Shown here: in pieces, positions 1-32,244 of the stretch
How positions within the stretch are numbered: position 1 is the first letter of the stretch
How the letters are laid out: every line of letters begins with the position of its first letter
Assembly: GCA_030263535.1 (NCBI GenBank)
Contig: SZPB01000019.1
Location: 1 to 32,244 of the forward strand
Reading direction: 5' to 3'
Origin: Cytophagia bacterium CHB2
GTDB lineage: Bacteria; Zhuqueibacterota; Zhuqueibacteria; Zhuqueibacterales; Zhuqueibacteraceae
Length of the DNA stretch: 32,244 bases
Program-made: the position numbers and the translations under genes
The notes under the pieces: generated by a model
Databases searched by the model: none
What the model was told of the DNA's origin: nothing
The model's input: only the letters and a program-made list of their open reading frames with translations

Positions 1-3000
1 AATAATCGTAGGATTGCCGGCGTTGGCCGCAACGATATAATCGCCGGTTTTGTCGAGCGGGCCTTGCCGGAAGTGCAAGCGCACACTGTCAACGGTAGCA
101 CCGGCGGAATTGCTAATGCCGAGATTGTTGGCAATGCGCACCGTCACTGCGAGATTTGTCTGGCCGCGCGACACGGTATCACGCACTGCCGTCACCGATT
201 GTACTGTCAAATTCGCCGGCCGCTGCACGGTCCATGTATCTTTATTGCCGGCATTGTTGGCGCTCACCGGCGTGCCGCTGATGTCGCCCGCAATCGTGCC
301 GTTCAGCGTAATCAATTCGAGCGCCGCACCGGGATTGACCGAAACAGTGAAAGACAAGGTCGCAGACGTATTGCCTAAAATTTGGTTCGGATTGCCCGCG
401 CCCGCAGTCACGCTGTAATCAGACGTACGATCGACCGTGCCTAGAAAAGTCAAATTCCCGATGATATTCTGAATCGTGGCGGTGCCCAAATTCTGCACGG
501 CCATACTGACGTTAATGCCGCTCTGGCCTTGCGTGACAAACTGCGGATTGGTCGAAATACTCGTAATGCTCAAGCTGCCGAGCGTTATCTGCTGGCTGCC
601 ATTCGCGCTCAAGCCGGCAGAGACGTTGACCGTCGCCTGGCCGCCCAGCGTGCCCGCGCGAAACGTGAATTGCAAACGGCTGGTAGCATTGGTAGTGATT
701 TGATGGCCGGCGGTTTCGCTGTCGGCATCCGGCTCGACGATGGAGCCAAACGCAGTGGGCGAAATCGAAACGGTAAAAAATTTGCCGGAGCCGACATCGT
801 TGCCATCGCCGTCTTTTATGATCGAACTGGTGAATACCGAGGTGGCAACGCCGTCAGCCGGCAGGTTAGACGGAACCGGCGTCAAACTGATGCTCCCTTT
901 CGGCACGCCCGGAAAAACGGTGATCAAACCGGTTTCATCGAAAATGCCCGGGCCGTACGTTCCAACCAATCTGCCATTAACCGAGCCGTCAGCAGCAGCG
1001 GCAGTCGGCGAAAAGGTGAAGGATGAGCCGGTGCCGCTGGCCGGCGGCGCCAGCGAGCCGGTACGCGACCAGGTTACCGAAACATCGCCCAAATAGTTGT
1101 TGCCAACGTCATAACCAGCGGCATAAACCGTAATCTGCTGATCGGCAGTCATGGTTTGGCCCGGATATTCCTGGCCACCATTGTTGGGAGCAGTGCGTAA
1201 AACGATGCGCGACACTTGACCGAGATTGACGCGAATCGCGCCGCTGTTGGCGCTGCCGATGGCGGCATTGGGATGAACCGCACGAATCGAGCCGGTGCCT
1301 TCGGTTTGCGCGGTGAACGTCGTGGAGGTGCCGCTGTTTGAGTTCAAATTTCCAATGGGGCCGTCCACGTTCCAGGTCACGGCTTCATCCGCGATGTAGT
1401 TGTTGTCGCCGTCAAAACCGCCGGCATGCACTTGCAAAGTCTGTCCGGGATTCAACGTGACGTCACCCTGCGGCGAGGTTTCGCCAACCAAACCGCTGAG
1501 CACGGCAATGCGCTTGAGCGCGCCCACATTCACGGTGATCGTGCCGGTGGTATCAAATCCGACCGCATGCGTGGCGCGAATCGTGCCATTGATTGAGCCA
1601 TTCGTTGCGCCCCGGGTTGGCTGAAAAACGATTGCCTTGCCGGTGGCAGAAACCGCCGGCGCCAGCGTGCCTGCGCTCGACCACGTCACAACTTGATCGT
1701 CGATGTAATTATTGTCGGCATCATAACCCGCCGCATGCAGGGGCAATTCGCCGTCAGCCGTAATCGTCCGAGATCCAAACTCAACGCCCGAACCGGAGGG
1801 GCCTTCCACCACTTTGACATAATTCAACGCGCCCGGAGTGACGGTGATCGTGCCCGTCAAATCTGTGCCAATCGCATGCGTCGCGCGAATTTGGCCTGCG
1901 CCGACTTTTGTTGCATTCAAGGTAGTTGTCACGCCGGTCGTGGGCGCCAACACGCCGATGGCGTTGGTCACTGTCCATGTCACTGAAACATCGCCGCGGT
2001 AATTGTCATCCGCATCAAATCCGCCCGCTTTTACCGTCAGGCTTTCGTCTGTGGTGAGTGAATCGTCTTCCACCACCGGCGTATTGCCGGTTCCGGCAGC
2101 AAGAACTTTGATGTGATGCAAGACGCCTTCGGTAACCGTAAGCACGCCAGTGGAATCATCCGCGACCGAAGCATGATCCGCGAAAACTTTGCCCTGGCCC
2201 GGACGCCGCAAGGTTAATGTCGTGGAGGTGCCGGTCGAGTTACTAAACGTGCCGAGATTGTTGCTGACGCTCCAATTCACAATCTCATCTTGCAGATAAT
2301 TGCCGTTGATGTCATAACCGGCGGCATGCACATCCAGCGTGCCGTCGGTGGTGAGACTAAGATCGCCGAGGGGCTGGCCATTGCCGCTCAAGCCGCGCAC
2401 AATGTGAATGCGCGCCAAGCTGCCGGACTGCACGGTAATCGTGCCGGTGGAAGCCGCTCCCAATGTGCCATGTGTGCCGGTAATGACGCCCGAGCCGGGT
2501 GTCACCGCGGTCAGCGTCGTGGTCGGGCCGACCGAGGTGCTCAAGGTGCCGATGCCGCCACTCACCGTCCAGCTCACGCTCACATCGTCGATATAGTTAT
2601 TGTCATTATCGAAACGGCTGGCATGCACGGGCAACGTTGCGCCGGTAGAAACAGTTTGTGGCAAAACTTCTAGAGTGTTGCCCGAAAAATTGCTCAAAAT
2701 TTTGATGCGCTGTGGCGTGCCCTGGATTACGGAAATCACGCCAGTGCTGTCATTCGGCACTAAGGGATCAGGGTGATCTGCAACGATACGTCCGCTGCCC
2801 GGCGTGCGCGGATCAAAATCCGTCGAGGTGCCCACCGTGGGCGTTACCACGCCGATGCCGTTGCGCACCAGCCAGGTCACCGATTCATCGCCGAGATAGA
2901 CGCCCTGCGCGTCATAACCCGCAGCATGCACTTTCAGCGACCCGTCCGTGGTCAAATTCCGGTTGCCGACGGGATTGCCCGGCCCGTTTGGCCCTTCAAC

Positions 3001-6000
3001 AATCCGAATAAACGCGAGATTGCCGGCATTCACCGTGATTGTACCGGTGGAATAATCGATCAAGCTTGCATGATCTGCGGTGATCTGGCCGTTGCCAGCA
3101 TTGTTCGCCGTGAAGCGCGTCGATATGCCGGAGGCCGGATTCAAACTGCCGATGCCGCCGGTCACCGTCCATGTCACAGATACATCGTCAATATAGTTGT
3201 CATCAACATCGAAACGGGCTGCGTGCATGTCAAACGTGCCGCCCGTCGTCAAATTCAGCGTCGTCACCGGACTGGTTTCACCCGAGAGGCCTGCCAGGAT
3301 TTTTACGCGATAAGGCGCGCCATCCGTGATCGTGATCACGCCCGAGCTGTCATCAATCGCGCTGGCGTGATCGGCCACGATGCGGCCCGTGCCGGTTTTT
3401 TGTGCTGTGAACGTGGTCGCGTTGGCGCTCACCGGTGAAACCACGCCAATGCCGCTGGGCTGCACCGACCAGGTAACAGTTTGATCCGCGATATAATTAT
3501 TGTTCACATCATAGCCAGCAGCGCGCACCGGTAGAGTCTGATCGGCATTCAGCGTTCTGGCAAACAACTCTGTCCCATTAATTTCCACCACGCGCACACG
3601 GTGCAACGGCCCGGGCGTCACGTTGAAGGTGTTGGACACACCGGTTTTGCCGCCACCGCTGACGTTGAGAGTCAAATTGTTTTGCGCTTTAAGGAGCACG
3701 GCATTCGGCACTGTCACTGTCGTGCCGTTCATCGGCACGGACACGGGCGAGAGCGTGCCGGTCGCTTCCGAAAGCGTGAGCGTGCCATTGAAGCTGACAT
3801 CGTTACCGCTGCCGTCTCTGGCGGTGATGGTAAAACTGAACGGCGCGCCGGCGGCCTGTGTGCCGATCTCCGAGAATACAAAACGATCCAACCCGGAGGC
3901 ATTGACGTTGAATTGATTCGAGGTGCCTAGATGCCCGGCGCCGTCATTAACCGTGATTTGTTTGCTGTTTCCCGCTTGCGGAATGGTTACGACTTGCGTG
4001 CGCGTGCCGGCGCTGAAAGCGCTGCTGGTGGTCGGGGTTATCGTGCCGGTGTTAACGGCAATGCTTACCGTACCTGTGAAGCTCGTCACCGGATTGTCGA
4101 ACGCGTCCTGCGCCGTGAGAATGAGAGGGAAACTCTGCCCGGCCACTTGATCCGAAAGCGGGGCAATCGCGAATTTGGTCAACGCCGCGTGGCTCACGTT
4201 GAACGCATTCGAACTGCTTGATTTTCCCAAGCCCGTGACGGTGAGAACATCATTCACTGCGCTTTTGGTGATCGTGAAATTCTGCACCAACTGCCCGGCG
4301 CTAAAGGGATTACTCGTTACCGGTGTAATCGAGCCGGTTATGTCCGACACCGTCACCGTGCCGTTGAAACCGGTTACGATGTTGTTGCTGGCGTCTCTTG
4401 CGATAATCGTGACGGGAAAGGCGGTGCCGGCAGTTTGATTACCGATGGTGCTGATTTCGAAACGATCAATGGTCGTTGCCGTCACATTGAAGTTATTCGA
4501 TGCGCCGGTTCGTGCCGGCACGCCGCCGCTTACCTCGATGCGGTTGGCCGTGCGTGCCTGCGTTATGGTCACGCTCTCACTGCGCGCGCCGCTAACAAAG
4601 GCGCCGCTGCTCGTGGGCGTAATCGTTCCAGTTAAGTCCGAGATCGACACCGTGCCTGCAAAACTCGTAACAGGATTTTCATTGGCGTCCATCGCACGCA
4701 ACGTGATGGTAAACGGCGCGCTGGTGGCTTGATCAGTTATTGGGTCGATCGTGAAGTGATCAAGGGCCGCCGGATTCACATTAAAAAGACTCGACATACC
4801 GTTGACCGGAGGGACTCCGCCGCTAACCGTCAATTGATTGTCCGTGCGCGCCTTCAATATCGTGATACTTTGTGAGGTCAATACGCCTGCACTGAAGGCG
4901 CCGCTAGTGATATTGATTGGCGGCGAACTCAAATCGGTGATCGTGACGGCTTGCACAAAACCGGTCATGGTATTATTGAATTGATCCTGCGCCGTGATAC
5001 GGATATTGAACGGCGTGCCCGCTGTCTGAGAGCCGATGGGATTGCCGCTGGTATTGGTGATGCTGAAGTGATGCAACAAATCCGGATTAACCGTGAAGGC
5101 ATTTGACTGCACCGCCTTGCCGCTGCCGCTCGCCGTGATCACCACGCCTGCCTGCGCCTTGGTGATGCGTGCATTCGTGATGGTCTGCGCCGTTTGATTT
5201 GCGAACACCAAACTCGAAGCGGTCAGCGTACCGGTATTATCCGTCAGTGTCACCGTGCCGTTGTGCAAAACATCATTATTATTGACATCTTTCGCTCGCA
5301 CGGTCACACTGAAATTTTGTCCGGCGGTTTGCGGTGAGGTGATGGGGGGGTCGATCACAAAATGATCGAGCACACCGGCATTCACCGTGAAGGGGTTGGA
5401 ATCTTGATTGAAGCCGCTGCCTGAAACCGTTATGACCCGGCTTGCGCCGGCATTCGAAATGCTGACGCTGCCGTTCCACACGCCGTTGATGAAATTGCCG
5501 CTCGCATTCGGCGAAATGCCGCCGCCGGTCACGCTAATGCTCACCGTGCCGGTGAAGCCGGTCACCGTGTTTTCATTCGCATCAACCGCAGTGACGATCA
5601 GCGGAAACGCCACCCCCGCGATTTGCGGTGATGAAATATTCGCAATGCGAAAATCCGCCAATGCGCCGGCATTCACCGCAAAATTATTCGAGCTACCGTT
5701 GCGCGCGGGCGAGCCGCCGCTCACCGAAATCGCGTCTGCGCTGGAGGTTTTAGTGATGTTAACCGTGAGTGAAGCCAGCTCGCCGTTGGTGAAATTACCG
5801 CTGCTGGTCGGCGTTATGCTCGCGGTTGTATTGGAAAGTGTTACGCTGCTATTGAAGTTGGTGACGAGGTTGGCGAACGCATCGCGCGCAATAATTTTAA
5901 TCGCAAAGTTCGTCCCGGCAACCTGACTGCCGATATTGCCGCCGGCAGCGCTGATCACCTCGAAACGCTCGAGCGCCGCATGCGTGACATTAAAACTGTT

Positions 6001-8271
6001 CGACTGCGCCGGCTTGGCGCTGCCGCTGGCATTGATCACCACATTGCTCTGCGCTTTTGTGATGTTTGCCGTGCTGATCGTCACAAAAGCTTGATTCGTG
6101 AAAGTCACACTATCAGGCTCAAGCGTGCCAGTATTGTCGGTCAATGTTACCGGCCCGGTGAATAACACATCATTATTATTCGCGTCTTTTGCGCGAATCG
6201 TCAGGCTAAAATTCTGCCCGGCAGTTTGATTGGGGATCGTATCAATCACAAAACGATCAATGCCGCTCGCCGTCACTTCAAAGGCATTCGAAACATCGCT
6301 GCGCACGCCATCGGAAACCGTAATCTGGCGGCTCACGCCGACATTCGAAACACTCACGCTGCCGTTCCACACGCCCGCCACAAAATTACCGCTGGTCGCG
6401 GGAGAGATGCTGCCGCCGCCGCTTACGGAAATATCCACCGTGCCGGTGAAACTGGTGGCAATGTTCTCATTCGCATCAACCGCCGTGACGATCAGCGGAA
6501 ACGCGACTCCGGCAGTCTGCGGACTGCCCACCGGCGCAATGCGGAAGTCCGCCAAATCCCCGGCATTCACCGCAAAATTATTCGAGACGCCGTTTGTGCC
6601 GCTGGCAGTATGCGTTGCCGTAATGGCATCCGCGCTGGCAGTTTTCGTGATCGTTACGCTTTGTGAGGCGAGGATACCCCCGGAAAAATTGCCGCTGCTC
6701 GTCGGGCCAATGCTGGCGGTTGTGTTGGACAACGTTACCGCGCTGCCCGCGCCGGAATGCGAAACAACAATATTGTTGTATTGATCCTGCGCAACAATTT
6801 TAATCGCGAATGCCGTTCCCGCGGTTTGACTGCCAATATTCAAGTCAGAAGTGTTGGTGACGTCAAAGCGATCAAGCGCAGCATGATTGACGGTAAAGCT
6901 GTTGGATTGCCCGGTTTTCAAGGCGCCGCTCGCGGTGATCACCACGCCGGCTTGCGCTTTGGTAATCACAGCATTGACGGTTTGCGAGGTTTGCCCGGAG
7001 AACACAACGCTGGTGGGGCTTAACGTGCCGGTATTGTCTGTCAACGTCACCGTGCCGGTGTGGGGAATGGCATTGCCGCTGGCATCTCTTGCGGTGACGG
7101 AAAACAAAAACGTATTGCCGGCAGTCTGCGAGACGGGAATCAGCGAAAATTCAAAACGATCGAGCGCGCCGGCATTCACATTAAACAAATTCGATTGGCC
7201 GGTTCTGCCGCCGCCGGTAACCGTGATGCGATTGTTCGCCGCGGGTTGCATGATGCGCAGCGTTTCGGTGCGCACGCCGAGACTAAAGGGGCCGCTATTG
7301 GAGGTTGGCGTCACGGTTCCGGTAAGATCGGAAATCGTGACCGGCCCGGCGAATGTTGGAATGGTGTTATTCAGGGAATCTTGCGCCGTGATCGTCACTG
7401 CAAATCCGGCGCCCGCAATTTGCGGGGTTGAAATGTTTGAAATGGCAAAATGGTGCAACGCCCCGGGATTCACGGTGAACGCATTCGAGCTGCCCACGTG
7501 ATTCAAGTTGTCGCGCACGGTAATGATGCGCCCGAAGCCTGCTTTCGCAATGACAACTTTCTGTGTCCGTTGCCCCAGCAAAAACGTGTCGCTCAATGCC
7601 GGTTTGATCGAATCCGCGTTTAGGCTCAGTGTGACGCGCTGCTTAAAACTTTTAACCAGATTCTCATAAATGTCGCGCGCAGAAATATTGATATTGAAGG
7701 AATCGCCCGCGGTTTGCGTGGCCACGCTGTCAATGGTGAAATGATGCAGCGGCGCTGGAGTAATCACGCAATATGCCGAACGCGCTGTGTCGATTTGCAC
7801 GCCCCCGGCATTCAACGTTTCCACAAAAATCCGGAAGCTGTCCGCCAGTGTCGAATTATAGACGAGGGCGAGGCTAAACACTGCCGTGTCGCCGGGCGCC
7901 AGCGCCGCGCCGGTGCCGTCGCGCGTGAGTGTGACCGCGTGATTCGTGTCCGCAATCACGGAATAGCCCCCGGTCAGGCCGCTGTCGTTGAAGGCTGCGG
8001 TGATGGTCGAATCCACAAAACTCGGCGGAAACGTCAGGCGAATTTTGCCGTTCGCCGGAATACCAATGCCGCCGGCGCCGCCAGTCAAGCTCGTAATGAA
8101 GCTGATCCGGTAAAGCGCGCCCTTGCCGGCGGTGGTGTCCGAGGGCGTCACTCTGACCTGGGTTAGACTTCCTTGTCCAAAGGCAGGCGCCACGGCGAGC
8201 ATCAGCGCCAAACTCAGCGCATGCCACGTTTTCGTCTTTGCCTGCTGCGCGTCAACATTCATGACTTGCAT
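1..8271 (-). CDS. Giant secreted Ig-like repeat protein (5' part, runs off the left edge)
   Basis: This frame is open for 2757 codons from ATG 8271 to base 1 with no stop, so the protein is larger than what is seen. The chosen start has a GGTGAG Shine-Dalgarno 7 bases upstream; an ATG at 8262 is also possible but poorly spaced. A hydrophobic signal peptide ends near AFGQG (about residue 34). Residues 35-173 form an N-terminal domain that resembles the whole protein encoded at 8401-8889. Residues 174-1553 are 14 Ig-like units of about 99 aa with signature QTAG..F...I.A.D...N and SN.F.VN. Residues 1554-2456 are 9 units of about 100 aa with GYD/FD...NNY and VTW motifs. An invasin-type domain (LPADG) and CARDB-like domains follow. 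The role is inferred to be a surface or extracellular adhesin or scaffold. Anchoring cannot be judged because the C-terminus is outside the window. Confidence 0.93.
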   Translation of the reverse strand, partial: MQVMNVDAQQAKTKTWHALSLALMLAVAPAFGQGSLTQVRVTPSDTTAGKGALYRISFITSLTGGAGGIGIPANGKIRLTFPPSFVDSTITAAFNDSGLTGGYSVIADTNHAVTLTRDGTGAALAPGDTAVFSLALVYNSTLADSFRIFVETLNAGGVQIDTARSAYCVITPAPLHHFTIDSVATQTAGDSFNINISARDIYENLVKSFKQRVTLSLNADSIKPALSDTFLLGQRTQKVVIAKAGFGRIITVRDNLNHVGSSNAFTVNPGALHHFAISNISTPQIAGAGFAVTITAQDSLNNTIPTFAGPVTISDLTGTVTPTSNSGPFSLGVRTETLRIMQPAANNRITVTGGGRTGQSNLFNVNAGALDRFEFSLIPVSQTAGNTFLFSVTARDASGNAIPHTGTVTLTDNTGTLSPTSVVFSGQTSQTVNAVITKAQAGVVITASGALKTGQSNSFTVNHAALDRFDVTNTSDLNIGSQTAGTAFAIKIVAQDQYNNIVVSHSGAGSAVTLSNTTASIGPTSSGNFSGGILASQSVTITKTASADAITATHTASGTNGVSNNFAVNAGDLADFRIAPVGSPQTAGVAFPLIVTAVDANENIATSFTGTVDISVSGGGSISPATSGNFVAGVWNGSVSVSNVGVSRQITVSDGVRSDVSNAFEVTASGIDRFVIDTIPNQTAGQNFSLTIRAKDANNNDVLFTGPVTLTDNTGTLEPDSVTFTNQAFVTISTANITKAQSNVVINASGSAKPAQSNSFNVTHAALERFEVISAAGGNIGSQVAGTNFAIKIIARDAFANLVTNFNSSVTLSNTTASITPTSSGNFTNGELASLTVNITKTSSADAISVSGGSPARNGSSNNFAVNAGALADFRIANISSPQIAGVAFPLIVTAVDANENTVTGFTGTVSISVTGGGISPNASGNFINGVWNGSVSISNAGASRVITVSGSGFNQDSNPFTVNAGVLDHFVIDPPITSPQTAGQNFSVTVRAKDVNNNDVLHNGTVTLTDNTGTLTASSLVFANQTAQTITNARITKAQAGVVITASGSGKAVQSNAFTVNPDLLHHFSITNTSGNPIGSQTAGTPFNIRITAQDQFNNTMTGFVQAVTITDLSSPPINITSGAFSAGVLTSQSITILKARTDNQLTVSGGVPPVNGMSSLFNVNPAALDHFTIDPITDQATSAPFTITLRAMDANENPVTSFAGTVSISDLTGTITPTSSGAFVSGARSESVTITQARTANRIEVSGGVPARTGASNNFNVTATTIDRFEISTIGNQTAGTAFPVTIIARDASNNIVTGFNGTVTVSDITGSITPVTSNPFSAGQLVQNFTITKSAVNDVLTVTGLGKSSSSNAFNVSHAALTKFAIAPLSDQVAGQSFPLILTAQDAFDNPVTSFTGTVSIAVNTGTITPTTSSAFSAGTRTQVVTIPQAGNSKQITVNDGAGHLGTSNQFNVNASGLDRFVFSEIGTQAAGAPFSFTITARDGSGNDVSFNGTLTLSEATGTLSPVSVPMNGTTVTVPNAVLLKAQNNLTLNVSGGGKTGVSNTFNVTPGPLHRVRVVEINGTELFARTLNADQTLPVRAAGYDVNNNYIADQTVTWSVQPSGIGVVSPVSANATTFTAQKTGTGRIVADHASAIDDSSGVITITDGAPYRVKILAGLSGETSPVTTLNLTTGGTFDMHAARFDVDDNYIDDVSVTWTVTGGIGSLNPASGISTRFTANNAGNGQITADHASLIDYSTGTITVNAGNLAFIRIVEGPNGPGNPVGNRNLTTDGSLKVHAAGYDAQGVYLGDESVTWLVRNGIGVVTPTVGTSTDFDPRTPGSGRIVADHPDPLVPNDSTGVISVIQGTPQRIKILSNFSGNTLEVLPQTVSTGATLPVHASRFDNDNNYIDDVSVSWTVSGGIGTLSTSVGPTTTLTAVTPGSGVITGTHGTLGAASTGTITVQSGSLARIHIVRGLSGNGQPLGDLSLTTDGTLDVHAAGYDINGNYLQDEIVNWSVSNNLGTFSNSTGTSTTLTLRRPGQGKVFADHASVADDSTGVLTVTEGVLHHIKVLAAGTGNTPVVEDDSLTTDESLTVKAGGFDADDNYRGDVSVTWTVTNAIGVLAPTTGVTTTLNATKVGAGQIRATHAIGTDLTGTITVTPGALNYVKVVEGPSGSGVEFGSRTITADGELPLHAAGYDADNNYIDDQVVTWSSAGTLAPAVSATGKAIVFQPTRGATNGSINGTIRATHAVGFDTTGTITVNVGALKRIAVLSGLVGETSPQGDVTLNPGQTLQVHAGGFDGDNNYIADEAVTWNVDGPIGNLNSNSGTSTTFTAQTEGTGSIRAVHPNAAIGSANSGAIRVNLGQVSRIVLRTAPNNGGQEYPGQTMTADQQITVYAAGYDVGNNYLGDVSVTWSRTGSLAPPASGTGSSFTFSPTAAAADGSVNGRLVGTYGPGIFDETGLITVFPGVPKGSISLTPVPSNLPADGVATSVFTSSIIKDGDGNDVGSGKFFTVSISPTAFGSIVEPDADSETAGHQITTNATSRLQFTFRAGTLGGQATVNVSAGLSANGSQQITLGSLSITSISTNPQFVTQGQSGINVSMAVQNLGTATIQNIIGNLTFLGTVDRTSDYSVTAGAGNPNQILGNTSATLSFTVSVNPGAALELITLNGTIAGDISGTPVSANNAGNKDTWTVQRPANLTVQSVTAVRDTVSRGQTNLAVTVRIANNLGISNSAGATVDSVRLHFRQGPLDKTGDYIVAANAGNPTII
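905..3612 (-). repeat. Array of 9 second-type coding repeats, ~301 bp each
   Basis: Nine tandem units of about 100 codons follow the first array in the same reading frame. Each has HAAGYD or HAxxFD, then an Asp/Asn-rich NNY.(D/A)D turn, VTW, a TGxxT.F region, ADH or ATH, and TG.ITV before the next unit. The Asp/Asn-rich turn could bind calcium, but that is inferred from composition only. They differ clearly from the 14 units upstream and probably form a different Ig-like subfamily. Confidence 0.8.
3613..7752 (-). repeat. Array of 14 Ig-like coding repeats, ~296 bp each
   Basis: Inside the giant gene, 14 tandem units of about 96-105 codons each begin with a [LI]xxF.I motif, carry QTAG..F and an A.D...N turn, and end in SN.F.VN. 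Units start near 7752, 7460, 7172, 6885, 6562, 6272, 5982, 5672, 5382, 5087, 4776, 4482, 4194 and 3904. They are bacterial Ig-like folds by pattern. Units 3-10 show a higher-order three-unit order, described in the findings. Confidence 0.85.
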
Positions 8272-8400
8272 TACCGATCTCACCAAGATTAGAACGTTCA
8301 GATAACCGCCCGGGCGCTGCACTCGCCGGGCAGGCGCGCTTGCCGGTTTGAGGCCAGCCGCATACCCATCGAGCAAAATGCTCGAACGGTGAACCGAAGA
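8272..8400 (-). other. Structured leader between small secreted protein and giant protein
   Basis: This 129-base gap separates two co-directional genes. It holds a 7-bp perfect hairpin, TCGAGCA/TGCTCGA with loop AAA (8369-8385), and a second GC-rich imperfect hairpin, CCGGGCA/TGCCGG (8326-8346). The Shine-Dalgarno of the giant gene lies at its left end. I could not match it to a known riboswitch. The hairpins could stabilise or attenuate the downstream mRNA. Confidence 0.45.
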
Positions 8401-8889
8401 TTAGAATTCAATGCGATAATTTTTTTTGGCCACTTGCACGGTTTGCGCCGCGGAACGGATTTCAATGGCGACTTCGACATTGCTGCCGGGCTGCGCGGGA
8501 TTCTTGATCAACCCGAGCTGCAACGCGACGTTTTTTCCGGGTGGCACGGCCTCGCCGAGTCCGGTGCGTTGCACGCGCACGACATTCCGGTCGCGCGTCA
8601 ACTTGAACCCGCCGTTAATGCTGGTCGAGCTGGCCAGGCGCAGCAAACTCAAATCAAGGCCGGAGGGAAATTCCAGCACGATTTCAGCGCGGGAATCAAG
8701 TGAATCCTTTGTGGTGAACGAGATTTCATACAGCGAAACCTCGCCTGGCTGCTTGGCGAGGGCGCGCACGTTGATCGGCGTGGCCTCGGCGAGCGTGGTG
8801 CTGCGTTGGGTGTTTTGGCTCGATGCCGGGGCAAACGCACCAGCCAGAAACACAACCATTGCGAAGGAAATGACGCGAGGATGATTCAT
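8401..8889 (-). CDS. Small secreted protein, stand-alone copy of the giant protein's N-terminal domain
   Basis: 162 aa. ATG 8889 is chosen because GGAGAGGAG lies just upstream and a clear signal peptide follows (MNHPRVISF, hydrophobic core, cleavage near ASSQ). The mature part is beta-rich. It aligns by eye with residues 45-165 of the giant protein: VSLYEISF with ALYRISF, LEFPSGLD with LTFPPSF, GGFKLTRDRN with GGYSVIADTN, and GLGEAVPPGKNVALQL with GTGAALAPGDTAVFSL. The gene lies 129 bp upstream of the giant gene in the same direction, so co-transcription is likely. No catalytic motif is seen. It may be a partner, chaperone or capping subunit of the giant fibre, which is inference. No database family is recognised. 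Confidence 0.85.
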   Translation of the reverse strand: MNHPRVISFAMVVFLAGAFAPASSQNTQRSTTLAEATPINVRALAKQPGEVSLYEISFTTKDSLDSRAEIVLEFPSGLDLSLLRLASSTSINGGFKLTRDRNVVRVQRTGLGEAVPPGKNVALQLGLIKNPAQPGSNVEVAIEIRSAAQTVQVAKKNYRIEF

Positions 8890-9461
8890 AACTCCTCTCC
8901 ATGTATCAACAAAGTGACATTGTTTCGGGGTGAGACACGAGTACATCTGTTAAGATTTTAATTTTCATTAACCAGCGCATTTGAATGCAAAACCCAAGCC
9001 AGTGAGGCGCTCTCGCGGTTTTTGCAAAAATTTAACGGCGCAACTGAAGTTAGGGAAGGCAATTGCTGTTGGCGGCGGCGGGGGAAGATGCAAAGCCATC
9101 CAAGGAGTATCACGGATGAAACATGCGTAATTTGAAATGCCTCAGGGCGTGACAGACTCTGACAATATCCCGGCGCTCAGCAACGGCTGAGCCGTTGCGT
9201 ACATTTTTTCGGCACCAGATAGGTTGAAGGCTCAAGTTCAACGCAACAATCAAAGCGGTGTCGATGCACGCAATGAGCAAATTGAGAAAACAGAGTCAGA
9301 ATAAATTTCTAAAGGTAATTCGGCCACAGAATTGAAATCCCACGAAAAGTCTTTTGCTTTTGGTTCTGTATTCTGTGGGATTTTCACTTTTGTGGCCGAG
9401 ACCTTTGAAGCTGCCGTGCGGCAAGACCAGGGTTTTTAGCCTGTCTGAAAATCCGTTTTGA
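8890..9461. other. 572-bp non-coding interval
   Basis: No convincing gene lies here. It holds the 5' region of the small secreted protein, an A/T-rich stretch at 8945-8975 that may contain the promoter, an 8-bp hairpin GCAACGGC-TGA-GCCGTTGC near 9179-9197 followed on the plus strand by a T-run, and an imperfect inverted repeat at 9320-9399. Confidence 0.6.
9320..9399. repeat. Imperfect inverted repeat (GGCCACA...CCCAC family)
   Basis: The left arm (9320-9343) begins TCGGCCACAGAATTG and ends ATCCCAC. The right arm (9375-9399) is its near reverse complement (GTGGGATTTTCAC...GTGGCCGA). The 31-base loop is rich in CTTTTG. A partial relative with GGCCACAGAA and GGTGGGATTT occurs at about 12208-12243. 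It is probably a non-coding dispersed repeat; it could also end transcripts of the TPR gene. Confidence 0.65.
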
Positions 9462-10586
9462 TCATTTAAACAACGCGCGCAGCAGAATCAAAAAGCCCTT
9501 GCCGTCGTTCTCGGTGAGTTTGAGATTTTTTTCCGCGCGCTTGAATTTGGGATTGATGCGCAGCGCTTCGCGGAATTCCTCCAGCGCGCGCAAAAACAAA
9601 TTGCGGCATTGAATCAAATAGGCAATGCCGAGATGATTGTGCAAATCGGCGTAATCGGGATAATCCGAAATCGCCTCGCGCAAATTGTCGGTATAGCGCT
9701 GCACGAACGCGTCGTCGCGGCCCTTGCCGCCGTACATGAATTTCAAATAAAACTCGTTCTCGGAGTTGGTCAGCACCTCGGCCTGCATTTCGTCGCGCAT
9801 CGCCTGCAACTCCGCCAGCGCGCGGCTGAATTCGTTCTTGGTGAGATGCTCGGCGCATTTGAAAATGTGCGAGGTGTCTTTCGAAGGCGGCAACGCATGC
9901 GTCAGCTTGCCGAGCTGCTCTTGAATGCGCTTGACTTGCGCGGGCAGAGGCTGGGATTGCGGCGCTTTCACGACGATGCTGGTCAACAGCGTGAGCGCCA
10001 GATGCAGATGCGCCCGCAGAAATTTGGGATTGATCTGCAGTGCGGTCTCGCACGCCTGAATCGCCTCGAAAAATTTTTCCTGTTCGAGATAGGCCGCGCT
10101 GAGCTGGCAATAGGTGTCCGCATATTTGGGCGCGCGCGCCAGACCGGCGCGCAGCACCTCTTCACTTTTGGTATAATCACCGCGGCGCAGGTAGGCATTG
10201 CCCAAATGATTGTAGGCATCGGGCGAATCCATGTTCAGCGTCAGCGCCAATTCCAGCGCGGCAATCGCGTCGTCGAGCAGATTTTTTTCGAGAAAAAGCT
10301 GGCCGAGCTTGAGGCAGGAAAGCGGATGTTTCACCTCCCGCACTTTTTCCGAGATATGAAACAACAACTCCATCTCCGCCACCATGTCCTGGTGCACGGC
10401 GTGCAGTTTTTTGGAAAGCTGCGCATCTTCCGCGTCGCCGCTTACCGGCACGTCGCGCTGCGCAACGATGCGCCCATGATCGAAGATATGCGAAATGATT
10501 TTGCCGTTGCTGGCGGAATGGCTGGTCTGGACGTGAAAGCGGTGGCCGCCGGCTTGCACGTCACTATTCAATCCGAGGTGTGGCAT
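9462..10586 (-). CDS. Tetratricopeptide repeat protein
   Basis: 374 aa, ATG 10586, with only a weak purine-rich GAGA upstream. There is no signal peptide or membrane segment, so it is probably cytoplasmic. Residues 1-60 form a small beta-rich domain (GHRFHVQTSH, KIISHIFDHGRIV). Residues 60-90 are helical. Canonical TPR units follow at about 90-190, with DAYNHLGNAYLRRGDY as the clearest, and again at about 315-360 (DLHNHLGIAYLIQCRN, ALRINPKFKRAEKNL). The middle, about residues 190-310, is helical and less repetitive. TPR arrays mediate protein-protein binding; the partner is unknown. It lies 68 bp downstream of the FmdB-type gene in the same direction. Confidence 0.85.
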   Translation of the reverse strand: MPHLGLNSDVQAGGHRFHVQTSHSASNGKIISHIFDHGRIVAQRDVPVSGDAEDAQLSKKLHAVHQDMVAEMELLFHISEKVREVKHPLSCLKLGQLFLEKNLLDDAIAALELALTLNMDSPDAYNHLGNAYLRRGDYTKSEEVLRAGLARAPKYADTYCQLSAAYLEQEKFFEAIQACETALQINPKFLRAHLHLALTLLTSIVVKAPQSQPLPAQVKRIQEQLGKLTHALPPSKDTSHIFKCAEHLTKNEFSRALAELQAMRDEMQAEVLTNSENEFYLKFMYGGKGRDDAFVQRYTDNLREAISDYPDYADLHNHLGIAYLIQCRNLFLRALEEFREALRINPKFKRAEKNLKLTENDGKGFLILLRALFK

Positions 10587-10654
10587 GATTTCTCATTGAA
10601 TGACAAACATCAAATCAGGCGAAATACGATGACATGAAAAAACGCGTTCAGATA

Positions 10655-10996
10655 TCATTCCGCGGGCTTGACCGGCGACTCTGCTTTCTTCTTCTCACCC
10701 TCGCCGGCGCTTTTCTCTTTGCTTGTCTTGCTGTCTTTACTCTCATTGTTCGATTTGTCGCCGGCAGCGCCCTCTTTGGTTTTTCCCGCTGCGCCGGAAC
10801 CGTCCTTGCTCGATGCGTTTTTGTAGTCTGTCAAATAAAACCCCGAGCCTTTGAAAATCAAGCCGGTGCCGCCGGAGATGCGGCGGGTCACTTTGCCGCC
10901 GCAGCGCGGGCAAATTTCCAGCGGCGGCGCTGAGATGCTTTGAAAAAGTTCCGTGGTTTGTCCACATGAGGAACAATCATAATCATACGTTGGCAT
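10655..10996 (-). CDS. FmdB-type zinc ribbon protein with charged tail
   Basis: 113 aa, ATG 10996 with GGGAG upstream. The N-terminus MPTYDYDCSSCG with a second CPRCGG pair (residues about 34-39) and the FKGSGFYLTDY block is the standard FmdB/putative regulatory zinc ribbon signature. The four cysteines should hold one zinc ion. Residues from about 60 onward are a low-complexity Lys/Glu/Ser/Gly tail, longer than the minimal family form, and probably disordered. FmdB-type proteins are often called regulatory but their biochemical role is poorly defined. It is followed in the same direction by the TPR gene. Confidence 0.9.
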   Translation of the reverse strand: MPTYDYDCSSCGQTTELFQSISAPPLEICPRCGGKVTRRISGGTGLIFKGSGFYLTDYKNASSKDGSGAAGKTKEGAAGDKSNNESKDSKTSKEKSAGEGEKKKAESPVKPAE

Positions 10997-11158
10997 AAAC
11001 GACTCCCGAATGCTGAATAAATTTTATCGCGCTGAATTTATGAAAATTTGCATCGGCATCAAAATGAAAAAACGAAGAAATACACTCCCGCCTCTAGACC
11101 CGCTTGCCGTCTGCTTAACGGTCTGCTTCATTTTCAGCAAAAGGACTGAGACGGACAT

Positions 11159-12010
11159 TCAGGTTTTCATCGCTCGCGCCTCAACGCGCGGGAGTTTGTT
11201 CCAGATGAGCGCCACGAGCAAGGCGAGAGTATTAACCACCACGGCGGGCGGCAAAGCGTTTTCCGGCAGCGCAAGCAAAAGCGTGGGGCGGTTGACCAGC
11301 GCATGCACGCCAATGACGAAGAAAAGATTCTGCGTGCGCAGATACAGCCAGCCAAAGAACAAGCCGCCGAACATCAGCCCGGCTTGATCCCCGACTATCG
11401 CCAGAGCCGAATCATATCGCCCTTGCCAGATGCGATTGGGCGCGTGCGAAACGGCAAAAATCGCAGCACTGAACAAAATAGCCAATGCCGCCCAAAGCCA
11501 CGGCCTTTTTTCAAAACGAGTTCGGAGCAGTAACAAAACTTGCGCCAGAAAAAATCCGCGATAGATGATTTCTTCCGCGAGCGCATTGCCGGCAATCTGC
11601 CCGGCAAACTCGCTGATCTTGTAGCGCACGCCTGGCTCGCTCCAGGAAGGATCAAATTGCACGGCCGTGTTGGCGGCCAGCGCGAAGGCAAGAAAAAACA
11701 CGTTGAGCAAAAGCCAAATCATTGCGGCATAAAGCAACCCGGCGCCGAGTTTGGAAAGATCAATACCAAAGTGAAACGGGCGCAGTCTACCCACGAGCAT
11801 GATAACGGCGCCAGCGATGACCATTATCGATATCCAACCGGCTTGGAAAGTCGCGTTGAGCCAACCGCCGCTAGCGCGCGCAATGGGCTTCCAGGCACCT
11901 GCTGGAAAAAACCATTGGTTGATTAAGACGGTCGTGAACAGGACTGCCGCGATGGCCAGCAACAGAACCTGCGGCTTTACTGCCCAGCCGTGATGAATCA
12001 GATCCTTCAT
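11159..12010 (-). CDS. CPBP family intramembrane metalloprotease
   Basis: 283 aa. ATG 12010 is chosen because GGGAGGCGT lies directly upstream; an upstream alternative start at 12049 lacks this. There are about seven to eight hydrophobic segments. The family motifs are all present: AEEIIYRGFF with the Glu pair at about 146-147 and Arg151, FAVSH at 185-189, and HALVN with His236. These residues form the metal site in Rce1/CPBP (Abi) proteases of the inner membrane. Bacterial members act in protein maturation, bacteriocin self-immunity or unknown roles. The substrate is not indicated by neighbours. It lies 162 bp upstream of the FmdB-type gene. Confidence 0.9.
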   Translation of the reverse strand: MKDLIHHGWAVKPQVLLLAIAAVLFTTVLINQWFFPAGAWKPIARASGGWLNATFQAGWISIMVIAGAVIMLVGRLRPFHFGIDLSKLGAGLLYAAMIWLLLNVFFLAFALAANTAVQFDPSWSEPGVRYKISEFAGQIAGNALAEEIIYRGFFLAQVLLLLRTRFEKRPWLWAALAILFSAAIFAVSHAPNRIWQGRYDSALAIVGDQAGLMFGGLFFGWLYLRTQNLFFVIGVHALVNRPTLLLALPENALPPAVVVNTLALLVALIWNKLPRVEARAMKT

Positions 12011-12299
12011 ACGCCTCCCAAAAATGTGAGCGCAGCTTTTTGCAGCCAATGCGGAATCGTGCTCTTCCTTCGAAAGGTTGTTGAATCGTACTTTTTACAA
12101 CGAAAAATTGCAAAGTTTTCTTGTAACAATCTACCCCGATTTTCAGACAAGCTGAAAATCGAAACTCTTCGAGCAGCTTTGAAAGCATCGCCCACAGAAG
12201 TGGAACGGCCACAGAAAGGAAAAAGCCTTTTCGGTGGGATTTCACTCAGTGGGCGAAACACTTTCAGAATTTTGTTCTAACTTTGAGCGCCTTAAGGCT
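12011..12299. other. 289-bp non-coding interval with hairpin and repeat fragment
   Basis: This interval lies between the sorting-domain protein gene and the CPBP gene. It contains a perfect 10-bp hairpin CGATTTTCAG-acaag-CTGAAAATCG at 12137-12161. It also holds a fragment (about 12208-12243) of the GGCCACAGAA/GTGGGATTT repeat seen at 9320-9399. The hairpin lacks a U-tract on the minus strand, so a terminator role is uncertain. Confidence 0.6.
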
Positions 12300-13808
12300 T
12301 TATTTTACAAAAACCGCCTTGCGTATCCGAGAAAATTTTCCTGCGGTGATTTTGTAGAAATATAGCCCGCCGGCCAAATCGCACGGCGCGAACGTCACAG
12401 TATGATTTCCCGCCGGCATTTCTCCATCCATCAGCGTCGCCACTTCGCGGCCATTCACATCAAACACCTTCAGCGTCACACGACTGTTCACGGGCAATTG
12501 AAAACTGATCACGGTGCTGGGGTTGAAGGGATTGGGATAATTCTGCGCCAATGCAAAACCTGCGGGGCGTTCCGCGGGCTTTTCTGTAACTGCGGTCGCG
12601 GCGGCAATTTGCTTTTGCAGAAATGCGCCGGCTGGAGAAAGCTGTTTTTGCAGCATCCGCTGAAAACCGGCTTGCTGGCCGCTGCGCAATTTTTGGGAAA
12701 AAGACATGTTCCCATGAATGGCGGGATTGTAGGTCAGATAACCGTACAACAGCGTTGGCCAGAAAAACGAGGTGACTCTGACTCTCGAAAAGTGGGAAAG
12801 ATTCACCAGCGCTTTGATGAATAGCGTATCGATTGGAACCCAGTAATCGAACATGTCGCGCGAATAGATCTCTGCGCTCGTCGCCACCGGATTGGTGATA
12901 TTGGTCATCTCACCATTGGTGGCTTTGTAGCACCACGCCTCGCCGATGACCAGCTCTTTGTTGTGCGCTTTGGCGAGAGAATCAATTCTAAAAACCACGT
13001 CATCGAAGTAGCTGAAATGCGGCGGATAAATGTGATAATCAATAAAATCGATGCCGGTTTGCGCCAGCTTTTCGAAATAAACAAAATCATCCCACGTGCC
13101 CGCGCCGGCGCCAATCTGTGTGTTCTTTTTATTCACATGCCGCAGAAAATACTCGGTATAAGCCGCCATGCTGTCCGCCTGAAAATCCACCAACTGCAAC
13201 AGATTGATCGTCATGGCTTGCGGCTCCATCTCGACTGTGAGATAGTCGGGCGCCAGCCGGTCGATGATGGTTTGCAGCATTTGCATCTTTTCTGTTTTGT
13301 AGCGTGTACTGTTCAAACCAATATAAAAATTCTTCACATCATTGGTCAAATTCGGCTCACCGAAAACCGAATCGACAAATGTAGCCTGGCAACCGAGCAA
13401 AATCGTGAAGTGCCGCGCTCGCGCCAATTGCACGACATTTTCATAGAACTGAATGTATTTATCGCGATTGGGAAAACCCTCTACGAACATCGGATATTGA
13501 ATGGTGAGGCCGATCGCGCGTAAGCCGACCATTTCGAATGCCGACAGCATGCTGTCAATCGCGGCCAGCAATTGCGACTGCGTCGCGGGATTGATCAATT
13601 CATATCCGCGATTGCTGTTGGCGAGCGACAAATCTTCGCTAAAGGCGGTGCCGTGTTTTTGCCCGTCCCACCTGCTCAAAATTTGGGCGTTGATGCTCTG
13701 CAGTTTGGGCTGCAGTTGATTGAACGCGGTTTGCCAGGTCGCCGGCGCTTGGGCAAAAGCCGCTTGCGCCAGAATGAATGCGAAAAGAAGCGAAGTAAAT
13801 TTTCTCAT
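12300..13808 (-). CDS. Secreted TIM-barrel-like (glycoside hydrolase-like) protein with type IX-style sorting domain
   Basis: 502 aa. ATG 13808 is chosen for its AGGA seven bases upstream and the immediate signal peptide MRKFTSLLFAFILAQAAFAQ. An in-frame ATG two codons earlier is too close to the Shine-Dalgarno. The middle (about 80-370) has alternating strand/helix segments typical of a (beta/alpha)8 barrel. Acidic strand ends, TVEMEP (Glu193/195) and VIGEAW (Glu290), are placed like the acid/base and nucleophile of clan GH-A hydrolases. The function is inferred and the substrate unknown. The C-terminal 80 residues (NYPNPFNPS, then VFDVNGREVATL, GLYFYKI) are the FlgD-like/Por sorting domain used by type IX secretion in FCB bacteria. 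It is therefore probably exported to the surface or released. Confidence 0.82.
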   Translation of the reverse strand: MRKFTSLLFAFILAQAAFAQAPATWQTAFNQLQPKLQSINAQILSRWDGQKHGTAFSEDLSLANSNRGYELINPATQSQLLAAIDSMLSAFEMVGLRAIGLTIQYPMFVEGFPNRDKYIQFYENVVQLARARHFTILLGCQATFVDSVFGEPNLTNDVKNFYIGLNSTRYKTEKMQMLQTIIDRLAPDYLTVEMEPQAMTINLLQLVDFQADSMAAYTEYFLRHVNKKNTQIGAGAGTWDDFVYFEKLAQTGIDFIDYHIYPPHFSYFDDVVFRIDSLAKAHNKELVIGEAWCYKATNGEMTNITNPVATSAEIYSRDMFDYWVPIDTLFIKALVNLSHFSRVRVTSFFWPTLLYGYLTYNPAIHGNMSFSQKLRSGQQAGFQRMLQKQLSPAGAFLQKQIAAATAVTEKPAERPAGFALAQNYPNPFNPSTVISFQLPVNSRVTLKVFDVNGREVATLMDGEMPAGNHTVTFAPCDLAGGLYFYKITAGKFSRIRKAVFVK

Positions 13809-13825
13809 GATCATTTCCTGTTTGA

Positions 13826-13867
13826 TGATCGGTGAAAATCCGTATTCCTCCGTGGCCAAAGAAAAAA
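13826..13867. repeat. Fragment of the dispersed AATCCGTG repeat
   Basis: The string GTGAAAATCCGTATTCCTCC followed by GTGGCCAAAGAAAAA matches the right half of the repeats at 29588-29711 and 31299-31410. Only one arm is present. It lies just upstream of the start of the sorting-domain protein gene, in its 5' region. Confidence 0.7.
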
Positions 13868-14054
13868 CGCCCGGCAGTGAATCGGATATAACAATCCCCT
13901 TGCCAGTTTTAGTAAGATTAAACAATGGCGTTAACTGGCAATTATTTCTACGCTGGGATATGTGATGACAAACAGGAGAGAGAAACGTTCTGTACGGATT
14001 GGGACAAATCGGCTGGCCGAACAAAGCCACTCACATCAAACGATTCCTGCGTGG

Positions 14055-15260
14055 TCAGGAGATATTCGCGATCCGTGCGACTGCGTCACCCAGTTGCCGC
14101 ATGGCAGCTTGCAAGTTCTCCATCGAATTCGCATACGAGAGGCGCACATGTTGCCGGCTGCCAAAGGCCTCGCCGCCCACCAGCGCCACGCCGGCGTGTT
14201 CGATAAACAGATGCACCAGATCGGAGGGAGATGCAATGGTTTTGCCGGCAAACGTTTTGCCCAGCAACGGCGCTATGTTCGCAAAAATATAAAATGCCCC
14301 GCCCGGCAGGCGCGCCGAAAGCCCGGGCATCTGATTGATTGCGGCGTGCACAAAGTCGCGGCGTTTTTCAAACTCGTGGCGCATCGCGAGCAATTCTTGC
14401 TCATTCATGGCAAGCGCGGCGCATCCGGCCTCTTGCGAGATCGAGCACGGATTCGAAGTGGTGTGGCTTTGAATTTTCGCCACGGCCTTGGCAATTGCCG
14501 CAGGCGCAGCAACGTAGCCCAGGCGCCAGCCCGTCATGGCATAAGCTTTCGAAAAGCCGTTTACCAGAATCAACTGATCGTGCAACTCGGGAAACGCCGC
14601 CAAGCTGCACGTCTGCACCTCGCGGTAGACCAGTTTGATATAAATCTCATCCGAAAGCACGAAGATTTGTTTGCGCCGGATCACCTCAGCGAGCGCCTGC
14701 AATTCCTCTTTCGAATAAACCGCGCCAGTCGGGTTGCTCGGGCTGTTCAGCAATACCAGTTTCGTCCTGGGCGTGATCGCCTGCTCCAGCGCTTGCGGCG
14801 AGATTTTGAAATCGTCTGCTTCCTGGGCGGCAACGATTACCGGCGTCGCGCCGGCCATCTTCACTTGTTCGGGATAGCTGACCCAATACGGCACCGGCAC
14901 GATCACTTCATCGCCGGGATTGCAGAGCGCGAGCAGCACGTTGTGAATCGCTTGTTTGGCGCCGTTGGACACGACGATTTGATGCGAAGTATAATTCGCG
15001 CCGCTGATCGTCTTGAGATGATTGCCAATGGCTTCGCGCAGCGCCAGCGTGCCGACATTGGGCGTGTATTTGGTTTTGCCGGCGCGAATCGCGGCAATGC
15101 CCGCGGCTTTGATTTCTTCGGGCGTGTCAAAATCCGGCTCGCCGGCGCCGAGATCGATAACAGCCTTGCCCCGGCGGCGCAGTTCGGCAACCAGCGTGGT
15201 GATCGCAAGCGTTTCGGAGGGTTGAATGCGTTGGCAGAAGGAAGATTCTTGAAATTGCAT
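14055..15260 (-). CDS. aspC: Class I PLP-dependent aminotransferase (aspartate aminotransferase type)
   Basis: 401 aa, the usual length. ATG 15260 has AAGG upstream. Visible motifs are GEPDFDTP (40-47), KYTPN (64-68), SNPTGA with Asn176, SDEIY (203-207), and NGFSKAYAMTGWRLGY with the PLP-binding Lys238. RLSYANS near the C-terminus carries the carboxylate-binding Arg. These place it in the type Ib aspartate aminotransferase group, which moves the amino group between aspartate or related substrates and 2-oxoglutarate in the cytoplasm. Substrate choice (aspartate or prephenate) cannot be read reliably. It is last in a co-directional block, 187 bp after pta, so it may have its own promoter. Confidence 0.92.
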   Translation of the reverse strand: MQFQESSFCQRIQPSETLAITTLVAELRRRGKAVIDLGAGEPDFDTPEEIKAAGIAAIRAGKTKYTPNVGTLALREAIGNHLKTISGANYTSHQIVVSNGAKQAIHNVLLALCNPGDEVIVPVPYWVSYPEQVKMAGATPVIVAAQEADDFKISPQALEQAITPRTKLVLLNSPSNPTGAVYSKEELQALAEVIRRKQIFVLSDEIYIKLVYREVQTCSLAAFPELHDQLILVNGFSKAYAMTGWRLGYVAAPAAIAKAVAKIQSHTTSNPCSISQEAGCAALAMNEQELLAMRHEFEKRRDFVHAAINQMPGLSARLPGGAFYIFANIAPLLGKTFAGKTIASPSDLVHLFIEHAGVALVGGEAFGSRQHVRLSYANSMENLQAAMRQLGDAVARIANIS

Positions 15261-15447
15261 GGGCCTTTAAGACTTAAATGAAGGATTCAATCAACAATAT
15301 TTTGGGGGAATGCCATTTAAACAACATGCCCATTTCCTACGACCGCTAATCACCGCGAATGTACGCTAATATTTTTCAAATTCGCGCATAATAGCGTTCA
15401 TTCGCGGTTTGAGATATGAAAAAGTTGTTTTATTCTGGTTCCTTAAA
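15261..15447. repeat. Intergenic region with ACCGCGAATGAACGC repeat
   Basis: On the minus strand, bases about 15344-15416 read ATCTCAAACCGCGAATGAAC followed by GC, then GCGCGAATTT, and end in a second CGCGGTGATTAGCGG-like arm, giving imperfect dyad symmetry. The first 22 bases are identical to a second copy at 25811-25832. The repeat is probably a dispersed non-coding element. The 5' region of the aminotransferase gene fills the rest. Confidence 0.65.
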
Positions 15448-16437
15448 TCATCGCATTTCTCCGGCCATGATCGAACAAATGCACGCGACATTGACAATAT
15501 CCTTCACCGAGCAGCCGCGGGAAAGATCATTTGCGGGCTTCGCCAAGCCCTGTAAAATCGGGCCAATGGCGTCGTAACCCGCCAAACGCTGCACGAGCTT
15601 GTAAGCAATATTGCCGGCATCGAGATCGGGGAAGATTAAAACGTTTGCCTCACCCTTAATCGTGCCTGCCGGCGCTTTGCGTTGCGCAATCTCTGGTACG
15701 AGAGCGGCATCGGCTTGCAGCTCGCCATCAATTCTCAAATCCGGGCGCAGGCGCTGCGCGATTTGAGTTGCGGCCCGGACTTTCTCAACGCGGGCGTGTT
15801 GGGCGCTGCCGTTGGTTGAAAACGACAGCAGGGCAACTGCGGGCGCTTCGCCGGTCAGCTTTTGGTGCGTGGTCGCTGCCGTTACTGCAATCTCCGCGAG
15901 TTGTTGCGGCGAGGGATCAGGCACCACAGCGCAATCCGCAAACGTCAAGACTTTGCCGCTTTGCGGAGACACCATCGCGAACGTGCTCGACACCAGTGAA
16001 ATGCCCGGCGCGATGCCGAGGAATTGCAGCGCCGCGCGCAAAACTTCCGAAGTCGAATAAACCGAACCTGCCACCGAACCCTCGGCCTTGCCGGCTTTGA
16101 CATAGGCCGCAGCAAAATAAACCGGCTCGTGTAATTTGGCAAGGGCTTGTTCGAAGGTGAGGCCTTTGTGCTGAAATTCCGCATGATGCTGCGCGGCCCA
16201 GACATGAATTTCAGGATATTGGCGCGGCGCGACGATTTCAAGGTTTTGCCAGGAAACGCCGCTTTGTTGCGCCGCCGCGGCAATCTTATCCGCTTCGCCG
16301 ATCAGAACGGGATGCGCCAATTGCTGTTCGGATAAATATGCTGCCGCACGCAAGACTCGCGGCTCGGTCGCTTCCGGAAAAGCGAGGCGCCGGGGACGTT
16401 GCCGCGCACGCGCCTGAAGAGTTTCCAAAAAATTCAT
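15448..16437 (-). CDS. pta: Phosphate acetyltransferase
   Basis: 329 aa, the length of the short, single-domain Pta class; the N-terminal DRTGG regulatory region of long forms is absent. The start is MNFLETLQARARQRP. Family blocks are seen: RRLAFPEATEPRVLRAA (16-32), AGSVYSTSEVLRAALQ, SSTFAM, DCAVVPDPSPQQLAEIA, LSFSTNGSA, GELQADAALVPEIAQRK, ANVLIFPDLDAGNIAYKL and GPILQGLAKPANDLSRG. It interconverts acetyl-CoA and acetyl phosphate. The start overlaps the coaD stop by four bases (ATGA), so translation is probably coupled. No acetate kinase gene is adjacent in this window. Confidence 0.95.
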   Translation of the reverse strand: MNFLETLQARARQRPRRLAFPEATEPRVLRAAAYLSEQQLAHPVLIGEADKIAAAAQQSGVSWQNLEIVAPRQYPEIHVWAAQHHAEFQHKGLTFEQALAKLHEPVYFAAAYVKAGKAEGSVAGSVYSTSEVLRAALQFLGIAPGISLVSSTFAMVSPQSGKVLTFADCAVVPDPSPQQLAEIAVTAATTHQKLTGEAPAVALLSFSTNGSAQHARVEKVRAATQIAQRLRPDLRIDGELQADAALVPEIAQRKAPAGTIKGEANVLIFPDLDAGNIAYKLVQRLAGYDAIGPILQGLAKPANDLSRGCSVKDIVNVACICSIMAGEMR

Positions 16438-16916
16438 GCTTGCGCCAGCTTTTGCCGGATGCGTTCATTCACCGCCGCCGGCACAAAACAAGTCACATCG
16501 CCGCCGAAGCGGGCGACTTCCTTGACGATGGTGGAATTCAAATACGTGTATTTCTCGTTCGCCGTCAAAAATACCGTGTCCATGCCGTGTGAAATTTTGC
16601 GGTTGATCAGCGCCATTTGCGATTCATACTCAAAGTCGGAAATCGCGCGCAGGCCGCGAATGAGCACGCTCGCGCCCCGGCCTGCGGCATATTCCACCAA
16701 CAAACCGGAAAAGCTTTCAACGCGCACGTTGGAAAAATGCCGCGTCGCCTCCCGGAACATCTCGAGCCGTTCCGCCACACTGAACATCGGATTTTTAGCG
16801 GAATTCGTGGTCACTGCAACGACAACCTGATCGAACAACATGGCCGCACGCTCGACAATGTCAAGGTGGCCGTTGGTCACTGGATCGAATGTTCCGGGAT
16901 AGATCGCCAGTTTCAT
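16434..16916 (-). CDS. coaD: Pantetheine-phosphate adenylyltransferase
   Basis: 160 aa, full length. The N-terminus MKLAIYPGTFDPVTNGHLDI contains the nucleotidyltransferase (T/H)xGH motif at residues 14-17. LIRGLRAISDFEYE and the late STIVKEVARFGGDV block are the conserved PPAT signatures. It catalyses the penultimate step of coenzyme A synthesis: ATP plus 4'-phosphopantetheine gives dephospho-CoA. It starts two bases after the rsmD stop and overlaps pta by four bases. An rsmD-coaD pair is very common in bacteria, which supports both calls. Confidence 0.97.
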   Translation of the reverse strand: MKLAIYPGTFDPVTNGHLDIVERAAMLFDQVVVAVTTNSAKNPMFSVAERLEMFREATRHFSNVRVESFSGLLVEYAAGRGASVLIRGLRAISDFEYESQMALINRKISHGMDTVFLTANEKYTYLNSTIVKEVARFGGDVTCFVPAAVNERIRQKLAQA

Positions 16917-16918
16917 CG

Positions 16919-17470
16919 TTATTCTCGCCGGTAGAATAGCAGTTTGGTTTCACCAATGCGTCGCTCCGACAGGAATTGCAGTCCTGGAGGTGGAGCCGGC
17001 AGATTAATGCGGGAAGAAGTTTCCAGCACGAGCAGACCGGCCGGTGTAAGAATAGGATTCGCGGTGATCAATTGCAAGAGTCGATCGTAGCCGCTGAAAT
17101 CATACGGTGGGTCAGCCAGAATCAAATCATAAGGCGGGCGCTCGTCCGCCCGGCGCGCCAAAAAAAGAAACGCATCATCGACCATCACGCGCGCGTGATC
17201 TTCGAGATGCGTTTTGTGCAAATTGGTTTGAATAAGACGGGCGTGCTGCCGGTTCTTTTCAAGAAAGTCGACCCACGCCGCGCCGCGGCTCAATGCTTCG
17301 ATTCCCAACCCGCCGGCGCCGGCAAATACATCCAACACGCGCGCACCGGCCATGCCCCGGCCCAAAACATCGAACAGAACGGTGCGAACACGACTGCTGG
17401 TGGGGCGAACCTGCCGGCTGGCCGGCGTCAGCAGGAGATGCCCCTTCCGCGTGCCGGCGATCACTCGCAT
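16919..17470 (-). CDS. rsmD: 16S rRNA (guanine966-N2)-methyltransferase
   Basis: 183 aa. MRVIAGTRKG and RPTSSRVRTVLFDVL match the RsmD N-terminus. VLDVFAGAGGLGIEALSRGA (about 45-64) is the SAM-binding motif I, and ADPPY (119-123) is the catalytic motif IV of N2-guanine methyltransferases. It should methylate G966 of 16S rRNA in the small subunit. It starts four bases after the PilN-like gene stop and has no strong Shine-Dalgarno, which suggests translational coupling. Confidence 0.95.
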   Translation of the reverse strand: MRVIAGTRKGHLLLTPASRQVRPTSSRVRTVLFDVLGRGMAGARVLDVFAGAGGLGIEALSRGAAWVDFLEKNRQHARLIQTNLHKTHLEDHARVMVDDAFLFLARRADERPPYDLILADPPYDFSGYDRLLQLITANPILTPAGLLVLETSSRINLPAPPPGLQFLSERRIGETKLLFYRRE

Positions 17471-17474
17471 GCGC

Positions 17475-18533
17475 TTACAGCATCTCGACCAGGTTGAAAT
17501 TCATCACCAAATCCAAATTCTCATCGCTGAACGTTTTGTGATCGCTCGGACACAGGATGATTTTGGTGATGGAGACATTCGGGTTGGCATTCATGAATTC
17601 TTGCATGAAGGCCTGCACCCCGGCGTTCGAGCCGGCAACATGAATTTGCATGGGAACGCCCGCGCCGCTCGCTTGCCCGGCGCGCTGGTTCTTGATGCTC
17701 AAACCCTGCTGCTGCGCCAAATCGCGGAGCCAGGTGGAAAACTGCTCGCTGCCCAGACGGTTGAGCGTGCCTTGAAAGCCCGCCAATCCAGCGCGCGCAT
17801 CCATAGCCCCGGCCACCAGAACCTTGCGCATGGCGCCGCCGGTGCTCGGTTGCTCGGATTCTGATACGGTTTTCAGATCGCTGGGCGAAACATTCGCTTG
17901 CATGGCGCTGGTCAAACTGCTGGTCACGTCGGAAGAGGGTGAGAGGAACTCGACCAGGAAGCGGTTATTGCTATCGCCGTGATAGGTAATCAGCGTAAAT
18001 TGATTGGGAGCGGCGAACGAACGCACCAATGACATCACGGCCCACATGCCCGTGCGGGTGGAAGCGATCACCTCCTGCTCGCGCGGCGACAACTGCGCGA
18101 GCGCCTCTTCACCGGAGGGTGCCGGCGGCACGCTCATTTCAGCGGCAGAATCGATGCCGGTGGCCTCGCCCATGGCCAGCGGATCTTCTTCCGGCAGGGT
18201 CTGCATGGGCGGGATTTGTTGGGTTTTGTTGCCGCCGCGCGGAATCATAAAAAAGACTGCCGTCAACGCAGCGAGAATCAAGCCCAGAACGATCAGATAA
18301 GCTTTGGTGCGTGAAGAGGAACCTTCGCCGTAATTTTCCGGAGATTTTCGAGAAAAGGACGAGCCGACGGTGTCACGCTGAAAACTCGCGCCTACGGTTT
18401 CGCGGCCAAAGGAGCTTGTGCCGCTCTCGGTCGCCCGCGTGGGCTCCTCGAGATTCACCGTTTTCGCATAATTTTCCTCGCGCTGGCGATCCTCGCTATT
18501 GTCGTCGTCTCCTAATAGATTAATGTCGACCAT
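17475..18533 (-). CDS. PilN-like bitopic membrane protein with long cytoplasmic linker
   Basis: 352 aa, ATG 18533 with GGAGG six bases upstream. The N-terminus MVDINLLG carries the INLL(P) peptide that in PilN docks into PilM of type IV pili. Residues 10-75 are polar and low complexity, with a short internal repeat (SSFGRETVGA, SFQRDTVGS, SFSRK). One membrane helix lies at 78-97. The rest is a periplasmic region with a Pro/Glu-rich linker (102-140), a mixed alpha/beta domain and a C-terminal ferredoxin-like-looking segment (PMQIHVAGSN, MQEFMNANP, ending in NFNLVEML). It is probably an inner-membrane platform component of a type IV pilus, type II-like secretion or DNA-uptake machine with the PilM-like protein upstream. 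No PilO, PilP or PilQ gene follows; rsmD comes next. Confidence 0.7.
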   Translation of the reverse strand: MVDINLLGDDDNSEDRQREENYAKTVNLEEPTRATESGTSSFGRETVGASFQRDTVGSSFSRKSPENYGEGSSSRTKAYLIVLGLILAALTAVFFMIPRGGNKTQQIPPMQTLPEEDPLAMGEATGIDSAAEMSVPPAPSGEEALAQLSPREQEVIASTRTGMWAVMSLVRSFAAPNQFTLITYHGDSNNRFLVEFLSPSSDVTSSLTSAMQANVSPSDLKTVSESEQPSTGGAMRKVLVAGAMDARAGLAGFQGTLNRLGSEQFSTWLRDLAQQQGLSIKNQRAGQASGAGVPMQIHVAGSNAGVQAFMQEFMNANPNVSITKIILCPSDHKTFSDENLDLVMNFNLVEML

Positions 18534-18573
18534 TACCGGCCTCCACTCGATGATAAATGTGATGAGGTATGAT

Positions 18574-19539
18574 TTACAATTTTTTCAAAGCGGCGCCAAC
18601 CGACGTCATAAACGTTTCCGGATTATCCTGCCAGGCAGAAGCTCCGGCCAAATTCGCCGTTTTCAGCCGTAGAAAGGGGTTGGCACGCTCGATGGGGAGA
18701 TGATGGCCGTTTTGCAGCGTCTCCACCATGCGCGCCGTGACATGATCGCCGTAAATATAAATGGCGCTCATGTCTTCCACATCCTTGCCGATTTTATTGT
18801 CCAGAATCAGGCGGCGCAACTCTTTGAAGATGACGCGCGCCAGATAATCATGATCCATGTGCGCCGCATCGTTTTGATCTTCCAACGAATAGTCAATGTC
18901 TTGCGCCACCAGGAACTTGTCATTTTTGAGCAGCGAAATCTGCAAATTCTCTTTGCGCACATCGACCAGGACGATGAAGCCGTTCTCCGGCGCTTGGTAA
19001 TTCTCTTGCACCACGCGCTGCGCGGCAAATACGTCGACGTCAACCGCGCGCAAGCGCAAATCGGTGTTGTGAAAAATGTCCTTCACAAAATTGATTACGG
19101 TTTTCCGTACGATCGCGACGACGACTTCGGCATTTTCCTGCTCGCGGCCCGGCTCATAATATTCATAGGCAACGCTGTAATCGGCCACGGGATTGATCAC
19201 GCATTGCTCGACCTCCCAATCGACATGATCTTTCAGGCGTGCGCCTTTCAAACTCACGTCCACCGGAATTTTTTTGATCGCCACCAGGCTTGAATCCAGC
19301 GAGATGACGGCGTGCCGCGCTTGAAAGTCGGAGACTTCATACAACCGATTGATGTCTTCCGCGAACTTGTTTATCAGCGATGCGTCTTTAAAAGACGAAA
19401 AATGCAAAGGCACACGCGCCCGCCCTTGAGCCAACCGGGTCACTTTGATTTCACGATTGGCGCGCGAAACTTCCGTGAGACGCAGCGCCGTATCACGGAT
19501 ACTGACACCCACAATCCCTTGCGTTGAAGCGTCCGTCAT
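18574..19539 (-). CDS. PilM-like actin-fold ATPase
   Basis: 321 aa, ATG 19539 with GGAT upstream, no signal peptide. The N-terminal GIVGVSIRDTALRLTEVSR is the actin/PilM phosphate-1 strand-turn-strand, more diverged than the usual DIGSSSVK form. KKIPVDVSLKGARLKDHVDWEVEQ (93-116) matches the PilM/FtsA region that precedes the second subdomain. FIVLVDVRKENLQISLL is the phosphate-2-like turn, and the C-terminal MTSVGAALKKL is typical of PilM. It is predicted to be cytoplasmic, binding the INLL peptide of the PilN-like protein encoded 40 bp downstream. Loss of the canonical Asp in the first phosphate loop could reduce ATP hydrolysis, which is inference. Confidence 0.75.
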   Translation of the reverse strand: MTDASTQGIVGVSIRDTALRLTEVSRANREIKVTRLAQGRARVPLHFSSFKDASLINKFAEDINRLYEVSDFQARHAVISLDSSLVAIKKIPVDVSLKGARLKDHVDWEVEQCVINPVADYSVAYEYYEPGREQENAEVVVAIVRKTVINFVKDIFHNTDLRLRAVDVDVFAAQRVVQENYQAPENGFIVLVDVRKENLQISLLKNDKFLVAQDIDYSLEDQNDAAHMDHDYLARVIFKELRRLILDNKIGKDVEDMSAIYIYGDHVTARMVETLQNGHHLPIERANPFLRLKTANLAGASAWQDNPETFMTSVGAALKKL

Positions 19540-19714
19540 AATCTATCCACTCTTTCACGTCACGATACCAACAGATGCGGTTTTACAAAATTGCAACTTT
19601 TCAACAGTCTCGCGCCACTTGCATGGAATTCCTGACAGCCGGGTGCATGGACATTGTCTTAAACTATCAACAATCAGTCGATTTTGCCGAAGAAAATCCT
19701 GCGTTCCCGGCGCA

Positions 19715-20143
19715 TTATTCCACCGTCACAACTCTTTTAAGCTCGGCCATCCGCTTTTTGCCGATGCCCTTTACGCGCGCCAGTTCTTCCACGCGGGTAA
19801 ACTTGCCGTTCGCCTCACGCGCCTGCAAGATCCGTTGCGCCATCACAGGCCCGATGCCGGGCAATCGGATCAATTCGTCCAGCGTAGCAGTATTAAGATT
19901 GACCCGCTTCGGCGCTTCCCGGGACGGTGTTGCACCCGAAGAATCCATGAGCGCCATCGTGATGGGCGCCGCGCCGGTGTCTGATTCCACCGCGTGTGCA
20001 AAAGCTTCCAAAATTGCGACCTGCTGCGGATCGGGCGCGGGCGGCGGCGTTTGTTTGCGATAATACAACAGCAAACACCCGGCGCCGAATGTCACCAGCA
20101 AAAACAGCGTGGCGCGCTGCTGCTGTTTCGTGAATCCCCACAT
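19715..20143 (-). CDS. ComEA-like helix-hairpin-helix DNA-binding protein
   Basis: 142 aa. ATG 20143 is chosen because GGGAGG lies seven bases upstream; a TTG 15 bases earlier would also work. An N-terminal membrane anchor (about residues 10-27, FLLVTFGAGCLLLYY) is followed by a Pro-rich linker, then two helix-hairpin-helix motifs. These are NLNTATLDELIRLPGIGPVMAQRI, with the GIGP hairpin, and FTRVEELARVKGIGKKRM, with the second GIG. This is the ComEA architecture for periplasmic binding of incoming DNA during transformation. It lies 17 bp after dnaJ and 175 bp before the PilM-like gene, which fits a pilus-linked DNA-uptake role. Confidence 0.85.
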   Translation of the reverse strand: MWGFTKQQQRATLFLLVTFGAGCLLLYYRKQTPPPAPDPQQVAILEAFAHAVESDTGAAPITMALMDSSGATPSREAPKRVNLNTATLDELIRLPGIGPVMAQRILQAREANGKFTRVEELARVKGIGKKRMAELKRVVTVE

Positions 20144-20159
20144 GGCCCACCCTCCCAAT

Positions 20160-21296
20160 TTACGTAAACGCCTCCTTCATCTTCTGAAAAAAGCTGCGAC
20201 TGTCCTCCGGCGGCTTCAGGCCATCGAATTTTGCCAACTCTTTGAAGGCTTCACGCTCTTTCGCCGATAATTTCGTCGGAATCCAGATTAACACGCGCAC
20301 AAGTTGATCGCCTTTGCCGTAACCATTCAAATGCGGAATGCCCTTGCCGCGCATGCGTAAAATCTTGCCGGATTGCGTGCCCGCCTGAATCTCCAAAATG
20401 GCTTCGCCCTCCAGCGTGGGGATCGTGACGTGATCGCCCAACACCGCTTGTGTGATGCTGACCGGCAATTCGTACAGAATATCATCGCCGTGACGCTCGA
20501 ACTTATCGTGTTCCTTTTCACCCAGCAACACAATCACATCCCCAGGCGCGCCGCCGCGCGGCCCGACCGGACCTTCGCTGCGAATCGTGAGATAATTGCC
20601 GGAGGATACGCCCGGTGGGATTTCCACGGAGATGGTTTTTTCTCCTTCGACCCGGCCCTGCCCCCGGCAGGAGTGGCACACTTCTTTGACGATCTTGCCT
20701 TCGCCTTCACATTGCGGGCAGGTCGTCACATTGATGAATTGCCCGAAAATCGTGTTGGAGCGCTGGCGAATCTCGCCGGCGCCGCCGCAGGACGGACATG
20801 TAACCGGCTTGCTGCCTGTCGCGCCGCCCGAGCCATCGCAGGTGGTGCAGCGCACGAAGGTTTTGATTTTGAGTTTCTTACTGACGCCGGTAGCGACTTC
20901 TTCCAACGTGAGATTCAAACGTACCTGCAAGTCGCTGCCGCGCGGGCTTTCGCCGCGGCGCCGAGCGCGCCCGCCGCCAAAAAATTCGCCGAAAATGCCC
21001 TCCGACATGAATGTGCGTAGGGCATCCGACAAATCGAATTCAAAATCGCGATACCCCCCGCCCGTTCCGCCGCGCAGGCCAGCATGGCCAAACCGGTCAT
21101 AGGTGGCGCGCTTTTGCGGATCGCGCAAAACTTCATAGGCTTCCGCGATTTCCTTGAATTGCTCCTCCGCCGCCTTGTCGCCGGCATTGCGGTCAGGATG
21201 ATATTGCATCGCCAGCTTGCGGTATGCTTTCTTGATCTCGTCATCCGACGCATTCTTTTGCAGACCGAGCGTTTCGTAATAATCTCGTTTGGCCAT
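20160..21296 (-). CDS. dnaJ: Chaperone protein DnaJ
   Basis: 378 aa, full-length class A DnaJ. The J domain has HPD at residues 33-35. A Gly/Phe-rich stretch lies at about 75-112 (GGTGGGYRDFEFD, FGEFFGGGR). The zinc-binding domain has four CxxCxGxG repeats (Cys150/153, 167/170, 193/196, 207/210). The C-terminal substrate-binding domains follow. It stimulates DnaK ATPase activity and delivers unfolded proteins in the cytoplasm. It follows grpE by 21 bp. dnaK is not in this block, so it must lie elsewhere. No strong Shine-Dalgarno is seen. Confidence 0.98.
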   Translation of the reverse strand: MAKRDYYETLGLQKNASDDEIKKAYRKLAMQYHPDRNAGDKAAEEQFKEIAEAYEVLRDPQKRATYDRFGHAGLRGGTGGGYRDFEFDLSDALRTFMSEGIFGEFFGGGRARRRGESPRGSDLQVRLNLTLEEVATGVSKKLKIKTFVRCTTCDGSGGATGSKPVTCPSCGGAGEIRQRSNTIFGQFINVTTCPQCEGEGKIVKEVCHSCRGQGRVEGEKTISVEIPPGVSSGNYLTIRSEGPVGPRGGAPGDVIVLLGEKEHDKFERHGDDILYELPVSITQAVLGDHVTIPTLEGEAILEIQAGTQSGKILRMRGKGIPHLNGYGKGDQLVRVLIWIPTKLSAKEREAFKELAKFDGLKPPEDSRSFFQKMKEAFT

Positions 21297-21317
21297 AGGT
21301 GAGTTCTTACCGCAAAA

Positions 21318-22103
21318 CTAAGTTGCTTCGTTCTCGGAACCGGAATCTTCCTTGCTCACAATAACTTGCGCCGCTCGCAGCACACGCTCATTGAACAAAT
21401 ATCCGCGCTGCAACTCATCAACCACGAGGCCGCCCGGCTTGCCAGCGACCGCGCGCTCACTCACCGCTTGATGGAAGACAGGGTTGAATTCCGCGCCCAG
21501 CGTCTTCATGGCCTTCACCCCGCGCTCCTCCAGAACCTTGACGAACTTTTGATGAATCAACTGCATCCCGTTCAACAGGTTCTCATAGTCCCTGGACTCG
21601 TCTTTCGTCTGCAACGGGCGTTCGAGATCGTCGATGATCGGCAATAGATCGGTGATCAATCCGGCAAACGCATGCTGCAGCCGGTTTTGGAAATCGCGAT
21701 CCGTGCGCTTGCGAAAATTTTCCATCTCGGCCGCCAGGCGCAGGTAGCGATCCTTCAGACCTTCGTTCTCGCTGACCAGCTTTTCGTTTGCGACTTTCAG
21801 CTTTTCCAACTCGGCGCTCGCACTTTTACGCCGCGAAAACAGCTTTGACTTTTTGGCGCCTTCTTCAACTGCCGCTTCTTCGGCATGGCTGTCATCAAAA
21901 AAGCTGTCGCCGTTTCCGCCCGCGTCCGCGGCGGCGCCGGCTTTGGTTTCTTCCGCGGCGGCCTCTGCCGCAACCTCTGGAGCAGCCGTATGGCCGTTGC
22001 CGCCGGGCGCAGGACTTTTGACCTCGGTCAATTCTTCAAGAGCCTCGGATTCATTCGGTTTTTGCTCTTGTTCCACGAGATTATCTTGAGTATCCTTGTT
22101 CAT
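21318..22103 (-). CDS. grpE: Nucleotide exchange factor GrpE
   Basis: 261 aa from ATG 22103 (MNKDTQDNLVEQEQ). A GTG 16 codons upstream is also in frame, and neither start has a good Shine-Dalgarno, so the start is uncertain. Residues 1-95 are acidic, Ala/Glu/Gly-rich and probably disordered, longer than usual. Residues 95-160 form the paired coiled coil with the RYLRLAAEMENFRKRTDRD signature. The C-terminal beta domain contains FNPVFHQAV and GYLFNERVLRAAQVIVSK. It releases ADP from DnaK. It lies between hrcA and dnaJ in the same direction. Confidence 0.96.
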   Translation of the reverse strand: MNKDTQDNLVEQEQKPNESEALEELTEVKSPAPGGNGHTAAPEVAAEAAAEETKAGAAADAGGNGDSFFDDSHAEEAAVEEGAKKSKLFSRRKSASAELEKLKVANEKLVSENEGLKDRYLRLAAEMENFRKRTDRDFQNRLQHAFAGLITDLLPIIDDLERPLQTKDESRDYENLLNGMQLIHQKFVKVLEERGVKAMKTLGAEFNPVFHQAVSERAVAGKPGGLVVDELQRGYLFNERVLRAAQVIVSKEDSGSENEAT

Positions 22104-22190
22104 AGCGTATTTACGGTTTGATGAAGTTAGATTTTTCTGTCTAGCGAACACGGCTTCGCCCCCGATAGAGATCGGCTGGGCCAGGCGGGG

Positions 22191-23261
22191 TTAGTTGCTC
22201 GCCCCTCCGCCGCTCACTTCTTCGGTTAAAATATTGCTCAGGGCCTTGGCCATGAAATCCACCAACGACACGACTTTGGAGTAATGCATGCGCGTCGGGC
22301 CGAGCACGCCCAGCGTTCCCGAAACACTGCCGAGATGATAGGACGTCGTAATCAAGCTGCAATACTTGATCAATTCATCACGATTTTCTTCTCCGATGGC
22401 AATCGACAAATCACCCATCGTTTCGTTGTGCTCGAACAGGTGAATCAAAATTTCCTTGCTTTCGAGCAAATTGAGCACATTGGAAAGCTTTTGCTGGTCG
22501 AAAAATTCCGGCTGCACCATGATATTGTTCGTGCCGCCAAAATGAAAGCTGCGATGCCCGGCGCGATCCAGATGCGGTATGATCGATTGCGCCACGGTGA
22601 GCACCAGCTCCGCATTCGGCACATCGAGGTCGCGAATGCGATCGTCCAGCGTGCGCTTCATATCCTGCAAATTCAAGCCGTGCAAACGTTCGTTGATCAC
22701 CGCGGCCATTTGTTCCAGCACTTCGCGCGAGACTTCCGCCTCCATCTTCAACAAGATCGTCCGCACCAGGCCGGATTTGATGCTGAGCACCATCAAGACT
22801 TTTTTCTCGGCGATCGGCACCAATTCGATCTTATCGAAGATGCCTTGAAAAAAACGCGGCGAAAGCACGACGCCAAGCTGATTGGAAACGCGCGCCAACA
22901 CTTGCGAAGCGGCGTCGAGAATAACGTCCACCTCCTTCGATACGCGCGTCAGTTGATCCGTAATTTTTTGCTTTTCGGTTTCCGACAAAGCCTCGACGCC
23001 CATGAGAGAATCGACATAAAAGCGATAGCCTTTGTCCGTAGGCACGCGCCCGGCCGAGGTGTGCGGATGCGTCAAATATCCGCGCTCCTCGAGATCGCCC
23101 ATCACGTTGCGAATCGTGGCGGGACTCAACGTCATCCCGACTTTTTTAGAAATCATGCGCGACCCAATGGGAACGGCGCTATGCACGAAATTCTCGACGA
23201 TCAAATTCAAGACCAGCCGTTCACGCTCGGTCAATGTCTCTGTTTTTTTTATAGCATCCAT
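22191..23261 (-). CDS. hrcA: Heat-inducible transcription repressor HrcA
   Basis: 356 aa, full length, ATG 23261. The N-terminal winged helix (about 10-75) includes ERERLVLNLIVENFV, PIGSRMISKK, LSPATIRNVMGDLEERGYL and the HTSAGRVPTDKGYRFYVD block diagnostic of HrcA. The GAF-like dimerisation region and the C-terminal SVSGTLGVLGPTRMHYSKVV block are also present. It normally represses heat-shock genes through CIRCE sites. It leads the hrcA-grpE-dnaJ cluster, 87 bp before grpE. No CIRCE element is visible upstream; a different palindrome overlaps its promoter. Confidence 0.97.
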   Translation of the reverse strand: MDAIKKTETLTERERLVLNLIVENFVHSAVPIGSRMISKKVGMTLSPATIRNVMGDLEERGYLTHPHTSAGRVPTDKGYRFYVDSLMGVEALSETEKQKITDQLTRVSKEVDVILDAASQVLARVSNQLGVVLSPRFFQGIFDKIELVPIAEKKVLMVLSIKSGLVRTILLKMEAEVSREVLEQMAAVINERLHGLNLQDMKRTLDDRIRDLDVPNAELVLTVAQSIIPHLDRAGHRSFHFGGTNNIMVQPEFFDQQKLSNVLNLLESKEILIHLFEHNETMGDLSIAIGEENRDELIKYCSLITTSYHLGSVSGTLGVLGPTRMHYSKVVSLVDFMAKALSNILTEEVSGGGASN

Positions 23262-23406
23262 TTCGAGTGCAAAGAGTAAATGTCAGAACGGATCAGCCGT
23301 TAATCGCAAAAGCGCGATTGTCATTTATCTTCCCCGAAAGTCGGCCGCCGCTATGAATCTTTTAAACAAAGGCGGCGATGCTTGACAAGCTTCAATTTGG
23401 ATGAGG

Positions 23407-23435
23407 AAGATACTACTTTTGACTCCGCTAGTCAA
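23407..23435 (-). promoter_or_regulatory. Sigma-70-type promoter of hrcA with overlapping palindrome
   Basis: On the minus strand, TTGACT (23435-23430), a 17-base spacer and TATCTT (23412-23407) form a good -35/-10 pair. The -35 box is one arm of the perfect inverted repeat TTGACT-AGCGG-AGTCAA (23419-23435). The predicted leader to the hrcA ATG is about 135 nt. A repressor bound to the palindrome would block the -35 box; whether HrcA or another regulator binds is unknown. Confidence 0.6.
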
Positions 23436-23609
23436 GGAAAAATTCCCCTGCCATCTCGCAGATGTTACAGAAAAACAATTCGTTGATGGCATTGCCCATT
23501 CACCCAGACGCCATCGTCCCGAATCGCACAAGTCCCCCGAAACCAGGTCTATGAACTGCTGATTATCCAACATTCTCAGGATTAGAGCCATCCGAATCAA
23601 AAATTTTTC

Positions 23610-23638
23610 TTGACAAATTATTTTTTCGGTATTACTTT
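23610..23638 (+). promoter_or_regulatory. Promoter of the ArsR-family cassette, likely leaderless
   Basis: TTGACA at 23610-23615 is followed by an A/T-rich -10 region (TATTAC at 23630, spacer 14, or TTACTT at 23633, spacer 17). The ATG is at 23644, so the transcript start should fall at or within a few bases of the start codon. No Shine-Dalgarno is present (CTTTCTGCC precedes the ATG). Confidence 0.5.
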
Positions 23639-23643
23639 CTGCC

Positions 23644-24318
23644 ATGACAACTCACGCCCAAGCCTCTTTTAACGTTGTCGGTAATGCGACCACCGCGGCG
23701 GCTTTGCTCAACCCTTTGCGGCTGGAGATTCTCGAACGCTTGCGCGAGCCCGACTCCGCCTCCGGTTTGTCCCGGCAGATGAATTTGCCGCGGCAAAAAC
23801 TGAATTATCATCTGCGCGAGCTGGAAAAGCACGGCCTAATCGAACCGGTGGAAGAGCGCCGCAAGGGTAACTGTGTCGAGCGAATCATGCGCGCCACCGC
23901 GCGGCACTATCTCATCAGCCCGCAAGCGCTCGGCAATTTGGCCACCGAGCCCGGTCAGGTTCAGGATCGCTTTTCTTCAACCTATCTCATTGCGGCAGCC
24001 GCGCGCGCCATTCGCGACCTGGCAACCTTGCGCGCCGGCGCGGAAAAAACCGGCAAGCAGCTTCCAACTTTCACGCTGGAAACGAATGTCAAGCTGGCTT
24101 CGGCGACTGATTTAAACGCCTTCACCGAAGAATTGGCCAATACGGTTGCGCGCTTATCGGCGAAATATCACAACGAGCACGATAGCCGCGGCCGCGTCTT
24201 CAAGTTTATCATCGGATCCTACCCAGCCGTTACGCACGCGGAAGAACCATCTGCCGCAGATTCAGCAACAAAAACACAAATCGCCGGTAAAATTTCGAAG
24301 AAAGGAGACCCCGCATGA
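23644..24318 (+). CDS. ArsR-family winged-helix transcriptional regulator
   Basis: 224 aa, ATG 23644. Residues 15-85 form an ArsR-like winged helix (LLNPLRLEILERLREP, SGLSRQMNLPRQKLNYHLRELEKHGLI). The metal-binding ELCVC motif is absent, so it probably does not sense metals. The C-terminal half (about 140-205, with TLETNVKLASATDLNAFTEEL and KYHNEHDSRGRVFKFIIGSYP) is the extension found in ArsR-type regulators located next to SRPBCC genes. It overlaps the next gene by four bases (ATGA) and probably controls this three-gene cassette. Confidence 0.85.
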   Translation: MTTHAQASFNVVGNATTAAALLNPLRLEILERLREPDSASGLSRQMNLPRQKLNYHLRELEKHGLIEPVEERRKGNCVERIMRATARHYLISPQALGNLATEPGQVQDRFSSTYLIAAAARAIRDLATLRAGAEKTGKQLPTFTLETNVKLASATDLNAFTEELANTVARLSAKYHNEHDSRGRVFKFIIGSYPAVTHAEEPSAADSATKTQIAGKISKKGDPA

Positions 24319-24833
24319 AGCACAGCAAACTTGTCCTGTTGGCAATCGGCCTCGTCTCGTTGCTGGCATATTTGGTATCGGCGCAAAACACCGCCGCTCC
24401 AGCGCGCGCCGCACATGCCTTCGACAAACTCAAAACCTTGGCCGGTGATTGGCAAGGTACCAGCTCAGACGGCAAAATGCGAACCGTTTCTTATCAATTA
24501 GCCGCCGGAAGCACAGCGCTGGTGGAGACTCTCACGCCCGAAGGTGAACCGAGCATGGTCAGTCTCTACCATCGCGACGGCGAGACCCTGATGATGACGC
24601 ATTATTGCTCGGCCAATAATCAGCCTCGTATGCGGGCAGAAATTCCCCCGGGTGACCTGAACACTTTGGAATTCGTCTTCGTCGACGTCACCAATCTCGC
24701 CAAGCCTACCGGCGGCCACATTCATGGCCTCACACTGACTCTCGAAGATGCCGACCATCTTGCACAAACTTGGACTTGGCGTGAAAACGGCAAAGAGGTT
24801 TCGGATACATTCACACTCAGCCGCAAAAAATAG
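24315..24833 (+). CDS. Secreted beta-rich protein (DUF1579/lipocalin-like)
   Basis: 172 aa, ATG 24315 with a strong AAAGGAG seven bases upstream. A signal peptide (MKHSKLVLLAIGLVSLLAYLVSAQ) precedes a beta-rich domain. LKTLAGDWQGTSSDG, QLAAGSTALVETLTPEG, MVSLYHRDGETLMMTHYC and a late LAQTWTWRENGKEV resemble the small beta-barrel proteins annotated as DUF1579 or lipocalin-like. It is predicted to be periplasmic. Its ligand is unknown. It is translationally coupled to the ArsR-type regulator and lies 69 bp before the SRPBCC gene, so all three may respond to one signal. Confidence 0.75.
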   Translation: MKHSKLVLLAIGLVSLLAYLVSAQNTAAPARAAHAFDKLKTLAGDWQGTSSDGKMRTVSYQLAAGSTALVETLTPEGEPSMVSLYHRDGETLMMTHYCSANNQPRMRAEIPPGDLNTLEFVFVDVTNLAKPTGGHIHGLTLTLEDADHLAQTWTWRENGKEVSDTFTLSRKK

Positions 24834-24902
24834 CGGCGCTGCCTGAGAAGCAGTGCGATCTCGATAACATACCCTTGGCTTTGAGTCGAAAGGAATCAAA
24901 TC

Positions 24903-25748
24903 ATGACAGACGCAATCTCCAAACCGAAGACGCGCGACATCGAGACGGAGGTGGAAATCAACGCGCCGGTGGAGGCGGTGTGGAAGGCGCTCACGGATGC
25001 GGAGGAGTTGACGCGCTGGTTTCCGCTCGAGGCCGGCACGAATCCCGACGGCACGTTGCGCATGTCATGGCGCGACGAGTTTTGTTGGGATAGCCGCATC
25101 CAGATTGCCGAGCCGCATCGCCATTTTCGCATCGCCTCGGTTGAGCGTTTGGCGGATCAACAACCCGCGCCTGACGCGACTGAGCGCAGCGTGACAGTGG
25201 CGCAGCCCACGGCAACCGATTTCTTTCTGGAAGCGCGCGGCGGCAAAACCGTTCTGCGCTTGGTACATTCGGGATTTTCAGCGGACGCGGAATGGGATGC
25301 GTTGTATGACGGCACACGCCGCGGCTGGAAATTTCAGTTATGGAGTTTACGCCATTATCTGGAAAACCATCGCGACACCCCGCGCGAAACGGCCTATGTG
25401 CGGATTTTTCTCCAAAAACTGTCGCGGCATGAGGCCTGGCAGCGCCTCTTCAGCACAAACATGCTGGCGCGCGAGGGGACAATTGAAAATCTCCGGCCCG
25501 GCGGGCGTTATGCCCTGCGAACAGCAACCGGCGATTATTTCGAGGGCGTGGTACAAACGTTTAATCCGCCGCAAGAATTCAGCGCAACCGCGGAGAATTT
25601 CAACAACGGCATCTTGCAGGTGCAGCTCGATGCGCTTTTCAACTATCGCGATGTGAATTTCTATTTGTTCACGTACGGCATTCCCAAACAAGAGGTGAGT
25701 GCAATCGAATCGCGCATGCGTGGCCTGTTGCGCAAATTGGAGGATTAA
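24903..25748 (+). CDS. SRPBCC / AHSA1-like domain protein
   Basis: 281 aa, ATG 24903 with AAAGGA upstream. The N-terminal half (about 12-155) is an SRPBCC domain: DIETEVEINAPVEAVWKAL, LTRWFPLEA, then KTVLRLVHSGF and GTRRGWKFQLWSLRHYLE, typical of AHSA1-like START-fold proteins with a hydrophobic ligand pocket. Residues 160-281 (TAYVRIFLQKLSRHEAWQR, NLRPGGRYALRTATGD, NFYLFTYGI) look like a second, diverged START-like domain. It has no signal peptide, so it is probably cytoplasmic. It is the third gene of the ArsR-led cassette, and its reading frame ends about 300 bp before a bidirectional terminator. Confidence 0.85.
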   Translation: MTDAISKPKTRDIETEVEINAPVEAVWKALTDAEELTRWFPLEAGTNPDGTLRMSWRDEFCWDSRIQIAEPHRHFRIASVERLADQQPAPDATERSVTVAQPTATDFFLEARGGKTVLRLVHSGFSADAEWDALYDGTRRGWKFQLWSLRHYLENHRDTPRETAYVRIFLQKLSRHEAWQRLFSTNMLAREGTIENLRPGGRYALRTATGDYFEGVVQTFNPPQEFSATAENFNNGILQVQLDALFNYRDVNFYLFTYGIPKQEVSAIESRMRGLLRKLED

Positions 25749-26050
25749 GGCGGGATTCTTCAAGCAGGTTGCCGCCGCACAGCGGAACAGCGTTGAAACA
25801 ATTTTTGTTTATCTCAAACCGCGAATGAACGCAAATCGGCGCAAATTTCTAGGACGAAGACACGTTCATGTTTGGCCAAAACAATATTTTTCCTTGTCAT
25901 TCAGGAGGAATCCTGTGAAGTCCTGCGATGGTGTATGTACTTCACAAGATTCCGCATCGCGAGACGATTAGAATAAAGTACACATGTTGATCTCGCGCTA
26001 TCCGTATTCGCGTTTATTGAAGCTCCAGAAAACGATTATAAGCCAAAACA
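25749..26050. other. 302-bp intergenic interval with two dispersed repeats
   Basis: No gene is supported. At 25811-25847 lies ATCTCAAACCGCGAATGAAC plus GC, identical over 22 bases to a copy upstream of the aminotransferase gene. At 25907-25953 lies a near-perfect 15-bp hairpin GGAATCCTGTGAAGT/ACTTCACAAGATTCC with a 17-base loop, preceded by TTGTCATTCAGGA. It resembles common dispersed 'GTCATTC...GGAATC' hairpin repeats. Confidence 0.65.
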
Positions 26051-26091
26051 AAAGCCCTTTGATGGACATCGCCATCAAAGGGCTTTTTTGT
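26051..26091. terminator. Strong bidirectional rho-independent terminator
   Basis: A perfect 15-bp stem AAAGCCCTTTGATGG (26051-26065) pairs with CCATCAAAGGGCTTT (26072-26086) around loop ACATCG. A run of T follows on the plus strand, and TTTTGTTTTGG follows on the minus strand. It sits between the plus-strand SRPBCC cassette and the convergent DUF309 gene, whose stop codon lies inside the stem. Confidence 0.92.
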
Positions 26092-26578
26092 GTTCATGCT
26101 CTGCGGCCCAACCTAGCGGCTGCAACTCTTGCACAACCCAACGCTCACTCTCGTCGCTTTCAATATGCCCGAGCAAGGCGTGCAGATAATCACGAAATGC
26201 GCCGAGCGCCAGCCCGGCAAAATCCAGCGGGGCAACGTCCAACTTCACCAGCGCATTCTTGAGATGCTTGATTGCGCCATGCCGGATGCCGCGTTTGAGT
26301 TGATGATGCGCCGCCGCGACCTGAATCAAACCTTGCACGAAAAAGCGCCACGGTTCGTCATGGCGCTGCCAAATTTGCTCCCAGGCTTCGTGCGATTCCC
26401 AGAACTTGCCAGCATTGAACAGCGCCACACCGTGCGCGAGATCGGCGCGATCCTGCTCACTCAGCTTCGGCGTGAGCTGCGCGGCGTGCGGGGGCGCCGG
26501 CCGTAGCCGGTACCGGCTCGACGATTTCTCCGAGAACGGTGCGGATGGTCCACTCTTCGGCTTTGTTGTAGGCCTCAT
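26075..26578 (-). CDS. DUF309 family protein
   Basis: 167 aa from ATG 26578, with GGAG four bases upstream. The core (about 47-150) has GVALFNAGKFWESHEAWEQIW, FFVQGLIQVAAAHHQLKRG and the AIKHLKNALVKL helix, the HExxW-type signature of DUF309. The family is all-helical with possible metal-binding His/Glu residues and no firm function. The first 40 residues are Pro/Ser-rich and encoded entirely inside the ferredoxin gene. No ATG, GTG or TTG is available between the two ends of that overlap, so the alternatives are an unusual CTG start or a real 122-bp overlap. The last codons (KKAL, stop) form the ascending arm of the terminator stem. Confidence 0.85.
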   Translation of the reverse strand: MRPTTKPKSGPSAPFSEKSSSRYRLRPAPPHAAQLTPKLSEQDRADLAHGVALFNAGKFWESHEAWEQIWQRHDEPWRFFVQGLIQVAAAHHQLKRGIRHGAIKHLKNALVKLDVAPLDFAGLALGAFRDYLHALLGHIESDESERWVVQELQPLGWAAEHEHKKAL

Positions 26579-26849
26579 TGAACTCCAGCATCGAGATCGT
26601 TTCCCACGGGCAGTATTTCGCGCACAGCGTGCAGCCGATGCACAGGGTCAAATCCACTTCCACCAGCTTGTGCACCGTGGGATTCTCGGGATCCGGCCCC
26701 GGCACCACCAAAATGCAATCCGGCGGACAAAAATCAATGCACACCATGCAACCGGTGCAGCCGGCTTGATTGATCACTGCAAGCTGCTTAGGCCGACGTG
26801 TTTTGCGCAGTTGAATCGGTTTGTCGTATTTCGGATCTTTCAGCGCCAT
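26457..26849 (-). CDS. 2[4Fe-4S] ferredoxin-type protein
   Basis: 130 aa, ATG 26849 with GGAG five bases upstream. Two complete CxxCxxCxxxCP motifs are present: Cys31/34/37/41 and Cys70/73/76/80. Each should bind one cubane cluster. An extra CILVVPGPDPENP loop lies between them. The short basic N-terminus (DKPIQLRKTRRPKQLAVIN) and the EEWTI tail are typical of small electron-transfer ferredoxins. The last 25 residues are Ala/Pro-rich and overlap the DUF309 reading frame. Redox partners are not in the window; it lies downstream of the enolase locus in the same direction. Confidence 0.92.
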   Translation of the reverse strand: MALKDPKYDKPIQLRKTRRPKQLAVINQAGCTGCMVCIDFCPPDCILVVPGPDPENPTVHKLVEVDLTLCIGCTLCAKYCPWETISMLEFNEAYNKAEEWTIRTVLGEIVEPVPATAGAPARRAAHAEAE

Positions 26850-26891
26850 GCCATCTCCAGCCGTGAGGGTTCGCGGTTAGTTGATTTGCTC

Positions 26892-26912
26892 TGCCGCGGC
26901 TTGGCCGCGGCA
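26892..26912. other. GC-rich hairpin between eno fragment and ferredoxin
   Basis: A perfect 9-bp stem TGCCGCGGC-TTG-GCCGCGGCA lies in the 5' region of the ferredoxin gene. No U-tract follows in either direction. It may be a processing or stability element in the leader. Confidence 0.45.
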
Positions 26913-27026
26913 TGACTGACGGCAACGAGGAATCAAACTTCCAAAACTAGTGAGCCGCAATTTAAGATTCTGGCAGTGAAATGCAATTTGTTTTTGCTGT
27001 GCCGCTTTCTGCGCGAAGGTACTTGA

Positions 27027-27579
<553 letters not shown>

Positions 27580-27583
<4 letters not shown>

Positions 27584-28014
27584 TTCGTTTTTCCACGCGC
27601 GTGTTTGCGCATCTCCGCCAACGTGGGTAGACGTTTTCCCCGAAAGCGCAGCAACACGGCTGCACGGGCTTTGCGCAACATGACACGATCGGCGTCATGC
27701 TGCAAGGCGGCCAACGCTGCGCGTTCTGCCTCCGTCAGTTTTGCACGCTTGCTCTTTTGAAGCAAGCGTTGCAATTTCCGTTGCTGCTCGGCGGGCACTT
27801 GATCCAGCATAACCCGCCAGAGCGCGCCATCGTTCAATTTTTCCAGCGCGGCCAACTCTGCGGTTAACGCCGGCGACAGGCCCTCCAAAGGAGGAAGCAA
27901 AGCCCGTAATGCGTGCACCAAAACTTCGCTTAGACGCCGTCTCGTAGCCTCGGCTGACCGTTGTGCTGATTTATAAACGGATTCCGGCAACTCCAGTGTT
28001 ACTGTTTGTGTCAT
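27580..28014 (-). CDS. Ribbon-helix-helix-like protein, putative antitoxin of HNH nuclease
   Basis: 144 aa, ATG 28014 with AAGGTG seven bases upstream. Residues 1-40 (TVTLELPESVYKSAQRSAE, then RRRLSEVLVHALRALL) read as one beta strand and two helices, the MetJ/Arc ribbon-helix-helix pattern of many antitoxins. The rest is helical and rich in Leu, Ala, Arg and Lys. The segment around LQKSKRAKLTEAERAALAALQHDADRVMLRKARAAVLL appears in small proteins next to HNH or PIN genes, from memory. It starts 24 bp after the eno stop and ends in a GTGA overlap with the HNH gene, so eno transcription probably carries through both. Confidence 0.75.
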
Positions 28015-28038
28015 GATCTCGCACCTTGGAGATAAACA

Positions 28039-29367
<1,329 letters not shown>

Positions 29368-29433
29368 TTACTGGACTTGGCCAGCTCATTTGACGAAATT
29401 TTGCTAACAAACGCTTTTCTGAAATAAAGCAGT

Positions 29434-29463
29434 TAACTTTTCAAAGTTAGAATAAAATTCTAA
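29434..29463. promoter_or_regulatory. Two overlapping palindromes upstream of eno
   Basis: TAACTTT-TC-AAAGTTA (29434-29449) overlaps TTAGAAT-AAA-ATTCTAA (29447-29463) by three bases. Both are perfect 7-bp dyads in A/T-rich DNA, about 110 bases from the eno ATG. They could be operator half-sites or a hairpin; the regulator is unknown. Confidence 0.4.
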
Positions 29464-29470
29464 GTTTTCA

Positions 29471-29539
29471 CCAACTGATAGATTAAGACCAACGGATGAA
29501 AAAAAAAGCTTCATCCGTTGGATTTAATCTATCAGTTGG
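29471..29539. repeat. Long near-perfect inverted repeat (30-bp arms, 9-base loop)
   Basis: The left arm (29471-29500, CCAACTGATAGATTAA...GATGAA) is the reverse complement of the right arm (29510-29539) at 28 of 30 positions; the two mismatches are adjacent. The loop is AAAAAAAGC. No U-tract follows on the minus strand, so it is unlikely to be an ordinary terminator of pyk. It resembles a small palindromic element. Confidence 0.9.
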
Positions 29540-29587
29540 GCCACCCGAAGGGCTGCGGTTATCAGCTTGCCTGAAAATCTGCTGTAA

Positions 29588-29711
29588 GCTTTTAGCCACT
29601 GATTGACACTGATCTACACGGATTTCAGAGTTTTCATTTTGAGAGAACCCCTTTTAACACACGGAAAATAATCAGTGAAAATCCGTGTGAATCCGTGGCT
29701 AAAGAAAAAGT
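29588..29711. repeat. Dispersed AATCCGTG inverted repeat, copy 1
   Basis: The left end reads GCTTTTAGCCACTGATTGAC, and the right end reads GTGAAAATCCGTGTGAATCC then GTGGCTAAAGAAAAAG. The two ends are imperfect inverted repeats of each other over about 33 bases. A second full copy lies at 31299-31410 and a fragment at 13826-13867. The middle differs between copies. Confidence 0.85.
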
Positions 29712-29826
29712 GCTCGACATCGAAACGAGCGCCTGCAAAGCGTGTTGCTCAATCTAAAATTGTAACGATGAAAATCAAGGCAAATGCCAAAGCAACATGA
29801 AAGTGTTTGTAAAAACGTTGGTTCGT

Positions 29827-31248
29827 TCAATCCACCATTTCCACTTTCAGCAAATTGGTTTTGCTGGCCGCGCCGGGCGGCAGGCCGGCGGCGATGATCA
29901 CCCGGTCGCCGACCTCGACAATGCCGTGGCGGAGCGCGATCTTTTTGCATTCGGCAATCAACTCATCCGTTTGTTCATGCTCTCGCTCAATGAAAACCGA
30001 ATACACGCCCCACACCAGCGCCATTTGCCGCGTGGTTGCCACCACCGGACTGATGGCCACGATCGGCACAGCCGGGCGATAACGCGCAATCATACCCGCG
30101 GTCGCGCCGCTTTGCGTGGGCGTGATGATGGCCTTGACCTTCAGCTCAGCGGCAATCGCTACAACGGCGTGGCTGATGGCCGCCGGGATTGTGCCTTCGC
30201 CTTTGGTGCGTTCGACCGGCAGCCAATTTTTTGCCGAGAGCCGGGTTTCGGCCGCGCGCAGGATGCGATCCATCACACGCACGGTTTCCACGGGATGCTT
30301 GCCTACCGCAGTTTCTTCCGAAAGCATGACGGCATCGGTGCCGTCGAGTACGGCATTGGCAACGTCCGTGGCTTCGGCGCGTGTGGGCCGCGGCTCATCA
30401 ACCATCGACTTGAGCATCTGCGTGGCCGTGATCACCGGCTTGCCGAGCTGATTGCATTTTTCGATCAACATCTTCTGCACCAGCGGCACGCGTTCCAGCG
30501 CCGTCTCCACCGCAAGATCGCCGCGCGCCACCATCAGGCCGTCGGTGAGCGCAATGATGCCGTCAATTTTTTCCAGCGCCTCATGCTTTTCAATTTTGGC
30601 GATGATGGGCGTGACGCGGCCGATTTGGCGCATCAGCTCGCGCAACTCAGAGAGATCTTCGGCTTGCCGCACGAACGACATGGCCACAAAATCGACGCCG
30701 GCCTGCAAACCGAAACGCAAATCATCTTTATCCTTTTGGGTCAAGCCGCTCACGCGCAGCGAGCGCTTGGGAAGATTGATGCCCTTGTGCGAATCCAGCA
30801 GGCCGCCGTTGATCACGCGGCATCGAATGTCGTGGCGATCGGCCTGCAACACGCGCAATTCCAGCGCGCCGTCGGCGAGCAGGATCACATCGCCCACCTG
30901 CACTTGTTCGGGCAAGTCCGCAACCGAAATCGACACTTCCTGTTCATTGCCAACAACCGAACGATTGGTGAGCGTGAAGATCGCGCCGTCTTGCAATTCA
31001 ACGGGCGCTGCCATTGCACCGATGCGAATCTTCGGGCCGGAAAGATCCTGCAAGATCGCGATGGGTTGCTGTTTCTTTTCCGCGGCTGCGCGAATCAAGT
31101 TGATGCGGGTTTGATGGCCTTCATGATCGCCGTGTGAAAAATTCAAGCGCGCGACATTCATGCCCGCGTCAATCAGCGCCGCAATCATTTCGGGCGATTC
31201 CGTTGCCGGACCGAGGGTGCAAATAATTTTTGTGCGTCGGAGAATCAC
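29827..31248 (-). CDS. pyk: Pyruvate kinase
   Basis: 473 aa. The start is GTG 31248 (ILRRTKIICTLGPAT follows); no in-frame ATG sits nearby and no Shine-Dalgarno is visible. Conserved blocks are present: ARLNFSHGDHEGH, LQDLSGPKIRIG, KDDLRFGLQAGVDFVAMSFVR, AKIEKHEALEKIDGI, DGLMVARGDLAVE, VITATQML and the TRAEATDVANAVLDGTDAVM signature. It converts phosphoenolpyruvate and ADP to pyruvate and ATP. The C-terminal allosteric domain is present. A CATAAT at about 31267-31272 on the minus strand could be its -10 box, which would leave a very short leader. It precedes eno, the previous step, in the same direction. Confidence 0.97.
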   Translation of the reverse strand: MILRRTKIICTLGPATESPEMIAALIDAGMNVARLNFSHGDHEGHQTRINLIRAAAEKKQQPIAILQDLSGPKIRIGAMAAPVELQDGAIFTLTNRSVVGNEQEVSISVADLPEQVQVGDVILLADGALELRVLQADRHDIRCRVINGGLLDSHKGINLPKRSLRVSGLTQKDKDDLRFGLQAGVDFVAMSFVRQAEDLSELRELMRQIGRVTPIIAKIEKHEALEKIDGIIALTDGLMVARGDLAVETALERVPLVQKMLIEKCNQLGKPVITATQMLKSMVDEPRPTRAEATDVANAVLDGTDAVMLSEETAVGKHPVETVRVMDRILRAAETRLSAKNWLPVERTKGEGTIPAAISHAVVAIAAELKVKAIITPTQSGATAGMIARYRPAVPIVAISPVVATTRQMALVWGVYSVFIEREHEQTDELIAECKKIALRHGIVEVGDRVIIAAGLPPGAASKTNLLKVEMVD

Positions 31249-31298
31249 GTTGAGTCAATCAAGATTATGCGAACGGCACATTTGAGGTCAGAAGCAAA

Positions 31299-31410
31299 GC
31301 TTTTAGCCACTGATTGACACGGATCTGCACGGATTTTTTTTCTGAAAGAACTATTTTTAACCGTCAACAAATCCGTGAAAATCCGTGTTCATCTGTGGCC
31401 AAAGAAAAAG
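31299..31410. repeat. Dispersed AATCCGTG inverted repeat, copy 2
   Basis: It begins GCTTTTAGCCACTGATTGAC, identical over 20 bases to the start of the copy at 29588. It ends with GTGAAAATCCGTGTTCATC and GTGGCCAAAGAAAAAG. The two copies lie on either side of pyk in the same orientation, so recombination between them could delete or invert nothing but could excise pyk. Confidence 0.85.
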
Positions 31411-31439
31411 TATCCGGTAATGAAATTTCCGCCAACCAC

Positions 31440-31871
31440 TCATCCCCGCTGCAGCAACACCAGCCCGATCATGCACAAAACCAGTCCAACCGTTTTGGGC
31501 CAGGACCAGCTTTCTTGAAACGCGAACGTTCCAATCGGCAAAAGAATCAGCGCCAGCAGCACGCTGGCAATAAGCGCCGCGACATTGATCTGCCAGCCCG
31601 CGCGATAAGCCAGCAAAAATCCAAACTCAATGCCGACAATCCCAATGCCCACGAGGATGCTGCTCCAGTTGAGTGTGCGCAGAGCGGAGAGAAAAGTCGT
31701 GCCCGACAAGTATTTTGGCAATAAAAACAAACTTACGGCAATGGCGACGACATACGACACAATCACCGAAGCCAGCGGATTGGCGTTGTGCGGAATGGAT
31801 TTCTGCGCGATGTGATAAATGATGTTGCCGGCGACAATCACCGCCATCGCAATCCAAAAAATCGATACCAT
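31440..31871 (-). CDS. Small EamA/DMT-type membrane transporter
   Basis: 143 aa. ATG 31871 is chosen because GAGAG precedes it and MVSIFWIAMAVIVAGNIIY begins a membrane helix; the frame is open further upstream but overlaps another gene. There are about five hydrophobic helices (residues 2-22, 32-50, 67-87, 94-114, 121-140). The length and pattern match a single five-helix EamA half of the drug/metabolite transporter superfamily, which would act as a dimer. FQESWSWPKTVGLVLCMIGLVLL is typical of the last helix pair. The substrate is unknown. It starts 24 bases after the stop of the small membrane protein gene upstream. Confidence 0.8.
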   Translation of the reverse strand: MVSIFWIAMAVIVAGNIIYHIAQKSIPHNANPLASVIVSYVVAIAVSLFLLPKYLSGTTFLSALRTLNWSSILVGIGIVGIEFGFLLAYRAGWQINVAALIASVLLALILLPIGTFAFQESWSWPKTVGLVLCMIGLVLLQRG

Positions 31872-31894
31872 GTTTTCTCTCGCGAGGATCCGGT

Positions 31895-32095
31895 TCAGTT
31901 TTGTCCCCGGCCGGCGCGCCATCGCGCAAGCGCTTGCGTGAGGCCCGCGCCTCCGGCCATGCCGCTGAAGAACAAGGTCAGAACTTCCACCAGCCGAATG
32001 GGGCTGCCCACGAGGTTGAAGCCAGCATAAAGCGGTACGGCCAGCGTAATCACAGTTGCAAAAATTGCTAGTGACGGGGATTTTCGTTTGATCAT
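31895..32095 (-). CDS. Small membrane protein of unknown function
   Basis: 66 aa, ATG 32095, whose ATGA overlaps the stop of the upstream gene by four bases. Residues 8-30 are hydrophobic (SLAIFATVITLAVPLYAGF), and 38-52 form a weaker hydrophobic stretch (VLTLFFSGMAGGAG). The end is basic (ARWRAGRGQ). No family is recognised. Tight coupling with both neighbours supports it as real and as part of a small membrane-protein operon. Confidence 0.65.
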   Translation of the reverse strand: MIKRKSPSLAIFATVITLAVPLYAGFNLVGSPIRLVEVLTLFFSGMAGGAGLTQALARWRAGRGQN

Positions 32096-32244
32096 GGCGC
32101 CGTGTTCGTTTGTTCTTCGATAGAATTCGGTTTTTCGGGATCAGCCAGCCGGTCAAAATGAATCCAAATGATGCGTGCCTGGCGGCAAATCAACGGAATC
32201 AGCGGCAGATAAAAAATCATTGCCGGCGCCAGCACGAGGTATTC
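32092..32244 (-). CDS. C-terminal part of a membrane-associated protein (cut by window edge)
   Basis: The last 50 codons plus stop are visible. The segment LVLAPAMIFYLPLIPLIC is a membrane helix, followed by RQARIIWIHFDRLADPEK and an acidic tail ending EEQTNTAP. The TGA at 32092-32094 overlaps the ATG of the next gene. The family cannot be decided from this part; it could be one of the small two-helix integral membrane protein families. Confidence 0.6.
   Translation of the reverse strand, partial: EYLVLAPAMIFYLPLIPLICRQARIIWIHFDRLADPEKPNSIEEQTNTAP

Follow-up and report, generated by a model that had tools for sequence, protein, structure and literature searches.

Genes at the locus

The window, that is, the whole stretch of DNA that was analysed, is 32,244 bases long and constitutes one entire contig (C19). 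A small gene lies on its minus strand at 8401..8889, with an ATG at 8889 and a TAA at 8401-8403, and the purine-rich sequence GGAGAGGAG upstream of the ATG forms its ribosome-binding site. The encoded protein of 162 aa begins with a hydrophobic signal segment (signal peptide at approximately residues 1-24) without a lipobox. It terminates at the end of its single Ig-like domain and lacks the C-terminal sorting domain of type IX cargo. The open reading frame, the signal segment and the shared strand bear out the original prediction of a real secreted gene that is co-directional with the giant gene next to it. The Pfam and NCBIfam searches returned no family for the small protein. Within the genus, the dN/dS of the small gene is 0.23-0.32, indicating purifying selection, and that of the homologous N-terminal domain of the giant is 0.08-0.12.

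The giant Ig-repeat gene (1..8271, minus strand) has its first good start, and likely its true one, at the ATG at 8271, 129 bases past the stop of the small gene, with GGTGAG ahead of it. The intergenic stretch (8272..8400, minus strand) contains a GC-rich fold. We considered an attenuator between the two genes and rejected it, as the fold was not significant against shuffled sequences (z -1.65) and no terminator-like site was present within 8272..8400. An Rfam search gave no match.

From the ATG at 8271, the giant frame runs for about 2757 residues and exits at contig position 1. Since the window is the entire contig, the giant gene is truncated by the contig end. The giants of two relatives (L037 and L039) are about 4830 aa long, and the C-terminal part was assigned by homology with them. 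In the same genome, contig C368 (L135) carries a 1616-codon open end with a giant-type, type IX-like tail, after which a PorV-family gene begins. Contig C93 carries the end of that gene, an RsbW/PP2C gene and a STAS gene. From the gene order in relatives, we infer that C368 and C93 continue C19, and the missing 1616 C-terminal codons of the window giant are probably those on C368. No Pfam or NCBIfam family was found for the repeats of the giant.

Homology of the small protein and the giant N-terminal domain

By BLASTP, the small protein aligned with the N-terminal domain of the giant (7747..8181, minus strand) with an E of 4e-8 and 27% identity over 150 columns. Comparing a profile of 33 small proteins with one of 31 giant N-terminal domains gave a probability of 99.8% and an E of 1.3e-27 over 113 columns. 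The matched residues of the giant, counted from the ATG at 8271, are approximately 45-153, which agrees with the alignment to residues 45-165 proposed earlier. The domain is single and N-terminal in every giant scanned and was never found among the repeats. Among the conserved positions common to both groups are Y, F-P, G-G and R-x-G-x-G. Directly after the R of the last motif, the small proteins have S or T and the giants have D.

AlphaFold2 models built from two-sequence alignments (pLDDT 72 and 68, a modest confidence) placed the identical nine strands in identical order in both domains, so that the structural similarity presumed by the original prediction is found at the level of one common nine-strand sandwich. 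In the PDB, no convincing relative was found by sequence. By fold, the two models have common top matches (EbpB basal pilin, collagen adhesin type); with a TM of about 0.5 and an rmsd of 5-6 A, these suggest a common Ig-like class only.

Members of both groups matched DUF2808 (PF10989), a secreted domain of unknown function, weakly (8/33 small proteins, best 4.5e-6; 3/31 giant N-terminal domains, best 0.0027). The small protein of the window scored 12.5 bits against a gathering threshold of 25.3. We know of no operon of such a type for DUF2808.

The operon and its type IX secretion context

In about 30 loci, the gene order is a TPR protein, the small protein, the giant, a PorV-family barrel with TPRs, an RsbW/PP2C protein and a STAS protein. 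The conserved first gene lies in the window at 9462..10586 (minus strand) and encodes a TPR-repeat protein of 374 aa without a signal peptide. The operon barrel exceeded the cut-off of NF033709 (PorV/PorQ family), with 125.8 and 108.2 bits against 90, and the STAS protein exceeded that of TIGR00377. SprA was found in 82/82 genomes and the sortase PorU in the window genome. The giant tails of the three relatives tested (L055, L057 and L041) exceeded the TIGR04183 cut-off. The tail in the window's own genome scored 19.3, below the cut-off of 23, and 127 bits with a model built from relatives. We therefore predict that the giant is type IX secretion cargo, a classification that reaches the window giant through the sorting domains of its relatives and the reconstructed contig order.

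The RsbW/PP2C protein had SiaA-like NCBIfam matches and two membrane segments around approximately 150 residues predicted to be periplasmic. With an RsbW-like ATPase, a PP2C phosphatase and a STAS antagonist all present, the downstream genes are predicted to form a partner-switching module. Transposase-like (IS481/IS3) helix-turn-helix regions were seen in the RsbW/PP2C protein (L057:13693-17427 and L136:6044-10657) and in some STAS proteins, among them that of L057 (L057:17606-18310). Such regions suggest that the partner switch may act on DNA directly and not via a sigma factor; the loci showed no sigma factor gene.

Several other features were recorded. A further predicted type IX cargo of 576 aa, above the TIGR04183 cut-off, is encoded in the window at 12300-14030 (minus strand), and in the window genome (G000) the tail part of the type IX sortase model was matched about 50 times, suggesting that the genome encodes many type IX cargo proteins. 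The minus-strand region 15448-19539 of the window holds a phosphate acetyl/butyryltransferase gene (15448-16437), a PilM-like gene (18574-19539) and further unnamed genes. In L057, too, a transferase of similar size lies upstream of the operon.

Conservation and origin of the gene pair

We searched 82 genomes of the uncultured phylum Zhuqueibacterota (formerly KSB1). The domain was present in 73 of them, and 51 of the 82 contained adjacent same-strand pairs of a small gene and a giant gene, 56 pairs altogether, the two domain matches being separated by a median of 165 bases. The gene pair is thus conserved, and the number of pairs, together with a second pair in the window genome (L005:9507-14802, contig C140), places the arrangement far beyond chance. 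The counterparts of the C140 pair in L038 and L040 have no TPR, PP2C or STAS gene adjoining. Across the 82 genomes, no small gene was found away from any giant except at contig ends and in two genomes: in G031, the giant N-terminal domain beside the small gene is diverged yet present (44 bits), and in G081, the giant locus beside the small gene is broken.

Giants without a small gene occur in the outer families, in three members of the class (L120, L121 and L067) and as extra copies (L042, L044, L128 and L130), indicating that the small gene is dispensable in some lineages. Nine operons lack it, losses inside the class among them, and orphan giants with a homologous N-terminal domain exist. 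No diverged small gene was found between the TPR gene and the giant in these operons. Absence of the small gene beside homologous giants had been named as an observation that would speak against a two-part system, and the result is divided: the pair is kept in 51 genomes, yet in some operons the giant and its neighbours persist and the small gene is absent.

In the tree, the small copies form one side of a branch with a support of 100/98 and the giant N-terminal domains form the other, and this split was recovered in all 200 bootstrap trees. Another tree agreed except for a single fragment, which comes from a broken giant in G048. A single old duplication gave rise to both clades. The losses inside the class would be later than this duplication; the outer families either lost the small gene or never had it.

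Giants were shorter in operons without the small gene (median 2311 vs 3192, p 0.0009). We set this comparison aside, as it mostly reflects a few related outer families and the within-family contrasts disagree. In another assembly of the same species (J3; L035 and L139), an internal stretch is missing from the small gene and the giant N-terminal domain is split over two frames, in flanking DNA that is 97-99% identical to the window; this is either an assembly error or local decay. In the five-contig assembly of G048 (L068), the operon genes are broken into several frames, probably by indel errors.

Co-evolution of the operon proteins

A partial mirror-tree test was applied to 25 loci, in which each protein pair was regressed on the other four operon proteins (15 tests). 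The pairing of the C-terminal domain with PorV had a partial r of 0.49 (p 0.001); PorV is known to contact cargo tails (PMC10202324), which makes this pairing the positive control. The TPR protein and PorV gave 0.55 (p 0.001). The small protein and the giant N-terminal domain were mutual best partners, with a modest partial r of 0.33 and a permutation p of 0.013 that would fail a Bonferroni correction over the 15 tests. The weight of the r of 0.33 is limited by the fact that homologous domains could share rate changes for reasons besides contact. The partial correlation of the small protein with the PP2C protein was -0.01.

Discussion

We propose that the small protein accompanies the giant N-terminal domain in the periplasm, as an old duplicate kept adjacent that would pair with it during type IX export, and we give this reading a probability of roughly 0.45. 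Type IX cargo enters the periplasm via Sec, and its selection depends on a C-terminal domain that all substrates carry (PMC10202324). The giant, whose length in the phylum is about 2000-5100 aa, would enter the periplasm N-terminus first, and its C-terminal type IX signal would appear only once translation ends, leaving the N-terminal domain exposed meanwhile. The small protein, having no sorting signal, would remain periplasmic and pair with that domain as a homologous heterodimer. The pairing would hold or protect the N-terminal domain until the PorV-like barrel and SprA export the chain, and the RsbW/PP2C and STAS proteins would set the amount of the system that is made.

Given that all type IX substrates have the C-terminal domain, the termination of the small protein at the end of its own domain supports a periplasmic stay. 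The second locus in the genus, where the pair is retained and the other operon genes are absent, also counts for the partner reading. The nine operons without the small gene and the orphan giants with the N-terminal domain count against it. The faster evolution of the small gene would fit a loosely constrained partner, and we counted it against the reading as well.

The small protein may instead act independently of the giant by binding a glycan, metal or surface target common to the giant N-terminal domain, either in the periplasm or after release. The weak DUF2808 matches in both groups and the weak resemblance in fold to cohesin, collagen adhesin and carbohydrate-binding sandwiches are consistent with such a role. 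If the binder were independent, some genomes should carry it alone, yet no small gene stood apart from a giant in the genomes searched; we hold this explanation to be unlikely, while keeping it in view. A slightly less probable role is that of an export-state reporter: freed as the giant N-terminal domain leaves the periplasm, the small protein would bind the periplasmic domain of the RsbW/PP2C protein and report how much of the giant awaits export, and the STAS protein would relay the signal. The predicted periplasmic stretch between the two membrane segments could offer a binding site for such a reporter, the RsbW/PP2C gene lies three genes downstream in the shared operon, and SiaA-type PP2C proteins with STAS partners, to which the NCBIfam matches point, control biofilm formation in Pseudomonas (PMC7647112). 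However, the small protein and the PP2C protein did not co-vary, two operons without the small gene (L119 and L121) keep a PP2C protein with both membrane segments, and the second pair in the genus stands without adjoining PP2C and STAS genes. We consider it rather improbable that pairing and signalling are combined into self-regulating export, in which the small protein pairs with the giant N-terminal domain and its free form signals via RsbW/PP2C to a STAS protein whose tail resembles a DNA-binding region, coupling production of the giant to its export.

The original prediction regarded the small protein as a cap or donor-strand partner of a surface fibre. Adjacent homologous domains do occur in fimbrial systems, and pilins, self-complemented ones included, are among the fold matches. 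However, strand exchange or domain swapping was not supported: the sandwiches are complete in both models and leave no strand free, many small proteins, after the inferred signal cleavage, begin at the first strand or no more than a few residues from it, with no conserved donor extension, the small protein has no export tail, and no chaperone-usher genes were seen in the loci. This makes a cap or donor-strand role very unlikely. A partial duplication could also have left the small gene behind as a remnant that now has no role. Its loss in several lineages would suit this, but purifying selection and its retention beside the giant in 51 genomes render it hardly credible.

Compared with known systems, the locus resembles those type IX systems in which the cargo has its own PorV/PorP-type barrel (SprB-SprF in Flavobacterium, and PorV with type A cargo) in having a giant repeat protein with a type IX tail, an adjoining PorV/PorQ-family barrel, and SprA and PorU in the genome. 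The differences are that the tail here is type A instead of type B and the barrel is fused to TPRs; what the operon adds to the known cargo-barrel systems is a single-domain homolog of the cargo N-terminal domain and a partner-switching module. SiaABC-type and RsbUVW switching likewise have an RsbW-like kinase domain, a membrane PP2C phosphatase with a HAMP-like linker and a STAS protein. Here, in contrast, kinase and phosphatase are fused, with transposase-like helix-turn-helix and TPR regions, and sit behind a secreted giant, in loci without a visible sigma factor gene. Chaperone-usher donor-strand fimbriae also have adjacent secreted Ig-like domains; the present domains have no missing strand, donor extension, usher or chaperone, and their export would be by type IX secretion.

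In the literature we found no description of this operon, nor any report joining type IX secretion with KSB1; as the coverage was incomplete, the novelty is provisional. Papers on the phylum (PMC11683472, PMC9012183) mention no such system, and the phylum has been reported in biofilms (PMC11683472). The one paper found to include both type IX secretion and partner switching is on colony spreading in Flavobacterium. The idea of an undescribed two-part surface system is thus upheld in part: the two-gene arrangement is phylum-wide and we found no description of it, but the larger unit had been missed, namely an operon for type IX secretion that encodes a PorV-like barrel and a partner-switching module.

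The conserved arrangement points to an undescribed helper of giant-protein export. If the partner reading is true, a tail-less partner of the first domain would be a testable answer to how type IX cargo of 2000-5000 residues is handled when its export signal is translated last. The operon also ties partner switching to type IX cargo, and for Zhuqueibacterota, which has no cultured model organism, it provides a marker of surface biology.

Follow-up and report, generated by a model that had tools for sequence, protein, structure and literature searches.

The DNA analysed here (the window) is the whole stretch of 32,244 nucleotides at positions 1 to 32,244 of contig SZPB01000019.1 of Cytophagia bacterium CHB2, a genome of the candidate division KSB1. 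On its minus strand, a PilM-like gene and a PilN-like gene lie side by side in an operon that reads hrcA-grpE-dnaJ-comEA-pilM-pilN-rsmD-coaD-pta, with intergenic gaps of 39, 21, 1, 175, 40, 4, 2, and -4 bases in operon order. The pair and its nearest neighbours are as follows:

16434-16916, minus strand: coaD, a conserved neighbour, named from its sequence
16919-17470, minus strand: rsmD, a conserved neighbour 4 bases past pilN, named from its sequence and in the sequence-only reading that preceded this study
17475-18533, minus strand: pilN-pilO-like gene, 352 aa, with an N-terminal peptide, a linker on the cytoplasmic side, a single membrane helix, and two periplasmic domains in tandem
18574-19539, minus strand: pilM-like gene, 321 aa, of the PilM_2 family
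19540-19714, minus strand: gap of 175 bases at the usual site of X, a pilin-like gene that stands here in relatives
19715-20158, minus strand: comEA-like gene, 147 aa, with an N-terminal hydrophobic helix and a helix-hairpin-helix domain
20160-21296, minus strand: dnaJ, a conserved neighbour, named from its sequence

Elsewhere in the window, we noticed that a protein encoded at 12300-14030 (minus strand) ends in a stretch (PNPFNPST... to the C-terminus) resembling a type IX secretion sorting domain. At 23644-25748 on the plus strand, i.e., opposite to the chaperone operon, an HTH_20/ArsR-type regulator is followed by an AHSA1-domain protein.

The gene order is well kept among relatives. In all of the 49 loci compared (40 from relatives in the class and 9 from outside it), dnaJ and a comEA-like ORF are followed by adjoining pilM and pilN, and a chance neighbourhood was hence rejected; these loci were picked for PilM or PilN matches, so that the 49/49 measures gene order and not presence. 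Also, rsmD and coaD are present in 48 loci, and the exception (L064) stops at a contig end beside pilN. The comEA-like ORF beside dnaJ is short (67 aa) in one locus (L090). The window's ComEA-like protein matched PF12836 with an E-value of 1.4e-20 and TIGR00426 above its cut-off.

The sequence-only reading had proposed a PilM-like/PilN-like pair, and two such ORFs are indeed found on the minus strand. The PilM-like protein matched PF11104 (PilM_2) over residues 11-211 (E 5.8e-18; 65.4 bits, with a cut-off of 27), TIGR01175 with an E-value of 2.9e-21 (75.9 bits, below the cut-off of 133), and, in PDB, PilM of M. xanthus (3jc8_Ma) with an E-value of 2.9e-13. Its gene is the sole PF11104 match at E <= 0.001 in the window's genome, and a search for related loci with this protein recovered the KSB1 group once more, plus a single doubtful match. 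We then inspected DxG[ST] (phosphate-1), a second Gly, and GG, which we take to be the actin-like nucleotide motifs of PilM. As the earlier mention of a diverged phosphate loop anticipated, the full DxG[ST] motif occurs in 0/50 operon PilMs (the window's counted); the second Gly is kept in three (L054, L055, and L095) and GG in one (L091), and none has two of the three motifs together. In the PilMs of four pilus-type loci of relatives, by comparison, DxG[ST] is found in 3/4, and both the second Gly and GG in 4/4. Judged from the sequences, the nucleotide-binding motifs of the operon PilM are degenerate throughout the family. A scaffold role of PilM may survive loss of ATP binding, because an ATP-binding mutant of Thermus PilM retained binding to the motor and stimulates it together with PilN (PMC6325625).

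Within the PilN-like protein, the following features can be distinguished:

18510-18533, minus strand: N-terminal peptide MVDINLLG, putatively docking PilM; M1, N5, and L6 do not vary across the 29 aligned sequences, which include that of the window
18339-18413, minus strand: SF.R.TVG repeat in the linker, residues 41-65, read from the sequence
18249-18314, minus strand: predicted membrane helix, residues 74-95, from a single-sequence model and the hydrophobic sequence
17805-18047, minus strand: periplasmic domain 1, residues 163-243, alpha-beta-beta-alpha-beta-beta in the models, at the position of PilN
17490-17798, minus strand: periplasmic domain 2, residues 246-348, of PilO type by profile and fold

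An M..INL-type or MNL motif is present in the first 60 residues of the PilN-like frame in 49/49 cases, and by analogy with PilM-PilN of Thermus, MVDINLLG would be the PilM-docking peptide (PMC6325625). Both this INLL peptide and a long cytoplasmic linker had been pointed out from the sequence, and both are borne out; the linker comprises about 70 mostly polar residues ahead of the helix modelled at residues 74-95. The SF.R.TVG repeat reported along with them is also present from residue 41 (SFGRETVG, SFQRDTVG, and then SFSRKSP), but in the alignment of the PilN-like proteins it can be made out in no genus other than the window's. A variable stretch separates the membrane helix from the periplasmic part, for which both single-sequence models (n = 2; mean pLDDT of 52.9 and 60.8, i.e., low to middling confidence) gave two tandem alpha-beta-beta-alpha-beta-beta units.

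Both profile and fold identify the second of these units, namely the C-terminal ~100 residues, as a PilO domain. A profile of 29 PilN-like sequences matched PilO of M. xanthus (3jc8_Oa) with an E-value of 8.3e-5, and the same chain was the first Foldseek match (E 6.5e-4). In VIA-align, domain 2 was superposed on PilO of P. aeruginosa (2rjz_A) with Z 13.0 (2.5 A over 94 residues), and unrelated rows peaked below it at Z 7.9; hhalign of domain 2 with three PilO-like proteins of relatives gave 74%. Pfam T2SSM_b was matched by 16/29 and PilO by 10/29 of the PilN-like members (E <= 1), the best T2SSM_b match (E 2.5e-6) being that of a relative; by itself, the protein from the window gave a poor Pfam match (T2SSM, E 0.045). 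The absence of PilO, PilP, and PilQ noted from the sequence is accordingly correct in that no separate pilO, pilP, or pilQ follows and rsmD does, but "no PilO" was rejected given the Pfam matches across members, the profile, and the fold: a PilO domain lies within the PilN-like protein itself.

Domain 1 resembles PilN in topology alone, as seen in models of low to middling pLDDT. Pfam PF05137 (PilN) was touched by 2/29 members with a best E-value of 0.1, and hhalign with three PilN-like proteins gave 0.8%. Domain 1 gave no useful match to profiles of PilN-like or PilO-like proteins, nor did the whole PilN-like protein to NCBIfam, and structure searches with domain 1 returned common alpha-beta folds only, with no PilN chain among the matches listed. 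Because domain 2 is PilO and domain 1 occupies the place of PilN, we interpret the protein as a fusion of PilN and PilO, in which the PilN half is putative.

The genome of the window also carries a filament locus apart from the pilM-pilN locus. Contig C131 encodes two T2SSE-family ATPases and a secretin as well as pilin-like, PilM/N-like, and PilO-like genes named by position and eye; no credible solved relatives were found for its PilO-like and PilM/N-like proteins. Profile searches of this genome gave no match to T2SSF and PF01478 (prepilin peptidase); C131 ends inside an ATPase gene, and in genome G001 a T2SSF match is directly upstream of the corresponding gene. It had been considered beforehand that a canonical system might stand elsewhere in the genome and that the pair might be unrelated to it; a filament locus does exist on C131, but the pair is akin to PilM by sequence and to PilO by sequence and fold, so that this objection fails overall. 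In the window's organism, pilM-pilN may have a role with the C131 machine, and because of this locus, any independence from pili has to be argued from relatives. Regarding the four pilus-type loci, three possess their own PilM together with PilN-/PilO-like genes assigned by position, and in the fourth PilM is within a larger protein.

Several other features of these filament loci were observed. The pilin-like genes of C131 (locus L036; minus strand, 12032-12946, 13037-13609, and 13644-14177) have no Pfam match, and in those of L036, L083, and L084 the earliest ATG/GTG/TTG start available is followed at once by a Gly codon (Met-Gly), an in-frame stop lying at most 20 codons upstream in 9/10; in one of them (MGYREL), the fifth residue, with Met as the first, is Glu. 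Searches of G000, G001, and G003 gave no PF01478 match, although G001 and G003 do have T2SSE, T2SSF, and secretin; perhaps, a machine of the C131 type works without a prepilin peptidase. At 7757-10699 of L036 (minus strand), between a PilT-like and a PilO-like gene, a protein of ~980 aa looks by eye like a PilM/PilN-like fusion; it has a SPOR domain near the C-terminus (E 2.5e-7) and no Pfam PilM match. Also, next to the secretin gene of L036 (2599-5439, minus strand) is a protein of 946 aa in which WD40-like repeats are visible by eye, and relatives of this protein occupy the same site in G001 and G003.

Across the phylum, the PilN-like profile matched all of the 61 genomes that are at least 85% complete, including the window's own and a second one of the same species. 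A search with the single sequence had missed the protein in 25/60 genomes, and the profile search then found it in 61/61. The match in G071 (E 6.6e-4) covers the N-terminal part only, and reading of its locus shows the operon; the match in G061 holds an in-frame stop, and the other 60 are stop-free. In a set of 60 genomes (the window's own and 59 relatives), PF11104 was matched in 58, the two others being 79% and 70% complete. T2SSE was over the cut-off in 51/60 genomes of this set (the window's own counted), G026 being among them only via a P-loop fragment (25.0 bits over 74 positions, with a cut-off of 24.9), and in 12/12 out-of-class genomes searched.

Eight genomes (G021, G026, G031, G034, G042, G046, G052, and G057; drafts of 78-100% completeness) keep comEA-X-pilM-pilN and have no filament machine detected by profile searches: secretin, T2SSF (PilC), and the prepilin peptidase PF01478 were each found in 0/8, and T2SSE was either absent or represented by P-loop fragments only. 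A pilin, a prepilin peptidase, an extension ATPase, and a platform protein are described as common to every type IV filament system (PMC10191384); from these four core proteins, the eight genomes have the pilin-like X alone. A less complete genome (G049, 56%) is similar and was left out of the eight, and another (G058, 70% complete) has neither secretin nor T2SSE over the cut-off and no PilM or PilN match. A quick tree built from four proteins of 49 genomes requires six changes in the presence of the machine, with gain and loss indistinguishable. In the comparison of G046 with G057, both machine-less, dN/dS was 0.12 for X, 0.15 for pilM, 0.24 for pilN, and 0.10 for comEA, and 0.06-0.21 for six neighbour genes; dS of these genes is saturated in two other machine-less pairs. 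X, pilM, pilN, and comEA are thus under purifying selection in the one usable machine-less pair. A minimal or repurposed inner-membrane platform had been suggested from the sequence, and the occurrence of the pair in eight relatives without secretin, PilC, peptidase, or a convincing T2SSE speaks for it.

The pilin-like gene X is found between comEA and pilM in 43/49 loci. The window's genus lacks X at this locus. In all, the gene is missing here from the window and from G001, G002, G029, G050, G054, and G055, which needs two changes on the tree, and visual inspection of the three frames on the minus strand of the window's 175-base comEA-pilM gap showed no remnant of it. In X, Gly8 and Pro30 are invariant in 25/25 sequences, with Pro 22 residues after Gly, and the four best solved matches to its profile were PilA, GspG, PilA, and geopilin (E 0.0024, 0.01, 0.026, and 0.77, respectively); Pfam N_methyl was matched by just 2/25 (best E 0.016). 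Position 1 is Ser, Asn, or Arg in 42/43, with one start unreadable and Phe1 in none, and position 5 is Glu in 23/43 and Lys or Gln in 19/43. In pilins, Glu5 pairs with the processed N-terminus; Glu5 is retained in X of 6/8 machine-less genomes, and this might hint at processing by some other enzyme. A clear pilin directly precedes PilM, followed by PilN-like and PilO-like genes, in 2/4 pilus-type loci, which suggests that the X-PilM-PilN order was inherited from a filament operon. We also noticed that X from outside the class is 581-683 aa long in 7/9 loci (L091-L097), versus 216-365 aa elsewhere, with a start and an HG...SW-type end similar to those of the shorter X.

Taken together, we consider it reasonably probable that the two proteins form the core of a small scaffold at the inner membrane that has no motor and is independent of a pilus; the pair probably serves a job other than pili there. 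PilM would sit on the cytoplasmic face and clamp the M..INL peptide of the PilN-like protein, the two periplasmic domains of which would act as a built-in, fixed PilN-PilO dimer. Where present, X would be held by this scaffold as an unprocessed, single-pass pilin-like subunit, in a similar way to PilA4, which PilMNO of Thermus binds (PMC6325625); X would be left uncut where the peptidase is not found. Like the window, however, 6/49 loci lack X between comEA and pilM, which means that X is not the sole client. The most concrete client would be the handling of periplasmic DNA with the ComEA-like protein, a rather doubtful suggestion. In its widest form, the reading is a standing envelope complex throughout the phylum, consisting of a degenerate PilM, a PilN-PilO fusion, and an uncut membrane-held X, with a ComEA-like neighbour and without the three other filament core parts; we put this forward tentatively, as plausible but somewhat short of probable.

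Other explanations need to be weighed. It is unlikely, in our view, that the pair is a trans-acting accessory of a type IV filament or type II secretion machine with PilB, PilC, and secretin encoded elsewhere. The PilM and PilO families do belong to such machines, X is pilin-like, the window's genome has the ATPases and the secretin of C131, and T2SSE is as frequent as described above (with G026 by its fragment); nonetheless, the operon is kept in eight genomes with no detected machine, across six state changes on the tree, the machine-less pair with usable dS shows purifying selection, and 3/4 pilus-type loci have PilM and positional PilN-/PilO-like genes of their own. A dedicated DNA-uptake complex, in which the ComEA-like protein would bind periplasmic DNA and X and the scaffold would hold it near ComEC with no retracting pilus, is doubtful but worth entertaining. 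The comEA-like ORF is upstream of the pair in 49/49 loci, PilMNO of Thermus serves DNA translocation (PMC6325625), and ComEC was matched in 8/8 machine-less genomes and in 18/19 genomes searched. The co-occurrence of ComEC with the operon gives weak support, however, because ComEC is widespread (10/14 control genomes), and one genome (G063) carries the operon with no ComEC match; furthermore, the eight genomes have no secretin or convincing motor, the neighbouring dnaJ, rsmD, and coaD point to a housekeeping unit, and the comEA-like product may be just a membrane helix-hairpin-helix protein.

Co-option into another envelope machine, such as the flagellar cage of FcpMNO or the proposed archaellum anchor of PilNO, has precedents in Campylobacterota (PMC11870540) and Chloroflexota (PMC13319060) but seems distinctly unlikely here: retention in all of the sampled genomes would call for a partner machine just as general, the operon shows no recognisable flagellar gene, and homologues of FcpMNO are reported to be absent outside Campylobacterota (PMC11870540). 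A functionless, decaying relic of a lost pilus operon would accord with the degenerate nucleotide motifs of PilM, with X missing at this locus in two lineages, and with the in-frame stop in the PilN match of G061. Decay was nonetheless rejected and is very improbable, given the PilN-like protein in 61/61 genomes, 60 of them stop-free, and dN/dS of 0.10-0.24 for the four genes in the comparison of G046 with G057.

The motorless scaffold, which we favour, can be compared with several known systems. It shares with type IVa PilM-PilN-PilO the PilM family, the N-terminal NL peptide of PilN, the PilO domain, and the pilin-PilM-PilN order, as found in 2/4 pilus-type loci. It departs from that system in joining the PilO domain to the PilN-type N-terminus within one polypeptide, in the degenerate nucleotide motifs of its PilM, and in having neither PilP nor PilQ next to it; the pair is also retained where the motor and the platform were not found, in the setting of a dnaJ-rsmD-coaD operon. 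FcpM, FcpN, and FcpO in Campylobacterota are also PilMNO homologues with a conserved neighbourhood in species without pilus genes but are separate flagella-linked proteins present in 59/82 species (PMC11870540), whereas the KSB1 operon has an N/O fusion with pilin-like and ComEA-like neighbours. For the archaellum of Litorilinea aerophila, PilN and PilO are likewise hypothesised to act outside a type IV pilus; PilM is absent there and archaellum genes are nearby (PMC13319060), whereas the KSB1 operon keeps PilM. Structures of the PilO-like Amuc_1100 of Akkermansia match domain 2 (6kny_A, Z 10.2), and NF045709, the family of the PilM-like Amuc_1101, matches PilM weakly (E 4.4e-4, far below its cut-off), but organism and locus are different. 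Domain 2 also matches the periplasmic domains of PulM, PulL, EpsM, and EpsL (Z 7.0-8.4), in likeness to GspL/GspM of type II secretion. In terms of novelty, PilMNO outside pili is already known from FcpMNO, and PilNO of an archaellum has been proposed (PMC11870540, PMC13319060); the KSB1 operon is set apart by the N/O fusion, by the degenerate PilM, and by the retention of a pilin-like and a ComEA-like partner within a housekeeping operon. We recognised no published description of the operon in the literature searched, which lay mostly outside subscription journals.

PilMNOP, according to a review, was perhaps scored as essential only through stabilising the platform and the ATPase (PMC10191384). 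The KSB1 genomes seemingly present the reverse deletion in nature: PilM, PilN/PilO, and the pilin-like X remain, and the ATPase, the platform, the peptidase, and the secretin are not found. With this reverse deletion seen in several lineages of one phylum, the stand-alone role of PilMNO becomes testable, and KSB1 joins Campylobacterota as a phylum with PilMNO homologues that are kept in the absence of pili.
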